Source: Mesorhizobium huakuii (GTDB lineage: Bacteria > Pseudomonadota > Alphaproteobacteria > Rhizobiales > Rhizobiaceae). Taken from it: DNA of 64,000 bases. Positions 1 to 64,000 of this stretch are shown piece after piece. The translations under genes were made by a program, and so were the position numbers. The DNA lies in contig NZ_CP050296.1 of NCBI RefSeq assembly GCF_014189455.1, forward strand, positions 5,886,001 to 5,950,000. Reading direction: 5' to 3'. Numbering within the stretch: position 1 is the stretch's first letter; each line of letters opens with the position of its first letter. The notes under the pieces were generated by a model. That model did not search any database and was not told the DNA's origin. It was given only the letters and a program-made list of their open reading frames with translations.

Positions 1-551
1 ACATCGACCGCGCCAAAGCGCTTGAGGTGCTCGGTGGTGAATTGCGTATCAAGTAGCGCGAAGCCGCGTGCCTTCAAGCGCTCGACGAGATGCACGAGGC
101 AGATCTTCGATGCATCCGTCGCCTTGGAAAACATGCTTTCGCCGAAGAACACCCGTCCGAGCGACACGCCATAGAGGCCGCCGACCAACTGGTCCTCATG
201 CCAGGCCTCGACTGAATGGCAGTGGCCCATGCGGTGCAACTGCACATAGGCCTCACGGATCGGCGCGTTGATCCAGGTCGAGCGCCGCTCCTCGCGCTTT
301 TCGGCACAGCCGTCGATCGTCGCCTCGAAATCGAAGTCGAAACGGATATCGAACGGGTTTTTGCGGATCGCCTTCTTCAGGCTTTTGGGTGTGTGGAACC
401 CGTCGAGCGGGATGATGCCCCGCGTCTCCGGCCGCACCCAGAACACTTCCGGGTCGTTGGCGCTTTCGGCCATCGGGAAGACGCCCGAGGCATAGGCCTT
501 GAGCAGGAGGTCGGTGGGGATGCGATAGCCGGGCGCGTATGGACGGGTCAT
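1..551 (-). CDS. aat: Leucyl/phenylalanyl-tRNA--protein transferase (3' end cut by window edge)
   Basis: Transfers Leu or Phe from aminoacyl-tRNA to the N-terminus of proteins with basic N-terminal residues, marking them for ClpAP degradation in the N-end rule pathway; cytoplasmic. The reverse strand from the ATG at 551 reads [20 protein letters not shown], then the family hallmarks [39 protein letters not shown] and [18 protein letters not shown]. The C-terminus lies beyond base 1. It follows accC by 12 bp on the same strand and is probably co-transcribed with accB-accC. Start chosen because it is the family's usual N-terminus. Confidence 0.95.
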
Positions 552-563
552 CGCGTCCCCGGA

Positions 564-1907
564 CTACTCTTCCTTGGCCAGGTATTTTTCCAGCCAGTGG
601 ATGTCATAATCGCCATTGGCGATGTCGGCATTGCCGACCAGATCGCGAAACAGCGGCAATGTCGTCTTGATGCCGTCGACGACGAATTCATCCAGCGCCC
701 GCCGCAGCCGCATCATGCATTCGACGCGGTTGCGCCCATGCACGATCAGCTTGCCGATCAGGCTGTCGTAATAGGGCGGGATCTTGTAGCCGGAATAGAC
801 GCCGGAATCGACGCGGATGCCGAGACCGCCTGGCGTATGGAAATGCGTGATGGTGCCGGGCGAGGGGGTGAAGGTGCGCGGATCCTCGGCATTGATGCGG
901 CATTCGATGGCGTGGCCATTGAACTTGATGTCTTCCTGCTTGACCGAAAGACCGCCACCGGAAGCGACGCGGATCTGCTCATGCACGAGATCGATGCCGG
1001 TTATCGCCTCCGTCACCGGATGCTCGACCTGCAGGCGCGTGTTCATCTCGATGAAATAGAACTCGCCATTCTCGTAGAGGAACTCGATCGTGCCGGCGCC
1101 GGAATAGCCGAGATCGGCAATGGCCTTGGCGCAGATGCCGCCGATGCGGGACCGCTCCTCGGCGTTGAGGGCCGGCGAGGGCGCCTCTTCCCAGACTTTT
1201 TGATGGCGGCGTTGCAGCGAACAGTCGCGCTCACCGAAATGCACGCCGCGGCCGAAGCCGTCGCCGAACACCTGCACTTCGATGTGGCGCGGCTTTTCCA
1301 GGTATTTCTCGATGTAGACGGCATCGTCGCCGAAGGCGGCACCGGCTTCCGTGCTCGCTGTCTGTAAGGCAATCTCGAGGTCAGCCTCGGTAAGCGCAAC
1401 CTTCATGCCGCGCCCGCCGCCGCCGGCCGACGCCTTGATGATCACGGGATAGCCGATCTCGGCGGCAATGCGCCTGGCTTCCTTTTGATCGGTGACGGCG
1501 CCGTCCGAACCGGGAACCACCGGAATGCCGAGGCGCTTGGCGGTGCGCTTGGCCTCGATCTTGTCGCCCATGATACGGATATGGTCGCCGGACGGGCCGA
1601 TGAAGGTGATGTTGTGCGCGGCCAGGATGTCGGCGAACTTGGCGTTCTCCGACAGGAAGCCGTAGCCCGGATGCACGGCGTCGGCGCCGGTGATCTCGCA
1701 GGCCGCGACGATCTGATGGATGTTGAGGTAGCTGTCGCGCGATGGCGGCGGGCCAATGCACACGCTTTCGTCGGCGAGCCTGACATGCATGGCGTCAGCG
1801 TCGGCGGTCGAATGCACCACCACCGTCTGGATGCCGAGTTCCTTGCAGGCGCGCAGCACCCGAAGCGCGATTTCGCCGCGATTGGCGATGAGGATCTTCT
1901 GAAACAT
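564..1907 (-). CDS. accC: Acetyl-CoA carboxylase, biotin carboxylase subunit
   Basis: ATP-dependent carboxylation of biotin on the carrier protein AccB, the first half-reaction of malonyl-CoA synthesis. The product is 447 aa, the normal size. It begins [20 protein letters not shown], has the ATP-grasp glycine loop [10 protein letters not shown] near residue 165, the segment [16 protein letters not shown] and the catalytic [13 protein letters not shown] near residue 290. The gene lies 10 bp downstream of accB, the usual accBC pair, with aat following. Confidence 0.97.
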
Positions 1908-1917
1908 CCGGCCCGCT

Positions 1918-2378
1918 CTACTCGATCACGACGAGCGGCATGCCGTATTCGACCGGCGTCGCATCCTCGAACAGGATCGCCGTCACCGTGCCGGCGCGCG
2001 GCGAGGGGATCTGGTTCATCGTCTTCATCGCCTCGATGATCAGCAGCGTCTGGCCTTCCTTGACCTTCTGGCCGACCTCGATGAACGCCTTGGCGTCGGG
2101 CGACGGTGCCAGATAGGCGGTGCCGACCATCGGCGAGGTGACCGCGTTCTTCGATACGTCGACCGCTGCCGGGGCGGCCGTGGCCGCGGGCTGGGCGGCT
2201 GCCGCCGGCGCATAGTTGGGCGGGGGGCGGCAATCGCGTGGACGGCAGGTGCCTGCCGCGACACGCGAACCTTCAGATCACCCAGTTCAACCTCGATCTC
2301 GGTCAGGTTGGTGTCGTTCAGTATGCCCGCCAGATCGCGGATCAGTTGCTGGTCAACACCGGTCTTCTTTATCGACAT
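1918..2378 (-). CDS. accB: Acetyl-CoA carboxylase, biotin carboxyl carrier protein (frameshifted as given)
   Basis: Carries the biotin that shuttles CO2 from AccC to the carboxyltransferase. The N-terminal half (from ATG 2378, [20 protein letters not shown]) and the biotinyl half (ending [10 protein letters not shown], with the biotin-accepting lysine in EAMKTMN) are in different frames. The break is in the GC-rich run at about 2216-2228, where one added base restores an Ala/Pro-rich linker leading into [16 protein letters not shown]. Start chosen because AGAAGG precedes it at good spacing; an upstream ATG at 2408 overlaps aroQ. accB is essential, so the indel is probably a sequence error. 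Confidence 0.9.
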
Positions 2379-2404
2379 TTTCGAGCCTTCTGTTTGTTGG
2401 CCGG

Positions 2405-2839
2405 TCATAGGCGTGCGGCCAGCGCCTGCAGCGCCAGCGTGTAGCCGAGCGGCCCAAAGCCACAGATCATGCCGACGGCGACCGGCGCGACCATGGAGAC
2501 GTGGCGGAATGATTCCCGCGCATGGATGTTGGAAAGGTGAACTTCGGCGACCGGCAGCGGCGCAACCGAACGGATGGCGTCATGGATCGCGATCGAGGTA
2601 TGGCTATAGGCGCCTGGATTGATGACGATGCCGGCGGCCTTGTCGCCGGCTTCCTGGATCCAGTCGACAAGGTCGCCCTCATGGTTCGACTGGCGGAAAT
2701 CGATCTCGAGCCCGAGCGACGCGCCGGCCTGCTTGCAGTCGTCGGCGATGGCGGCAAGCGTCTTGCCGCCATAGATGCCCGGCTCGCGCTTGCCGAGCGC
2801 GTTGAGATTGGGACCGTTCAGGACGAAAACCGTTTTCAA
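2405..2839 (-). CDS. aroQ: Type II 3-dehydroquinate dehydratase
   Basis: Converts 3-dehydroquinate to 3-dehydroshikimate in the shikimate pathway. It is 144 aa, typical of the small dodecameric type II enzyme. Visible motifs are NGPNLNALGKREPGIYG (catalytic Tyr in IYG), RQSNHEGDLVDWIQEA, INPGAYSHTSIAIHDAI and EVHLSNIHARESFRH (active-site His and substrate-binding residues). It lies 26 bp upstream of the accB start on the same strand; aroQ-accB-accC is a common alphaproteobacterial order. Confidence 0.96.
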   Translation of the reverse strand: MKTVFVLNGPNLNALGKREPGIYGGKTLAAIADDCKQAGASLGLEIDFRQSNHEGDLVDWIQEAGDKAAGIVINPGAYSHTSIAIHDAIRSVAPLPVAEVHLSNIHARESFRHVSMVAPVAVGMICGFGPLGYTLALQALAARL

Positions 2840-2984
2840 AAAAGCCGACCTTTTCCGGCGCCGGTAGCAAACCGGCGCGCTGGGCCTCTATACCGGGCAT
2901 AGCCGTCCGCGAAAAGAGCGCAAGTGCGTTCTTTCACTGTCCACAACAGGTCGAAATGCGCCCGTGAAGAAAACCCCCGGCTGA

Positions 2985-3821
2985 TCAAAGCGCGGCCTTC
3001 GCCGCCTCGATCTTTTGCGCCAGCACTTCCTGCCCGAGAGCGCCGAACACGACCTCGTTGCCGACGACATAGGACGGCGTTCCGGTGATCGACAGCTTGT
3101 TGGCAAGATCGTAGGTCTTGGAGAAGGCCTCGGTGATCGACGGATCCTTCATCTTCTCGCGCAGCGTCGCCTCGTCGGCACCGAGCGAAAGCGCGATCTT
3201 GATCGCGGCCGCTTCGGTGGCGCGTCCCTGGCCGCCGAGCAGCGCGTTGTGGAACTCGCCGTATTTTTCCGGCTTCATCAGGTGGAAGGCCATCGAGACG
3301 ACGCTGGCTTTTTGCGAATCCGGGCCAAGGATCGGGAATTCCTTGAGCACGAAGCGCAGATCCGGATCGGACTTGGTCAGCGCCCGCATGTCCTCGATGG
3401 CGCGTTTGCAGAAGCCGCAATTGTAGTCGTAGAACTCGACGATGGTCACCTTGCCGTTCGGGTTGCCGACGATGCCGTCGAAGCTGGAGTTGAAGATCTG
3501 CTCCTTGGCGTTCTTGATGACGCCGAGCGCGGCGATCCGTTGTTCTTCCTTCTGCTTGGCCTCGAGCGCGTCCTGCACTTCGAGCAGCACTTCCGGGTTC
3601 TTCAGGAGGTAGTCGCGGATTATGCCCTCGACCTCGGTGCGGTCGATCTTGGTATCGGCCGCCTTGGTGTCTGCCCCTGCCGTCTGGACAGGCTGAGTCG
3701 CCTGGACAGGCTGCGTTGTACCGGCCTTGGCAATCTGCGGGCTGCCGGCGACGAAACCGAAAGCCAGCATGGCGAGGGCCACAGCGATCCCCGTGGTGCC
3801 CAGCAGCAGTGCCTTTTTCAT
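2985..3821 (-). CDS. DsbA-family thiol:disulfide oxidoreductase, periplasmic
   Basis: Probable periplasmic disulfide oxidoreductase or isomerase. The 278-aa product starts MKKALLLGTTGIAVALAMLA, a signal peptide or N-terminal anchor. An N-terminal helical region (EVEGIIRDYLLKNPEVLLEV, like the Com1/ScsC oligomerisation segment) precedes a thioredoxin fold with CGFC in YDYNCGFCKRAIEDM and the cis-proline loop GTPSYVVGNEVVFG. It lies between an M48 peptidase and aroQ on the same strand. The exact subgroup (DsbA-like oxidase or ScsC-like isomerase) cannot be settled from sequence. Confidence 0.9.
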   Translation of the reverse strand: MKKALLLGTTGIAVALAMLAFGFVAGSPQIAKAGTTQPVQATQPVQTAGADTKAADTKIDRTEVEGIIRDYLLKNPEVLLEVQDALEAKQKEEQRIAALGVIKNAKEQIFNSSFDGIVGNPNGKVTIVEFYDYNCGFCKRAIEDMRALTKSDPDLRFVLKEFPILGPDSQKASVVSMAFHLMKPEKYGEFHNALLGGQGRATEAAAIKIALSLGADEATLREKMKDPSITEAFSKTYDLANKLSITGTPSYVVGNEVVFGALGQEVLAQKIEAAKAAL

Positions 3822-3885
3822 CGTTCTCGTTCCTTTTGCCTGTTTCCCAGTCCGGCTGTGTCGCAGCGCGTGATCGGAAGGTTCA

Positions 3886-5277
3886 CTAGATCTTGCTTGT
3901 CGATTTGTAGTTTATGATATCCTGGGCGCGTATCCAACGTGGCTCGCCGCGCTTCATCTGCTGTTGCGCGCGCATGGCGAAGATCTTCGCATCCTTGTAG
4001 TTACCGGAATAGAAATGACCCTCGGCCGTGGCAAGCTCGGCGCCCGGTATGTCACCCAACTCGCCGTAAGCCTGCGCCAGGTAACGATACCCCTCGGCAT
4101 TTTCCTTGTCGCGACCCAGACCATTGTTGATCTGCACGACAGCTTTCTTCAGCGCGTCAGGCGTGCCGACCGCCATCAGCGCCTGGCCAAGCGAGACGGG
4201 CAGCAAGCCGGACCGCGCGGGATCGAGGCTGACCGCCTTGGCATAGGCTTCGGCTGCATCCTTGGGCTTGTTCGCCTTCATCAAGATGTCGCCGCGCAAC
4301 TCCTGGAAATAGGCGTTCTTGGGCTGTGCCTTGATCAGGGCATTGGTCTTGGCGAGTGCGCCGGCGATGTCACCGTAAAGGTAGGTCGATTGGGCATCGC
4401 CATAGAGTGCCGCGAGGCTGCCCCGCATCATTTGCATCAGCCTGCCTGCGGTGGCCTTGCCTTCCATATAGACGGCGATCTTCACCCGCATCATGTCGTG
4501 GCGCTGCTGCAGTGCCGGCGGGTCGAGCTTATCGACATTCGGGCTCTGCTTGACCAGCACTTCGAGATTCGCGATGCGCTCCTGCGGCATCGGATGGCTG
4601 ATCCGGTAGGGATCGATCTGCGCACCCGACAGCGACAGCGCGGTCTGGAAGCGCCGGAACGTCTTCAGCATGCCCATGCCGGACTGGCCGGTGGCGTTGA
4701 GATAGGTGATGGCGGAGCGGTCGGCTGTTATCTCTTCGGTGCGCTGGTAGGCGAGGATGCTGCGCTGTGCCATTTCGCCGCCGCCGGCGGCAACACCCAT
4801 GCCGGCGCCGGCAAGGCCGCGGCTGTTGGTGGTCGCACCCGCCACGATCGCACCTGCGCCAAGCAAGGTGGCGATGATGGCCATCGTCTTGGCGCGCTCG
4901 AGCTGGTCACGCAGTTTCTGCTGGTGGCCGCCGGCGATATGGCCGGCCTCGTGCGCGATGACGCCGATGATCTCGTTGGGCGTTTCGGCCGTCATCAGCG
5001 CACCGGTGTTGATGAACAGCCGCCGCCCGGTAACGAAAGCGTTGAAGCTGGAATCGTTGACCAGCACGATATCGATGCCGTCATTCGCCAGCCCCGCCGC
5101 CTTGAAGATCGGCCGCGCGTAGTCACGCACCAGAGCCTCGATCTCGGCATCGCGTACCACCGGCACGCTTTGGGCGAAGGCGGTGACCGAACTGGCCACG
5201 GCGACGGCGACGCCAAGCGATAGCGTCGCGAAAACACGCGCTGCCCGGGCAATCGTCGATCTGGGTCGGCTCAACAT
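3886..5277 (-). CDS. M48 family zinc metalloprotease with TPR repeats (BepA/YfgC-like)
   Basis: Probable periplasmic protease or chaperone in outer-membrane protein quality control. It is 463 aa with an N-terminal signal sequence (cleavage plausible after VTAFAQS). The zinc site is visible as GVIAHEAGHIAGGH with the third ligand in EEITADRSAI. The C-terminal half has tetratricopeptide-like helices (LIKAQPKNAYFQELRGDILM, AEAYAKAVSLDPA). It runs toward the DsbA-like gene 64 bp away, a functionally sensible neighbour because both act on envelope proteins. It is divergent from the aminotransferase gene. Confidence 0.92.
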   Translation of the reverse strand: MLSRPRSTIARAARVFATLSLGVAVAVASSVTAFAQSVPVVRDAEIEALVRDYARPIFKAAGLANDGIDIVLVNDSSFNAFVTGRRLFINTGALMTAETPNEIIGVIAHEAGHIAGGHQQKLRDQLERAKTMAIIATLLGAGAIVAGATTNSRGLAGAGMGVAAGGGEMAQRSILAYQRTEEITADRSAITYLNATGQSGMGMLKTFRRFQTALSLSGAQIDPYRISHPMPQERIANLEVLVKQSPNVDKLDPPALQQRHDMMRVKIAVYMEGKATAGRLMQMMRGSLAALYGDAQSTYLYGDIAGALAKTNALIKAQPKNAYFQELRGDILMKANKPKDAAEAYAKAVSLDPARSGLLPVSLGQALMAVGTPDALKKAVVQINNGLGRDKENAEGYRYLAQAYGELGDIPGAELATAEGHFYSGNYKDAKIFAMRAQQQMKRGEPRWIRAQDIINYKSTSKI

Positions 5278-5425
5278 GACGTGTCCACTGGTAGACGAGC
5301 GGGCGAAAGATGAAAAGTCGGCACCGGAAAAACTTCCTCAACTTGTGATCCTCACATCAATCGGGCATTTGTGCGGCGCATATATTCGAGGGCATGGCGT
5401 GCCCAATCGTCGGGATAGGGATAAA

Positions 5426-6574
5426 ATGGTCGTTTCGCTCTCACGTCGTGGCAATGTCGAGCCATTCCACGCCATGGATGTGCTGGCCGAAGCGAACAGG
5501 CTGAGGGCCCAGGGCGTGCCGGTGATTTCTATGGCGGTCGGCCAGCCCTCAGATCCGGCGCCCGCACGGGTTCGCGCGGCCGCGGCCAAGGCCTTGGAGC
5601 ACGGCCGCATCGGCTACACCGATACGCTGGGACTGGCCGCTCTGCGCAAGGCGATCGCCGCGCACTACGCGGATCACTATCGGCTTGAAGTCGAGCCCGG
5701 CCGGATCGCGGTGACCACCGGATCATCGGCGGCCTTCAATCTCGCCTTCCTGGCGATGTTCGATCCGGGCGATCGCGTCGCCATCGCAGCACCTGGCTAT
5801 CCTGCCTATCGCAACATCATGGCGGCGCTCGGCATCGAAGTGGTCGAGATCGAGCTCGGCGACGCGGCCTACCTGCATGCCGGTCATCTGGAGACCGCGC
5901 ATCGCGAGAAACCGCTGAAGGGTGTTCTGTTCGCGAGCCCCGCCAACCCGACCGGCGCGGTCATACCGGCCGACGAACTGTCGGCGCTGGTCAATACGGC
6001 GGAGACACTGGGGATCGCCGTCATTTCCGATGAGATCTACCATCGGCTGGCCTATGGCGCCCCTGACACCACGGCACTTGCCTTCGGCAACAGCGTGACG
6101 GTGATCAATTCCTTCTCGAAATACTATTGCATGACCGGCTGGCGCATCGGCTGGATGGTGTTGCCGGAAGAGCTGGTGCGGCCGGTCGAGCGCATTGCCC
6201 AGAGCCTCTACATCTCGCCGCCGGAGCTCTCGCAGATCGCCGCGATCGAGGCCTTTGCCGCGACCGATGAGCTAGAAGCGGTCAAAGGCCGCTACGCCTG
6301 GAATCGCGAGCTCTTGATGAAACGCCTGCCGGAACTCGGCTTTCCGCTGGCAGCACCCATGGACGGCGCCTTCTATGCCTTTTGCGATGTCACGAGGCAC
6401 TCCAATGACAGCATGGCCTTCGCGCGCAAGATGCTGGCCGAGGCGCATGTGGCGGCGACGCCCGGCCGCGACTTCGACACCCAGGCGGGGCACCGAACGA
6501 TGCGGTTTTCCTATGCCGGTAGCCACGACGACATGGTCGAGGCGATGGCGCGCATCGAACGCTGGTTGAGGTAG
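5426..6574 (+). CDS. Class I/II PLP-dependent aminotransferase
   Basis: Aspartate/aromatic-type fold I aminotransferase; substrate not determinable. The product is 382 aa from ATG 5426 ([19 protein letters not shown]), supported by an upstream AGGG. An in-frame extension back to 5183 overlaps the divergent M48 gene and lacks conservation-like sequence. Motifs: [18 protein letters not shown], the phosphate-loop region [22 protein letters not shown], and the PLP-binding lysine in [16 protein letters not shown]. It is 4 bp upstream of glsA, so probably co-transcribed. Confidence 0.93.
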
Positions 6575-6578
6575 AACC

Positions 6579-7526
6579 ATGCCGGAACTCGAACAGGCCC
6601 CCAAACTTGATCAAGCATTGGCCGAAGTCGCCGCCGAAATGGCTGAACGCACCGATCGCGGCGATGTCGCGACCTACATTCCCCAATTGGGCAAGGTCGA
6701 TCCGAAAAAATTCGGCATTGCCGCCGTAACCAATGACGGCCGTGTGCTGATGGCGGGCGATGCCGACCAGCCGTTCTCGATCCAGAGCGTCTCCAAGGTG
6801 TTCACCTTGACGCTGGCGCTCGGCAATGTCGGCGACGCGCTGTGGAAACGGGTCGGGCGCGAGCCGTCGGGCAATCCTTTCAACTCGATCGTCCAGCTCG
6901 AGCACGAGAACGGCATTCCGCGTAATCCGTTCATCAATGCCGGCGCCATCGTCATTTCCGATATCCTGCTTGCCGGCCACCAGCCGCGCGAGGCGATCGG
7001 CGAGATCCTGCGCTTCATCCAGTTCCTTGCCGACGACGAGACCATCATCATCGACCGTGAGGTCGCGGCCTCCGAACGCGCCACCGGCTATCGCAACTTC
7101 GCGCTGGCCAACTACATGAAATCCTTTGGCAATCTTCACCATGCGCCGGAACTGGCGCTGGGCGTCTATTTCCATCATTGCGCCATCGCCATGAGTTGCC
7201 GACAACTGGCGATGGCCGGCCGTTTCCTCGCCAATGGCGGCAAGAACCCGGCCACCGGATATCAGGTGGTGTCGGCGGAGCGGGCGCGGCGCATCGGCGC
7301 CATGATGCTGACCTGCGGCCACTATGACGGCTCCGGCGACTTCGCCTTCCGCGTCGGCATTCCGGGAAAAAGCGGCGTCGGCGGCGGCATATTGGGCATC
7401 GTGCCGGGCGTCGCCTCGCTTGCCGTCTGGTCGCCCGGCCTCAACGCCAACGGCAATTCCAAGCTGGGTTCGATCGCGCTGGAGAAGCTGGCCAGGATGA
7501 TGAACTGGTCGATCTTCGCGCCTTAG
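6579..7526 (+). CDS. glsA: Glutaminase A
   Basis: Hydrolyses glutamine to glutamate and ammonia. The 315-aa length matches the bacterial serine-dependent family. The catalytic SxxK is visible in [17 protein letters not shown], with [27 protein letters not shown] and the C-terminal [14 protein letters not shown]. Translationally close to the preceding aminotransferase (4-bp gap), suggesting a nitrogen-salvage operon. A bidirectional terminator separates it from convergent rne. Confidence 0.96.
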
Positions 7527-7550
7527 CCTCTCGTGTACGTTGGAGAAATG

Positions 7551-7588
7551 AAAAATCCCGCGCCGTCTTTCGATCGGCGCGGGATTTT
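7551..7588. terminator. Bidirectional rho-independent terminator, glsA / rne
   Basis: A GC-rich stem (AAAATCCCGCGCCG pairing with CGGCGCGGGATTTT) with a 9-nt loop, flanked by A-tracts and T-tracts on both sides. It lies between the convergent ends of glsA and rne and can serve both strands. Confidence 0.9.
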
Positions 7589-7622
7589 CTTATCAAAAAA
7601 TCACTTCAACCAGTTGAAAGGC

Positions 7623-10569
7623 TTAGAAAAAGCCCTTCCGCTGCCACCAGCCGGCACGCCTCGGCTTTTCTTCAGTCTTGGCCTCCGGTTCATCGGCGAC
7701 GGTCGAAGAAACCACCGGCACCACCGGTGCATCGATGGCAGCCGGCTTGCGCCGTGACGGCCGGGCCTTTGCAGGCTCTTCCACGACAGCCGCGACCACT
7801 GTTTCCTCGGCAACCGCCACCGGAGCCTCGACCGGCGTTTCCGCGGCCGCTTCGACAACGGTCGTTTCGGTGACGGCCTCGGCGGCTGCCTTCTTCGGCT
7901 TGGCTGCGCGACGCGGCTTCTTGGGCTTCTCGGTGCTCGGCACCTCTTCGCTCACCGCAGCCACCGGCTCATCAACGGCAGCGACTGGCTCGATCGACAC
8001 AGGCTCGCTTTCGGAAGCATCGGCCTCCGAAGCCTCGGTCGTTTCGCCGGCGCTTGCCTCGGTCTCGCCTTCGCCGTCTTCGCGACGGTTGCGCTTACCG
8101 CCGCGCTTGCCGCGCCGGCGCTTCTTGCCCTGGTTGTCATCCGCAGCCTGCGCCGCCTCGTCAGAGGCGCCGGCAGCGATCGGAGCGGCATCGTCCGTTT
8201 CGGTGTCGTCATTGTCCGCCGCATTTGCCGATCCGGCGAAATCGCCGGCCGGAGCAGAGACGGATGAGCCGTCCGTCGGGGCGCCATGCTCGCGGTCGCG
8301 ATCCCTGCCGCCGCGCCGTCTGCGACGCTTGCGACGCTTGCGGTCGCGGCCTTCGCCATCCTCGCCGCCGGCAGGCCGCGGCTGCTGGTTCTGCTGCGGC
8401 TGCTGGCGTGGCTGCTCGGCTTGAACCACGACCTCATCATCCTCCTCGACGACGACAATCTCGTCCTCGGGCTCCTCCGGCTCGACATAGGCCGGCAGAC
8501 TGCGCGCCTCGACAAAGCCCTCGGGTTTTTCGGCCAGGGCGCCGCGGAAGATCGCATAGTGCTGGGCACCAACCGTGTCGTCGGCCTCGATGGTGATGGT
8601 CAGGCCGAAGCGGCTTTCCAGTTCCACCAGTGTGCCGCGCTTGTGGTTGAGCACGTAGAGCGCGGTCGCGGCCGGCGTGCGCACCGTGATGTGGCTGCGC
8701 GAGTCCTTGAGCAGGAATTCCTCGATCGCCCGCACCACCATCAGCGCAACCGACGAATCGGACCTGACATGGCCGGTGCCGCCGCAATGCGGGCACGGCT
8801 TCATGGTCGATTCCAGCACACTGGCGCGGATGCGCTGGCGTGACATCTCCATCAGGCCGAAATGCGAGATGCGGCCGACCTGGATACGGGCGCGGTCGTT
8901 CTTGAGGTGATCCTTCAGCCGCTTCTCGACGGAGCGGTTGTTGCGGTTCTCCTCCATGTCGATGAAGTCGATGACGATCAGGCCGGCCAGATCGCGCAGC
9001 CTGAGCTGACGCGCGACTTCCTCGGCCGCTTCCAGATTGGTGTGGAGTGCCGTGTCCTCAATCGAATGCTCCTTGGTGGAGCGACCCGAATTGACGTCGA
9101 TGGCAACCAGCGCCTCGGTCTGGTTGATGATGATGTAGCCGCCGCTCTTCAGCGTCACTTGCGGCTGCAGCATGCGGTCGAGCTGCGCCTCGATGCCGTT
9201 GCGCACGAAGATCGGCGTCGTGTCGCGGAACGGCTGAACCACCTTGGCGTGGCTCGGCATCAGCATGCGCATGAAGTCCTTGGCTTCGCGATAGCCCTCC
9301 TCGCCGGAGACGAGAATCTCGTCGATATCCTTGTTGTAGAGGTCGCGCACCGAACGCTTGATCAGGCTGCCTTCCTCATAGACGAGGGCAGGGGCGGTGG
9401 ACTGGAGCGTGAGATTGCGGACATTTTCCCAAAGCCGCATCAGATATTCGTAGTCGCGCTTGATCTCGGCCTTGGTGCGGCTCTCGCCGGCGGTGCGCAA
9501 GATGACGCCCATGCCTTGCGGCACTTCGAGATCGGCGACCACCTCCTTGAGGCGCTTGCGGTCGACCGCGCTGGTGATCTTGCGCGAAATGCCGCCGCCG
9601 CGCGCCGTGTTCGGCATCAGCACCGAATAACGGCCGGCAAGCGACAGATAGGTGGTGAGTGCGGCGCCCTTGTTGCCGCGCTCTTCCTTGACGACCTGCA
9701 CCAAAAGGATCTGCCGGCGCTTGATCACTTCCTGGATCTTGTACTGGCGGCGCACCGGCTTGCGGCGATTGCGCACTTCCTCGAGCGCGTCCTCGGCGCC
9801 GACCGATCTCGACCTCGTGATCATCGGGATGCGAAGACTGTACTTCCTCCAGCATGCCGCGATCATTGTCGCTGGAGGTGGCTTCGCTGCCCTGTTCCGC
9901 CTGCGGGACGGGCTCGGAAATCACATCGCCTTCGACAGAGGCGGCGATCGATGTCGGGCCGCCCTCGCGGGTTTCGGTTTCGTCCTGTTCGGCGGAACCT
10001 TCATCATGGCCGGACGCATCAGCATGCCCCGAGGTGTCTGAATGTTCGGATGTATCGGCTGCGTGTTCGATGATCTCGGAGGTGTGGGAGATCTCCTCGA
10101 CAACGATGTCGCCATTGTCGTTGCCTTCGCTTGGCTCGCCGGAGCCTTCGCCTGCCTCGCCCGCATCGCGCTTGTGCTCGCCGCGGTCGCGGCTCTTGCC
10201 GCCACGCCGGCGCCCGCGCCGTCCGCGATCGCGGCTCTGGCGGTCATCGCCGTCACCGTCCTCGTCCTCCTCGTCTTCGGCCTCCTGCGCTTCGGCGCGC
10301 AGCAGTGCCTGACGGTCGGCGACCGGGATCTGGTAGTAGTCGGGGTGTATTTCACTGAAGGCGAGAAAACCGTGACGGTTGCCGCCATATTCGACAAAGG
10401 CTGCCTGAAGGGAGGGTTCGACGCGCGTTACGCGGGCGAGGTAGATATTTCCTTTGAGCTGCTTCTTGTCCTGGGATTCAAAGTCGAATTCTTCGATACG
10501 GTTACCGCGTACGACGACAACTCGTGTTTCCTCCGGGTGGGAGGCGTCTATCAGCATCTTGTTGGGCAT
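7623..10569 (-). CDS. rne: Ribonuclease E (frameshifted as given)
   Basis: Endoribonuclease and degradosome scaffold for mRNA decay and rRNA/tRNA processing. From ATG 10569 (preceded by GGGGGAAAC) it reads MPNKMLIDASHPEETRVVVV, then an S1 domain split by a long basic/acidic insertion (DRGRRGRRRGGK, then Glu/Asp/Ser-rich), as in other rhizobial RNase E. The frame breaks near 9800-9812 and continues as VGAEDALEEVRNRRKPVRR. The catalytic part has GGYIIINQTEALVAIDVNSG, LAGLIVIDFIDM and the Zn-link CPHCGGTGH; the tail is Glu/Ala/Lys/Arg-rich and ends AGWWQRKGFF. rne is normally essential, so the one-base shift is likely a sequence error. Confidence 0.95.
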
Positions 10570-11218
10570 TATTTCGTTTCCCCCGGCAGCCGTCAGCCAC
10601 AGCTGGCGGGGTAAAGCCCGCTGCTGTGTGTCTGGAGAGTGGGTGCCGGATAATTGAATGTCCGCCGGACGGTGCCTGCGCGTCATGGCGGTGCCGCCCG
10701 CAGCCATACTGGCGCGGTTTGATGCGGACCTTTCCATGATTGCGCTTGAAGCCATCGTCACCAGCAGAACCTTTTGAACCAAAGCCCGGAAACCGGACCA
10801 GCTTGTTTGCTCATACAGAGCCGGCACGGGAACAGACCCGGCCGTTTTCCTCACGCAGGTGATTCCCCCGCCACGGGAGCACACCTGCGAAATTCGTCGC
10901 AATCACCTGAAGCCTTTTCGCGTGAAGCGAAAGGAGCCGCCTTTCATCTGACCCTGTAGCAGGAAGCTGCGGAGGAGGGCGGTTCCAGGATTGCAGTGAT
11001 CCACTATCGCTTTTATGATTTGGCGGGTTGGAAGGCAACCCCGATTTCCGATGCCGGCAAAAAGCAGTTCCGTAACGTAAGCTTGGGTTCTGATCCTTGT
11101 GTGAAAAGGCTTGGTTAACCTTCTCTGGATACCAATCGTTAATCGAGTTCGCGCCTAACCGGCACTTCGACGAAACGAGCGGGCGCCTGGCGCCAAACCG
11201 GGAGCGACTGGAAGAGAG
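10570..11218. other. 649-bp divergent intergenic region: rne leader and amidase promoter region
   Basis: No convincing gene on either strand. It must hold the promoters of rne (leftward) and the amidase gene (rightward). A short inverted repeat, CCTTTTCGC with GCGAAAGG around 10913-10934, could form a hairpin in the rne leader. Long rne leaders are used for autoregulation in other bacteria; that use here is an inference. Confidence 0.5.
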
Positions 11219-12481
11219 ATGGGACTGGCAGGCTTCACAGGCAAGGGATGTCGTGTCGGCGGCCGGATTCTGGGCGCCCTATGCCTTCTGCTGCTGGTGG
11301 TGATTTCACAGACCTTTTCCTCGGTTGCCAATGCCGCCGACGCGCCGCTGGTGGCAAAAGGCTACAAGATGGCGGGCGATGCCACCAAGATGCGCATCGT
11401 CATGGATTTCGATCGGGAACCTGACATCAAATGGTTCCTGTTGCGCGGCCCCAATCGTCTGGTCATCGACCTGGCGAATACCAAGCTGGCCATCGACGCC
11501 AAGGATTTGAAGCCGCGCGGCCTGGTCAAGGGCGTGCGCCTGGGCGCGCTCGGCGAAGGCGTTTCGCGGCTGATCCTCACCGGCAAGGGGCCGTTCGCCG
11601 TCGACAAGCTGGATGTGCTCAAGAATGAGGACGGAACCGGCTACCGCATCGCCATCGACATGTCGGCGGCCTCGGAGCGGGAATTCGACGCCGCCCTTGC
11701 CAACCAGGCGCTGACCACCGGCTCGACGGTTTCGACCGACAAGGGCGGGCGGGTCGGCACCGGGCCGGTCTCCAATCCGGGTCACCGCTTCACGGTCGTT
11801 ATCGACCCCGGCCATGGCGGCGTCGACGGCGGCGCCGAGGGTCTGAACGGCACGATCGAGAAGAATATCACGCTGGCCTTCGCCACGGAGCTGCGCGACA
11901 AGCTCGCGGCCGTCGGCAAATATGATGTCTTCATGACCCGCGACACCGACGAATATCTGCGTCTGGACGACCGCGTGCGCATTGCCCGCCAGCATGAGGC
12001 CGATCTGCTGATTTCGATCCATGCCGATACAATCAGCGTCAAGGGCATCCGCGGCGCCACCGTCTACACCGTCTCCGACAAGGCGTCGGATCCCGAGGCG
12101 CAAGCGCTTGCCGACCGCGAAAATCTCTCCGACCAGTTCGCCGGCATGGTCATCAAGGACGATAACAAGGAAGTGACCGACATCCTGATCGACCTTATCC
12201 GCCGCGAGACGCACACATTTTCGATGAGTTTCGCCCACACCTTGGTCGGCCAGCTGTCGACCAGCGTCGGCCTCATCAACAATCCGCAGCGTTCCGCGGG
12301 CTTCAAGGTGCTGAAGGCACCGGACGTGCCATCCGTTCTGGTCGAACTCGGCTATCTCTCGAATGCCAAGGACGAGGCACAGCTGCTCGACGCCGAATGG
12401 CGCAACAAGGCCGCGCAAAGCATCACCAACGCCGTTGCGCTGTTTGCCTCCGCCCGGGCCGGAACGGTGACCGGAGGTTGA
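11219..12481 (+). CDS. N-acetylmuramoyl-L-alanine amidase (AMIN + Amidase_3)
   Basis: Periplasmic zinc amidase that cleaves the stem peptide from murein during cell separation. It is 420 aa with an N-terminal hydrophobic signal segment (RILGALCLLLLVVISQTF). An AMIN domain lies at about residues 40-150 (KMRIVMDFDREPDIKWFLL). The catalytic Amidase_3 domain has VIDPGHGGVDGGAEG (zinc His), ADLLISIHADTI and VLVELGYLSNAKDE (catalytic Glu). GGAAGAGAG precedes the ATG. Followed on the same strand by PBP1A: a murein-remodelling pair. Confidence 0.94.
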   Translation: MGLAGFTGKGCRVGGRILGALCLLLLVVISQTFSSVANAADAPLVAKGYKMAGDATKMRIVMDFDREPDIKWFLLRGPNRLVIDLANTKLAIDAKDLKPRGLVKGVRLGALGEGVSRLILTGKGPFAVDKLDVLKNEDGTGYRIAIDMSAASEREFDAALANQALTTGSTVSTDKGGRVGTGPVSNPGHRFTVVIDPGHGGVDGGAEGLNGTIEKNITLAFATELRDKLAAVGKYDVFMTRDTDEYLRLDDRVRIARQHEADLLISIHADTISVKGIRGATVYTVSDKASDPEAQALADRENLSDQFAGMVIKDDNKEVTDILIDLIRRETHTFSMSFAHTLVGQLSTSVGLINNPQRSAGFKVLKAPDVPSVLVELGYLSNAKDEAQLLDAEWRNKAAQSITNAVALFASARAGTVTGG

Positions 12482-12695
12482 CATGCCTGGCGGCGCCTGC
12501 AACCTGAGGCAGCGTTGCTGGATGACAACACCCGGTGCCTTTTATTTCCGGCGCGCGGTCACGAAATCAGGCCTTGCCGTATTTTGTCCACATGGTGGCG
12601 ACATGGGTTTTCGATTACGGATTGGGACCGGCTCGAAAGCTTGCGTGGAAGGCGGCTTCGTTTAGGAAATTCCCGAACCAAGGACTGGAGCGGGT

Positions 12696-15140
12696 ATGAT
12701 TCGTCTCATTGGCTATTTCTTCGGCATCGGCACGACGCTGGCCCTTCTGGCCGCGGCGGGCGTTGCGCTTTACATCGGCCATGTAGCAAAGGATCTGCCT
12801 GATTACGAAGTGCTGGCCAAGTACGAACCGCCGGTGACCACCCGCATCCATGCCTCGGATGGCTCTCTGATGGCGGAGTATGCGCGCGAACGGCGCCTGT
12901 ATTTGCCGATTCAGGCGATCCCGGATCGCGTCAAGGCGGCGTTCCTGTCCGCGGAGGACAAGAACTTCTACAGCCATCCCGGTGTTGACATAACGGGGTT
13001 GGGTAGAGCGGTGCTCACTTACGTTTCGGGTGGACCGATGCAGGGTGGTTCGACGATCACCCAGCAGGTTGCCAAGAACTTCCTTCTCACCAACGAGCGC
13101 TCCCTGGAACGCAAGGTCAAGGAGGCCATCCTTTCGTTCCGCATCGAACAGGCCTATTCCAAGGATCGTATCCTTGAGCTCTATCTCAATGAGATTTTCT
13201 TTGGCTTCAACGCCTATGGTGTCGCTGGCGCCGCACTGACCTATTTCGATAAATCGGTGAACGAACTGACCGTGGCCGAGGCCGCTTATCTGGCATCACT
13301 CCCCAAAGGTCCGGCCAACTACAATCCCTTCAAGCATGCCGATCGTGCGATTGAGCGGCGAAACTGGGTCATCGGCCAGATGGTCGAGAACGGTTACGTG
13401 ACCCCCGAAGAGGGTGCGAAGGCGAAGGCCGAGCCGCTTGGTGTCGCCCCGCGCCGCACCGGCTCCTATTTGTTCGCGGGCGAATATTTCACAGAAGAGG
13501 TTCGTCGGCAGATCATCGCCCGCTATGGCGAGAACGCGCTCTATGAGGGCGGCCTTTCCATTCGCACGACCCTTGACCCGAAGGTTCAGCTCATTGCCCG
13601 CAAGGCGATGCAGAACGGTTTGATGAAATACGACACGCTGCGCGGCTATCGCGGCCCGGTGACGTCGATTGACGTGTCCGGCGACTGGGGACCTCCACTG
13701 GGCGCCGTCAAGGGACTGGAAGACGTTCCCGAATGGTCGCTCGCCGTCGTGCTCGACTCCTCGGCATCAGGCCTCTCGATCGGCCTGCAGCCCGCACGCC
13801 AAGCGTCGGGCGACATCGTCAAGGAGCGTGTCGAAGGCACCGTCAGCAAGGACGACATGGGCTTTGCCATGCGCCATGTGGTCGACGGCAAGACGGTCAA
13901 GGCCAAGTCGCCGGCCGACGTGCTGAAGCCGGGCGACGTCATCTTCGTGCAGAAGAACGAAGGTTCCGACAACACTTACAGCTTGCGTCAGGTTCCCGAG
14001 GTGGAAGGCGGCCTGATTGCCATGGATCCGCACACCGGCCGTGTGTTGGCCATGGTCGGCGGCTTCTCCTATTCGCAGTCGGAATTCAACCGCGCCACCC
14101 AGGCGATGCGCCAGCCGGGCTCCTCGTTCAAGCCGATCGTCTATTCGGCCGCGCTCGACAACGGCTATACGCCGGCCTCGGTGATCATGGACGGACCGAT
14201 CACCATCCAGAGCGGCAACACGACTTGGACGCCGAAGAACTATGACGGAACGGTCGCCGGGCCGGCAACCCTGCGCTCCGGCATCGAGAAGTCGCGCAAC
14301 CTGATGACGGTGCGGCTTGCCAACGACATGGGCATGAAGCTGGTCGTCGAATATGCCGAGCGCTTCGGCGTCTACGATCATCTGGCACCGTATCTGCCGA
14401 TGGCGCTAGGCTCCGGCGAGACGACCGTCATGCGCATGGTTTCGGCCTATTCGATCATGGCCAATGGCGGCAAGTCGATCAAACCGTCGCTGATCGACCG
14501 CATCCAGGACCGCTACGGCAAGACCGTGTTCAAACAGGACGAGCGTGGCTGCGAAGGTTGCAACGCACCCGAATGGAAGAACCAGCCGGAGCCGGAACTG
14601 GTCGACAATTCCGAGCAGGTGCTCGATCCGATGACCGCCTACCAGATCACTTCCATGATGGAAGGCGTGGTGCAACGCGGCACCGGCGCCACCATCGGTG
14701 AACTCGGCCGCCACATCGCCGGCAAGACCGGCACCACCAACGACGAAAAGGACGCCTGGTTCATCGGCTACACGCCGAACCTCGTGGTCGGCCTCTATAT
14801 GGGCTACGACACGCCGCGCGGCCTTGGCCATGGCGCCACCGGCGGCGGTCTGGCCGCCCCGATCTTCAAGGATTTCATGCGCGTGGCGCTGGACGGCACG
14901 CCCAATGTCGACTTCAAGGTTCCCGACGGCATGAACCTGATCGCCATCAATCGCAAGACCGGCATGCGTGCCGCGTCGGGCGATCCGGGCACCATCATCG
15001 AGGCCTTCAAGCCGGGCACCGGTCCCGCCGACAGCTATTGGGTGATCGGCATGGGCGCCGACGGCTCCAACGCCTCGGGTGGCGCATTGTCGCCGCAGGC
15101 CAACCAGGCCATCCAGGACGGCGGCGGCGGCCTCTACTGA
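12696..15140 (+). CDS. mrcA: Penicillin-binding protein 1A (bifunctional transglycosylase/transpeptidase)
   Basis: Polymerises and cross-links peptidoglycan in the periplasm while anchored in the inner membrane. The 814-aa product has an N-terminal transmembrane segment (LIGYFFGIGTTLALLAAAGV). A GT51 transglycosylase domain shows SAEDKNFYSHPGVD, GGSTITQQVAKNFLL and RILELYLNEIFFG. The transpeptidase domain has the SxxK serine in RQPGSSFKPIVYSAAL, SxN in EKSRNLMTVRLA and KTGTTNDEKDAWF. The 214-bp gap after the amidase gene shows no further gene. Confidence 0.96.
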   Translation: MIRLIGYFFGIGTTLALLAAAGVALYIGHVAKDLPDYEVLAKYEPPVTTRIHASDGSLMAEYARERRLYLPIQAIPDRVKAAFLSAEDKNFYSHPGVDITGLGRAVLTYVSGGPMQGGSTITQQVAKNFLLTNERSLERKVKEAILSFRIEQAYSKDRILELYLNEIFFGFNAYGVAGAALTYFDKSVNELTVAEAAYLASLPKGPANYNPFKHADRAIERRNWVIGQMVENGYVTPEEGAKAKAEPLGVAPRRTGSYLFAGEYFTEEVRRQIIARYGENALYEGGLSIRTTLDPKVQLIARKAMQNGLMKYDTLRGYRGPVTSIDVSGDWGPPLGAVKGLEDVPEWSLAVVLDSSASGLSIGLQPARQASGDIVKERVEGTVSKDDMGFAMRHVVDGKTVKAKSPADVLKPGDVIFVQKNEGSDNTYSLRQVPEVEGGLIAMDPHTGRVLAMVGGFSYSQSEFNRATQAMRQPGSSFKPIVYSAALDNGYTPASVIMDGPITIQSGNTTWTPKNYDGTVAGPATLRSGIEKSRNLMTVRLANDMGMKLVVEYAERFGVYDHLAPYLPMALGSGETTVMRMVSAYSIMANGGKSIKPSLIDRIQDRYGKTVFKQDERGCEGCNAPEWKNQPEPELVDNSEQVLDPMTAYQITSMMEGVVQRGTGATIGELGRHIAGKTGTTNDEKDAWFIGYTPNLVVGLYMGYDTPRGLGHGATGGGLAAPIFKDFMRVALDGTPNVDFKVPDGMNLIAINRKTGMRAASGDPGTIIEAFKPGTGPADSYWVIGMGADGSNASGGALSPQANQAIQDGGGGLY

Positions 15141-15267
15141 CGGGTCCCAAATGCCGACCGCTGGGCTGGCCTGGGGCCGGCCCATTTCGCTTTACACATG
15201 GCGGCGCCGTCCCTATGTATCGCGCCGACCGAAGTGTCACTTCAGCAACAGGACAAAATACCAGGCC

Positions 15268-16399
15268 ATGCGCGCGGAAACGCAGAATATTGTCGACGAG
15301 ATCAGGCAGGCGATAACCCTGCTGAGGAGGCATCTTTGACTGGGATCAGGCCATAAAGCGGCTTGAATACCTGAATGTGCGGGCCGAGGACGCCAGCCTC
15401 TGGAACGAACCGTTGGAAGCACAGAAGCTGATGCGCGAACGCCAGGGCCTCGAAGAAGGCATTGCGGCGGTCAAGGGCATTACCCAGGCGCTGGAAGACA
15501 ATATCGGCCTGATCGAGCTCGGCGAGGAAGAAGGCGACGAAGGGGTCATCGCAGAGGCCGAAGCGTCGATCCGCTCGATGCAGGGCGAGGCGAAGGCCCG
15601 CCAGGTCGAAACGCTGCTGTCGGGTGAAGCCGACGCCAACGACACCTATCTTGAAGTTCACGCCGGCGCCGGCGGCACCGAGAGCCAGGACTGGGCCTCG
15701 ATGCTGTTGCGCATGTACACGCGCTGGGCCGAACGCCGCCGCTTCAAGGTCGAGGTGCTCGAAGTGCATGACGGCGAAGAAGCCGGCATCAAATCCGCTA
15801 CCCTCTTGATCAAGGGGCACAACGCCTATGGCTGGCTGAAGACGGAATCGGGCGTCCACCGCCTGGTGCGCATTTCGCCCTATGACAGCAATGCGCGTCG
15901 CCACACGTCCTTCTCCAGCATCTGGGTCTACCCAGTCGTCGATGACAGGATCGAGATCGATGTTTCGGAATCGGATGTGCGCATCGACACCTATCGCTCG
16001 TCCGGTTCGGGCGGCCAGCATGTCAACACCACCGATTCGGCTGTGCGCATCACCCATATCGCCACGGGCATCGCGGTTGCCTGCCAGGCTGAGCGTTCGC
16101 AGCACAAGAACAAGGCCAAGGCTTGGGAAATGCTGCGCTCGCGCCTCTACGAGGAAGAGCTGAAGAAGCGCGAAGCCGTCGCCAATGCCACCGAGGCGTC
16201 GAAGAGCGACATCGGCTGGGGTCACCAGATCCGCTCCTATGTGTTGCAGCCCTATCAGCTGGTCAAGGATTTGCGCACCGGCGTCGAAAGCACCAGCCCG
16301 TCGAGCGTGCTCGATGGCGACCTCGACGATTTCATGGAAGCCTCGCTGTCGCAACGCATCGAGGGTGGTGCTGGTGAGGCCGTGGCGGATCTGGACTAG
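15268..16399 (+). CDS. prfB: Peptide chain release factor 2 (programmed +1 frameshift)
   Basis: Recognises UGA and UAA stop codons and triggers peptide release. The gene is read as 15268-15336 joined to 15338-16399, 376 aa. The first 23 codons ([20 protein letters not shown], then RHL) end at an in-frame TGA at 15337; a +1 shift at CTT-TGA-C gives [20 protein letters not shown]. The catalytic GGQ is in [16 protein letters not shown]. The stop-codon reading loop reads SPY ([15 protein letters not shown]) rather than the SPF of the E. coli factor. It follows mrcA on the same strand. Confidence 0.97.
15321..15340 (+). promoter_or_regulatory. prfB programmed +1 frameshift site
   Basis: The sequence GAGGAGGCATCTTTGAC contains an internal Shine-Dalgarno-like AGGAGG, 3 nt before the slippery CTT followed by TGA-C, the classic autoregulatory arrangement. 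Low RF2 leaves the weak UGA-C unread and favours the +1 shift. Confidence 0.95.
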
Positions 16400-16719
16400 C
16401 TCCGTCCGCCACTAAACCTGGATTGCCACCGCTCGCATCTTCGTAAGAAGACGCGGGCGGGTTCACCATCACCGACGACAACCTGCCGTAGTTGTGGGGA
16501 GCACCTTGTTGCTGCCCCAAGCGGCCCGGCGACGGGTGCGGGCCGGTCACGCAGCAATTTCTTGCGCCGACTCAGATTTCGGCTCACCATTTGCGGCAGG
16601 AGGAGACAAAAGCATTTATGGCCGGTCGCGGCATATTTGCTGACGATTGGCCGCTGGGAAGACACGTTCCGGGAACGGGCAGGCGCAACGCTTGAACCTC
16701 GTTTGAAAGGAACGTTCCC
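16400..16719. other. 320-bp intergenic region, no gene seen
   Basis: Between prfB and a small secreted protein. I see no ORF with coding character, no clear terminator and no RNA gene. GAAAGGAACG just before 16720 is the ribosome-binding region of the next gene. Confidence 0.5.
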
Positions 16720-17097
16720 ATGTTTGCCGCCAATTCCAGATCGGCCATCGCCGCTCCATCGGTTGGCCAGCTTCTCCTTCCTCTGTTCGCGGCCTCTGCG
16801 ATCGCCGTCCTGATATCGCCTGCCCTGGCGCATGACGCCAAGCCGACCGCGGCCAAGCCGCAAGGCTGGAGCTATCCGTTCGCCTGCTGCGCGAACTACG
16901 ATTGCCACGAGGTGTCGCAAACCTCGATCAGCGAGCGCCCGGAAGGTTATGTCATCAAGGACACCGGGGAGGTGTTGGCCTACAGCGACAGACGCATCAA
17001 GGATTCGCCCGATGGCGAATTCCATTGGTGTGCGCACGAGGCTGGCCTCGATGCCGGCAAGACCATCTGCCTGTTCGTGCCGCCATCGTCTTACTGA
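16720..17097 (+). CDS. Hypothetical secreted small protein, Cys-containing
   Basis: Not recognised as a named family. The 125-aa product has a hydrophobic N-terminal signal (LLLPLFAASAIAVLISPALA, cleavage plausible before HDAKP). The mature part contains cysteines in PFACCANYDCHEVS, a CAHEAGLDAGKT segment and a terminal ICLFVPPSSY, suggesting a disulfide-bonded periplasmic protein. GAAAGGAACGTTCCC precedes the ATG. It stands alone between prfB and the GFA gene. Confidence 0.75.
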   Translation: MFAANSRSAIAAPSVGQLLLPLFAASAIAVLISPALAHDAKPTAAKPQGWSYPFACCANYDCHEVSQTSISERPEGYVIKDTGEVLAYSDRRIKDSPDGEFHWCAHEAGLDAGKTICLFVPPSSY

Positions 17098-17204
17098 GTC
17101 TGCTGTCGGCTGTTCAGGCGTAAGCCTGCTGACAGGCAGTTGTCAGGATCGCTTCTTTATGGTGCCCTGCCGCATGGACGGCGGACAATGGAGAGGTGAT
17201 GTTG

Positions 17205-17573
17205 ATGACCATCAAGGCAAGCTGCCACTGCAAGGCGACGACATTCGAGGTTTCTGAGGCACCGCAGACGGTGACGCAATGCACCTGTTCGTTCTGCTCG
17301 AAACGCGGCTCGCTTTGGGCTTACTACGTCCCGTCGCAGTTCAAGCTGACCAGTCCGCCGGAAAACGTTTCTGTCTATCAGTGGGGGTCGAAAACCGTGA
17401 AGCACGGGTTTTGCGCGACCTGCGGCTGCGGCACTTTCACCGAAACACCGGATTGGTCGACCGGCGAGCCGGATTTTGACAATCCGAAGATCAGCGTCAA
17501 TTCCCGGCTGTTCGATGATTTCGATCTCGACAAGGTGGAAGTGGTGGTCATAGACGGCAAGAATCTCTGGTAG
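17205..17573 (+). CDS. GFA/CENP-V family zinc-binding protein
   Basis: Member of the glutathione-dependent formaldehyde-activating (GFA) fold family; members bind zinc and most have no known substrate. About 122 aa. Zinc-ligand cysteines are visible as SCHCKATTF, CTCSFCSKRGSLWAYY and HGFCATCGCGTFTE. The ATG at 17205 is preferred because GGAGAGG lies 8 nt upstream; GTG 17196 and ATG 17199 are in frame but too close to that site. Single-gene unit. Confidence 0.88.
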   Translation: MTIKASCHCKATTFEVSEAPQTVTQCTCSFCSKRGSLWAYYVPSQFKLTSPPENVSVYQWGSKTVKHGFCATCGCGTFTETPDWSTGEPDFDNPKISVNSRLFDDFDLDKVEVVVIDGKNLW

Positions 17574-17605
17574 CCGGGCAAGGCGGTCGTCACGCAATTG
17601 GCCCC

Positions 17606-17633
17606 GGGAAAAGCCGTCCCCGGCGCTTTTCCC
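17606..17633. terminator. Hairpin downstream of the GFA gene, possible terminator
   Basis: GGGAAAAGC pairs with GCTTTTCCC around a short loop. There is no following T-tract, so termination activity is uncertain. Confidence 0.45.
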
Positions 17634-17723
17634 GTTCCGCTTTTCGCCGCAATTCATGGTACAAGTCGCGGGAAGGGCTGATTTGGCGCCGTCGAAAAGG
17701 CGCGACTTGGAGAGGGACCATCT

Positions 17724-18374
17724 ATGAAGAAAACCGTGCTCGTCGTCGTGGCGACGGCTTTGCTCGTGAGCGCCTGCACCACCACCGATCCGTATACCGG
17801 CGACCAGAAGATTTCCAACACGGCAGCAGGTGCCGGCCTTGGTGCCCTGGCAGGTGCGAGTCTTGGTCTGCTTGCCGGCGGCAATGACCGCCGCAACGCG
17901 CTGATCGGCGCTGGCATCGGTGCACTGGCCGGCGGCGCCATTGGCGCCACCATGGATCAGAACGAAGCGGAACTGCGCCGACAGCTCGAGGGCACTGGTG
18001 TCAGCGTCACCCGCAGTGGCGACCAGATCATCCTCAACATGCCGTCGGATATCACCTTCAATGTCGATCAGGATGCGGTGAAGCCCGGCTTCTATCCGGT
18101 GCTGAACTCGGTTGCGCTGGTGCTGAAGAAATTCAAGCAGACGACCGTCGACGTGTTCGGTCACACCGATTCGACCGGCGGCGACCAGCACAATTTCGAT
18201 CTGTCGCAGCGCCGTGCGCTGGCGGTAGCCAACTATCTGTCCGGTCAGGGCGTCGATCAGCGCCGCTTCGCCGTCACCGGCTTCGGCAAGACGCGGCCCA
18301 TCGCCTCCAACGCGACGGCCGCCGGCCGCGAGCAGAACCGTCGCGTCGAGATCCAGCTGTCGCCGCTCACCTGA
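17724..18374 (+). CDS. OmpA-family lipoprotein with glycine-zipper domain (YiaD-like)
   Basis: Probable outer-membrane lipoprotein that anchors to peptidoglycan. The 216-aa product starts with a lipoprotein signal, VVVATALLVSAC, with the lipidated Cys at about residue 18. A glycine-zipper stretch (AAGAGLGALAGASLGLLAGG) follows. The C-terminal OmpA domain (about residues 110-216) has DITFNVDQDAVKP, VFGHTDSTGGDQHNFDLSQR and the diaminopimelate-binding type segment AAGREQNRRVEI. GGAGAGGGACC precedes the ATG; a clear terminator follows. Confidence 0.93.
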   Translation: MKKTVLVVVATALLVSACTTTDPYTGDQKISNTAAGAGLGALAGASLGLLAGGNDRRNALIGAGIGALAGGAIGATMDQNEAELRRQLEGTGVSVTRSGDQIILNMPSDITFNVDQDAVKPGFYPVLNSVALVLKKFKQTTVDVFGHTDSTGGDQHNFDLSQRRALAVANYLSGQGVDQRRFAVTGFGKTRPIASNATAAGREQNRRVEIQLSPLT

Positions 18375-18396
18375 TCTGACCGGCAATCGAACGCGA

Positions 18397-18419
18397 ACGG
18401 CCCCCTTGCGGGGCCGTTT
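18397..18419 (+). terminator. Rho-independent terminator after the OmpA-like gene
   Basis: AACGGCCCC pairs with GGGGCCGTT across a 5-nt loop and is followed by a short T-rich tail, 23 bp after the stop codon. Confidence 0.85.
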
Positions 18420-18618
18420 CTGCTTGCGCGGGCATCGGCGCTCTCCAGATTGCCGCGCATGAGTATTAGTTAGTTCTAAATAACAGCTTCCCCGCCGCCG
18501 TGGAAAGGAATAGCGTCATCGCCGTTCCAGAGGGGATGAGGCGGTACAACAACTGGCCGCGCGATAAGCATTTTCCCGCCTCGGTCTGCACGGCCAGATG
18601 AATATCTGGGAGGAATGC

Positions 18619-19227
18619 ATGACAAGAACAGCCAGCCTTGGACGCTGCGGCGTCCTCGCTTTGACCAGTATTGCAGGCGTATGGTTGGGGCTCGCCACGG
18701 CTCGGGCCGAGGACACCAACAAGGCCGATATCGAAGCCTTGAAGAAGTCGTTGGCCAAGTATGAAGACTACACGGCTGCCGTCCGCGACCTCTATCTGTC
18801 GACCGTCGGTTGCGTCTACTACAATGGCGAAAAGATATCCGGCGCGATGTTTTATCCAAAAGGCGCCATGGGCATCCATTTCGTCAACGTCCCCAGCGTC
18901 GGCCAGAAGCTCGATCCGATGAAGCCCAACGTCCTGATCTACGAGCCGACCAAGAAAGGCTTGAAGCTGGTCGGTGTGGAATGGCTGGTGCCGCTGACGC
19001 CGGATGTCAAAGCGCCGCCGAAGCTGTTTGGCCAAACCTTCATGGGGCCGATGGAGGGACACTATCCGCTCATCCCGAGGGAGTTCGTCCACTACGACCT
19101 TCACGCCTGGCTGTTCAGGGACAATCCGAACGGCATGTTCAGTCCGACGAACCCGAACGTGAAATGCACCAAGGCCGAGTTTCCGATGTTGGAGAAGCCG
19201 ACCAAGATGATGCCTGGGCCGATGTAA
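18619..19227 (+). CDS. Hypothetical secreted protein
   Basis: Not assigned to a named family. From ATG 18619 (preceded by GGGAGGAATGC) the 202-aa product begins MTRTASLGRCGVLALTSIAG and has a signal peptide ending near ATARAED. The mature protein contains a charged helix (KADIEALKKSLAKYEDYTAA), then GCVYYNGEKISGAMFYPKG, VLIYEPTKKGLKLVGVEWL and HYDLHAWLFRDNPNGMFSP near the C-terminus. The last segment recalls uncharacterised proteins of cupredoxin or plant-type dioxygenase neighbourhoods, but this is weak. An in-frame ATG at 18598 lacks a ribosome-binding site. Confidence 0.8.
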   Translation: MTRTASLGRCGVLALTSIAGVWLGLATARAEDTNKADIEALKKSLAKYEDYTAAVRDLYLSTVGCVYYNGEKISGAMFYPKGAMGIHFVNVPSVGQKLDPMKPNVLIYEPTKKGLKLVGVEWLVPLTPDVKAPPKLFGQTFMGPMEGHYPLIPREFVHYDLHAWLFRDNPNGMFSPTNPNVKCTKAEFPMLEKPTKMMPGPM

Positions 19228-19353
19228 TTCCGGGCCAAGCCAACGCAAGTCGTCCAGGAGTGGCTCTGGTTTCGAGAGCACGGCATGCATGAAACAGGAC
19301 TAAGGCGCGTCGCCTGAATCCGTTCGAAGGCGATGCATGGAGTTCGCCGGAGG

Positions 19354-19375
19354 GGGCAAGCCGGTTGGCTTGCCG
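19354..19375. terminator. Hairpin at the 3' side of the helicase gene
   Basis: GGCAAGCC pairs with GGCTTGCC across a 4-nt loop between the converging hypothetical gene and helicase gene. No T-tract, so terminator function is tentative. Confidence 0.4.
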
Positions 19376-19394
19376 CTCTCAAAGATTGTAGGAA

Positions 19395-20987
19395 TCAGAC
19401 CTTGGCGACGATGCGCATGAAGGCCGGCATGTCGTCGCCGAAGCCCACGGTGGTATCGTTGTCTTCCTGGTGGCGATGACGGGCAGGGCGGTTGCTGTCG
19501 CGCTGCGGCCTGGTGTCGCCCCGTTCCGGTGAGCGCTGTTCGTTGCGATCGGAGGATTTGCGTTCGGTGTTTTCCGAACGGATCGCTTCCTTGCGCGCGC
19601 GCCGCTCGCCGATATCGGCGACGGCCGTTTCAGCCACATCGGGTTGTTCTTGCTGTGCGACGACGGGAGAAGCATCTTCCTCTGCGTGTCTGGCGCGACG
19701 TTCGCCGCCCTTTTTGCGCTCGCCCCTGTCCTTGCGATCATCGTCCTTGCGGCCGGCGCGACGCGGCGCGCCTTTGCCCCGGCGCGGCGCGTCGTCTTCA
19801 CCGCCTTCGCTGGCCACAACCGTCGACAGGTCGCCGTCATGCCACTCGATCTTGTTGCCGATCAGCCGTTCGATGGCGTCGATGTATTTGGTGTCCGACT
19901 TGGTCGCGATGGTGAACGACTTGCCGGAGCGCCCGGCGCGACCGGTGCGGCCGATGCGGTGGACATAGTCCTCGGCATGGATCGGTACGTCATAGTTGAA
20001 GACGTGGCTGACATCGGGGATGTCGAGGCCGCGCGCAGCGACGTCCGAAGCCACGAGGTAGCGCAGCTTGCCGTCACGGAAATTGGCCAGCATCTGCATG
20101 CGGGCGCGCTGGTCCATGTCGCCATGCAGGGCGCCGGCATCGAAATCATATTTCAGCAGCGAGCGGAACAGTTCCGACACTTCGACCTTGCGATTGCAGA
20201 AGATGATCGCGTTCTTCAACTCCGCGTCTTCGGCCTTCATCAGGTTGCGCAGCGTCTCGCGCTTGTCCCAGGGCTTCGAGCCGGATTTGACCAGCCGCTG
20301 GATGATGTTGGTGGCGGCCGACGCGGCCTTCGAAACTTCGACACGCACAGGCGCGTGCAAGAATTTTTCCGTCAGCTTGGTGATTTCCGGCGGCATGGTC
20401 GCCGAGAAGAACAGCGTCTGCCGGGTGAACGGGATCATCTCGCAGATGCGCTCGATATCGGGAATGAAGCCCATGTCGAGCATCCGGTCGGCCTCGTCGA
20501 TGACCAGGATCTCGACGCCGTTGAGCAGCAACTTCCCGCGTTCGCGATGATCAAGCAGACGACCGGGCGTCGCGATCAGCACGTCGGCGCCGCGCTCCAG
20601 CTTCTTGTCCTGCTCGTCGAATGACACGCCGCCGATCAAAAGCGCGATGTTGAGCTTGTGGTTCTTGCCGTATCTGATGAAATTCTCTTCGACCTGTGCG
20701 GCGAGTTCGCGCGTCGGCTCCAGGATCAGTGTGCGCGGCATGCGGGCGCGAGCACGGCCCTTTTCGAGGCGGGTCAGCATTGGCAGCACAAAGGAAGCCG
20801 TTTTGCCGGTGCCGGTCTGGGCGATGCCCAAAATATCCTTGCCGAGCAGGGCGTGCGGGATGGCACCAGCCTGGATCGGCGTCGGCTGGGTGTAGCCGGC
20901 ATCGGTGACTGCGGAAAGGACCTTCGGCGACAGGCCGAGGTCTGCGAAGGTCAACGCTTCTTGAGCGGTCGTGGTGTCTGAGGACAA
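19395..20987 (-). CDS. DEAD-box ATP-dependent RNA helicase (RhlE-like)
   Basis: Unwinds RNA in ribosome assembly or mRNA decay. Helicase motifs are in order: Q motif (FADLGLSPKV, TQPTPIQ), Walker A AQTGTGKTASF, PTRELAAQ, TPGRLLDH, VIDEADRMLDMGF, SATMPPEI, and in domain 2 FCNRKVEVSEL, DVAARGLDIPDV and HRIGRTGRAGRSG. The tail after about residue 400 is Arg/Lys/Asp/Glu-rich and disordered, ending DMPAFMRIVAKV. The start is uncertain: TTG 20987 (LSSDTTTAQ) is used; an in-frame GTG at 21047 would add 20 residues. Confidence 0.93.
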   Translation of the reverse strand: MSSDTTTAQEALTFADLGLSPKVLSAVTDAGYTQPTPIQAGAIPHALLGKDILGIAQTGTGKTASFVLPMLTRLEKGRARARMPRTLILEPTRELAAQVEENFIRYGKNHKLNIALLIGGVSFDEQDKKLERGADVLIATPGRLLDHRERGKLLLNGVEILVIDEADRMLDMGFIPDIERICEMIPFTRQTLFFSATMPPEITKLTEKFLHAPVRVEVSKAASAATNIIQRLVKSGSKPWDKRETLRNLMKAEDAELKNAIIFCNRKVEVSELFRSLLKYDFDAGALHGDMDQRARMQMLANFRDGKLRYLVASDVAARGLDIPDVSHVFNYDVPIHAEDYVHRIGRTGRAGRSGKSFTIATKSDTKYIDAIERLIGNKIEWHDGDLSTVVASEGGEDDAPRRGKGAPRRAGRKDDDRKDRGERKKGGERRARHAEEDASPVVAQQEQPDVAETAVADIGERRARKEAIRSENTERKSSDRNEQRSPERGDTRPQRDSNRPARHRHQEDNDTTVGFGDDMPAFMRIVAKV

Positions 20988-21179
20988 GTGTTGTTGTCTT
21001 TGGCTGGTTCGGGGAAGCGCAACGGCGTCTGTCGCGGCAAGCGCCACGCGCCTGCAAGATTGGTATTGCGATTAGGCGCAAGCCCGCGATTTGTCAACAG
21101 AAACGGGCGGGATTGGCACGATTGTGAAGTTGTAACCTTAATCGCGATGCTTAATCCGGCCGCTTGTCCGTGTGCCGGC

Positions 21180-21952
21180 TCAGTAGCGGAACTGTTCGGC
21201 CAGGATGCGCTCGTTCCAGGAATGATTGGGATCGAACAGCAACGTCGCCGTCGCAGTCGGCGATTCCCGCACCGTCACCGAAGTCACCGCCTTGACCTCG
21301 GTGTGATCGGCGGCGGCGTTCACCGGCCGCTTTTCCGGCTCCAGAATGTCGAAGCGCACCGTTGCCTTGTTGGAGAGCAACGCGCCACGCCAGCGGCGCG
21401 GGCGAAACGGGCTGACCGGCGTCAGTGCCAGCAGCGGCGCGTCGAGCGGCAGGATCGGGCCGTGCGCGGAAAGATTGTAGGCGGTGGATCCGGCCGGCGT
21501 TGCGATCATGACACCATCGCAGCTGAGTTCCTCGAGCCGTATCTGGTCGTCGACGCTGATGCGGATCTTGGCCGTCTGATAGGATTGGCGCCAAAGCGCA
21601 ACTTCGTTGATCGCCAGCGCCGAAACGGTTTCGCCTTCCGAGGTGACGGCCAGCATTTCCAGCGGGCGGATGGTTTCGGCGACCGCGGCCGCGATCCGCT
21701 CGGCAAGCCCCCGGAACGGTACTCATTCATCAGGAACCCGATGGTGCCACGGTTCATGCCGTAGACCTTCTTTCCCGTTCCCATCGTATCGCGCAAGGTC
21801 TGCAGCAGGAAGCCGTCGCCGCCAAGGGCCACCACAACGGCGGCATCCGCGATCGAACACTGGCCATAGCGCGCCGACAGGCTTTCCAGCGCCGCCTTGG
21901 CGTCTGCTGTGTCGGACGAGACAAAGGCGATGCTGTTGGCGGCTGTGCTCAT
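21180..21952 (-). CDS. nadK: NAD kinase (frameshifted as given)
   Basis: Phosphorylates NAD to NADP and is essential in most bacteria. From ATG 21952 it reads [20 protein letters not shown], then the conserved [19 protein letters not shown] (GGDG motif) and [14 protein letters not shown]. The frame breaks in the CCCCC run at 21708-21712 (GGGGG on the coding strand); one added G gives [20 protein letters not shown]. The other frame then carries [32 protein letters not shown] and the C-terminus [10 protein letters not shown]. Full length would be 257 aa. The homopolymer context argues for a sequencing error rather than a true lesion. Confidence 0.92.
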
Positions 21953-22703
21953 GGCTCCCCGATCGCGACCGATTGCGGCGGGTCTGGCCGCGCCAGCGCC
22001 GGGGTAGCATGGTGCGGGCAGGTCTGCAAAGAGAGCCGTTGCGCCACCGGGCAAAGCCATGCCGCGACAGCACCGTCCCGACCGGCAGGTCGCGCTTCAT
22101 GACAGGGGCACGCGCGAATGTGATGGTTAAGGCGGGGCTTAAAGTCTCGTAAAGGCGGATCGATCATGTTAGCCGGCATGGATGGCGTGGGGGCGCCCGC
22201 AGCACCGCCGTATCCTTCGGGACGGCAAGACGACGCTGTGGCACTTTTGATTTGTGCGCTTGATTCCCGGAACGATCCTTTTGTTCGGGGCACGCACCAA
22301 CCAAACGAGGCCGACATATTGCCGGTAGCACGCCTGATTATCGTCTTTGTCATGCTGGGTAGCTTCGCGCTGGTCTTCGCCGAGATTGTGCGCCAGTCGG
22401 AAGAAATGAGTAACAGACCGTTGCCTACGGCGTCACGCTGTGGCGATGCCACGGGAATGCCTTGCCCGCAAAGGGCACTTTAGGTCGCCAAATCCGCTCA
22501 CCCATACGCGCATATCCCGGTCATGGTTTCATCCCCGGGGGACTGGTCATCGGCTGGCGTAAGATAAGTTTGATCGTTGCAATTGCGGCATCGATGAAAG
22601 CACTGGTAGAAGACTTCCGATCTGGATAGGACATTGTTCCCATCGTCTCTGGAAAACAAGCCTGCGGCGCGTTGACCGGCCAAGTTTCAGGAAGGGGGCG
22701 CGC
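21953..22703. other. Intergenic region upstream of nadK and the epimerase gene
   Basis: About 750 bp separating divergent nadK and the sugar epimerase gene. The only coding-like piece is the small membrane ORF at 22319-22483. The remainder shows no RNA gene or clear terminator. The last 25 bp before 22704 include AGGAAGGGGG, the ribosome-binding site of the epimerase. Confidence 0.5.
22319..22483 (+). CDS. Possible small single-pass membrane protein
   Basis: A 54-aa reading frame from TTG 22319, with GAGG 9 nt upstream, encodes one hydrophobic helix (LIIVFVMLGSFALVFAEIV) followed by a charged tail RQSEEMSNRPLPT. The composition looks like a real small membrane protein, but there is no recognised family and the start codon is weak. 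It could be chance. Confidence 0.35.
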   Translation: MPVARLIIVFVMLGSFALVFAEIVRQSEEMSNRPLPTASRCGDATGMPCPQRAL

Positions 22704-23675
22704 ATGCCGCGCAGTGTGTTGGTTTCTGGTGGCTGTGGCTTCATTGGTTCCCATCTTGTCGATCGCCTGCTGCGGCGCGATGATCTGGAAACGCTTGTCG
22801 TCGTCGACAATCTGTGGACCGGGTTGCGCGACAACATTGCCCATGTCGCGGATCCGCGGTTCAGCCTGAAGATTGCCGATGCCGAAAGCTTCACGGCCAG
22901 CCGGCATTTCGATGAGATCATACATCTGGCGTCACCGGCGTCGCCCGTATGGTACATGCGCGAGCCGGTGCGCACGATCAGGGCCAACATAGGCGGCGCA
23001 CTCAATCTTCTGTCGCTGCTCAGGCCCGGCGGCCGCTTCTGCTTCGCCTCGACCTCGGAAGTCTATGGCGATCCCCTGGTGTCGCCGCAACCGGAGAGCT
23101 ACCGGGGCTCGGTGGACTGCACCGGGCCAAGGGCTTCCTATGACGAGAGCAAGCGCTGCACCGAGGCGCTGCTGTTTGAGCAGCAACGCGTCAGCGGACT
23201 CGATGTCCGGGTCGTCAGGTTGTTCAACACCTATGGGCCGCGAACGCGCATCGATGACGGCCGCGCCGTTTCGAATTTTGTCAGCCAGGCCCTGACCACG
23301 GGGATCCTGACCGTCTATGGCGACGGCTCGCAATCGCGTAGCTGGGGCTACGTCGACGATATCGTCGATGGCTTGGAGCGTTTCTTTTGGCGTGACAGCA
23401 TCTCGCACCGAGGGCCCTTGAACATCGGCAATAATCGCGAGGTCTCGGTTCTCGAGACCGCGAAATTCGTCAGCTCGCTCGTTCCGGGCAGCCGCATCGA
23501 ACACCATGCGCCTGTCCCGCAGGATCCGACGAACCGGTGTCCGGACTTGACCCTGGTAAGACAGGTTCTTCCCGGATGGGAGGCAAAGACCAGCTACCAG
23601 GAAGGGATCCGGCGTACCTTCGAATGGTTCCGCCGACAGATTGTGACTGACGGCAGATCGGCGGCGTCGGCCTAG
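22704..23675 (+). CDS. NAD-dependent sugar-nucleotide epimerase/dehydratase
   Basis: Extended short-chain dehydrogenase acting on a nucleotide sugar, closest in look to UDP-glucuronate decarboxylases. The 323-aa product has the NAD-binding glycine motif GGCGFIGSHLVDRL at the N-terminus, HLASPASP, ASTSEVYGDP, the catalytic Tyr/Lys in YDESKRCTEALLFEQ, RLFNTYGPR and the sugar-binding region GYVDDIVDGLERFF. It lies upstream of convergent glf, separated by a repeat element; together they suggest surface-polysaccharide precursor synthesis. Confidence 0.9.
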   Translation: MPRSVLVSGGCGFIGSHLVDRLLRRDDLETLVVVDNLWTGLRDNIAHVADPRFSLKIADAESFTASRHFDEIIHLASPASPVWYMREPVRTIRANIGGALNLLSLLRPGGRFCFASTSEVYGDPLVSPQPESYRGSVDCTGPRASYDESKRCTEALLFEQQRVSGLDVRVVRLFNTYGPRTRIDDGRAVSNFVSQALTTGILTVYGDGSQSRSWGYVDDIVDGLERFFWRDSISHRGPLNIGNNREVSVLETAKFVSSLVPGSRIEHHAPVPQDPTNRCPDLTLVRQVLPGWEAKTSYQEGIRRTFEWFRRQIVTDGRSAASA

Positions 23676-23799
23676 AGCAATTCCAGGAAAAGTGTGAGCG
23701 GTTTTCCCGGGAAAGCGCATAGCGCTTTCCCTTGGGAATTGCGTCAAAACAAAGAGTTAGAGCGGTTCGCCGTTTCCATGAAACGGTGAAACGCTCTAA
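23674..23799. repeat. Rhizobial-type intergenic palindromic repeat
   Basis: The unit starts AGAGCAATTCCAGGAAAAG and ends with GAAACGGTGAAACGCTCTA. It contains nested inverted repeats (GGAAAGCG/CGCTTTCC; CGTTTCCATGAAACG). Its form and position between convergent genes match the abundant short repeats of Mesorhizobium and relatives. It overlaps the last 2 bp of the epimerase gene and may act as a terminator for both neighbours. Confidence 0.75.
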
Positions 23800-23812
23800 G
23801 AGCCCCGACGTG

Positions 23813-24997
23813 TCATAGCGACCGTGAAACCGAATCGAGTCGGCCGGTGAAATAGGGCTCGAGCACGGTTTCGAAGGCCTTCAGGGCGGCGCCGATCGCC
23901 TGATGCATGTCGAGATACCGGTAGGTGCCCAGCCGTCCGCCGAGATGCAGGTTTTTCTCGGCGGCCGCCCGTTCGAGATAGCGACGGTACACCGCCTGAT
24001 CCCGGCGCGTGTCGATCGGATAGTAGGGCTCGTCGGTGCGGCCGGCAAAACGCGAATACTCGCGGCCGATAAGGGTCTTGTCGCTCTTGTGCTGGCGTTC
24101 CGGATTGAAATGCCGGAATTCGACGACGCGGGTGTAGGGCACGGCTTCGTCGGCATAGTTCATGATCGCCGTGCCCTGATGATCCGGCGTGTTCATGACC
24201 TCGAGATCGATGTCGATGGTCCGCCAGCCGAGTTCGCCCTCTGAGTGGTCGAAATAGCGGTCGATCGGACCGGTGTAGACGACCGGCAGGCCTTGCGGCA
24301 GCAAGGGTTTGATATCGAAGAAGTCGACACCAAGCCGTGTTTCGATGAGCTCATGCGCGAGCATCTTTTCGAAGATCGCCGTATAGCCATCCACAGGCTG
24401 GCCCTGGAAGCGGTCATTGAAGTAGCCGTCCTCGAACGTGTAGCGGACCGGCAGGCGCGCGATGATCTGCGCCGGCAGTTCGCGCGGGTCCGTTTGCCAT
24501 TGCTTGGCGGTGTAGCCCTTGATGAAAGCCTCGTAGAGCGGACGGCCGACGAGGGAGATCGCCTTCTCCTCGAGATTGGCCGGCGGACGATCGCCAAGCT
24601 CGGCGGCCTGTCCGGTAATCATGCCGCGAGCCTCGTCCGGGCTCAACCGTTTGCCGAAGAACTGGCAGATCGTGGCGAGGTTGATCGGCAGCGGATAGAC
24701 CTTGTCGCGATAGGTCGAGAACGCCCGATGGCGGTAGGTCGTGAAGCCGGTGAAGGCGCGCAGATAGTTCCAGACCTCCTCGTTGGACGTGTGGAACAGA
24801 TGCGGCCCGTAGCGATGGATCTCGACGCCGGTGGCGGGATCTTGTTCGGTATAGGCATTGCCGCCAATGTGCTGGCGCCGGTCGATCACCAGCACGCGCC
24901 GGCCGAGTTGCGTGGCGATGCGCTCGGCGAGCGTCGCGCCATAAAAGCCGGCGCCGACGATGAGAATGTCGGCTTTGCTGAGCAGGTTCTTGTCCAT
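23813..24997 (-). CDS. glf: UDP-galactopyranose mutase
   Basis: Flavoenzyme that interconverts UDP-galactopyranose and UDP-galactofuranose for galactofuranose-containing polysaccharide. It is 394 aa. The N-terminal FAD-binding motif is ILIVGAGFYGATLAERI, followed by VLVIDRRQHIGGNAYTE, then HRYGPHLFHTSNEEVWNYL, GYTAKQWQTDPRELPAQI and GRLGTYRYLDMHQAIGAA near the C-terminus. Upstream lies an IS256 insertion and beyond it a glycosyltransferase-like gene, so a former polysaccharide cluster may have been interrupted. Confidence 0.95.
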   Translation of the reverse strand: MDKNLLSKADILIVGAGFYGATLAERIATQLGRRVLVIDRRQHIGGNAYTEQDPATGVEIHRYGPHLFHTSNEEVWNYLRAFTGFTTYRHRAFSTYRDKVYPLPINLATICQFFGKRLSPDEARGMITGQAAELGDRPPANLEEKAISLVGRPLYEAFIKGYTAKQWQTDPRELPAQIIARLPVRYTFEDGYFNDRFQGQPVDGYTAIFEKMLAHELIETRLGVDFFDIKPLLPQGLPVVYTGPIDRYFDHSEGELGWRTIDIDLEVMNTPDHQGTAIMNYADEAVPYTRVVEFRHFNPERQHKSDKTLIGREYSRFAGRTDEPYYPIDTRRDQAVYRRYLERAAAEKNLHLGGRLGTYRYLDMHQAIGAALKAFETVLEPYFTGRLDSVSRSL

Positions 24998-25071
24998 TCG
25001 TGGATCCGACGCCCTTATGGTTCGAGTATGATCTGAGCCAGGTCATCGGCTTGGACCATTGCCTGCGCGGC

Positions 25072-25079
25072 AGATGCCA
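25072..25079. repeat. Left 8-bp target-site duplication of the IS256 element
   Basis: AGATGCCA immediately precedes the left terminal inverted repeat and recurs exactly at 26479-26486 after the right end. Confidence 0.9.
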
Positions 25080-26478
25080 GAGCTATGGCTGAAACTGGGT
25101 GATGACGGTTTGAGAAGGGCGGCGTATCGAGGCGGGTGATGAAGCCTGCCAGAACCTCTCAAGGAGAGCGATACGCCATGAACGAGACTATCAACATTGT
25201 TCGCCTTCGTCAGCCCGACGAAATCGATGATCCCCTGACGGATGTGCTTCGCACCGGCGCGCGCAAATTGCTGGCGCAGGCGATCGAGATGGAGGCCGAA
25301 GCGTTTCTTGCCGAGATGCGGGATCTCAAGCTTCCGGACGGACGTGACCGGCTGGTCCGGCACGGTCACGGGCCGGAGCGGAGCATCCAGACGGGGATCG
25401 GGGCGGTGCCCGTCAGCCGGGTGAAGGTCCGGGATCGCGGCGCGAACGGTGAAGCGGAGCGCATCCGTTTTTCCTCATCGATCCTGCCGAAATGGGCGCG
25501 TCGGACACGAAGTCTGGATGCGCTTCTTCCCGTTCTCTATCTGCGCGGCATTTCGACGGGCGACTTTCAGGAAGCTCTGGCAGCTCTGTTGGGCAAGGAG
25601 GCGCCGAACCTCTCACCCTCGGTGATCACGCGACTGACGGCGGAGTGGGGCATCGAATACGATCGTTGGCAAAAGCGCGATCTTTCGGCGCGCCGCTATG
25701 TGTATGTGTGGGCGGACGGGGTCTACCTGCAGGCCCGGATGGAAGATCATGCCGAATGCATGCTGGTCCTGATCGGCGCCACGCCCGAGGGCAAGAAAGA
25801 GCTGCTCGGCTTCCAGACCGGCATTCGTGAGAGCGCACAGAGCTGGCGCGAGCTGCTGGTCGACGTCAAGCGTCGTGGCCTGCAGATCGCGCCCGATCTT
25901 GCCGTCGGCGACGGCGCGCTTGGCTTCTGGAAAGCGCTCGATGAGCTCCTTCCCGGCACCAAGCACCAGCGATGCTGGGTGCACAAGACAGCCAACGTGC
26001 TCAACAAGGTGCCGAAATCGGTGCAGGCCGCCATGAAGACGGACTTGCGCGAAATCTTTTCCGCCCCGAACCGAGCCTCAGCCGAGACGGCGATTGCCGT
26101 CTTTGTCGAGAAATATGATGCGAAATACGGCAAGGCGGTCGACTGCCTGACCAAAGATCAGAATGCCTTGCTGGCGTTCTACGATTTCCCCGCCGAACAT
26201 TGGGATCATCTGCGAACGTCCAATCCCATCGAGAGCGTCTTTGCGACCGTTCGCCATCGCACGGTGCGTACCAAGGGCTCACTCTCCTCGAAAACCGCCA
26301 GGCTGATGGTCTTCAAGCTGGTCATGGCCGCGGCCAGGACGTGGCGACGACTGAAAGGACAAAATCAGTTGCCTAAACTCATCGCAGGTGCAACGTTCCA
26401 GGATGGAATCGAGGTCATTGAACTGAAGCCGCAGAGCGCCGCTTGATCAGCCTCGTCACCCAAATTGCAGCATAGCTC
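25080..26478 (+). mobile_element. IS256-family insertion sequence, complete (1399 bp)
   Basis: Terminal inverted repeats begin GAGCTATGGCTGAAACTGGG on the left and GAGCTATGCTGCAATTTGGG read inward from the right. An intact 8-bp duplication AGATGCCA flanks the element, as expected for IS256-type transposition. One full-length transposase lies inside. The identical duplication and open frame suggest a recent, possibly active insertion. Confidence 0.95.
25178..26446 (+). CDS. IS256-family transposase
   Basis: Mutator-type DDE transposase for the surrounding IS. The 422-aa product begins MNETINIVRLRQPDEID, with GGAGAG upstream of ATG 25178. DDE-domain segments are YVWADGVYLQARMEDH, the second Asp in LAVGDGALGFWKAL, and the family's conserved HQRCWVHKTANVLNKVPK. 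FYDFPAEHWDHLRTSNPIES lies near the C-terminal catalytic Glu. No interruption seen. Confidence 0.96.
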   Translation: MNETINIVRLRQPDEIDDPLTDVLRTGARKLLAQAIEMEAEAFLAEMRDLKLPDGRDRLVRHGHGPERSIQTGIGAVPVSRVKVRDRGANGEAERIRFSSSILPKWARRTRSLDALLPVLYLRGISTGDFQEALAALLGKEAPNLSPSVITRLTAEWGIEYDRWQKRDLSARRYVYVWADGVYLQARMEDHAECMLVLIGATPEGKKELLGFQTGIRESAQSWRELLVDVKRRGLQIAPDLAVGDGALGFWKALDELLPGTKHQRCWVHKTANVLNKVPKSVQAAMKTDLREIFSAPNRASAETAIAVFVEKYDAKYGKAVDCLTKDQNALLAFYDFPAEHWDHLRTSNPIESVFATVRHRTVRTKGSLSSKTARLMVFKLVMAAARTWRRLKGQNQLPKLIAGATFQDGIEVIELKPQSAA

Positions 26479-26486
26479 AGATGCCA
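26479..26486. repeat. Right 8-bp target-site duplication of the IS256 element
   Basis: AGATGCCA, identical to 25072-25079. Confidence 0.9.
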
Positions 26487-26733
26487 AAGTCGCCTCTTCC
26501 ACTTATGCACCTGGCGAAAAGCCCTGCGGTTCAGGGCTGTTATAGCGAGCCCCTACACCAAAGCCGGATGAATGCGAAGGGCCACCAACGGGAGGGTGCC
26601 TTTTGTCTGGCATTGTCAGGCCGATGTCTTGCGCGGTGCTTTGCAACGCACCGCGAATCTGGAAACGCTGAACGATCGGCCCTAGGTTCGCCGCAGGCCT
26701 AGCCAAAACACGTGACCATTGCGGGGCAAACTC

Positions 26734-27663
26734 ATGAAGCTGATTGTTGTGACCCCGGCAGGCCGCGAAAAGTACCTGCGCCTGCTCAGCCACCACGTTT
26801 TGAAAAGTCCCGAGGTGCATGAATGGCATCTGTGGGACAATTGCCGCAACGACGCCGACCGCGCCTATCTCCGGCGATTGGCAGCCAGCGATCCGCGCTG
26901 CAAGATAAAGACGCTTCCAAACGCCGACGGCACCATCAACGTCATCGGCAGGTTCTTTCGCTTCTGTGACGACGCCGACGCTCTCTATCTGCGCCTCGAC
27001 GACGACGTGGTTTTTCTGGAGGAGGGCTTCCTCCCCAGATTCAAGGCGCGGGCCATGGCGGAAAAGGGGGCGGCCCTCTGGTATGCACCGCTCATCATCA
27101 ACAATGCGGTCTGCAGCAGCCTGATCAAGAATCTTTCCAGAGTTCTGATCGAAGGGCCGCTTACTTGCCAGGCGATGTGCCCCTTTTCCTGGGCACATGC
27201 CAGCTTTCCCGAAGCGCTTCATCCAGTCTTCATCGAGGCTGTGCGGACGAACCGGCTGGGCGATTTCCGCGTGCCCGACCGGGAAGTCAGGCTGGGGCGC
27301 TTCTCGATCAACGCGATCGGGTTTTTCGGGTCGGATGTCCTGGAGATCGGCGAGCTTTTCTATCCGCCGCCGGGAAATGATGAAGAGGAATGGCTGTCAG
27401 CGACCTTGCCGGCAAAGCTCGATCGGCCAGGCAGGGTTTTCGGTGATCTCGTCGCCGCGCATTTCAGCTTCTACACACAGGAGCAGCGTCTGCTGCAGAC
27501 CAGCATCCTTGACGACTACTATGCGCTCGCCGGCCTGCCGGCTCCGCTTTACGAGAAGCCGGTTGTCCGAACGAGATTGAAGGATCGTCTGAGGCCCTGG
27601 CGAAAGCCGAGGAATCGCGGGCCGGACTATCGGATTTCGCTTCCCGCCGGCGGCGGGGACTGA
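26734..27663 (+). CDS. Putative glycosyltransferase (GT-A-like)
   Basis: From ATG 26734 (MKLIVVTPAGREKYLRLLSH) the product is 309 aa. It has a nucleotide-sugar-transferase feel: an N-terminal beta strand LIVVTPAG, a conserved EWHLWDNCRNDADRAYL segment and a DxD-like metal motif in YLRLDDDVVFLEEGFL. The C-terminal part (RLLQTSILDDYYALAGLP) is helical. The DDD triad and neighbouring glf and epimerase genes support a role in surface glycan synthesis, but substrate and exact family are unknown. A TTG at 26719 is an alternative start. Confidence 0.7.
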   Translation: MKLIVVTPAGREKYLRLLSHHVLKSPEVHEWHLWDNCRNDADRAYLRRLAASDPRCKIKTLPNADGTINVIGRFFRFCDDADALYLRLDDDVVFLEEGFLPRFKARAMAEKGAALWYAPLIINNAVCSSLIKNLSRVLIEGPLTCQAMCPFSWAHASFPEALHPVFIEAVRTNRLGDFRVPDREVRLGRFSINAIGFFGSDVLEIGELFYPPPGNDEEEWLSATLPAKLDRPGRVFGDLVAAHFSFYTQEQRLLQTSILDDYYALAGLPAPLYEKPVVRTRLKDRLRPWRKPRNRGPDYRISLPAGGGD

Positions 27664-27953
27664 GGTCATCGGTCGATCGCTGTAGCGTCCACCATTCCGA
27701 TCTAGGAGGCTGCGGGGCACTTGATGGAGCCTCCGAAACGCATGCTTGCGAAAAGATATTGACTATATAGTTAGTTATAATCTAGCCTCTGTCATAACCG
27801 AGTTGGCCAGCCGGCATGTGCCGGTGAATGGCCGCGAGTGGGGAATGCCTTGACAGTCGTCCAGCCCGTCATCGGGGAAGGGCGCCGCCAGGCTTGATCA
27901 GCAGGAGATGGACCGAGGCGGTCACGCAGCCGGTCCCAACAATGGGAGCACTA
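27664..27953. other. Intergenic region before the IS630 element
   Basis: No gene seen. It contains a markedly AT-rich patch at about 27755-27785 (TTGACTATATAGTTAGTTAT) in an otherwise GC-rich setting. It may be the original upstream region of the PotF-like gene now displaced by the IS. Confidence 0.45.
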
Positions 27954-29003
27954 GAGCAGATTCGACTTACTCCGGGTCATACCCGGCTGCCTCGAAGTAG
28001 TTTCGGCATTCGGCCGGTTTGAAGGCGTCGAGGCAGTCGGCGATGACGGACCAGAGTTGATCGATGGAGCGGGCGGCTGCTTTTCTGAGTAGGGCTTTGA
28101 GCTTCGAGAACGCCATCTCGATGGGATTGAAGTCGGGCGAATATGGCGGCAGCAACAGAAGCCGTGCGCCGGTCCTTTGGATGGCCTCGCGAACGCCGGT
28201 GATCTTGTGAGCCGGCAGGTTGTCCATGACGACGATGTCGCCGGGAGAAAGTTCAGGCGCGAGCACCTGTTCGGCATAGGCCAGGAAGGCGGCGCCGTTC
28301 ATCGGCCCGTCGAGCAGCATCGGTGCGGTCAGGCCGTTCAGCCGCAGTCCAGCGGTGAAGGTCGTGGTCTTCCAATGACCATGAGGAACCGGCGCACGGC
28401 AGCGTTCGCCACATTTGGCCCGCCCGCGCAGCCGCGCCATCTTGGTGGAGGCCGCAGTCTCATCAATGAAGATCAGCTTCTCGGGGTCGAGATCGAGCTG
28501 GCCGTCGAACCAGGCGCAACGGCGCGCCTTGACGTCGGGGCGCTGTTGTTCGCTGGCATGCGCCGTCTTTTTTAAACGTGACGCAGCGCCTGTCGAGAAA
28601 CATCCAGATCGTCGAAGGAACCACGCGCACGCCATGCCCGGCCGCCAGCCTCTCGGCAATCTCCGCCAGAGTGATGTCGGGCGTCTCCTCGATCAGGCCG
28701 AGGATGAAGGCTTCGTGAGGATCAAGCTTCGAGCGCGACGGTTGGCCCTGCTTGCGTGCCGCCATCTCACCCGTCTCGCGATAGCGGCGATACCAGTTCC
28801 CCGCCGTAGCAATCCCGATCCGGAACCGGCGTGCTGCCTCCCGCGTCGAAACACCCTCCGATATAGCCAAAATCACCCGACCGCGAAGGTCCGCACTCAA
28901 GCTGCGTGTCATCGTCATCTCCCTGCAAATCACAGGGAAAATGAAACAGACTTCCGCCACCGCGTGAATCCCAAATGTGACTCGGCGTTCACGGAAAATG
29001 CTC
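27954..29003 (-). mobile_element. IS630-family insertion sequence (about 1050 bp)
   Basis: Bounded by TA dinucleotides (27952-27953 and 29004-29005), the expected IS630 target duplication. Short inverted ends read inward are GAGCAGATTC (left) and GAGCATTTTC (right). It contains a two-frame transposase on the minus strand. The right end is 4 bp from the ATG of the PotF-like gene. Exact ends are inferred. Confidence 0.8.
27967..28912 (-). CDS. IS630-family transposase, two overlapping frames (probable programmed frameshift)
   Basis: DDE transposase. The first frame (ATG 28912, [20 protein letters not shown], with GGGAG 6 nt upstream) carries the helix-turn-helix part ([20 protein letters not shown]) and [15 protein letters not shown]. 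At TTTAAAAAAG (28567-28576, coding strand) reading must move +1 (or -2). The second frame then gives [45 protein letters not shown] and the C-terminal catalytic region [22 protein letters not shown]630 elements often use such slippage, though a sequence error at the A6 run cannot be excluded. Confidence 0.85.
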
Positions 29004-29007
29004 TAGC

Positions 29008-30042
29008 ATGAACTGGAAACTGACCGCGGCTGCCGTCGGGCTGTCGCTGTTCGCCGTGACAGGCGTCGCTCGCGCCGATGGCGAACTCAACATCTACAAC
29101 TGGGGCAACTACACCAGTCCGGACCTCATCAAGAAGTTCGAGGAGACCTACAAGATCAAGGTCACCGTCACCGACTACGATTCCAACGACACCGCGTTGG
29201 CCAAGGTCCGTCAGGGCGCGTCCGGCTATGACATCGTGGTGCCGTCGGCCAGCGTCGTGCCGATCTGGATCAGTGAAGGTCTGCTGTTGGAGACCGACCC
29301 CAACAAGATGGAGAATTTCAAGAATGTCGATCCGCGATGGGTCGACGTCCCCTTCGATCCGGGCCGCAAATACACCGTTCCGTGGCAGTGGGGCACAACA
29401 GGCATTTCGGTGAACAAGTCGGTCTATGCCGGCGACCCGAACACCTCGGCGCTTTTCCTCGACCCACCGCCGGAGCTTGTCGGGAAGATCAATGTCGTCC
29501 CCGAAATGGGGGACATCATGTTCCTCGCCATCGCCTATGAGGGTGGCAAATACTGCACCAACGATATGCAGGTGCTGAAGAAGGTGCACGACAAGCTGGT
29601 CGAGGCGAAGGCGAAATGGCTCTCGCTAGACTATGCGGCCGTCGACGGCTTGGGCCGGGGCGACATCGCCGCCGGCGTCAACTGGAACGGCATATCGCTG
29701 CGCGAGCGGCTGCAGAACGACAAGATCGTCTACGGCTATCCCAAGGAAGGGTTTCCGATCTGGATGGACAATGTCGCCGTCCTCAAGGACGCCAAGAATG
29801 TCGAGAACGCCAAACTGTTCCAGAATTTCATCATGGATCCCAAGAATGCCGCGTTGATCTCGGCTTTCGCCCGCTACGCCAACGGCATCAAGGGCTCCGA
29901 GGCCTTTATGCCGGACGACATGAAGGCGGCGCCTGAAGTGGCAATTCCGGCCCAGTTTGCCGCCAAGGGCCAGTTCATGCCGGCCTGTCCATCGGATGTG
30001 CAGGCGCTCTACACGAAAATCTGGACCGACCTCCAGAAATAG
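29008..30042 (+). CDS. Polyamine-type ABC transporter periplasmic binding protein (PotD/PotF-like)
   Basis: Periplasmic solute receptor for a spermidine/putrescine-class importer. The 344-aa product starts [20 protein letters not shown] (signal peptide ending near ARADG), then the family signature [40 protein letters not shown] and [13 protein letters not shown]. No permease or ATPase is encoded next to it, so it may serve the transporter at 33125-36920 or one elsewhere. The IS630 end is 4 bp upstream of the ATG, so its native promoter and leader are probably separated from it. Confidence 0.92.
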
Positions 30043-30066
30043 CGCCACCGATCCATCGAACAGCCA

Positions 30067-30089
30067 CCGGACCGCGACGCGCGGTCCGG
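30067..30089 (+). promoter_or_regulatory. Intercistronic hairpin after the PotF-like gene
   Basis: A perfect 10-bp inverted repeat, CCGGACCGCG with CGCGGTCCGG, loop ACG. It lies between the binding-protein gene and the amidase gene. No T-tract, so it is more likely an mRNA-stabilising or attenuating hairpin than a strong terminator. Confidence 0.6.
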
Positions 30090-30135
30090 CAACCCTTCAT
30101 GCCAGATGCGGTCTCGCGATCGCAGGAGATTTCCG

Positions 30136-31563
30136 ATGTCCGATCTCGACCTTTGCTACATGCCGGCCCATGGGGCGCTGCGGCTGTTCAAGGCGAAGAA
30201 ACTGTCGCCCGTCGAATTGATGCAGGCCACCATTCGCCGCGCCGAAGCGACCAAATCGGCGATCAACTGCTTCACCTTCACGCATTTCGAAGAGGCGATG
30301 AAGCTGGCCGCCAAGGCCGAGGCGAAATACGCCAGGGGCGCCAGGACCGGCGCGCTTGAGGGGTTGCCGATCGGCATCAAGGACGAGAGCTACATCAAGG
30401 GCAAGCCGACATCGCACGGCTCACTGCTGTCCAGGGATGCCATAGGTGGCCATACCTCGACGATGAACGAGCGCATCATGAAGGCCGGCGGCATCGTGCA
30501 TGCCCGCACGGCGACGCCTGAATTCAGCTGCGCCGGCTACACCTGGTCGAAGCGGTGGGGCGTCACCCGCAATCCCTGGAATCCGGATTTCACGCCGGGC
30601 GGTTCGTCGGGTGGCGCTGCCGCTACCTTGGCTTCCGGCACGTCGTCGATCGCCACAGGTTCGGACATTGCCGGATCGATCCGCATTCCGGCCTCGGCCT
30701 GCGGTCTTGTCGGCTTCAAGCCGCCTTACGGCCGCAATCCCGACGAGCCGCCCTTCAACCTCGATTTCTACTGCCACACCGGACCGCTGGCGCGAAACGT
30801 CAGGGATGCGATCCTGCTGCAGAATGTCATGGCCGGACCGAGCCCGCTCGACATCGCCACGCTGCGTCCCAAACTGCGCCTGCCGCTCGATTACAAGCCG
30901 ATCAAAGGCTGGAGAATAGCCTTTTCCATGGATCTCGGTTCCTTCGAGGTCGACCCGGACGTGCGGAAGAACACGCTTGCCGCCTGCGATGTGTTTCGTT
31001 CGCTTGGAGCCACGGTCGAGGAAGTCGACCTTGGCTGGGATGACGGGGTGCTCAAGGCCGGAATGGCCTATCTCGAGCACCTGTTCGGCGCGTCGCTGTC
31101 GCAACTTCTTGCGGAGCACAGCAGCGACATGACCAGCTATGCCAGGCGGTTTGCCGAGGACGGGCAAAAGTCCAAAGCCACCGATTTTGTCGCGACGCTC
31201 GATGTGGCAGCCAGGATGTACCACACGCTCGGCCCGCTGCTGGAGACCTATGATGTGCTGATCTGCCCGACAAACGCGCTGCCCGCGGTGCCGGCGGAGT
31301 TCGACCAGACCAGGGACACGGTTGAGATCAATGGCAAGGAGGTCAACCCCTCGCTGGGCTGGGTGATGACGACGCCGTTCAATATGCTGAGCCGTTGCCC
31401 GGTTCTCTCGATCCCGTCGGGCCGTGCGGCCAGCGGCGTGCCGACAGGCATCCAGATCGTCGGCCGCACCTACAGCGATGCCGATGTCTTCCGAGCCGGA
31501 CTGGCCTATGAAACGGCTCGGGGGCAATGGTATGGAAACACGGGGACACGTCCGTCGCTCTGA
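30136..31563 (+). CDS. Amidase signature family enzyme
   Basis: Hydrolyses an amide substrate that is not determinable. The start is ATG 30136, preceded by CAGGAGAT. The 475-aa product has the Ser-cisSer-Lys triad: the Lys in GLPIGIKDESYIKGK, and the serines in FTPGGSSGGAAATLASG and TGSDIAGSIRIPASACG. Lies 93 bp after the binding-protein gene and upstream of a TetR regulator, suggesting uptake and hydrolysis of an amide-containing amine. Confidence 0.93.
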   Translation: MSDLDLCYMPAHGALRLFKAKKLSPVELMQATIRRAEATKSAINCFTFTHFEEAMKLAAKAEAKYARGARTGALEGLPIGIKDESYIKGKPTSHGSLLSRDAIGGHTSTMNERIMKAGGIVHARTATPEFSCAGYTWSKRWGVTRNPWNPDFTPGGSSGGAAATLASGTSSIATGSDIAGSIRIPASACGLVGFKPPYGRNPDEPPFNLDFYCHTGPLARNVRDAILLQNVMAGPSPLDIATLRPKLRLPLDYKPIKGWRIAFSMDLGSFEVDPDVRKNTLAACDVFRSLGATVEEVDLGWDDGVLKAGMAYLEHLFGASLSQLLAEHSSDMTSYARRFAEDGQKSKATDFVATLDVAARMYHTLGPLLETYDVLICPTNALPAVPAEFDQTRDTVEINGKEVNPSLGWVMTTPFNMLSRCPVLSIPSGRAASGVPTGIQIVGRTYSDADVFRAGLAYETARGQWYGNTGTRPSL

Positions 31564-31652
31564 TCGATTTCCGGAGTGAGGCGCGCGTGCCATTTGCCGA
31601 AATAGCTTATGCGGCGGGATATGTCCGCCGCGGGTCCGAAAGTCCTGACGAA

Positions 31653-32354
31653 ATGGCGCAACGCAAGGCCACCGCAAAGCCGGAGAAACGCAAGGCCGCG
31701 ACGACGAAGGGCGCGGCAAACGATGCCGCGCCGCCCAAGGATCGCCGGCGCGAGCGCGGCGAAGCCAGCGTGCAGCGCATCATCGACGCCACCATCGAGC
31801 TCATCGCGGAGGAGGGCCTGGCGAGCCTCACCATGCAGCGCATCGCCGAACATGTCGGCTCGTCCAACGCGCTGGTGGTCTTTCATTTCCGCAGCAAGGA
31901 GAACCTGTTCCGGGCCGTGCTGCAATATCTCAGCGATCAATACGATGCGCTGTGGATTACCCTGGTGCGGGCGCCCGGCCTGTCGCCGGTCGAAAGGCTG
32001 TTGGGTGCCGTCGATTGTGCACAGCGTTTCGCCCGGCAGCATCCGCAATGGGTGTCAGTCTTCGTCGTATTCTCCAGCGATCGCAAGAGCATGCAGATCT
32101 ACAATGAAATCGGCCTGCCGAGCGATCTCGCCTACACCGCAGAAGCGCGCGAGCTGCTGGTCGAGATTTCGCGCGGCGGCGGCTATACCGGCGTCGACAT
32201 CGACACCTTGTCGGAGAGCCTGAACTATCTGGTTCACGGCGCCTGGTACTGGGACCATCTGAACCCTTCGAGCCGTGACACCAATGTGCTGCGCAAGACC
32301 ATGCTGCTCCTGCTGCACCAGGCATTTCCGCGGCATTTCGAATTGATGCCGTAG
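31653..32354 (+). CDS. TetR/AcrR-family transcriptional regulator (BetI-like)
   Basis: DNA-binding repressor, probably local. From ATG 31653 (MAQRKATAKPEKRKAATTKG) it is 233 aa with a Lys/Arg-rich N-terminal tail. The helix-turn-helix is ASLTMQRIAEHVGSSNALVV followed by FHFRSKENLFRAVL. The C-terminal region resembles the BetI-type ligand domain (CAQRFARQHPQWVSVFVVF). In-frame extension upstream to 31527 overlaps the amidase gene. Likely regulates the amidase and binding-protein genes it follows. Confidence 0.88.
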   Translation: MAQRKATAKPEKRKAATTKGAANDAAPPKDRRRERGEASVQRIIDATIELIAEEGLASLTMQRIAEHVGSSNALVVFHFRSKENLFRAVLQYLSDQYDALWITLVRAPGLSPVERLLGAVDCAQRFARQHPQWVSVFVVFSSDRKSMQIYNEIGLPSDLAYTAEARELLVEISRGGGYTGVDIDTLSESLNYLVHGAWYWDHLNPSSRDTNVLRKTMLLLLHQAFPRHFELMP

Positions 32355-32361
32355 CTTGTTC

Positions 32362-33123
32362 TCAGGGGCGCTGCCGCAGGTGGCAGCCGGCTTGGCGCTT
32401 CTGCGCCAGGTACTCGTCGATCAGCTGGCCGTAGCGCACCTTGCCGAAGCTCGGAAAATGGCCGCCATGCACGACCGAGACCTCGAGGTCACGCATGGCG
32501 AGCAGCGTCTCGACATAGTCCGACATATCCGAATGGTAGACGTCGTCGATCAGCGGGCCGTCATAGATGATGTCGCCGGACAGCAGGATGCCGGTCTTCT
32601 CCTCGTAGAGCGCGATGCCGCCGGGTGAATGGCCAGGCGTGTGGATCACTTCGAAAGCGCGGTCGCCAAGATCGACGACGTCGCCATGGTCAAGCAGGCG
32701 GTCGGCCGGGGCGGGCAGGATCCGGTAGCGGGACGAGTCCCAGCCTTGCGGCAATCGATCGAACATATCGTCGGTCGCATAGCGGTCGGCCACCGTCCAT
32801 TCGTTGCGCGGATTGGCGAGGATGTCTGCCTCGGCCCTGTGCACGCAACGGTCGGGAAATTCGTGATGGCAGCCGATATGGTCGAAATGCGTATGGCTGG
32901 CGACACAGGTCAGCTTTCGCTCGCTCACCAAAGGCACGTGTCTGCGGAGGCTGAAATGACCGAGGCCGCTGTCGAACAGGAGATCGCGGTCGCGGCCGCG
33001 CACGTGCCAGATGTTGCAGCGGAAGAAGGGTTTGATCCATGGCTCGTGGATCAGCGTGACGCCGTCGGCCATGCGGATGGTCTCGTACCAGTCTGCTGCG
33101 CCGATGACCGGAAGGGATGCCAT
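32362..33123 (-). CDS. MBL-fold metallo-hydrolase
   Basis: Zinc-dependent hydrolase of the metallo-beta-lactamase superfamily; substrate unknown. It is 253 aa. The metal motif is CVASHTHFDHIGCHHEF (HxHxDH-type), with IHTPGHSPGGIALYE, the bridging Asp in ILLSGDIIYDGP and a final His in VVHGGHFPSF. Its start is 2 bp from the ABC ATPase stop, so it is the last gene of the leftward transporter operon and may process the imported compound. Confidence 0.9.
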   Translation of the reverse strand: MASLPVIGAADWYETIRMADGVTLIHEPWIKPFFRCNIWHVRGRDRDLLFDSGLGHFSLRRHVPLVSERKLTCVASHTHFDHIGCHHEFPDRCVHRAEADILANPRNEWTVADRYATDDMFDRLPQGWDSSRYRILPAPADRLLDHGDVVDLGDRAFEVIHTPGHSPGGIALYEEKTGILLSGDIIYDGPLIDDVYHSDMSDYVETLLAMRDLEVSVVHGGHFPSFGKVRYGQLIDEYLAQKRQAGCHLRQRP

Positions 33124-33124
33124 T

Positions 33125-34189
33125 TCAGTCCGTCAAAACGATGATCTGGTCGGTATCGCACGAAACGGCAACCGTGTCGCCGGGCTGGACGGTGGCTGAA
33201 GCGGGCAGCTTGGCGATGAACTGCAGCGAGGGATCTTCGGCGAAAACGGCAAGCACGCGCTTGAAACTGCCCTGGAAGACGACGTCGCTCACTTTAGCCA
33301 TGCCGAGACTTGCGGTGCCCGCGGCCCCACCGAGGAGGAGATGCTCCGGCCGGACGGCCAGTGCAACAGCCGAACCCACGGGCAAAGCGCTGGGCACAAG
33401 CACCGGTCCGGCCGGCGTCGAGACTGTGCTCGTCCTGTCCTTGGCCTGCGTGACCGTGCCGGCAAGGATCGTGCTTTCGCCCATGAAGGTCGCCGAAAAA
33501 CGCGTCGCCGGCCTGGCATAGACTCGCTCGGGCGGTCCTTCGTCCTCGATGCGGCCGTCATTCATCACCACGCAATGGTCGGCCAGCGCCATCGCCTCTT
33601 CCTGGTCGTGGGTGACATGGATGAAGGCGGTGCCGACGCGCTTCTGGATCGCCTTCAGCTCGTCCTGCATCTGCCGGCGCAATTTGAGATCGAGCGCGCC
33701 GAGCGGCTCGTCGAGCAGAAGCACGGCAGGCTCGATGACCAGCGCCCGCGCCAGCGCCACGCGCTGCCGCTGGCCACCGGAAAGCTGGTGCGGCTTCTTG
33801 TCGAAGGCCGAGGCGAGGCCAACCAGCGCCAGCGCCTCGCGCGCCTTTGCAGCGCGCGTTGCACCATCGACGCCTTGCATGCGCAGCCCAAAGCCGACAT
33901 TGCCGCCGACGCTCATATGCGGAAACAGCGCATAGTCCTGGAACACGGTCGTCGTCGGCCGCCTGGCCGGCGGCACCGCGGTGCAATCCTCGCCGCGGAT
34001 GAACACCTTGCCTTCGCTGGGCGTGACGAAGCCGCCCAGGATGGACAACAGCGTCGTCTTGCCGGAACCCGACGGCCCGAGCAGGATCGTGTAGCTGCCG
34101 GGCTCGATCCGCAGCGAGACGTCTTTCAGCACGGCCAGCTGCCCGAAACGATGCGAGACAGCGCGGATATCGACGAGGGGCGCGGTCAT
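33125..34189 (-). CDS. Polyamine-type ABC transporter ATPase (PotA-like)
   Basis: Energises import. From ATG 34189 ([20 protein letters not shown]), 354 aa, with Walker [18 protein letters not shown]-loop region [16 protein letters not shown], signature [15 protein letters not shown] and Walker [23 protein letters not shown] domain fills the C-terminus ([14 protein letters not shown]). The ATG overlaps the permease stop by 4 bp (ATGA), showing translational coupling. Confidence 0.95.
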
Positions 34190-34968
34190 GGCTTTCTCCG
34201 GCGCAGCAATGTCAGTTCGAACAGCACGACCAGCACGATGGAGACGGCGAAGACCAGCGAACCGACCGCGTTGGTTTTCGGGTTGAGGCCGGAGCGCAGC
34301 AGGTTCCAGATTTCCACCGGCAGCGTGGTGTCGAAGCGGGTGAGCAGGAAGGAGATCACGAATTCGTCCCAGGAGAAGGTCATCGACAGGAAGAAGCCGG
34401 CGAAGATGGCCGGCGCCATGACCGGCACGGTGATCAAGAGTAGCACCTTCCATTCCGGCGCCCCGAGATCGCGCGCGGCGCGCTCGATGTTGATCTGGTG
34501 ATCGCCCATCTGGCTGTAGATGATGGCGAAGCAGAGCGGCAGGTTGATCACGACGTGGCCGATTCCGGCCGCGAGCAGCGATTTCGGCACGCCGGCCCAG
34601 TTGAACAGCACCAAAAGCCCCATGCCGATGATGAGATAGCTGACCGTCAGCGGCAGTGTGATCAAACCGCGCAGCAGGCCCGAGCCCGGCAGCACGAAGC
34701 GGGCAAAGCCCCAGGCCGAGAGGAAGCCGAGCGTGACGGCGGTGGCCGAGGAGATCGATGCCACCAGCAGAGAATTGACCAGCGCCGAGGTTAGCCGCGC
34801 GTCGGAGAGCACCGCCTCGTACCAGCGCAGCGACGGCCCGGTGAAGGGTGGGATCGGAAACGACGTTGCCTGCAGCGAAAACAGCACCAGCACCACCACC
34901 GGCAGGAAGATGAAGCCGTAGACGGCAAGCGCGTAGAGCCAGGAAGCGACACGGACAATCCTGCGCAT
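34186..34968 (-). CDS. ABC transporter permease (PotC-like)
   Basis: Inner-membrane subunit, 260 aa, with about six hydrophobic segments (ALAVYGFIFLPVVVLVLFSL, LITLPLTVSYLIIGMGLLVL, VIFTV-type C-terminal helix VFAVSIVLVVLFELTLL). The EAA-loop that contacts the ATPase is RAARDLGAPEWKVLLLITVP. Overlaps the ATPase gene by 4 bp and is 1 bp after the other permease gene. Confidence 0.93.
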   Translation of the reverse strand: MRRIVRVASWLYALAVYGFIFLPVVVLVLFSLQATSFPIPPFTGPSLRWYEAVLSDARLTSALVNSLLVASISSATAVTLGFLSAWGFARFVLPGSGLLRGLITLPLTVSYLIIGMGLLVLFNWAGVPKSLLAAGIGHVVINLPLCFAIIYSQMGDHQINIERAARDLGAPEWKVLLLITVPVMAPAIFAGFFLSMTFSWDEFVISFLLTRFDTTLPVEIWNLLRSGLNPKTNAVGSLVFAVSIVLVVLFELTLLRRRKP

Positions 34969-34969
34969 C

Positions 34970-35815
34970 TCAGGCCCGCTCGATCTTCAGCCAGCGGGCG
35001 CAGGCGAGGTAGGCGACGGTAACCACCGCCATCAGGATGATCGACAGCGCCGAGGCCAGCGGAAAATCGCCACGCCGGCCGATCTGCATCATCACCAGCT
35101 GCGGCATCAGAAGCTCGTTGTTGCCGCCAAGGATCTGCGGCGTGATGTAGTCGCCGATGCACAGCACGAAGGTCAGGAAGGCGCCGACCATGATGCCGGG
35201 CAAGGTCAGCGGCAGGACGACATGCAGGAAGGTGCGCACCGGTCCGGCGCCGAGATCGGCGGCCGCCTTGCGGTAGCTCGGACTGAGCTGCTTAAGGTTG
35301 GCGAAGATGGTCAGCGTCAGCAGCATGACGAAGAAGTGCACGAAGCCGGTGACGGTGGCTAGCCGCGTGTTGGCGAGCTGCAGTGGCTCGGTGATCAGGC
35401 CTGAACCGGTCAGCGCGCGGTTGATGACGCCATTCTGCGCCAGCACCAGCAGCCAGGAATAGGAGCGCACGACATAGGACGTCCAGAACGGCAGCACGGC
35501 CAGCATCAGCGCCAGCCGCTGCCAGCGTTCCGGCACCTGTTCGGCGAGGATCCAGGCGAAGGGATAGGCGAGCAGCACCGAAACCAGGGTGACGATTGCC
35601 GTCACCTCCAGCGAGTTGACCATCGCCTGCCAATAGGAGGGGTTGGTGAAGAACTGACTGTAGTTGGTCAGCGTGAAGCCGCCGCCCTCATGCGCCGTGA
35701 GGCTCGAAAACCCCATGGCGATGAAGGGCAGCACGAAGAACAGCAACGTCCAGCCGAGCGCCGGCGTGACCAGCGCCCAGGGCAAGGCGCGCCCGCCGTT
35801 CCCGGTTGAGCTCAC
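34970..35815 (-). CDS. ABC transporter permease (PotB-like)
   Basis: Inner-membrane subunit, 281 aa, six predicted helices (ALGWTLLFFVLPFIAMGF, LMLAVLPFWTSYVVRSYSWL, FLTFVLCIGDYITPQIL). The EAA-type loop is KAAADLGAGPVRTFLHVVLP. It is the partner of the adjacent PotC-like permease, in the binding protein-permease-permease-ATPase order typical of polyamine-class importers. Confidence 0.93.
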   Translation of the reverse strand: MSSTGNGGRALPWALVTPALGWTLLFFVLPFIAMGFSSLTAHEGGGFTLTNYSQFFTNPSYWQAMVNSLEVTAIVTLVSVLLAYPFAWILAEQVPERWQRLALMLAVLPFWTSYVVRSYSWLLVLAQNGVINRALTGSGLITEPLQLANTRLATVTGFVHFFVMLLTLTIFANLKQLSPSYRKAAADLGAGPVRTFLHVVLPLTLPGIMVGAFLTFVLCIGDYITPQILGGNNELLMPQLVMMQIGRRGDFPLASALSIILMAVVTVAYLACARWLKIERA

Positions 35816-35828
35816 CAGCGGCTACCGA

Positions 35829-36920
35829 TCACTTCGCCTGCAGCATTTCGGTCCACATATCCTGCATCTTCTTGTCGAGATCGGCATTCGGCGCCGGATA
35901 GGCTTGCGCACGGGCAAGGAAGCCTGGCTGCTCGTCGAAACGCAGGACCTTCTTCTGGTCGTCGGTGAGTGCCGCCTTGGTGTTGGCCGGCATGCCCCAA
36001 TAGCAAGACGAGGTGGCAAGCCGCGCCTGGCCTTCGGGGCTCATAATGTACTGGATGAATTTCAGCGCCAGATCCTTGTTCTTGGAATCCTTGAACATGG
36101 CCAGCGACTGCGACCACAGTACCGCACCTTCCTTGGGGATGGAGAAGTCCAGCGCCGGGTTCTCCTTGGCCAGCCCCGCCGTCACCCACTCGCCGCCGCC
36201 GACCAGAATATCGACCTCGCCGGTGGCAAGCGCGGTCTGGCTAGCGGTGACTTCGCCGACCAGCTTGGCGTTGGCCTTCATCTTGAGAAGCTCTTCCTTC
36301 AAAGCGGGAAGGTCGGCTTCGGTCAGCTCCGAAGTCTTCTTGCCGATAGCCAGGGCCGCCATGCCGATGACGGGCAGGTAATAGTCGTAGATGGCGACCT
36401 TGCCCTTGTATTTGTCGCTGGTCAGCGACGCCAGGGACTGCATGTCGGCCGGATCGACCTTGGTCTTGTTGAAGCCGATCGTGTTGTAGCCGAACTTTTC
36501 GGTGATGCCGTAGCGCTTGCCGCCGACGACGGTTGAGCCGTCCATCTTCACTTGCGGGAACAGGTCGGCGAAGGGCAGCTTGTCTTCCGGCAGCGGCTCG
36601 AACAGGCCCTTTTCGACGCCGCGCGGCACGTCGATGCTGTCAATCACCATCACGTCCCAATCGCCGGGTTGCGACTGTTCGACGATGGCCAGCCCGGCGC
36701 CGGTGCCTTCGAATTCCTTGACGTTGACCTTGACATTGTTGGCTTCCTCGAACGGCTGCAGCAGCGCCGGATCGGAATGGTCGCACCAGATCAGCGCGTT
36801 GAGATCGGCGGCCTCGGCGAGGCTGCCCGCGCCAAGCAGCAGTGCCGTGGCGGCGCAGGCGGCGCGCAGATGGCGCTTCAGGATGGAAAGCGGATTCCCG
36901 GATGCGGATTTGACGGACAT
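35829..36920 (-). CDS. Polyamine-type ABC transporter periplasmic binding protein (PotD-like)
   Basis: Periplasmic receptor that leads the transporter operon. From ATG 36920 (MSVKSASGNPLSILKRHLRA), preceded by GGGAGAAC, it is 363 aa with a signal peptide ending near SLAEAAD. Mature features include LNALIWCDHSDPALLQPFEE, EKFGYNTIGFNKTKVDP and FIQYIMSPEGQARLATSSCY. It differs strongly from the PotF-like protein at 29008, so the two are not recent duplicates. Divergent from a TetR gene. Confidence 0.92.
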   Translation of the reverse strand: MSVKSASGNPLSILKRHLRAACAATALLLGAGSLAEAADLNALIWCDHSDPALLQPFEEANNVKVNVKEFEGTGAGLAIVEQSQPGDWDVMVIDSIDVPRGVEKGLFEPLPEDKLPFADLFPQVKMDGSTVVGGKRYGITEKFGYNTIGFNKTKVDPADMQSLASLTSDKYKGKVAIYDYYLPVIGMAALAIGKKTSELTEADLPALKEELLKMKANAKLVGEVTASQTALATGEVDILVGGGEWVTAGLAKENPALDFSIPKEGAVLWSQSLAMFKDSKNKDLALKFIQYIMSPEGQARLATSSCYWGMPANTKAALTDDQKKVLRFDEQPGFLARAQAYPAPNADLDKKMQDMWTEMLQAK

Positions 36921-36965
36921 CGAGTGTTCTCCCTTGCCTTTGTGGCTTCTTGCAAAAAGTTGAAC

Positions 36966-36987
36966 CAATTCTAAAATTGAGTCAATT
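36966..36987. promoter_or_regulatory. Candidate TetR operator in the divergent promoter region
   Basis: Three half-sites overlap: CAATT-CTAA-AATTG, and AATTGA-G-TCAATT (a perfect 13-mer palindrome at 36975-36987). It lies between the transporter operon and the adjacent tetR, the usual place for a local repressor site. Confidence 0.65.
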
Positions 36988-37011
36988 CTGTTTTTGTGGC
37001 AAGAGGCTGAT

Positions 37012-37651
37012 ATGAGCGGATTGCGGGCAAGGCAAAAGGCGGACCGGCACAGGCGCATCATCGAGGCGGCGGCAGCGCTTTTCCGCGAGGCCGGCTATGA
37101 AGGCGCCAAGATCGAGGCGATCGCCGCGCAGGCGGGAAGTGTCGATCGGCACGATCTACAATTACTATGAGAACAAGGGCGACATTCTCGGCGCCATCGT
37201 CTCGCTGGAAGTCAACGAGGTGCTGAATGCCGGGCGCGGCGTCGTCGCCAGGCCGCCGGCCAATGTCGGCGATGCGCTGGACACGCTGATCGGCATCTAT
37301 ATCGAGCACTCGCTGCATTATCTCAGCAAGGAGATGTGGCGGCAGGCGATGGCGATCTCGACGCAATTGCCCGACAGCCCGTTCGGCCAGGCTTATACGG
37401 CGCTCGACCGCTCACTGACAGAACAGATCCGCGCGCTGATCGCCCGGCTGCAGGAAATTGGCCTGGTGCGGCAGGACATCGATGGCGCGGCGCTCGGCGA
37501 GCTGATCTTCAACAACATGAACATGATGTTCATCGAATTCGTGAAGCGCGACGAGGCGAAGATAGCGGAGTTGCGTGCGGCAATACGCCGGCAGAACCGG
37601 ATATTGGTGGCGGCGATCGGACGCGAAAGAGGTGAGACCGCAGCTATGTGA
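37012..37651 (+). CDS. TetR-family regulator of the polyamine-type operon (frameshifted as given)
   Basis: Local repressor by position: divergent from the transporter operon. From ATG 37012 it reads MSGLRARQKADRHRRIIEAA, then AALFREAGYEGAKIEAIAAQA; the frame breaks at the GGG run 37134-37136. Removing one G gives AEVSIGTIYNYYENKGDILG, restoring the helix-turn-helix exactly. The C-terminal ligand domain follows (LIGIYIEHSLHYLSKEMWRQ, IFNNMNMMFIEFVKRDEAKI). The break is most likely a base over-call; full length would be about 212 aa. Confidence 0.85.
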
Positions 37652-37683
37652 AAGAACCGAGCCCGAGACTGGCGCGGTCGCGG

Positions 37684-38619
37684 TCATTTTTCGTTGACTG
37701 GTAGTCTGAATACTGCAGCAAAATCATTCAGCTTTAGGTCGCGGGGACCGGCAACAAAAGCTGCGTAATCTCCAGATTCGAGCTTTAGAGGCGGTGGATA
37801 CTTCAAGGCTGCCTGGGCCATGTATTTGTCTAGCGCCGGGACTTGACCTTCGATCCAAGGTGAAATCGTGCCTGCGGGGTTTCGAGCCGCAAGCTCAGCG
37901 TCACTCACTACCGAAAATAGCCCCAACGTTTCGCGCGGCACGTCAAAGTCCTTCTTCATCGCCGTTCTAAGGTATTCCAAATACTCATTTCCGCGCTCGG
38001 TGTTAGGGGCGATCGGCTGGTCATTGACAATGTCAAGCACCCGGCCGTCAGTAGTCTCCAGAGTCCGGACCATCGCAGCGAACTTCGCCAACGCAATGAC
38101 TCGGGTTTGCGAGTTAACATCATTGAGCGCTTCCTTCTGCCCTGCAGGTCCCTTGTTGCAGGGGCTAGGTGGTTTGACTGAGGGATCAACGGACCAATAG
38201 TCCAAGCCAAAAAAGCGCACGGCGACCCAAAAAATGTTTGCCTTCGTCTCACTAACGCCAAGCGAGCGCATCCCAAACCAAAATGTGTTTTGAGTAGAAT
38301 AGTACTCCCGAGCCTTTGAGCAGGAATAGTAATCGTGAATAATTGCAGCATTAAGGTATAGGCCGGAGTACGTATCGCCGACAAAAGTCCAGAATTCCCA
38401 GGGGATACTGGCGCCATCCGTTGCCTCGCCTGCCGGTGCGACCCACTCCAAACCATTGGGATCCAAGTATCTAAACGGCTTGTCCAGTCGAAAATATGTA
38501 CGATCTGGGCCGTTGATGAATTCACCATGGGGATTGTCTGGAAATCTTCCAAATTCTTGGCCGTTGGCACCACCAACCATCATTACCAAGCACACGGCAG
38601 AAAAAGCGGTTCTTTTCAT
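37684..38619 (-). CDS. Secreted protein with DUF1353-like domain
   Basis: Function unknown. The 311-aa product has a signal peptide (MKRTAFSAVCLVMMVGGANG). The DUF1353-type signature is ATDGASIPWEFWTFVGD followed by AAIIHDYYSCSKAREY; this family occurs in phages and envelope proteins. The C-terminal half is unrecognised (FDVPRETLGLFSVVSDAELA, then GDYAAFVAGPRDLKLNDFAA). Its codons are more AT-rich than the core genes, consistent with acquired DNA, but it lies outside the tRNA-Thr att repeats. Confidence 0.75.
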   Translation of the reverse strand: MKRTAFSAVCLVMMVGGANGQEFGRFPDNPHGEFINGPDRTYFRLDKPFRYLDPNGLEWVAPAGEATDGASIPWEFWTFVGDTYSGLYLNAAIIHDYYSCSKAREYYSTQNTFWFGMRSLGVSETKANIFWVAVRFFGLDYWSVDPSVKPPSPCNKGPAGQKEALNDVNSQTRVIALAKFAAMVRTLETTDGRVLDIVNDQPIAPNTERGNEYLEYLRTAMKKDFDVPRETLGLFSVVSDAELAARNPAGTISPWIEGQVPALDKYMAQAALKYPPPLKLESGDYAAFVAGPRDLKLNDFAAVFRLPVNEK

Positions 38620-38813
38620 TCACCCCTCCCAGCGCGTCCAAATCCATGCAGTGGATTTCAGTTGGACTCTCCGAGTTTCGCAGGAAATTGTCGGAAATCA
38701 ATAGTGGCAACTAGTTAGTCTATTTCTTACCCTTGTGAGCATCGGGTCAAACGCGGCAGCAGGGACGACGTTCGTGTCGCAACACGCAAACGGCAGATAG
38801 TTTCCTTGGGTTT

Positions 38814-39809
38814 TTGATTGTTCTGGTGCCCCCCCGACGGGATCGAACCGCCGACCTTCGGTTTACAAAGATCGCAGGTCGGCCGTGGCCTTCAAGCGTG
38901 AATCCGATCAAACCCTCGGCAAAAGTGCACTGTCACCGTAATTCGCGCAACCTTCAGCGCGAGCTGTTTGAGGACAACGAAAAGGTGTTTCATTTCCGCT
39001 TGAAGGAGCCTATCGCTCCCGAAATCCTGTCGAATGTCATCGATTATGCCCGCGCCGAGATCGGTGCGCGGTATTCCCTACTGGAGGCCAGCCGATTAGT
39101 GCGTGGCGCGCGCAAACCGGGGTCGAAACGCCAGTTTTGTTCGCGTCTGGTCGCGAGGGTCTATAAAAGAGCCGGCATCGATCTTGTCCCGAACGCCGAC
39201 TATTGCTCACCGGAAGATCTACGGCTTAGCTCCTTGTTGGTGGAGGTGCCGGTCTCGACAGAAACGGTGTCTGCGGAGGAACTGGAATGGTGGAGAGCCC
39301 ACGACAATCCGATCCAGGCTATGCATCAAGCCCAGAACGCCGTACTCGACGCAGCCCGTTCTGTTGATCCGGATGTGGAGAGCTTCAACGATCTTTATTC
39401 CCTGCTCGTAAATCGACCTGACGCGGATCAAGTGATGGCAGCCGCCCTTCGCGGTAGCGGTTACCTTGATGTGTGGCGAATGGAGACTGATTTACATCCG
39501 TGGCGCTATGACCTGGGCCTTATCGACCGGATGACCGAGTCGCAGGAGGAACTGCGGGAATATTGCATTGATACGATTAAAGAAGCCTACAGTGGTGGCG
39601 TCCGGTTCGCGGTCAATCTCGTTCAGTTGCAGGCCCTTAACCGCGAGCACCCGCGCGAATCCCTGCGCCTGCAGATAGAGCTTTATCAAACCCTCGTTCG
39701 GAACGACCAATTGCGCAGGGAAGTTGCCTACGCATGGCTGTCCAAACACTACCCAGACGACCTGAAACGGCACATGGAACAGATCGAGCTGCACAGTGCC
39801 TATTGGTAG
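38814..39809 (+). CDS. Truncated permuted papain-like (YiiX/NlpC-P60-type) protein
   Basis: The frame runs through the att site, so its first 35 or so residues are translated tRNA sequence and the true start is unknown. From about residue 45 it resembles the C-terminal half of circularly permuted NlpC/P60 proteins: EKVFHFRLKEPIAPE, YARAEIGARYSLLEASRL, then the catalytic-type Cys in RQFCSRLVARVYKRAGIDL. The N-terminal region that should carry the His is missing, presumably lost at the island edge. The C-terminal 170 residues (RMTESQEELREYCIDTIKEA) are unrecognised and helical. Probably a relic. Confidence 0.55.
   Translation: MIVLVPPRRDRTADLRFTKIAGRPWPSSVNPIKPSAKVHCHRNSRNLQRELFEDNEKVFHFRLKEPIAPEILSNVIDYARAEIGARYSLLEASRLVRGARKPGSKRQFCSRLVARVYKRAGIDLVPNADYCSPEDLRLSSLLVEVPVSTETVSAEELEWWRAHDNPIQAMHQAQNAVLDAARSVDPDVESFNDLYSLLVNRPDADQVMAAALRGSGYLDVWRMETDLHPWRYDLGLIDRMTESQEELREYCIDTIKEAYSGGVRFAVNLVQLQALNREHPRESLRLQIELYQTLVRNDQLRREVAYAWLSKHYPDDLKRHMEQIELHSAYW
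38824..38869 (-). repeat. att site: duplicated 3' fragment of tRNA-Thr
   Basis: Matches tRNA-Thr from the anticodon loop to the CCA end, with one mismatch and one extra base in the acceptor C-run. The sequence departs from the tRNA abruptly after TTTACAAA. This is the typical distal att scar of a tRNA-integrated island. Confidence 0.9.
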
Positions 39810-40046
39810 TACTCGATTGTTGACCGTGTCGAACCACACCTGGCGGCGCTGTCCCGTCACGCCGTAGAAGCGGAGGGCGGGACGAACGTCTGCACATCAT
39901 GTGGAGACGAGCCAGCGCTGGACTATCGGTTGGTCAATGGCGCCGAGACCATGCCAGGAGTGCCATCCTTGCGCCTCTGCGAGGACTGCATCGAAATTCG
40001 TCGTGGCATGGACAACGTGCTGGTCCGGTTTCTGGTCGCACCTTGA
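39810..40046 (+). CDS. Small zinc-ribbon-like ORF, 78 codons, no normal start codon
   Basis: Directly after the TAG at 39807-39809 and in the same frame, an open stretch reads DRVEPHLAALSRHAVEAEGG, then VCTSCGDEPALDYRLV and LRLCEDCIEIRRGMDNVLVR, ending TGA at 40046. Two CxxC pairs spaced like a zinc ribbon and good codon use suggest real coding sequence. There is no ATG/GTG/TTG before the first CxxC; ATT 39816 or CTG 39837 could start it. Otherwise it is read-through of the preceding gene or a remnant. Confidence 0.5.
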   Translation, partial: YSIVDRVEPHLAALSRHAVEAEGGTNVCTSCGDEPALDYRLVNGAETMPGVPSLRLCEDCIEIRRGMDNVLVRFLVAP

Positions 40047-40168
40047 AAAAGGAAGCTGCGTTGGGCCTCTTGTGGGCGCGAGGGGCAACGGCCCTTCATT
40101 AGACGCCTGGTGCATTGCGGAACGACAAGGGTAACGCCATGATACCCCTTGTTGAGGGGGAGAATTCC

Positions 40169-40876
40169 ATGGTGCAGAGACATACTGTTGTCATTCCAAC
40201 AGCCGACGGCAGCGGGGCCGAGGTCTATCCCCTCAAAGAGTGGGGACGCCAGCATCCTGATATGTTCCCGGATGGCTTTGATTTCGTCTACGGAACCTCG
40301 CATAGCTATCGAAAGGCCCTATTACAAAGGCAAGGCTGGACCAAGCAGGAAAGTGAAGCTGAGTACAGACTGATCGCCCCAGGTGCGGAGGGTAGTATCG
40401 GGATTGTCGAGGATTTGCTCGGTGAGGCCGAGCCAGTTGAGCGGGGCTATGACGCCCCTTATTTTTCATTGGAATATCAACTGCGGGACTTTCTGGCGTC
40501 GAACCTGAGCACCATCGATTTCGGGGGAAAAAGGCTTTGCCTTTATGTGGACCCTACCGGCCGGGACGGCGTTGAATATCCGACTGCTGTCGGCCCAATC
40601 GACCTTCTGGCCGTCGACAATGAGGGCTCATTCTACGTATTCGAGCTCAAGCGCGGGAATAGTTCTGACCGCGCCATCGGGCAAATTGCTCGCTACATGG
40701 GATGGGTCAAACAGACCATCGGCAGGGACAAAGAGGTGCAGGGGATTATTGTCGCCAAGAACGTCGGCGAAAATCTGAAATATGCTAGGAGCGTGCTCCC
40801 TTCTGTAACCCTATTTGAATATGAGGTTTCGTTCTCGCTGAGACTCGCAAATAATGTAGAAGCGGTTAGGTCATAA
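40169..40876 (+). CDS. NucS/DUF91-like PD-(D/E)XK nuclease
   Basis: Probable DNA endonuclease. From ATG 40169 (MVQRHTVVIPTADGSGAEVY), preceded by GGGGGAGA, it is 235 aa. The C-terminal domain has the endonuclease core: the acidic residue in AVGPIDLLAVDNEGSFYVFE, then ELKRGNSSDRAIGQIARYMG, and GIIVAKNVGENLKYA. These match the ID...ExK and Q.. ..YMGW pattern of NucS C-terminal nucleases. The N-terminal half is unrecognised. In an island cargo position, defence or mismatch-cleavage functions are both possible. Confidence 0.75.
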   Translation: MVQRHTVVIPTADGSGAEVYPLKEWGRQHPDMFPDGFDFVYGTSHSYRKALLQRQGWTKQESEAEYRLIAPGAEGSIGIVEDLLGEAEPVERGYDAPYFSLEYQLRDFLASNLSTIDFGGKRLCLYVDPTGRDGVEYPTAVGPIDLLAVDNEGSFYVFELKRGNSSDRAIGQIARYMGWVKQTIGRDKEVQGIIVAKNVGENLKYARSVLPSVTLFEYEVSFSLRLANNVEAVRS

Positions 40877-40901
40877 ATGATTTCTTTCATGGGGTTCTTG
40901 A

Positions 40902-41242
40902 ATGAATACACGCAGCTTAATAGTTTGGATTATATTGGTGTCATGCACGCCAGCTAGAGCGGCATCTGAATCGGAGCTTTCTGAATCCCAGGCAGTCGGC
41001 CTAGTCTATGAGATACTGCAAATGTATAGAGCGCGTCAGCCAACCTGTGACATTGATGATTTTAACACGGAATTGGCGGAGCAAAAGCGATTGCGTTAAT
41101 GACGAATGACAAGCGCTTATTTGATGAAAGTTTACGTGAGGGAATTCTTGTATTTGACATGGCGGTTCGCGGCGGGCCGACAGTGGCGGAATGCCAAGAC
41201 ATTTTAACCAAAGCGACTAAGTACGGCCTGCAGGCAAAGTGA
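40902..41242 (+). CDS. Small secreted protein (frameshifted as given)
   Basis: The first frame (ATG 40902) gives a signal peptide, LIVWIILVSCTPARAASESE, then LSESQAVGLVYEILQMYRAR and stops at 41099. A neighbouring frame continues with coding character: KAIALMTNDKRLFDESLREG, then GPTVAECQDILTKATKYGLQ, ending TGA 41242. One base change in the AAAA run at 41083-41086 fuses them to about 113 aa. Alternatively the second half is a 47-aa ORF from ATG 41099 overlapping by TAATG. No known family. Confidence 0.5.
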
Positions 41243-41388
41243 CCCTAGTCCCCATGGTCAGAGTATTTCGTTCGGCGTGATCGTCAGATCGAAATCTGCT
41301 CGACCTCGTCGAGGCTGACCTAGGCCCTCGGTTCACTGACGCTTAGGATTGAGGGAGGGATCGCGAGGGAAGAACCGCAAGGGGGGCT

Positions 41389-42042
41389 TCATTCGCCGTA
41401 CGCCTCGTTTCGGGCGTCGATCAATTGAGCAAACCAGCTCTCAATCCCCTCAAGATAGTCCGCCAGTTTCTCCATTCCGGTTGCGAACGTCCGGATATTG
41501 ATCAGCTTGAGGACCGGGCCAAGCGTTCTCTTGGAATCTCGAGTTCTCGCGTATCGAAAACTTTCACCTCGGGGATCATGCGCGTTTATCTGGCTCATAT
41601 AGGAATCTACGCCATTCAGATCCTCGGACGGCAGCGGCTCTGACCCGACGATCTCACAAACGGGTTCAAGCATTGGCCTGGCCATAGTCCAGAGAGAAAG
41701 AAGATCGTGACTGCCGAGCTTTCTTTCCTGGGCGGGTGTCATTGATTTCCCTTGGAGATCCAGAGCCATTCGGACTACGTCCTTCAAGACCAGTTCGATG
41801 TGGTGCCGGTACAGGTACACAATCGGATACACAATGAGGTCCTGATCGACCGGACGCTCGCACATCTTTGACGTCAGTTCGAACGCCGCCTTCCGAAAAC
41901 CCGCCTTATAAGCGTATCCCGTCTCATGCCAATGAGAGATGCAGGCGTTGAGATGCCAGTCTTTCGGCTCACCGCCGAACAGCACATCGGAAGCGCGAGG
42001 CGGTGGAAGACCCCCAAAAACGGACTTATCTGCGTCACCCAT
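41389..42042 (-). CDS. Hypothetical island protein, alpha-helical
   Basis: Not recognised by name. The 217-aa product begins MGDADKSVFGGLPPPRASDV. A conserved-looking core, LIVYPIVYLYRHHIELVLKD, resembles the RHxxELxLK segment of uncharacterised HEPN-like proteins that occur in defence islands. The rest is helical (ERKLGSHDLLSLWTMARPML, then GMEKLADYLEGIESWFAQLI). It has no membrane segment. Encoded on the opposite strand to the other island genes. Confidence 0.6.
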   Translation of the reverse strand: MGDADKSVFGGLPPPRASDVLFGGEPKDWHLNACISHWHETGYAYKAGFRKAAFELTSKMCERPVDQDLIVYPIVYLYRHHIELVLKDVVRMALDLQGKSMTPAQERKLGSHDLLSLWTMARPMLEPVCEIVGSEPLPSEDLNGVDSYMSQINAHDPRGESFRYARTRDSKRTLGPVLKLINIRTFATGMEKLADYLEGIESWFAQLIDARNEAYGE

Positions 42043-42209
42043 TTAGCCTCCTCCCATCTATGACATAGGACATTATCACAGATGCTGGCGGCCCCCGGAC
42101 ATGATCGGAGCCTGCCTGCTGTTCCTAGCAGCAGCGAGGGACTGCCCCATCCAGATGCCAGGATATTCTAGAGAAAGCGCCAAAAACTCGGTTGAAAAGG
42201 CCACTTTCC

Positions 42210-42232
42210 CTTACACAAATCCTTACACAAAT
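42210..42232. repeat. Paired CTTACACAAAT repeats next to the tRNA-Thr 3' end
   Basis: CTTACACAAAT at 42210-42220 and again at 42222-42232, 12 bp apart. Similar CTTRCACA repeats lie at 61153-61181 just inside the tRNA-Trp element. The spacing and place suit arm-type integrase binding sites. Confidence 0.5.
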
Positions 42233-42319
42233 GCCTGGATAGAACGCGCAGCGGCAGATGCTGGCACTCTACAACATACCTAATTATGAAGGTAAAATAG
42301 GGACTAATGCTCGATTTGC

Positions 42320-42395
42320 TGGTGCCCCCGGACGGGATCGAACCGCCGACCTTCGGTTTACAAAACCGCTGCTCTACCAGCTGAGCTACAAGGGC
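42320..42395 (-). tRNA. tRNA-Thr(TGT)
   Basis: A 76-nt cloverleaf including CCA: acceptor GCCCTTG/CGGGGGC, D-arm GCTCAGCTGGTAGAGC, anticodon loop TTTGTAA (anticodon TGT), T-loop TTCGATC. It is the integration site of the adjacent island. Confidence 0.97.
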
Positions 42396-42552
42396 ACGGC
42401 GCTCCGGTAGCATATTTCGTGCGTCAGTAAAGACAAAACTCCGTTTTCGGTTACCCCGGCGGTGGATGACCCCGCCGCCCGCCCATACTGAAATCCGCGA
42501 GCGCGCTTCCTACATATTGGTGAGGTGCAATCGCTTCGGACTGGAGTGTCGC

Positions 42553-42720
42553 ATGATCAGGCTTGTCATCATTCTCCCCATCGTGGTCATCGCCTGGATG
42601 TTGCTGGTGAAGCTCGTCAGCGACGTGAAGAAGGCCAATGTCGACTGGACCGGCGTGACCACGATCATCGGCTTCATCGCGCTCGCCTTCTGGCTGCGCC
42701 ATGTGACGGGAATGGGATGA
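42553..42720 (+). CDS. Small hydrophobic membrane protein
   Basis: A 55-aa protein from ATG 42553: MIRLVIILPIVVIAWMLLVK forms one transmembrane helix, followed by a charged turn VSDVKKANVDWTG and a second hydrophobic stretch TTIIGFIALAFWLRHV. Two short helices, inner-membrane hairpin topology likely. Family unknown; stands alone after tRNA-Thr. Confidence 0.65.
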   Translation: MIRLVIILPIVVIAWMLLVKLVSDVKKANVDWTGVTTIIGFIALAFWLRHVTGMG

Positions 42721-42783
42721 GAGAGAGCGAATAGGGAACAGCGAATAGTCGGTAGTGGGACCGAGATTGCCGTGCGATCCTGC

Positions 42784-42838
42784 CTCGCTACTCGCTACTC
42801 GCTACTCGCTACTCGCTACTCGCTACTCGCTACTCGCT
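42784..42838. repeat. Heptanucleotide tandem repeat, TCGCTAC x about 8
   Basis: About 55 bp of nearly perfect 7-bp repeats lie between the small membrane protein gene and the His-rich protein gene. Unit number is likely variable between strains. Not a CRISPR: no spacers. Confidence 0.9.
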
Positions 42839-42949
42839 CTTTCCGACCCCGCCGAAAAATCTCCTCGACCTTTCGAACCTTTTGACAGGCCGCGCCGACT
42901 GACCTCCAGAGGCGAGTGGTCGCCTCGGTCAAGGATCCAGGAGATCATC

Positions 42950-43153
42950 ATGTTCAAGCGCACGCTCACTTCCGCCCTCGTGGCCACTTTCGTCGCCACA
43001 GGCGCACTGGCCGCCACCGTTCAGACGTCGTCGGCTCACGGTATGCATCATCACCATCATCACTACGACGACGACTACGGCGACTACTGGTGGTACCACC
43101 ATCACCACCGTCATCACCATCATCACCATGGCGGGGTGGTCATCATCTTTTGA
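42950..43153 (+). CDS. Secreted histidine-rich protein
   Basis: A 67-aa protein from ATG 42950 (GGAGATCATC upstream). Signal peptide MFKRTLTSALVATFVATGAL, then a mature part that is mostly His with Asp, Tyr and Trp (HHHHHHYDDDYGDYWWYHHH). Probable periplasmic metal binding by composition. The leader and ribosome-binding region are nearly identical to those of the BA14K gene 390 bp downstream, indicating duplication of the 5' part. Confidence 0.75.
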   Translation: MFKRTLTSALVATFVATGALAATVQTSSAHGMHHHHHHYDDDYGDYWWYHHHHRHHHHHHGGVVIIF

Positions 43154-43338
43154 TGCCAAAGCCTGTCGGGTTTGGAGGGCGGCTTCGGCCGCCCTTTGCA
43201 TTTCCCGCGATCGACAGGAAGGAACCGACCGCCTCTCCGCAAAAAAGATAAAAAAGCTTCGAACCTTTTTCGCTACCGCGACGACAGATGATCAAGAGGC
43301 GGATGGATCGCCTCGGTCAACGAAGCAAGGAGATCATC

Positions 43339-43644
43339 ATGTTCAAGCGCACACTCGTTTCCGGCCTCATCGCCTCCACCGTCGTCGCCACCGCGCTGGT
43401 CGGCACCGTTCAGCCTTCGGCGGCTCATTCGCATCACCACGACCTCGGCATCGGCATCGCCGCCGGCGTCGGCGGGTTTGTCCTTGGCAGCCTGCTCGCC
43501 CAGCAGCCGCCGCGCACCGTCTATGTCGACGAAGACGGCGGTTCCTGGCACGTCCGCCGCTGCCTCGATCGCTATTCGAGCTACGATCCGGACTCCGACA
43601 CCTACATCGGCCGCGACGGCTATAGCCACTATTGCCGGCTTTGA
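43339..43644 (+). CDS. BA14K-family secreted protein
   Basis: Rhizobiales-specific small envelope protein related to the Brucella immunoreactive 14-kDa protein. From ATG 43339, 101 aa: signal peptide MFKRTLVSGLIASTVVATAL, a His cluster HSHHHDLGIG, a Gly-rich hydrophobic segment (IAAGVGGFVLGSLLA), and the C-terminal BA14K motif RCLDRYSSYDPDSDTYIGRD followed by GYSHYCRL with paired Cys. A terminator follows. Paralogous 5' end with the His-rich gene upstream. Confidence 0.85.
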   Translation: MFKRTLVSGLIASTVVATALVGTVQPSAAHSHHHDLGIGIAAGVGGFVLGSLLAQQPPRTVYVDEDGGSWHVRRCLDRYSSYDPDSDTYIGRDGYSHYCRL

Positions 43645-43670
43645 GAGGAGGAGGACTGTTTCAGCAACAG

Positions 43671-43698
43671 AAAAAGGGGCTCACGCGGGCCCCTTTTT
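43671..43698 (+). terminator. Rho-independent terminator after the BA14K gene
   Basis: AAAAAGGGGC pairs with GCCCCTTTTT across a short loop, with flanking T-rich sequence. Also suitable for the converging lipoprotein gene on the other strand. Confidence 0.9.
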
Positions 43699-43715
43699 GC
43701 CTTTTTCACAGAAGC

Positions 43716-44147
43716 TTACAGTTGCGTCTTCGAGCTGGAACCGGAGATCGGCAATCCGGCGGCGCTGCAGGTGCTGCCGACAATTTGCCTCGTCTCCGAA
43801 GCGTCGCCCATGGCGACGAGATCGAAGCTGCTTCCCGAATCCGGGTAGACCTTGGCAATGAAGGCTTGGTCGCCGCCATAGCTGCCGGAGGAATCCCTGC
43901 CGTTGACGAAGCCGCAGACGACGATCTCCTTGCGACCGTTCAGCGTCCGCTCGCCGGCAAGCATCTTCCCGAACCGGGCGGAAGCAGGATCCGGCAAGCG
44001 TTGACGGATGCCGGTGGTGATGATCTCCTCCAGGGCAAGCGGGATCGGTATGGGATCGATGCGCTGGCCGCCGGCATCAGGTCGAGGTGCCGCCGCTACG
44101 CATCCGCAAAGTGAAGCGGTAAGCAAAAGCTGAACCGTTTTCCGCAT
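43716..44147 (-). CDS. Putative lipoprotein
   Basis: From ATG 44147 (MRKTVQLLLTASLCGCVAAA) the product is 143 aa with a lipoprotein-like signal: hydrophobic helix then LCGC, lipidated Cys about residue 16. The mature part has GIRQRLPDPASARFGKMLAG and RKEIVVCGFVNGRDSSGSYG, a pattern seen in small uncharacterised rhizobial lipoproteins. Function unknown. Converges on the BA14K gene terminator. Confidence 0.75.
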   Translation of the reverse strand: MRKTVQLLLTASLCGCVAAAPRPDAGGQRIDPIPIPLALEEIITTGIRQRLPDPASARFGKMLAGERTLNGRKEIVVCGFVNGRDSSGSYGGDQAFIAKVYPDSGSSFDLVAMGDASETRQIVGSTCSAAGLPISGSSSKTQL

Positions 44148-44281
44148 CCGTGCCCTTTCGCATGCATTCGAACGCCACGGCAAGACGGAGTCATGCCGCC
44201 GGCGCTTGCGGTGCCGGCACGGCCATACTGCTCGATTTCTTCGATATTACGACCAAGAGCGCGCTACCTGGGGCAAGCTGA

Positions 44282-45103
44282 TCAGCCGGCCTGTACGCCG
44301 CCGATCATCCTGGTCACCTCGGCCGCGGCGCTGCGCACCATCGGGCCGATCTCGGCCAGCCGCTCCGGCGTCACCCGCACGGTCGGCCCTGAAACCGAGA
44401 CGCCGCCGATGGGCTCGCCGAACTCGTTGAAGATGGCGGCGGCCACGCAGCGCATGCCGGGGTGTCGCTCCTCGTCATCGACCGACCAGCCGCGCCGCTT
44501 GATGACAGCCAGATCGTGGGCAAGGGCAGGGATCTCGGACAGTGTCTTGTCGGTGAAGCGCTGCAGGCCGGCCTTGCGCAGAATGGTGCCGACGCGCTCC
44601 GGTTCGAGATGCGCCAGCACCGCCTTGCCGATGCCGGAGGCATGGAAGGGGCTGCGCGTGCCCGGGCGAAAGAAGGCGCGGATCGCCTGGTGCGTCTCGA
44701 CCTGGCTGACGAACACCACGCAATCATCCTCGGCGACGCCGAGATTGGCGGTCTCGCCGGTTCGTTCCATCAATTCCTGCATGACGATGCGGGCGCGGTC
44801 GACCAGCTTGCGGCGGCGCAGGAAGGCCGCGCCCATGCGGTAGGTCTCGACGCCGATCGACCACAACTGGTCTGATGTGTCGAACTCGACCATGCCGTGG
44901 TTTTCGAGCGTCGTCAGCATGCGGTAGGCGGTGGAGGCGGCAAGGCCGCTCTGCGCTGATATCTCGCTCAACGACAGGCCGCTGCCCTCCGCGACAATGG
45001 CCAGGATGCGTAGCGCGCGGTCGAGCGACTGCACGGAAGTGGCCTCGGACGGACCGTTGAAGGCACGCGGCCGGCCACGCTGGCGTTTTTCGGTGGTTTC
45101 CAT
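44282..45103 (-). CDS. IclR-family regulator (GclR-like by context)
   Basis: From ATG 45103 (METTEKRQRGRPRAFNGPSE) it is 273 aa. The winged helix-turn-helix is SLDRALRILAIVAEGSGLSL, then LSEISAQSGLAASTAYRMLT. The IclR effector domain follows (LMERTGETANLGVAEDDCVV, RSPFHASGIGKAVLAHLEPE, GEPIGGVSVSGPTVRVTPER). Divergent from gcl, so it very likely senses glyoxylate or a related signal and controls gcl-hyi-glxR; in E. coli AllR (IclR family) does the same job. Confidence 0.92.
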   Translation of the reverse strand: METTEKRQRGRPRAFNGPSEATSVQSLDRALRILAIVAEGSGLSLSEISAQSGLAASTAYRMLTTLENHGMVEFDTSDQLWSIGVETYRMGAAFLRRRKLVDRARIVMQELMERTGETANLGVAEDDCVVFVSQVETHQAIRAFFRPGTRSPFHASGIGKAVLAHLEPERVGTILRKAGLQRFTDKTLSEIPALAHDLAVIKRRGWSVDDEERHPGMRCVAAAIFNEFGEPIGGVSVSGPTVRVTPERLAEIGPMVRSAAAEVTRMIGGVQAG

Positions 45104-45137
45104 GACGCCAGTTTCGCCGATTTCTCCAAACGTGCAA

Positions 45138-45226
45138 TGAAAAAGTTTTTCACTCAAGAGGCGAAGGAAATTCCTGGAAAACCGAAAATCCAATAAAATC
45201 AGCAAACAGCCGCCGTTTTCTAGAAA
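45138..45226. promoter_or_regulatory. Candidate IclR operators between the regulator and gcl
   Basis: Two symmetric sites in a strongly AT-rich region: TGAAAAA-G-TTTTTCA (45138-45152, perfect 7+1+7) and TTTCTAGAAA (45217-45226, perfect 10-mer). Both resemble AT-rich IclR-family operators and lie between the divergent genes. Confidence 0.6.
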
Positions 45227-45316
45227 TGAAAAAATATTCTGAAAAAATTGAAAAATAGCCGGCTTGCTGAGATTATCGGCCATCCAACAATGACAACCCA
45301 AGTGGAGGGCCGGAAA

Positions 45317-47098
45317 ATGGCCAGGATGCGCGCTGTCGATGCGGCGGTTCTCGTTCTCGAAAAGGAAGGCATCGCCTGCGCCTTCGGCGTGCCGGGCGCG
45401 GCGATCAATCCGCTTTATTCGGCGCTGAAGGCGAGAGGCACGATCCGCCACGTGCTGGCTCGCCACGTCGAGGGCGCATCGCACATGGCTGAGGGCTACA
45501 CCCGCGCCAAGGCGGGCAATATTGGCCTGTGCATCGGCACTTCGGGGCCGGCCGGCACCGACATGATCACCGGGCTTTACTCGGCGGCAGCCGATTCCAT
45601 CCCGATCCTCTGCATCACCGGCCAGGCACCGCGCGCGCGGCTGAACAAGGAGGATTTCCAGGCCGTCGACATCGCCGCCATCGCCGCACCCGTCGCCAAA
45701 TGGGCGGTCACCGTCATGGAGCCTTATCTCGTGCCGATGGCGCTGCAGAAGGCGTTTCATCTCATGCGCTCGTCGCGGCCCGGCCCGGTGCTGATCGACC
45801 TGCCGGTCGACGTGCAACTGGCCGAGATCGAGTTCGACATCGATGCCTATGAGCCGCTGGCGCCGTTCAAACCGGCCATGACCCGCGCCCAGGCCGAAAA
45901 GGCCCTGACGATGCTCAACGCGGCCGACAAGCCGCTGATCGTCGCCGGCGGCGGCATCATCAACGCCGATGCATCCGACCTGCTCATCGAATTCGCTGAA
46001 ATCACCGGCGTGCCGGTCATCCCGACGCTGATGGGCTGGGGTGCGATCCCCGACGACCACCGGCTGATGGTCGGCATGTGCGGGCTGCAGACCTCGCACC
46101 GCTATGGCAATGCGACGATGCTGGAGGCCGATTTCGTCTTCGGCATCGGCAACCGGTGGGCCAACCGCCACACCGGCTCGGTCGACGTCTACACCAAGGG
46201 CAAGAAATTCATCCATGTCGACATCGAGCCCACGCAGATCGGCCGTGTCTTCGCGCCGGACCTCGGCGTTGTGTCCGATGCGGGTGCGGCACTGAAGATG
46301 CTGCTCGACGTCGCCACCGAGTGGAAGACATCAGGCAAACTGCGCGACTGGTCGGGCTGGGCAAAGGAGTGCCAGGCTCGCAAGAAGACGATGAAGCGCA
46401 AGACGCATTTCGATCAGGTGCCGCTGAAGCCGCAGCGCGTCTATGAGGAGATGAACAAGGCGTTCGGCCGCGACGTCACCTATGTCACCACGATCGGCCT
46501 GTCGCAGATCGCCGGCGCGCAGTTCCTGCATGTCTACAAGCCGCGCAACTGGATCAATTGCGGCCAGGCCGGCCCGCTCGGCTGGACGCTGCCGGCAGCC
46601 CTTGGCGTTCGCGCCGCCGATCCCGACCGCACGATAGTGGCGCTGTCGGGCGACTATGATTTCCAGTTCATGATCGAGGAACTTGCGGTCGGCGCGCAGC
46701 ACAGACTGCCCTACATCCATGTCGTCGTGAACAACGCCTATCTCGGCCTGATCCGCCAGGCCCAGCGCGGTTTTGCGATGGATTACGAGGTCAGCCTCGC
46801 CTTCGAAAACATCAACCGGTCAGGCGATCCCGAAGCAGGTTACGGCGTCGACCATGTCGCCGTGGCCGAGGCGATGGGCTGCAAGGCGGTCCGGGTGCGC
46901 AAGCCCGAGGAATTCGCCGGCGCCTTCAAGCAGGCGCAGCGGCTGATGAAGGAACACCGGGTTCCGGTCGTGCTCGAATTCATCCTGGAGCGCGTCACCA
47001 ACATCTCGATGGGCACCGAGATCGACAAGATCACCGAATTCGAGGACCTTGCCGAAAGCCATGAGGATGCGCCGACCGCGATCGTGATGCTCGATTGA
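45317..47098 (+). CDS. gcl: Glyoxylate carboligase (tartronate-semialdehyde synthase)
   Basis: ThDP/FAD enzyme joining two glyoxylates to tartronate semialdehyde and CO2. From ATG 45317 ([20 protein letters not shown]), preceded by GGAGGGCC, 593 aa, the normal Gcl length. Substrate-side segment [18 protein letters not shown] (Val/Ala in place of the usual catalytic Glu, as known for Gcl), FAD region [13 protein letters not shown], and ThDP motif [17 protein letters not shown] through [12 protein letters not shown]. First gene of gcl-hyi-glxR. Confidence 0.96.
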
Positions 47099-47115
47099 TA
47101 AAAAGGACAAAAAGA

Positions 47116-47913
47116 ATGCCGCGTTTTTCAGCCAATCTGTCGATGCTCTTTGGCGAGCATGATTTCCTCGACCGTTTTGATGCCGCCGCCCGCGCCGGCT
47201 TCAAGGGCGTCGAATATATCGGTCCTTACGATCATGCGCCCGAAGTGGTGGCCGCCAGGCTGAAGAAGAACGGCCTGACGCAAGTGCTGTTCAATCTGCC
47301 GGCCGGCGACTGGGGCAAGGGCGAGCGCGGTATCGCCGTGCTGCCGGACCGCGTGCCGGAATTCCGCCAGGGCATCGCAAAGGCGATCACCTACGCACAG
47401 GCGCTCGGCTGCCAGCAGGTCAACTGCCTGGCCGGCATCGCGCCCGCCGGCGTCGACCGCAAGGTGCTCGAGGATGTTTTCGCCGAAAATCTCGCCTTCG
47501 CGGCGGAGAGGCTGGAACAGGCCGGCATCAGGCTGCTGATCGAGCCGATCAACACGCGCGACATTCCGGGCTTCTTCCTGAACTACTCGGAACAGGCGCT
47601 GGCGCTTATCGACCGCGTCGGCTCAAAAAACCTGTTCCTGCAATATGACATCTATCACATGCAGATCATGGAGGGGGATCTCGCCCGTAAAATCGAGGCA
47701 AACCTCGGCCGCATCGCGCATATCCAGCTTGCGGACAATCCCGGCCGTCACGAGCCGGGAACGGGCGAGATCAATTATCCTTTCCTCTACGACCACATCG
47801 ACCGCATCGGCTATTCCGGCTGGATCGGGGCCGAATACAAGCCGAAAGCCGGCACGGAAGCCGGGCTTGGCTGGTTCAGGAGCTTGGCCGGGCAGGGGAG
47901 CGCGGCGGCTTAA
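47116..47913 (+). CDS. hyi: Hydroxypyruvate isomerase
   Basis: Interconverts hydroxypyruvate and tartronate semialdehyde. From ATG 47116 (MPRFSANLSMLFGEHDFLDR), 265 aa, TIM-barrel of the xylose-isomerase-like family. Motifs: FDAAARAGFKGVEYIGPYDH, INTRDIPGFFLN, LQYDIYHMQIMEGDLARKI and GWIGAEYKPKAGTEAGLGW. AAAAGGAC precedes the start; 17 bp after gcl, so translated from the same mRNA. Confidence 0.94.
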   Translation: MPRFSANLSMLFGEHDFLDRFDAAARAGFKGVEYIGPYDHAPEVVAARLKKNGLTQVLFNLPAGDWGKGERGIAVLPDRVPEFRQGIAKAITYAQALGCQQVNCLAGIAPAGVDRKVLEDVFAENLAFAAERLEQAGIRLLIEPINTRDIPGFFLNYSEQALALIDRVGSKNLFLQYDIYHMQIMEGDLARKIEANLGRIAHIQLADNPGRHEPGTGEINYPFLYDHIDRIGYSGWIGAEYKPKAGTEAGLGWFRSLAGQGSAAA

Positions 47914-47917
47914 CAGC

Positions 47918-47982
47918 TTCCTTCTCCCCGTCTCTATACGGGGAGAAGGTGCCGGCAGGCGGATGAGGGGCAGCGCCAACCT
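47918..47982. repeat. Rhizobial palindromic intergenic repeat
   Basis: CTTCTCCCCGT...ACGGGGAGAAG inverted repeat followed by GTGCCGGCAGGCGGATGAGG, the common REP/RIME-like unit of rhizobial genomes. It sits inside the hyi-glxR gap and may form a processing or stabilising hairpin in the operon mRNA. Confidence 0.8.
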
Positions 47983-48020
47983 TCGACGAGTTCGAGCAGA
48001 AGACTTTCTGGAGAAAAACA

Positions 48021-48938
48021 ATGGAAACCATAGGCTTCATCGGCCTCGGCATCATGGGCGCGCCGATGGCGGGGCATTTGCTGGATGCCGGCTACAAGGT
48101 CATCGCCAGCGACCATCGCTCAAAGCCGCCGGCTGATCTCGTCACCAAGGGCCTGAAAACAGTCTCCGGCCACGCCGCCGTCGCCAAGGCTGCCGACATC
48201 ATCATCACCATGGTGCCCGACACGCCGCAAGTCGCAGACGTGCTGTTTGGCGATAATGGCGTGGCATCGGGCCTGACCAAGGGCAAGCTGGTCATCGACA
48301 TGAGCTCGATCTCGCCGATCGAGACCAAGGTGTTTGCGAAGAAGGTCAACAAGCTCGGCTGCGATTACCTCGACGCGCCGGTTTCGGGCGGCGAGGTCGG
48401 CGCCAAGGCGGCGTCGCTCACCATCATGGTCGGCGGCGAGGAAAAACCGTTCGAGCGCGCCAAACCCGTCTTCGAGAAGATGGGCAAGAACATCACTCTG
48501 GTCGGCCCGAACGGTGTCGGCCAGACCACCAAGGTCGCCAACCAGATCGTCGTCGCGCTGACCATTGAAGCCGTCGCCGAAGCGCTTGTTTTTGCTTCGA
48601 AAGCCGGCGCCGACCCGGCCAAGGTCAGGCAGGCCTTGATGGGTGGATTGGCGGCCTCGCGCATTCTCGAAGTGCATGGCGAGCGCATGGTCAAGCGCAC
48701 CTTCGCACCGGGCTTCCGCATCGAATTGCACCAGAAGGATCTCAATCTGGCGTTGGAAGGGGCAAAAGCGCTCGGCGTGTCGCTGCCCAACACCTCGACC
48801 ACGCAGCAGCTGTTCAATTCCTGCGCCGCCAATGGTGGCGCCAAGGAGGATCACTCGGCGCTGGTCAGGGCGCTGGAGCGGATGGCGAATTTCGAGGTCG
48901 GTGGCGAGGTGGCGGACGTCAAAGGCAAAGCGGCATAG
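48021..48938 (+). CDS. glxR: 2-hydroxy-3-oxopropionate (tartronate semialdehyde) reductase
   Basis: NAD(P)H-dependent reduction of tartronate semialdehyde to D-glycerate. 305 aa, beta-hydroxyacid dehydrogenase family: N-terminal Rossmann GFIGLGIMGAPMAGHLLDAG, DMSSISPIETK, the substrate motif DAPVSGGEVGAKAASLTIMV and catalytic Lys in TTKVANQIVVALTIEA. CTGGAGAAAAAC precedes the ATG. Last gene of the cluster; a glycerate kinase must be elsewhere. Confidence 0.95.
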   Translation: METIGFIGLGIMGAPMAGHLLDAGYKVIASDHRSKPPADLVTKGLKTVSGHAAVAKAADIIITMVPDTPQVADVLFGDNGVASGLTKGKLVIDMSSISPIETKVFAKKVNKLGCDYLDAPVSGGEVGAKAASLTIMVGGEEKPFERAKPVFEKMGKNITLVGPNGVGQTTKVANQIVVALTIEAVAEALVFASKAGADPAKVRQALMGGLAASRILEVHGERMVKRTFAPGFRIELHQKDLNLALEGAKALGVSLPNTSTTQQLFNSCAANGGAKEDHSALVRALERMANFEVGGEVADVKGKAA

Positions 48939-48992
48939 GTCGGGAGAGGGCGGCGCAACGTTCCCAAACCGCCACCTCTCGTCCTACACAAG

Positions 48993-49027
48993 AACGGGTT
49001 TCGGCGCCTGTCGCCGGAACCCGTTTC
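48993..49027. terminator. Terminator between convergent glxR and rlmB
   Basis: AACGGGTTTCGGCG pairs with CGCCGGAACCCGTT across a 5-nt loop, followed by TTCT. A strong 14-bp stem between convergent genes. Confidence 0.85.
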
Positions 49028-49059
49028 TCGTTTGCAGCAAATAGTCCGCTGTTTCCGGC

Positions 49060-49908
49060 TCAGCCGCGCTTGAGGAAGGCTCGTGCGGCATAGAGGCTGA
49101 TCGCCGCGGCGTTGGACACGTTGAGCGAGCGGATGGCGCCGGGCATGTCGAGCCGCGCCAGCGTCGTCACCGTCTCGCGCGTCTTCTGGCGCAGGCCCTT
49201 GCCCTCGGCGCCGAGCACCAGTGCGATCCTGTCGCCGGCAAAGCTGGTTTCGAGTTCCGCCGGCCCGTCCGAATCAAGCCCGATGGTCTGGAAGCCGGCC
49301 TCGTGCAGCTGCCCGAGCGCGTCGGCGAGGTTCTTCACCTCGATCTGGTCGATATGCTCCAGCGCGCCGGAGGCGGATTTCGCCAGCACGCCCGATTCCT
49401 GCGGACTGTGGCGCGCGGTGGTGATCAGCGCGCCGGCGCCAAAAGCGACCGCCGAGCGCAGGATGGCGCCGACATTGTGCGGATCGGTGACCTGGTCGAG
49501 CACCAGCACCAGCCTTGTGTCGCCGAGCGCGTCGAGGCGCTTCGGCTTCAACGGCTCCGCCTCGATGAGCACGCCCTGATGCACGGCGTCCGACCCGGTG
49601 ATCTTGTCGATGTCTCTCGGTTCGACCAGCTCCGCCTTGAAGGGCAGGGCGGCGAGATCGGCTATCTCAAGACGCTCGGCCGCGTTGCGGGTCACCAGCA
49701 TTTTTTTGATCCGGCGGCGCGGATTGTCGAGCGCCGCCCGCACCGTGTGCAGGCCATAAAGTCGCACCAGGCCATCGGCGGCGTTTTCGCCGGGTGGCAC
49801 GGGCTGACGTGGCTTAAATGCCGGGGCGCCGCCGCTCTTCTCGTCGCGGTGCGCGCGGCGCAGCTTGGCGTAATGGGTATCTTTGGGGGTGTTGGTCTTG
49901 TTGCTCAT
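49060..49908 (-). CDS. rlmB: 23S rRNA (guanosine-2'-O-)-methyltransferase RlmB
   Basis: SPOUT/TrmH-family methyltransferase acting on 23S rRNA (G2251 in E. coli). 282 aa with a basic N-terminal extension (KLRRAHRDEKSGG), an L30e-like substrate domain (LYGLHTVRAALDNPRRRI), and SPOUT motifs DQVTDPHNVGAILRSAVAFG, ALVLGAEGKGLR and RSLNVSNAAAISLYAARAF. It borders the tRNA-Tyr-tRNA-Gly-tuf locus on the opposite strand, its usual place in rhizobia. Confidence 0.94.
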   Translation of the reverse strand: MSNKTNTPKDTHYAKLRRAHRDEKSGGAPAFKPRQPVPPGENAADGLVRLYGLHTVRAALDNPRRRIKKMLVTRNAAERLEIADLAALPFKAELVEPRDIDKITGSDAVHQGVLIEAEPLKPKRLDALGDTRLVLVLDQVTDPHNVGAILRSAVAFGAGALITTARHSPQESGVLAKSASGALEHIDQIEVKNLADALGQLHEAGFQTIGLDSDGPAELETSFAGDRIALVLGAEGKGLRQKTRETVTTLARLDMPGAIRSLNVSNAAAISLYAARAFLKRG

Positions 49909-50110
49909 GGCCGGCTTCTATAGCGGTCTGCCGCGGCCAAGGATATGGCCCGTCGCCGCAGCCGGCGAACAACATCGAAAAACCCTTCCACTGCGGTTGA
50001 CACCCACTGGCCTTGCCGCCATAAGGCGCTTCGCTGATTTCGGAGAAGACATCCAACTCGGGCTCCGGGATCGGCAAGAATGCCTCGTTGCATGGCTCCG
50101 GCGGCAGACT

Positions 50111-50195
50111 GGAGAGGTGCCCGAGTGGTTAAAGGGGACGGACTGTAAATCCGTTGGCTTAGCCTACGTTGGTTCGAATCCAACCCTCTCCACCA
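50111..50195 (+). tRNA. tRNA-Tyr(GTA)
   Basis: An 85-nt class II tRNA: acceptor GGAGAGG/CCTCTCC, anticodon loop ACTGTAAAT (GTA), long variable arm, T-loop TTCGAAT and encoded CCA. Confidence 0.97.
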
Positions 50196-50284
50196 CTGCC
50201 GGCCCGGAAGCCCTGAAACGAAAAAGCATCGGGCCGAAAAGGGCATGGCGCTTTTCGGGTGAATCCGATACTTCAGTGCAAGGC

Positions 50285-50358
50285 GCGGGTATAGCTCAGT
50301 GGTAGAGCAGCAGCCTTCCAAGCTGAATATGCGGGTTCGATTCCCGCTACCCGCTCCA
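50285..50358 (+). tRNA. tRNA-Gly(TCC)
   Basis: A 74-nt tRNA: acceptor GCGGGTA/TACCCGC, D-arm GCTCAGTGGTAGAGC, anticodon loop CTTCCAA (TCC), T-loop TTCGATT, encoded CCA. Follows tRNA-Tyr by 89 bp. Confidence 0.97.
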
Positions 50359-50554
50359 GATTTTCAGCCGTGCGATCCGCAAATAGCATAAGATACAGAC
50401 GCCTGCCTACCGTCATTGGTCTCCACCAGCGACTTTCCGCCTCATTCTATCGCGGGCGCCTAGTTTTTCTTCTTCCGGCATTCCGCCGTACGAAGATTGC
50501 TGATTCGGGAACATCATTTGACGCACCGTCGGACCCTCCCTTAGTTTTCGACCG

Positions 50555-53500
50555 ATGTTTGAAATCACGCGCGACGATATTGCCGCACTCAATGATGAAG
50601 ACTTGCGAACGCTGATTGGCCTTTTGTGTGAGGCCACTTTGCGACGCGCGAACCTGCCCGTATCTGCCGCCACATGGGGCGGCGACCAAACCGCTAAGGA
50701 CGGTGGCCTTGACGTGCGCGTGTCGCTGCCTTCAGGGACCAAGATCGAGGGTTTCATACCAAGGGCCGCGACCGGCTTTCAGGTGAAGAAACCTGACATG
50801 CCACCTTCGGAAATCCCGAAGGAGATGAAGCCGAAGGCTATCATTCGTCCGGTGATTGAGGAGCTGGCCGCCGCAGACGGCGCCTACATCATTGTGAGCT
50901 CCAGCGGCTCTACGGCGGATTCCGCACTTGGTAATCGCCGCACCGCTATGGCGGACGCGGTGAAGGGCATCGCAGATGAGGCGAAGCTCCATCTCGACTT
51001 CTATGACCGTAACCGCGTTGCGAGCTGGGTGCGTGACCATCCGGGGTTGATCCCATGGGTGCGTTCCCGAATTGGAAAATCCGTTCCCGGTTGGAAATCT
51101 TACGGGGGATGGTCCAACGTGCCAGCCGGCGCGGATAAAAGTTATCTTCTCGATGACAAGGCGCGCATCAAGGCGGACAACAAAAATGATGGTGGCAGTT
51201 TGTCGGTTGTTGACGGCATCAACCGAATTCGGGACGCACTCCGGAACCCAGGCCAGGTTGTTCGCCTTGTCGGCCTTTCAGGTGTTGGCAAAACGCGGCT
51301 CGTCGAAGCCCTGTTTGACAACGCAGTTGGCGCGAATGCGCTGGACCCCTCGCTCGCTATCTACACCGATGTTGCCGATGCCCCTGACCCTCAACCCAGA
51401 GGCCTTGCTTCCGACCTAATCGCAGCTGGCACACGTGCAATTCTGGTAATCGACAATTGCCCTCCGGAAACGCACAAGCGCTTGTCAGAGGTGGTGCGCG
51501 CCTCCGGCTCAACGGTCAGCGTCGTTACCGTTGAATACGACATCCGTGAGGATCAGACAGAAGGCACAGACGTTTTCTCACTGGAAACGTCCTCGCCGCC
51601 TTTGATCGAGAAATTGGTGGCACAGCGTTTCCTCGAACTGTCGCAAATCGATGCGCGCAGGATTGCCGAGTTTTCGGGCGGCAACGCGCGAATAGCGTTG
51701 GCTCTTGCCGCCACTGTAAAGAAAACCGAGACAGTCTCCGGCCTCACCGATACCGAATTATTCAAACGCCTGTTCCAGCAACGCCATGACCCTGATGCGG
51801 GCCTGTTGCAAATCGCTGAAGCCTGTTCACTGGTTTATTCCTTCCAGGGCGAAGCGTTGACAGGGGAGGATGCAGAGCTACCCATACTCGGCGGGCTGGT
51901 TGGAAAAACCGCGCAAGAGGTATTTAAGGCAGCTGCCGAACTGAAGCGGCGGGATCTCCTGCAAAAGCGCAGCGAATGGCGCGCGATCTTGCCGCACGCT
52001 ATCGCAAATCGGCTGGCGGGAATGGCTCTTCAGAACATTCCCTATCCCGTTATCGAAGCGGCCATCGTGAACGGATCGTCAGAACGCCTATTGCGCTCCT
52101 TCTCGCGTCGCCTTGGCTATCTCGATGTCAGCCCGGAAGCGCAGACGATCGTGCGGGGCTGGCTGGCCGCAGGCGGGCTCCTTTCGGATGTGCTGAACCT
52201 AAATGAACTCGGTCGCGCGATGTTCGAAAACGTAGCACCGGTACAGCCCGAAGCGACGCTTGCCGCGCTTGAGAAGGTGTTAGCCGGGGCAGACAACGAC
52301 ACATTGGTACGTGGCGCGCATTTCATACGCCTCTTGCACGCACTAGCTTTTGACGCTGCGCTGTTCGAGCGCGCTGTCGCACTGCTATGCAGGTTCGCAA
52401 GTGTGACTGACAAGACGGTTGCCAATGACACGCTGAAAGCGATTGAGCCCCTGTTCTATATCGCTTTTTCTGCAACCCATGCGCCGCTGGCGATGCGGCT
52501 GAAGGTGGCGGACAAGCTGGTGAAATCGGACAAGCCGTATGAGCAACAACTCGGTGTCAAGGCTTTAGAGGCCATGATGAAGTCGGGGCAATTCATGCCT
52601 TACTCCAGTTTTGAGTTTGGCGCCCGCTCACGCGACTACGGCTACCATCCAAGGCGTGGAACGGAAGTCAGCGCCTGGTTCGAAACTGTGCTCAAGGCAG
52701 TTGAACCTTTCGCCCTGCAAGACAGCCCGGTTAGGGACAGGATGCAAAAAGCCATTGCCCGGAAGTTCCGCGGCCTTTGGAAAAACTCGGGCCAGCTCGA
52801 CGCGTTGGAGCGTCTTTCAAAGGCGATTGCTGGCAATGGTTTCTGGCGTGACGGCTGGATCGCTGCACGACAGACGCGGCAATACGAAGGAAAGACGCTT
52901 GAAGCCGAGAGCCTGCGGCGCCTCACAGAGTTGGAGCAATTTCTTAGGCCGAAAGATTTGATCGATAGCGTACGGGGCATTGTGCTCGGTGAAAGGGGTG
53001 GCAGCCTTGATGACTTCGAGGATGATGAGGAAGTAGACATTTCCGAGCGTATGAAACGCGTTGATGCCCTTGTTGAGCAATTTGGAAAAGAAGCCGCTGC
53101 CGACGAAAAGACATTGCAGGCTCTCCTCCCGGAACTCATTAGCGGTCACGGGCGGCTGTTCGAATTCGGGCGAGGACTTGCGCTAGGCGCAAAAGCACCT
53201 CGCATCATGTGGGCGGCTTTGGTGGCACAGGTGGCGGCAACCGAGCACCCAAACACGCAACTTCTACGCGGCTTCCTGCAGGGATTTCAAACGAGGGATC
53301 CTGCAGGCGCGCAGGCACTTCTTGATGAGGCTGTCGAAGATAAAGCCCTAGGCAAATGGCTGGTCGATCTTCAAACGAGCGTCCCGATAGACGAAGCCGG
53401 CGTCAAACGGCTTCATCGTGCACTGGAACTGGGCAGGGTTCCTACGCACTATTTTTCCGCATTGGTTGGCGGGCGGGTATGCGATCCCATTCCGGGGCCG

Positions 53501-54349
53501 GCATTTCGTGACCTGCTCCTGGCCATTAGCGCGAAACCCGGTGGCAATCCCATTGCGCTGGAAATTCTCATGATGCGCCTGCACGCAGATGGTGGAGAGA
53601 AACGAACACCATTGCCTGAAACTGTCGAGGCCGGCCGCGTACTTCTTGGGCGGTATGAGTTTGAGCCACGTTCCGAGCACGCGGATCACAGAGACCACAC
53701 GCTAGATGTTGTTGCCAGAAATTGCCTGGGAGGGCCTGAAGGTGGTCCCGTCGCAAAGAAGGTTTGGCGCAATCTGAGGGCGGCAATTAAGAAGCACGAG
53801 GTTTATTCGTGGGAATGTGACGGCCTGCTCCAGGCGTTGTTCAAGGCACAGCCGGCGACAATGCTGGATGAGTTGCTCGGGGGCGACGAGCAGGAACGCA
53901 AGGAAAATATCACAATCGTTCAAGATACAAACAATCTACACCCCAATCCGCTGGGTGTGGTCGCGGACGAGGTGCTGCTGGCGTGGTGCGATGCCGACCC
54001 AGGTTTGCGCTATCCCTTTGCAGCCACGATAGCGCTCCTTTTTGATCAGCCCGAGAATACATCGCCACTTGAGTGGCATCCAATTGCGAAAGCGCTTCTG
54101 AAGCGCTCGCCCGATGCGGTCGCGGTCCTGATGAAGATGTATGAGGCCCTTTGGCCGACAAGTTACGGAGGGTCATTGGCGACCGAGTACGAGAGGCGGC
54201 TTCAATTGCTTGACCGATTGGACATCGGCAGTGACGCTGCCCTCGTCGCCGCGTTCCAGTGGGCGCGCGCCAAGCTGACCGCCGCTGTGGATGCAGAGCG
54301 AGGCCGGGAACTGGAAGAAGATCGGGTCGAGAACAGTCGGTTTGAGTGA
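50555..54349 (+). CDS. Nuclease-STAND NTPase fusion, Avs-like putative anti-phage protein
   Basis: Large cytoplasmic 1264-aa protein, likely a phage sensor and effector in one chain. N-terminal domain (about 1-170): an Mrr/Cap4-like PD-(D/E)XK nuclease pattern, with Glu26 in LIGLLCEATLRR, Asp53 in KDGGLDVRVS, and Gln76-x-Lys78 in TGFQVKKPD. Central P-loop: Walker A GLSGVGKTRL (240-249), Walker B AILVIDN (Asp300), with a STAND-like helical region after it. The remaining 800 residues are alpha-helical, TPR/HEAT-like (LIEKLVAQRFLELSQIDARR), the usual sensor position. No membrane segments. It stands alone between tRNA-Gly and a YidB gene, breaking the normal tRNA-Gly-tuf linkage. Cleavage activity and phage role are inferred. 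Confidence 0.8.
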   Translation: MFEITRDDIAALNDEDLRTLIGLLCEATLRRANLPVSAATWGGDQTAKDGGLDVRVSLPSGTKIEGFIPRAATGFQVKKPDMPPSEIPKEMKPKAIIRPVIEELAAADGAYIIVSSSGSTADSALGNRRTAMADAVKGIADEAKLHLDFYDRNRVASWVRDHPGLIPWVRSRIGKSVPGWKSYGGWSNVPAGADKSYLLDDKARIKADNKNDGGSLSVVDGINRIRDALRNPGQVVRLVGLSGVGKTRLVEALFDNAVGANALDPSLAIYTDVADAPDPQPRGLASDLIAAGTRAILVIDNCPPETHKRLSEVVRASGSTVSVVTVEYDIREDQTEGTDVFSLETSSPPLIEKLVAQRFLELSQIDARRIAEFSGGNARIALALAATVKKTETVSGLTDTELFKRLFQQRHDPDAGLLQIAEACSLVYSFQGEALTGEDAELPILGGLVGKTAQEVFKAAAELKRRDLLQKRSEWRAILPHAIANRLAGMALQNIPYPVIEAAIVNGSSERLLRSFSRRLGYLDVSPEAQTIVRGWLAAGGLLSDVLNLNELGRAMFENVAPVQPEATLAALEKVLAGADNDTLVRGAHFIRLLHALAFDAALFERAVALLCRFASVTDKTVANDTLKAIEPLFYIAFSATHAPLAMRLKVADKLVKSDKPYEQQLGVKALEAMMKSGQFMPYSSFEFGARSRDYGYHPRRGTEVSAWFETVLKAVEPFALQDSPVRDRMQKAIARKFRGLWKNSGQLDALERLSKAIAGNGFWRDGWIAARQTRQYEGKTLEAESLRRLTELEQFLRPKDLIDSVRGIVLGERGGSLDDFEDDEEVDISERMKRVDALVEQFGKEAAADEKTLQALLPELISGHGRLFEFGRGLALGAKAPRIMWAALVAQVAATEHPNTQLLRGFLQGFQTRDPAGAQALLDEAVEDKALGKWLVDLQTSVPIDEAGVKRLHRALELGRVPTHYFSALVGGRVCDPIPGPAFRDLLLAISAKPGGNPIALEILMMRLHADGGEKRTPLPETVEAGRVLLGRYEFEPRSEHADHRDHTLDVVARNCLGGPEGGPVAKKVWRNLRAAIKKHEVYSWECDGLLQALFKAQPATMLDELLGGDEQERKENITIVQDTNNLHPNPLGVVADEVLLAWCDADPGLRYPFAATIALLFDQPENTSPLEWHPIAKALLKRSPDAVAVLMKMYEALWPTSYGGSLATEYERRLQLLDRLDIGSDAALVAAFQWARAKLTAAVDAERGRELEEDRVENSRFE

Positions 54350-54452
54350 TGTCTAGAGCGTTATCTTTATCACCTTACAAGATCATAACCGCGATCCAGG
54401 CGGAAACGCTGCGCGCTATGTTGCACAGCGTTTTTTGATTGATCCCGCCGCG

Positions 54453-54917
54453 TCAGCTGTTAAACGCCGAAGCCACCTGGTGCTGCTGTGGTACCTGGCC
54501 GTTCGGCGTCAGCTTGTCGACAATGCCGGGCAAAGCCGTGGACAGCTGCTTGAGCAGTTCCCCCTCGTCCATTCCAGTGCGCTGCGCGATCTCGCGGATG
54601 ACCTGCGGCCCCAGTGCTGCGCCGAGATCATTGGCGTTGATCGACTGGTTCTGTCCGGTGCCGACCCAGGAATCGGCGACATTGCCGTGGCCGGCATCCC
54701 TAAGCTTGTCGAGCAGGCCACCCAGACCGCCGAGCAGGCCGCCATCACTGGCGGTGGTTCCGACAGGAGTTGGGTCGACCGGCGCGGGCGCTTGAGGCTG
54801 ATCCGGCTGTTCGGCGCTTCTGCCGCTCAACATTTTTCCGACCAGCAGTGCGCCGAGCGCGATCATCAGCGGTTTGGTGATGTTGCCGCCGGGAACGGCG
54901 TTGTCAAAAAGTCCCAT
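54453..54917 (-). CDS. YidB family protein (DUF937)
   Basis: Function unknown; YidB-like proteins are small and widespread. 154 aa: N-terminal MGLFDNAVPGGNITKPLMIA with one hydrophobic stretch, a Pro/Gln/Ala-rich linker (AEQPDQPQAPAPVDPTPVG), a Gly/Leu-rich segment GGLLGGLGGLLDKLRDAGHG, and the conserved C-terminal ADSWVGTGQNQSINANDLG, then GMDEGELLKQLSTALPGIVD. The signature VADSWVGTG.N is typical of YidB. Confidence 0.88.
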   Translation of the reverse strand: MGLFDNAVPGGNITKPLMIALGALLVGKMLSGRSAEQPDQPQAPAPVDPTPVGTTASDGGLLGGLGGLLDKLRDAGHGNVADSWVGTGQNQSINANDLGAALGPQVIREIAQRTGMDEGELLKQLSTALPGIVDKLTPNGQVPQQHQVASAFNS

Positions 54918-55047
54918 AGTGGATCCTCCATCTCAACCAAGCCCTGCCCATCTCTGACAATGGCGCATCCAGGCGGAATTTCAAGCTGGCTTGAGGTTTT
55001 GACAATCATATGAAAATGTCGGGTCGGCGGGGGATGGAGAGGAAAAA

Positions 55048-55305
55048 ATGGGTATCATCAGCTGGATCATTCTCGGCGCCATCGCCGGCTTCCTGGGCAG
55101 CAAGATCGTCAACAAGACCGGCCAGGGCCTGCTCATGGATATCGTGCTCGGCATCGTCGGCGCCATCGTCGGCGGTGTGATCTGCAGCCAATTGTTCGGC
55201 GTGGGTGTCAGCGGCCTCAACATCTCCAGCCTGATCGTCGCTGTGGTTGGCGCTGTGGTTGTGCTGTGGGCCTACCACCAGTTCAGCGGACGCCGGACGC
55301 TTTAG
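55048..55305 (+). CDS. GlsB/YeaQ/YmgE-family small membrane protein
   Basis: Inner-membrane stress-associated protein of the transglycosylase-associated family. 85 aa with three hydrophobic helices: MGIISWIILGAIAGFLGSKI, MDIVLGIVGAIVGGVI and SLIVAVVGAVVVLWAYHQFS. Glycine-rich spacing matches the family. GGAGAGGAAAAA lies upstream of the ATG. Confidence 0.9.
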   Translation: MGIISWIILGAIAGFLGSKIVNKTGQGLLMDIVLGIVGAIVGGVICSQLFGVGVSGLNISSLIVAVVGAVVVLWAYHQFSGRRTL

Positions 55306-55367
55306 GCGCCGGCTGCATCGTCTGAAATTTCGAATTTTTGCTGAGGCAGGACCCGCGTCGGGCTTGC

Positions 55368-55505
55368 CTATGGCATCAACACTGCGTCGGCGGCAGCGAA
55401 GAAGATCAGCGTTCCGGCGATGAACACCGCCCAGCCGACCAGCGACTTGCGAATGGCGGCCTTGTGCTCAGCGTCGGAGTTCTTGTTCTGGTCAAAATCG
55501 GTCAT
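55368..55505 (-). CDS. Small single-pass membrane protein
   Basis: A 45-aa reading frame from ATG 55505 to TAG 55368: charged N-terminus MTDFDQNKNSDAEHKAAIRK, then one transmembrane helix LVGWAVFIAGTLIFFAAADA. The amphipathic charged start and clean helix look like a real small protein. Ribosome-binding sequence is weak (GGGCGTTTCCCC). Same strand as the downstream-located EamA gene's product but separate from it. Confidence 0.6.
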   Translation of the reverse strand: MTDFDQNKNSDAEHKAAIRKSLVGWAVFIAGTLIFFAAADAVLMP

Positions 55506-55599
55506 GGGGAAACGCCCTTGGCTGATTGATCATGTCTTCGCCGAATAGACGATCGATCTGGGCTCGGCAACAGCAGAAACAGACGCTCGGGTGCCGATG

Positions 55600-56487
55600 C
55601 TAGGCGACGACACTTAGCCTGCGTTTGCGCTGATCCAAAGAGACGATCGTTAGCCCGCTGCCGACCACCAGCAGGATGCCGCAGACCGCCAGCGCATTGG
55701 GGAACTGGCCGAACACCAGCAGGCCCGAAATGACAGCCCAGACGGTGAAGCAGTAATAGAACGGCGCCACCGCGCTGGTCGGCCCGACGCGATAGGCCAT
55801 GAAGATGAAGAAATGGCCGAAGATCAGGAAAAGACCGGCGCCGGCCAGCAGCAGCAGGTGGCGTGCTTCGGGCATCACCCAGCGCTCGGACGCCAGATGC
55901 GCCGCACCCGCGCCGATCAGCACCACCACGACGGCTGAAATCGCCACGATCATCCCCGGCACCTCCGCCGGGACACGCCTGCCGGCAAGGTCGCGCGCGG
56001 CTGACAGCGCCGCATTGCCGAGCGCCAGCAGCGCGTAGACGGAAATGCCTTGCATGGTCGGCTGCGCCACCATCAACGCACCGATGAAACCGAGCCCGAT
56101 CAGCGCCATGCGCTGGGCGCCGATGCGTTCGCCAAACAGGATCGACGAGCCGACCAGCATGAGGAGCGGCGTGATTTGTCCGAGCGCTGTCGAATCCGCG
56201 ATCTGCATGTTGGCGAGCGCCACGACGTAGCAAAGGATCGCGGCCATCTCGAGCAGGTTCCGGCGCAGCACATGGCCGTCGAAGATCAGCGGGATCTGTT
56301 TGCCGTAGCCGAGCAGGAAGAGCAGTGGGAAGCCCCAGAGCGTTGCCGCCACGCCGCGCAGAAACAGCACCTCGTAGGACGGCAAGCCTGCCGTCGCGAG
56401 TTTCATCATCGTGTCGTTGACGAGGTACGATCCCGTCGAAACGATCATGAACAGCGGGCCGCGGATCGAGGCAGGGATGAAATGCAT
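55600..56487 (-). CDS. EamA-family (DMT superfamily) transporter
   Basis: Ten-helix inner-membrane transporter, substrate unknown (metabolite or amino-acid export in relatives). 295 aa with two EamA repeats: GPLFMIVSTGSYLVNDTMMK, LRGVAATLWGFPLLFLLG, ADSTALGQITPLLMLVGSSI (first repeat) and GHFFIFMAYRVGPTSAVAPF, YYCFTVWAVISGLLVFGQFP (second). It sits on the opposite strand upstream of tuf. Confidence 0.9.
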   Translation of the reverse strand: MHFIPASIRGPLFMIVSTGSYLVNDTMMKLATAGLPSYEVLFLRGVAATLWGFPLLFLLGYGKQIPLIFDGHVLRRNLLEMAAILCYVVALANMQIADSTALGQITPLLMLVGSSILFGERIGAQRMALIGLGFIGALMVAQPTMQGISVYALLALGNAALSAARDLAGRRVPAEVPGMIVAISAVVVVLIGAGAAHLASERWVMPEARHLLLLAGAGLFLIFGHFFIFMAYRVGPTSAVAPFYYCFTVWAVISGLLVFGQFPNALAVCGILLVVGSGLTIVSLDQRKRRLSVVA

Positions 56488-56782
56488 GGGGTCAGGAGAT
56501 CAGACCTCGGTGGCCGCCGCAATGGGCCATCAACTGGCGGTGATCCAGACAGGGATTGGCGGGCAGGAGCCCTTGATTAAGGGCCGCGACCGATCGGCCT
56601 GTTAGCCATTTCATTTCACGCATCGCCTTCCTATATCAGCGCCACACCCCCGCAATCGGATCCCAGGTTCGGACTGAGTGAGACGGCACCCGGCCAAAAG
56701 ACGCTTGTGTTTTTTGGCCTTTGTCGCTAATCGCCCCGCATTCGACTGAACTGAAGGTCAAGGCCGTCCAAGGAAAGAGACT

Positions 56783-57958
<1,176 letters not shown>

Positions 57959-57986
57959 TCGAGGCCGGCATTAGCCGGATCGAGAA

Positions 57987-58018
57987 GAAAAGGGCGGTCT
58001 TTGGGCCGCCCTTTTTTG
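57987..58018 (+). terminator. Rho-independent terminator after tuf
   Basis: AAAAGGGCGG pairs with CCGCCCTTTT around an 8-nt loop, followed by a T-tract (TTTTTTGTTTTC). Confidence 0.93.
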
Positions 58019-58161
58019 TTTTCACAGCTGCATGACCAGGAACTTGCGCCTCACCCCGCAAAGCTGTTGCAAGCGCCATAGCGCCAACTAGTATAGGTTG
58101 CATTGCGGGAGCTTGCCGAAGAGTGGTTCCGGGGCGCTGTTTCGATAGGAAGGCATGGTGG

Positions 58162-59784
58162 TTGCGGGCACTGGCCCGTCTCACGCTGTTGGCCGCCATG
58201 GTGCTGCCTGTCGCGGCGGTGCGGGCCCAGGAGCAGTCGCTGGACATCCCGTCGATGCGTTTCGCCGTCGTGCGCAGCAATGCGCCGGGCTGCGAGCCCA
58301 ATTGCCCGGAATGGATCTCGGCGGAAGGCACGATCGAGGCGGGCACGCCGTCGCTGTTCAAGCGCACGCTCAAGGCGCTCAAAGGCCGGCAATTGCCGGT
58401 GGTCGTCAATTCCCCCGGCGGCAATGTCGATGCGGCGGTGACGCTTGGCCAGATGATCCGCAAGAACAAGCTCGACATCGCCGTCGGCACGACGGTGTTT
58501 TCCGGCTGCGAGCCGGAGATGAAGAATTGCAGGGATAACCAGGGCAAGGGCGCCGACTATTTCGGCATGGCCTATGACGACGGCGCCATGTGCAATTCCG
58601 CTTGCCCGCTGATGTTTTCCGGAGGTGTCCGCCGCGTGGTCGGGGAGTTTGCCTATCTCGGCGTCCACCAGGTCACCACCACCTACAAGCGCGAGAAGCT
58701 GCTGTACCGGACCACCTACCGGATCGTGAACGGCAAGAAGAAGATCATCAGCTCCAAAATCGTCAGCCGCAAGAACGCGGGCAGCTACAAAACCTACGAA
58801 ATGAGCAAGGCGGTCGAGAAGAAGCTCTCGGCCTATTTGCAGGAGATGGGGATAGGCGAAGGCGTGTTCATAACGATGAAGAACACGCCGGCGAGCGAAA
58901 TCCATCAGCTGGTTCTCGAAAACATGCTCCACATGAACCTCGTCACCTCCCTCGACACCGTCGAGCTTTTCACCGCCGCAACCATCTGCAACGCAAATCC
59001 GATGCCTACGAACTGCCGGGAGATACCGGCGGGCCGAGAGGCGACGCCGGCCAGCCTCCCGACCGCCCAGGCAAAACCCGCTCCCGCCGCTCCGCCCGAG
59101 GCCACGGCGCCGAGAGAGGCAGACATGCGCTTCGTGCTTGTCCGCGGCAGCAACCCGCTCTGCAATCCCGACTGTCCGGAATGGATCTCGGCGGAGGGCT
59201 CGATCACCGCGCAGACGCCGGAAAGACTGCGCCAGGCGCTCGATGCCATCGGAGGCCGCCGGCTGCCGATCGTGATCAACTCGCAAGGTGGCGATGTCGA
59301 GGGCGCGCTTGCCGCCGGCAGGCTGATCCGCGAACGCAAGCTCGACGTCGTCGTCGCCCACACGGATTTCGTGGATTGCGATCCTTCGGCGGAGTGTCTG
59401 GCCAAGGACGGCGTCCACACCGGCCTAACCATCGAATCCGAGGGCGAATGTGCTTCGGCCTGTCCGATCGTGGTTGCCGGTGGCATCAGGCGCCTCATCG
59501 GGCCGGCAGTGCGCCTCAGCGTGGGCTCCCTTGGCCTGCAGGAAAAGGTCAAGGCCTATCTCACGGAGATGGCGATCGGGCCTGGCCTGTTCGCCGCCAT
59601 GCAGGCTTCCTCATCTCCACGGCAGCTCGATCAGGAGACAATGCTGAAATTCGGGCTGGCGACCGGGCGCCAGTCCGCCGACGAACTGACGGGCGCCGGC
59701 ATATGCAGATCGGCTCCGAAGCCGGACAATTGCCGGATCGTGCCGTCGGCCAACGCCGAAGCCGACATGCCGGCCAAACTTTAG
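58162..59784 (+). CDS. Secreted tandem ClpP/crotonase-fold protein (putative periplasmic protease)
   Basis: 540 aa from TTG 58162, with AGGAAGG 8 nt upstream (GTG 58123 is an in-frame alternative). Signal peptide RALARLTLLAAMVLPVAAVR. Two homologous domains, about residues 25-290 and 320-540. Each begins RFAVVRSN or RFVLVRGS, has CPEWISAEG, then an oxyanion-type loop VVNSPGGNVDAA or INSQGGDVEGA, then the nucleophile-type segment CNSACPLMFSGG or CASACPIVVAGG. The first keeps a candidate catalytic His (YLGVHQVTTTY); the second has SVGSLG there and is shorter. A ClpP-like serine protease role is inferred. Confidence 0.75.
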   Translation: MRALARLTLLAAMVLPVAAVRAQEQSLDIPSMRFAVVRSNAPGCEPNCPEWISAEGTIEAGTPSLFKRTLKALKGRQLPVVVNSPGGNVDAAVTLGQMIRKNKLDIAVGTTVFSGCEPEMKNCRDNQGKGADYFGMAYDDGAMCNSACPLMFSGGVRRVVGEFAYLGVHQVTTTYKREKLLYRTTYRIVNGKKKIISSKIVSRKNAGSYKTYEMSKAVEKKLSAYLQEMGIGEGVFITMKNTPASEIHQLVLENMLHMNLVTSLDTVELFTAATICNANPMPTNCREIPAGREATPASLPTAQAKPAPAAPPEATAPREADMRFVLVRGSNPLCNPDCPEWISAEGSITAQTPERLRQALDAIGGRRLPIVINSQGGDVEGALAAGRLIRERKLDVVVAHTDFVDCDPSAECLAKDGVHTGLTIESEGECASACPIVVAGGIRRLIGPAVRLSVGSLGLQEKVKAYLTEMAIGPGLFAAMQASSSPRQLDQETMLKFGLATGRQSADELTGAGICRSAPKPDNCRIVPSANAEADMPAKL

Positions 59785-59873
59785 CGCCATGTGTTGAACT
59801 GGCCATCGAGGCAGGTTGAGATCGGCCGGATGTTTCCGCTACCGTCTGCGGAGATCGAGGACAGGTTACCGCC

Positions 59874-60356
59874 ATGCGCAAAGATGTTCCGACACTCTAC
59901 GAATGGGCCGGCGGCAGCGACGCCCTGAACCGGCTGACGCAGACCTTCTATGACAAGGTCGCAAAGGACCCGGTCGTCGGCCCGGTGTTCAAGACCATGT
60001 CGCCGGACCATCCCGTCCATGTTGCCGCCTTCATCGGCGAGGTGTTCGGCGGACCGAAGACCTATAGCGAGAAATTCGGCGGTCACCGCGAGATGGTCAT
60101 GCATCATCTGGGCAAGCATTTGACCGAAGAGCAGCGCCGCCGCTGGATCAACCTGCTCGCCGATGCCGCCGATGCGGTAGGTCTGCCCGACGATCCCGAA
60201 TTCCGCTCGGCCTTCATGGGCTATGTCGAATGGGGATCGCGGCTGGCCAAGATGAACTCCAATCTCGGCGAGACCTGCGATCCGGAGACTGAACCGATGC
60301 CGGCCTGGGGCTGGGGCGTGCCTGGAGGACCGTACACGCCGCCGGAAACAAAGTAG
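59874..60356 (+). CDS. Group II truncated hemoglobin
   Basis: Small heme protein with a 2/2 globin fold, associated with oxygen or nitric-oxide handling. 160 aa: TLYEWAGGSDALNRLTQTFY, DPVVGPVFKTMSPDHPVHV (E-helix region), then GGHREMVMHHLGKHLTEEQR with the proximal His, and WINLLADAADAVGLPDDPEF. The length and WAGGxxAL start match the group II (HbO) class. Confidence 0.9.
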   Translation: MRKDVPTLYEWAGGSDALNRLTQTFYDKVAKDPVVGPVFKTMSPDHPVHVAAFIGEVFGGPKTYSEKFGGHREMVMHHLGKHLTEEQRRRWINLLADAADAVGLPDDPEFRSAFMGYVEWGSRLAKMNSNLGETCDPETEPMPAWGWGVPGGPYTPPETK

Positions 60357-60383
60357 CTTCCAGCCCCACCGGAGCGCAGGACT

Positions 60384-60935
60384 ATGTCGGAAGATTTCAA
60401 GATCGTGCGCTGGCGCGAGTGGGACGGCCCCGGTATCGAACATCTTGAACTGCGCCAGCGGGCAGGGGAGATCCTGGCCGACTCTGTCGTCATCTGCTCC
60501 GGTCAAACCCCTTTCGCCGCCCGCTATCGCATAGAATGCGACGCGAATTGGCACGCCAGGCGTGTCACGGTCGACATGATCGGCAGCGGGCGGACCCTTG
60601 TCCTTGCCGCCGACGGCGAAGGCCACTGGCTCCGGGACGGCCTGCCGGTGCCTGAACTGGAGGGCGTGATCGACCCTGATCTCACCGTTACCCCGTTCAC
60701 CAACACGCTGCCGATCCGCCGCTTGCGGCTTTCCTCCGGGCAAAGTGCCGAGATCATAACCGCCTTCATCGAATTCCCGGCGCTCACGGTCGTCAGCAAC
60801 CCGCAGCGCTACACATGCCTCGAGGAGGGCAGGCGATATCTCTATGAATCGCGCGCCAGCGACTTCAGGCGCGAGGTCGAGATCGACCGCGACGGGCTGG
60901 TCGTCACCTATCCCGATTTCTGGCAAAGGGGATGA
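60384..60935 (+). CDS. Putative glycolipid-binding family protein (PF06475-like)
   Basis: 183 aa, no signal peptide. MSEDFKIVRWREWDGPGIEH is the typical start of this beta-rich family, followed by ELRQRAGEILADSVVICSGQ, RYRIECDANWHARRVTVDMI and DPDLTVTPFTNTLPIRRL. The C-terminal QRYTCLEEGRRYLYESRASD and EIDRDGLVVTYPDFWQRG complete the fold. Function in bacteria is poorly defined. Follows the hemoglobin gene by 27 bp. Confidence 0.8.
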   Translation: MSEDFKIVRWREWDGPGIEHLELRQRAGEILADSVVICSGQTPFAARYRIECDANWHARRVTVDMIGSGRTLVLAADGEGHWLRDGLPVPELEGVIDPDLTVTPFTNTLPIRRLRLSSGQSAEIITAFIEFPALTVVSNPQRYTCLEEGRRYLYESRASDFRREVEIDRDGLVVTYPDFWQRG

Positions 60936-61015
60936 AGGCGCGTTTGCATGCAAACCACTCTTTACAGACAGCGCGGAAGCTTTTAGGAAGCCCCTGCTGC
61001 GCCGAGGCGCGCGAT

Positions 61016-61091
<76 letters not shown>

Positions 61092-61201
61092 TTTTCCTAG
61101 GAAAATCAGGCACTTAAAAATCGGCTTGCTAGCCGAGGACGCCGAAAGTAGCCTTACACATCTCTTGCACAAACTTGCACACGCGCAGGGAGTGTCTGGC
61201 G

Positions 61202-62422
61202 ATGGCGGAAAAACACACGATTCTCGAAGGCAAGGTTCACGTTTATCGGCGCAACGACAGCCCGATCTGGCACTGTTCGACGTTCCTGAAAGGCAAAAAC
61301 TGGCGCGTCAGCACCAAGGAAGAGAGCCTTTCTCGGGCCAAGGACTGGGCTGAGGACTGGTATTTCGGGCTGAAGGACAAAGGTCGGCGCGGCGAACTGG
61401 TAGGCGAGAAAACTTTCAAGGACGCCGCCGACCAGTTTATCTCTGAATACGAGGTTCTTACGGATGGAGAGCGCAACGCCCGTTGGGTCAAGGACCATTA
61501 CCGGCGCGTTCGCACCTATCTGGTGCCTTTTTTCGGCAAGATGGGTCTTTCGACCATCACGGCCGGCACGGTGCAGGAATACCGCATTTCGCGGATGACG
61601 CCTGAGGAGGGCAAGAAGCTTCCCTCACGCAGTACCCTGCACCACGAGACTGTGACCTTGCGGCTGGTCCTGAAAACCGCCCTGCGCCACCGCTGGGTGC
61701 CCCACCTGCCCGACATCTCGCAGCCCTACAAAAAGTCAGCGAAGGTGGTACATCGCGCATGGTTTACCCCAGAGGAGTACAAACAGCTGTACCAGGCGAC
61801 ACGGGCGCACGCTCATGATGCACGTGCAGTTAGCCTCAAAGCGCAGAAGGGCGAGCAGGCGCACCGTGTCTGGCTGGCCGAGCAGCTTCACGACAAGATC
61901 CTCTTCCTGACAAATACCGGTTTGCGGCCGGACGAGGCCAACTGGCTGGAGTACCGGGACGTGGAGGTTGTCAAGGACGGGCCGACGGGTCAGAAAATCC
62001 TGGAGATCCAGGTGCGCGGCAAGCGCGGCGTCGGGTATTGCAAGAGCACGTCCGGCGCCGTGTTCCCGTTCGAGCGGATGGTGGCCCGGAACAAACCTAA
62101 ACCAACGGACCGGATTTTCCCGGTCGATCACAAGAAGCAGTTCAACACCATCCTCGACAACATCGGCCTCAAGCTCGACCGGGAGGGCAATCGGAGGACG
62201 CTGTACTCACTGCGCCACAGCTACATCAGCTTCCGCCTGCTGGAGGGCGCCGACATCTACCAGATCGCCAAAAACTGTCGGACGAGCGTCGAGATGATCG
62301 AGAAGCACTATGCCGTGCACCTCAAGAACCGCCTCGACGCCGCTGCCATCAACGTCCGTAAGCCCAAGCCGGTGAAACGGCCCAAGCCTGCGGAGAAGAC
62401 CCTTGACCTGTTTGAAAACTGA
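61202..62422 (+). CDS. Tyrosine recombinase / phage-type integrase
   Basis: Integrates and excises the element at tRNA-Trp. From ATG 61202, 406 aa: MAEKHTILEGKVHVYRRNDS, an N-terminal SAM-like DNA-binding domain (WVKDHYRRVRTYLVPFFGKM), then catalytic residues Arg in LFLTNTGLRPDEANWLEYRD, HxxR in SLRHSYISFRLLEGADIYQI, and the nucleophile Tyr in VEMIEKHYAVHLKNRLD. Lies 110 bp after the tRNA 3' end in the same direction, the usual IME arrangement. Confidence 0.95.
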   Translation: MAEKHTILEGKVHVYRRNDSPIWHCSTFLKGKNWRVSTKEESLSRAKDWAEDWYFGLKDKGRRGELVGEKTFKDAADQFISEYEVLTDGERNARWVKDHYRRVRTYLVPFFGKMGLSTITAGTVQEYRISRMTPEEGKKLPSRSTLHHETVTLRLVLKTALRHRWVPHLPDISQPYKKSAKVVHRAWFTPEEYKQLYQATRAHAHDARAVSLKAQKGEQAHRVWLAEQLHDKILFLTNTGLRPDEANWLEYRDVEVVKDGPTGQKILEIQVRGKRGVGYCKSTSGAVFPFERMVARNKPKPTDRIFPVDHKKQFNTILDNIGLKLDREGNRRTLYSLRHSYISFRLLEGADIYQIAKNCRTSVEMIEKHYAVHLKNRLDAAAINVRKPKPVKRPKPAEKTLDLFEN

Positions 62423-62532
62423 GGCCGGCCCGAGCTTGTGAAATTGACGGGAATTTGTTGCAATGCGTACAGCGCACCTACGCATCGTCCAACGTGTATT
62501 ACGCATTGAGACTTGGGGGACGATGCTTGCTC

Positions 62533-62603
62533 GGTTTTCTAACCGGTTGCGGAGCGCAAACCGGAGAAAACCGGCAGCTGCGCCAAGGGGGAAACCCCCT
62601 TTG
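62533..62603. promoter_or_regulatory. Putative oriT (MobQ-type)
   Basis: An 18-bp imperfect inverted repeat: GGTTTTCTAACCGGTTGCG (62533-62551) against CGCAAACCGGAGAAAACC (62555-62572). It is followed by GGCAGCTGCGCCAAGG, similar to the MobQ nic region, and a second hairpin CCAAGGGGG/CCCCCTTTGG (62583-62603). It lies just upstream of the relaxase gene, as in RSF1010-type origins. The nic position is inferred. Confidence 0.7.
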
Positions 62604-62632
62604 GAAACCCCGTCCGAGCCGTGGAGAGGCCC

Positions 62633-63694
62633 GTGGCCATCTACCATCTGAACGTCAAGAACATCAGTCGGGGCGATGGGCGGGACATCGTGGCGGCTGC
62701 GGCGTACCGGGCTGGGGAAGTCCTGCCGAACGAGGCCGAAGAGCGCCTGTCGGACTTTGGCGGGCGCCGGGATGTCGTCGCCAGTGAAATCCGCTTGCCT
62801 GATGGGGCGCCGGAATGGATGGCCAACCGGTCCAGCTTGTGGAACGCGGTGGAAGCGGCCGAAAAACGCAAGGACGCCCGGCTGGCCAAGGAGGTGGAGT
62901 TTGCGTTGCCTCTGGAATTGCCACGCACGGCGTGGCTGGGCATCGCCCGCGTCATGGCCGACGCCTATACGGTGCAGGGGTTCGTGGTGGACCTGGCCAT
63001 TCATGACGACGGTGCCCGCCGCAATCCCCATGTCCATCTGCTGATGACCACCCGGCTGGTGGGGCCGGACGGCTTCGGCTTGAAGATCCGGAGCGCCGAC
63101 GGGAAGCTCTTCGTGACCGAAGCGCGTAAGCTGTGGGAGCGGATCGCCAATGACGCCTTGGGCAAGGCGGGCCTTGCGGTTGCGATCGACAGCCGGAGTT
63201 ACGCCAAGCGCAAGCTTGATCGGTTGCCGGGGCGGCACCGAGGCCCTAATCCTGAAGAACGGCGGGCCCGCAGGGTCCATGCGCAACGGGAGGGGGAGAT
63301 GGCACCCAGACAACCTGACGAAGACCTGCCGGTGCCTGATCCGGATGGTTCGCCGATCCATCCGCAGGAGTTGGCCGCAGCCGAAGAACGGATGTTGGAA
63401 GACATGCAGCGTCCTGCCCCGGTCGAGACGGGGCAGGTCCAGGGGGACCTGGAGGCTGCCCGGGCCGTTGTCGACCGGCAGAATGCCGTGGAGATAAGCG
63501 AGGACGACGACGCCGCTTACCGGCTGGCGCCGGATAACCTGCTGGACTGGCTGGACGACAAGACCCGTCCCGAGGACGTCCCGACGCTGGAGCGTTGGGA
63601 AAACCACCTCGATTGGCTCGATAGAGGGCCGCCAGAGCCCGAGGAAGGCCGAGAGGAGCCGCAGACGCCCGAGCCGGACCGGGAGCGCAGGTAG
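62633..63694 (+). CDS. MobA/MobL-family relaxase
   Basis: Nicks oriT and pilots the transferred strand. From GTG 62633 (GTGGCCATCTACCATCTG, with GGAGAGG upstream), 353 aa: VAIYHLNVKNISRGDGRDIV, then AAAAYRAGEVLPNEAEERLS with the MobL-type AYRAG motif, and the metal-binding HxH in NPHVHLLMTTRL. The C-terminal half is charged (RRVHAQREGEMAPRQPDEDL). MobQ class by motif order. ORF 62621 extends 4 codons upstream but lacks a ribosome-binding site. Confidence 0.92.
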   Translation: MAIYHLNVKNISRGDGRDIVAAAAYRAGEVLPNEAEERLSDFGGRRDVVASEIRLPDGAPEWMANRSSLWNAVEAAEKRKDARLAKEVEFALPLELPRTAWLGIARVMADAYTVQGFVVDLAIHDDGARRNPHVHLLMTTRLVGPDGFGLKIRSADGKLFVTEARKLWERIANDALGKAGLAVAIDSRSYAKRKLDRLPGRHRGPNPEERRARRVHAQREGEMAPRQPDEDLPVPDPDGSPIHPQELAAAEERMLEDMQRPAPVETGQVQGDLEAARAVVDRQNAVEISEDDDAAYRLAPDNLLDWLDDKTRPEDVPTLERWENHLDWLDRGPPEPEEGREEPQTPEPDRERR

Positions 63695-63732
63695 CCCTTG
63701 CACGATCCTGAAAGCCGTCCCATCATTATTTC

Positions 63733-64000
63733 ATGACCAAAGTACACAGAGGCTCTGTTTTCGGCATCCGCGAACTGACGGACGAGCAGCGCGCCAAGGC
63801 GCGCAAGGAACTTGAATGGCTAGAGAAGGATCTGATCCGGCGCCGCAAGCGGCTTGCCTATTGGACCCTTCGCAAGACGCAGGCTGAGACGATCCCCGGC
63901 ATCCGCGAGGAACTGCGACAGAGCGCTTTTTATTTTCATGCCCGCGCCCAGGAACTCGTGAATTCCGGTGAGAAGCTGCGGGCCTATCTGCTTGTCGAAT
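63733..64000 (+). CDS. Hypothetical IME protein, partial at window end
   Basis: An open frame from ATG 63733 runs off the window: MTKVHRGSVFGIRELTDEQR, then KARKELEWLEKDLIRRRKRL and EELRQSAFYFHARAQELVNS. Highly charged and helical, no recognised family. Likely a small accessory gene of the element next to the relaxase (for example a mobilization or regulatory protein), but this is only positional inference. Confidence 0.6.
   Translation, partial: MTKVHRGSVFGIRELTDEQRAKARKELEWLEKDLIRRRKRLAYWTLRKTQAETIPGIREELRQSAFYFHARAQELVNSGEKLRAYLLVE

Follow-up and report, generated by a model that had tools for sequence, protein, structure and literature searches.

PD-lambda-4 is, according to the text of Vassallo et al. 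2022 (PMC9519451), a product of a selection for phage resistance in E. coli. It comprises two proteins: the E. coli reference A has 1283 aa and scores 2518 bits against the PADLOC model PD-Lambda-4_A, and the reference B has 303 aa and scores 653 bits. The census described in the same text scored multi-gene systems only with all components present (PMC9519451), so loci with A alone would be missed in it. Elsewhere, a table entry in PMC10952713 gives P-loop NTPase for PD-lambda-4, and the genome survey PMC13268207 has the system as a table entry. In the text of PMC9519451, figures apart, we found no description of PD-lambda-4 and no STAND, NTPase or P-loop reading of it. The titles and abstract openings of the STAND and Avs papers listed yielded none about the A family. 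A search of print that covered texts without figures, supplements and most subscription papers found no NLR-like reading, effector swap or Phe-Glu tail.

Here we analyse a gene of this family in a 64,000-nucleotide stretch of the Mesorhizobium huakuii chromosome (the window). It probably encodes an NLR-like receptor against phages, one that belongs to the PD-lambda-4 A family and forms a single-gene system.

Gene and chromosomal setting

The gene and its surroundings have the following features.

50555..54349, + strand: gene for a 1264-aa STAND NTPase, a B-less relative of PD-lambda-4 protein A (ORF; PADLOC PDLC03991; 34% identity to E. coli A)
50285..50358, + strand: tRNA-Gly(TCC), left neighbour of the gene (ARAGORN)
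50366..54449, no strand: interval absent from relatives, apparently an acquired 4.1-kb stretch with only this gene (flanks joined in 7 of 19 congener loci)
50518..50546, + strand: possible promoter TTGACG-17-TTAGTT, with 8 bases between it and the ATG (by eye; weak)

The open reading frame starts with ATG and has no internal stops, which bears out the 1264-aa protein described in an earlier note on this DNA. That note had also named it a candidate for an undescribed defence system, a claim that has to be given up: the PD-Lambda-4_A model covers residues 1-1264 with 1056 bits. Pfam gives nothing above cut-off for the protein and NCBIfam nothing, and BLASTP aligns it with E. coli A end to end, the final RFE included. 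By sequence comparison, the gene is not a new system but a variant member of the PD-lambda-4 A family that lacks B.

It lies directly between tRNA-Gly, upstream of which the tRNA-Tyr is also found, and a YidB-family gene (54453-54917). Further downstream come a transglycosylase-associated-protein gene, a transporter-like ORF and tuf, the last two named by reading and not by search. Of the tRNA-tuf locus proposed earlier, the adjoining tRNA-Gly is therefore retained and the adjoining tuf is not, as three genes separate the gene from tuf, which starts at 56783. The G+C content in the gene's 1-kb bins is 57-58%, against 60-67% in the surrounding bins (45-50 and 55-60 kb).

The left flank (49600-50554) is matched in 40 of 41 genomes, in many of them via the tRNAs alone. 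In seven of 19 congener loci (L089, L090, L091, L094, L095, L096, L098) a stretch of 36-70 bases links the two flanks, which suggests that 50366-54449 arrived as a single piece; the remaining loci have other content, further loss or the end of the sequence. None of the 19 carries the gene at this site. A tRNA attachment site with direct repeats was rejected: no exact repeat of at least 9 bases joins 50271-50600 and 54301-54620. Site-specific integration of the tRNA type is thus unsupported, and tRNA-Gly counts as a neighbour, not as a demonstrated attachment site.

A promoter layout similar to the TTGACG/TTAGTT one occurs in some near relatives. TTGAC stands at the promoter position in 6 of 67 unselected loci, no commoner than in the control bin 55-64 bases upstream (6 of 67), and the leaderless promoter was dropped as evidence. 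An earlier count of 10 in 73 loci had included six hand-added loci, which gave four of the ten.

Clustering of ORFs at 75 loci gave no conserved partner gene: one family is common to at most seven loci and never lies within 400 bases. Large proteins of one family (1181-1260 aa) are encoded within that distance of A in three loci (L026, L033, L062). For 58 loci with enough flank, we also took on either side the closest ORF that has at least 150 aa and lies no more than 2.5 kb away, which gave 112 neighbours, or 109 after removal of one inside and one part of an A gene (L044, L051) and one at L081. The commonest Pfam family among these occurs in 3 of 109, and each PADLOC family matched 2 at most. 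The description of a single gene at a variable locus with no conserved neighbour is borne out by these counts, and the gene, real, intact and, judged from the genome comparison, horizontally acquired, is an anti-phage candidate.

Domain architecture

Residue counts below refer to an alignment of 185 proteins, 183 of them distinct: the window's own, 69 locus ORFs and 115 database proteins. Only proteins of 1230-1320 aa were kept; many are close relatives, and the effective number is 67 at 70% identity.

50555..51049, + strand: Mrr-like PD-(D/E)xK nuclease domain, putative effector, residues 1-165 (Mrr_cat profile match; predicted secondary structure)
50699..50713, + strand: D49-G-G-L-D53, putative first half of the active site (185/185; aligned to Mrr DGGxD)
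50780..50788, + strand: Q76-V-K78, putative second half of the active site (Q76 185/185, K78 184/185; aligned to Mrr QxK)
51110..52114, + strand: predicted STAND NTPase with helical lid and winged helix, residues 186-520
51272..51298, + strand: Walker A, residues 240-248, GLSGVGKTR (conserved in the 185-sequence alignment)
51452..51460, + strand: end of Walker B, D300-N301-C302 (184, 184 and 182 of 185)
51992..52018, + strand: PHAIANRLA, residues 480-488, with MHD-like placing (P480 185, H481 168, A484 184, L487 184, A488 185 of 185)
52115..54334, + strand: HEAT/ARM-like alpha-solenoid, putative sensor, residues 521-1260 (all-helical model; Foldseek)
54341..54346, + strand: C-terminal F1263-E1264 (184/185 aligned; 17/17 hydrolase-type proteins)

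Residues 1-165 are predicted to follow the order helix-strand-strand-strand-helix-helix-strand, with 10-residue blocks at pLDDT 89-96, except 41-50 at 57. Their profile-profile comparison with Mrr_cat gives P 8.2e-6 and a score of 38.6; the highest score among 60 column shuffles is 22.4. Taken together, the profile alignment and the secondary structure put the residues of a putative Mrr-like PD-(D/E)xK active site in the correct order along the predicted fold. Pfam finds no nuclease at this domain in 52 members scanned, and a profile search of the N-terminus finds none in the PDB, with chance matches only in both. The best 50 matches listed from a viral structure library are mostly AAA+ and clamp-loader-type ATPases, with no recognisable nuclease among them.

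The STAND assignment comes from the predicted P-loop NTPase, followed by a helical lid and a winged helix in an NB-ARC/NACHT-like fold. An N-terminal effector and a C-terminal repeat sensor complete the STAND layout, at the level of architecture. In Walker A, the weighted frequency over the 185 sequences is 1.00 for G240, S242, G243, G245, K246, T247 and R248, 0.92 for L241 and below 0.90 for V244. We take residues 480-488 to be placed and spaced like the 'MHD' motif of NLRs. Structural matches to residues 1-520 cover single domains, at query-normalised TM-scores of 0.24-0.35.

The model of residues 171-1264 has a mean pLDDT of 87.4, and its C-terminus is an all-helical solenoid. Foldseek matches the solenoid with CAND1, importins and CRM1 at low TM-scores; matches to the whole of residues 171-1264 again cover single domains (query-normalised TM-scores 0.09-0.27).

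Most of the architecture read from the bare letters in the earlier note is sustained by these results, the helical C-terminus included. The motifs it named (here E26, D53, Q76-V-K78, G240-L-S-G-V-G-K246-T-R and D300) are all present at those positions, with E26, D53, Q76, K78, K246 and D300 kept in 165-185 of the 185 proteins; it had overlooked D49, kept in all 185. Its Mrr/Cap4-like nuclease stands in the Mrr half, with an hhalign probability of 83.6% for the Mrr profile, and finds no support in the other: Cap4 reaches 2.1%, in a weak test with one Cap4 sequence, and no member of the 52 scanned has a Cap4 (PF14130) Pfam match. The combination of nuclease, STAND NTPase and helical sensor is upheld along with its Avs-like way of working, and the B-less variant most likely works like Avs and NLR receptors.

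Conservation and effector exchange

Residues D49, D53, Q76, E90 and K246 are found in 185 of 185 proteins, K78 and D300 in 184; E26 is the weakest of the named motif residues (165). Mean entropy, taken in blocks of 40 residues, is 1.3-1.6 bits up to residue 160, 1.8-2.0 over 161-240 and 1.3-1.7 over 241-520. In the solenoid, the least conserved part, it rises to 1.9-2.6 bits. A solenoid that diverged while the effector and the NTPase were conserved is the pattern expected of a sensor. Against a Mesorhizobium temperatum relative (L002, 74% identity), the overall dN/dS is 0.144, with 0.159 for the nuclease, 0.086 for the linker and NTPase, and 0.161 and 0.131 for the solenoid halves, where dS exceeds 1 and is near saturation. 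By these estimates, A is under purifying selection.

At five loci (L071, L074, L076, L108, L109), the similarity begins only at residue 152-168, preceded by about 250 other residues. Pfam assigns these N-termini to the alpha/beta-hydrolases (DUF676, PGAP1, Abhydrolase_6), with matches partly above and partly below the curated cut-off. A second protein search brought the hydrolase-type proteins, classed by their first 30 residues, to 17, and the GxSxG nucleophile motif is found in 16 of them. On a quickly built tree of 56 rows, for which the alignment begins at residue 166, a branch with SH-aLRT 100 separates the 16 hydrolase-type rows used from all others, and the effector type changes once, against 14.2 times in shuffles. 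The labels come from reading the N-terminus and from the Pfam result; two of the rows labelled as nuclease (P0149, P0151) are shorter proteins that received the label without an N-terminus check. The simplest reading of the tree is a single effector exchange on a stable NTPase-sensor chassis.

Phe-Glu are the last two aligned residues in 184 of the 185 proteins, at the exact end in 170 and followed by one extra residue in 14; the sole exception is the divergent L086. All 17 hydrolase-type proteins have the pair last or one before last, and E. coli A likewise ends in it. As Phe-Glu survives the effector change, it is improbable that the tail has a function in the nuclease active site. We propose that it works as a latch, docked either to the NTPase/winged-helix module or to an adjacent subunit; the last block of the model, which contains it, has pLDDT 62 and is not confident.

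Protein A without protein B

If A requires B, a lone A would be inactive or the remnant of an incomplete PD-lambda-4. The validated E. coli system is indeed A plus B, 45 bases apart, and B accompanies A in that species (of 5426 complete genomes, 151 have A and 147 have B). In the window's genome, by contrast, B (PDLC03992) has no match; tblastn with B as query gives no match there, within the window, and nine neighbouring ORFs have no PD-Lambda-4 match. When the window and 113 loci were searched together, with flanks extending to 10 kb at most and less on short contigs, B matched the two E. coli loci alone, and it is absent from the DNA covered at 80 related loci.

A second search, following one for A, found B in 4 of 398 genomes of the phylum, some matches being weak or fragmentary. 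Besides the window's own, 14 genomes match A, and B is absent from 12 of them; the exceptions are G354, where A and B are an intact pair, and G350, which has fragments of each. Among 14 control genomes, B is matched in the E. coli one and A in none. A plasmid of P. aeruginosa carries B (40% identity) beside CBASS-like genes (SAVED, nucleotidyltransferase, ThiF, Mov34), with no A within 8 kb. The lone A is moreover intact and under apparent purifying selection, and we consider it unlikely that it is an inactive remainder. We infer instead that A forms the core, which B accompanies in the E. coli lineage, and that A alone suffices.

Occurrence of the family

At E ≤ 1e-5, 4530 homologues were found among 7999 candidates scored, which, like the dN/dS of 0.144, marks the gene as no product of chance; the tree rows spread the A family across many phyla. 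Phyla are intermixed on this tree, which fits horizontal spread. Within the phylum, A occurs in 10 of 398 genomes, the window's own included, some matches being weak or fragmentary.

Among 61 near-relative genomes, six have any relative of the gene, again including its own; the other five matches are at 22-40% identity, three of them partial only. In three of these genomes the flank was found as well (G016, G020, G022), with the relative located elsewhere. The M. temperatum relative resembles the window solely from 50511 to the gene end and has no flank in common with it.

Mrr-like nucleases cut foreign DNA, and homologues are found in 43 of 72,556 plasmid records and in none of 50,697 phage records. 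Both points would suit a defence aimed at plasmids, or at other DNA entering the cell, in place of phages. The E. coli relative was, judging from its name and the naming in the text of PMC9519451, selected by phage lambda, and we hold this alternative to be distinctly unlikely. That this STAND protein has a role outside defence, for example as a MalT-like transcription regulator, is very improbable, given the absence of a DNA-binding output domain by Pfam in the 1264-aa protein, an N-terminus that is nuclease-like or hydrolase-like, a PADLOC family that is a defence one, and the sporadic presence among near relatives.

Proposed mechanism

For the anti-phage receptor, we suggest the following course. 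The HEAT-like solenoid would bind a phage component and thereby free the STAND NTPase from a closed, probably ADP-bound state. ATP binding may then lead to oligomerisation via the NB-ARC-like module, bringing the Mrr-like nuclease domains together for DNA cutting, which would stop the phage and perhaps the cell too. Prediction and comparison give the three modules and the way they are conserved, as well as the effector swap and the horizontal spread. The anti-phage effect of E. coli A+B is taken from the literature, and the trigger, the oligomer, the DNA cutting and the sufficiency of A alone are inferred.

More tentatively, PD-lambda-4 A may constitute a separate, widespread and autonomous NLR-like class, in which one NTPase-solenoid chassis carries an exchangeable effector, either Mrr nuclease or alpha/beta-hydrolase. 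Its near-universal C-terminal Phe-Glu would then be an internal latch, on the NTPase or the next subunit, independent of the effector. Read as an NLR-like receptor, A gains a testable mechanism in which B appears dispensable. Nuclease and hydrolase on the same chassis make a natural effector-swap pair, and, with the last two residues near-invariant, C-terminal tags call for caution. This reading of the family is stronger and more testable than the accounts that we found in print.

Comparison with known systems

The 1264-aa protein shares with PD-lambda-4 protein A of E. coli the N-terminal DGGxD and QxK, the Walker A and the final RFE; within the family, divergence is greatest in the solenoid. 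The E. coli system has B, whereas the locus and genome described here do not. With the Mrr-type nucleases (Pfam PF04471), DGGxD and QxK can be aligned at the significance given above; the sequence match nonetheless stays below any Pfam threshold, and the domain is fused to a STAND module.

Compared with Avs1-Avs5 (AVAST), the protein seems to differ in its solenoid, which matches HEAT/importin-type structures. The PADLOC scan listed no Avs model at E ≤ 10, with filters that drop most weak matches; the collection presumably includes Avs models. No Avs protein was among the matches listed in PDB sequence searches. Avs structures besides EfAvs5 were absent from the best 50 structural matches listed, which excludes nothing.

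The NB-ARC/NACHT receptors (Apaf-1, NLRC4, NRC1) have the NTPase-lid-winged helix fold and the MHD-like stretch in common with the 1264-aa protein, at 10-16% identity among the matches listed. They carry leucine-rich or WD repeats where it has a HEAT-like solenoid, and its effector, unlike theirs, is nuclease-like.

Upstream region and truncated relatives of the STAND NTPase gene

A promoter-like pair, TTGACG-17-TTAGTT (window 50518-50554), ends 8 bases 5' of the ATG of the 1264-aa ORF. There is no Shine-Dalgarno sequence. Several near relatives have this arrangement too, and it would imply a leaderless mRNA; among 67 unselected loci, however, it is no commoner than in neighbouring bins.

Two relatives, at the loci L078 and L079 (from 10001 on, 67-68% identity), stop after about residue 285. 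Their ends differ from each other and neither locus retains a trace of the remainder of the gene: both are likely decayed copies.

Other elements in the window and genome

The window stretch 38001-43000, adjoining tRNA-Thr, has a lower G+C content (52-57%) and is possibly another island. It contains:

38814-39809, amidase-like ORF (match just below the cut-off)
40115-40876, NucS-C-like nuclease ORF

In the window stretch 61016-63694, a 415-aa ORF and then a MobA/MobL relaxase gene come after tRNA-Trp. The ORF reads like a tyrosine-type integrase, with no Pfam match at 1e-3. As a mobile element linked to a tRNA, this stretch is more classic than the site of the 1264-aa gene.

Elsewhere, the same genome encodes one protein with a Cap4 nuclease and one of the Mrr type, both on the minus strand (C2:5590-6225 and C1:5476888-5477223; loci L126 and L141).

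Comparison with PD-lambda-4

On a P. aeruginosa plasmid (L154, 8001-8912), a homologue of PD-lambda-4 B, with no A within 8 kb, adjoins a CBASS-like gene set; B may therefore be an independent defence gene.
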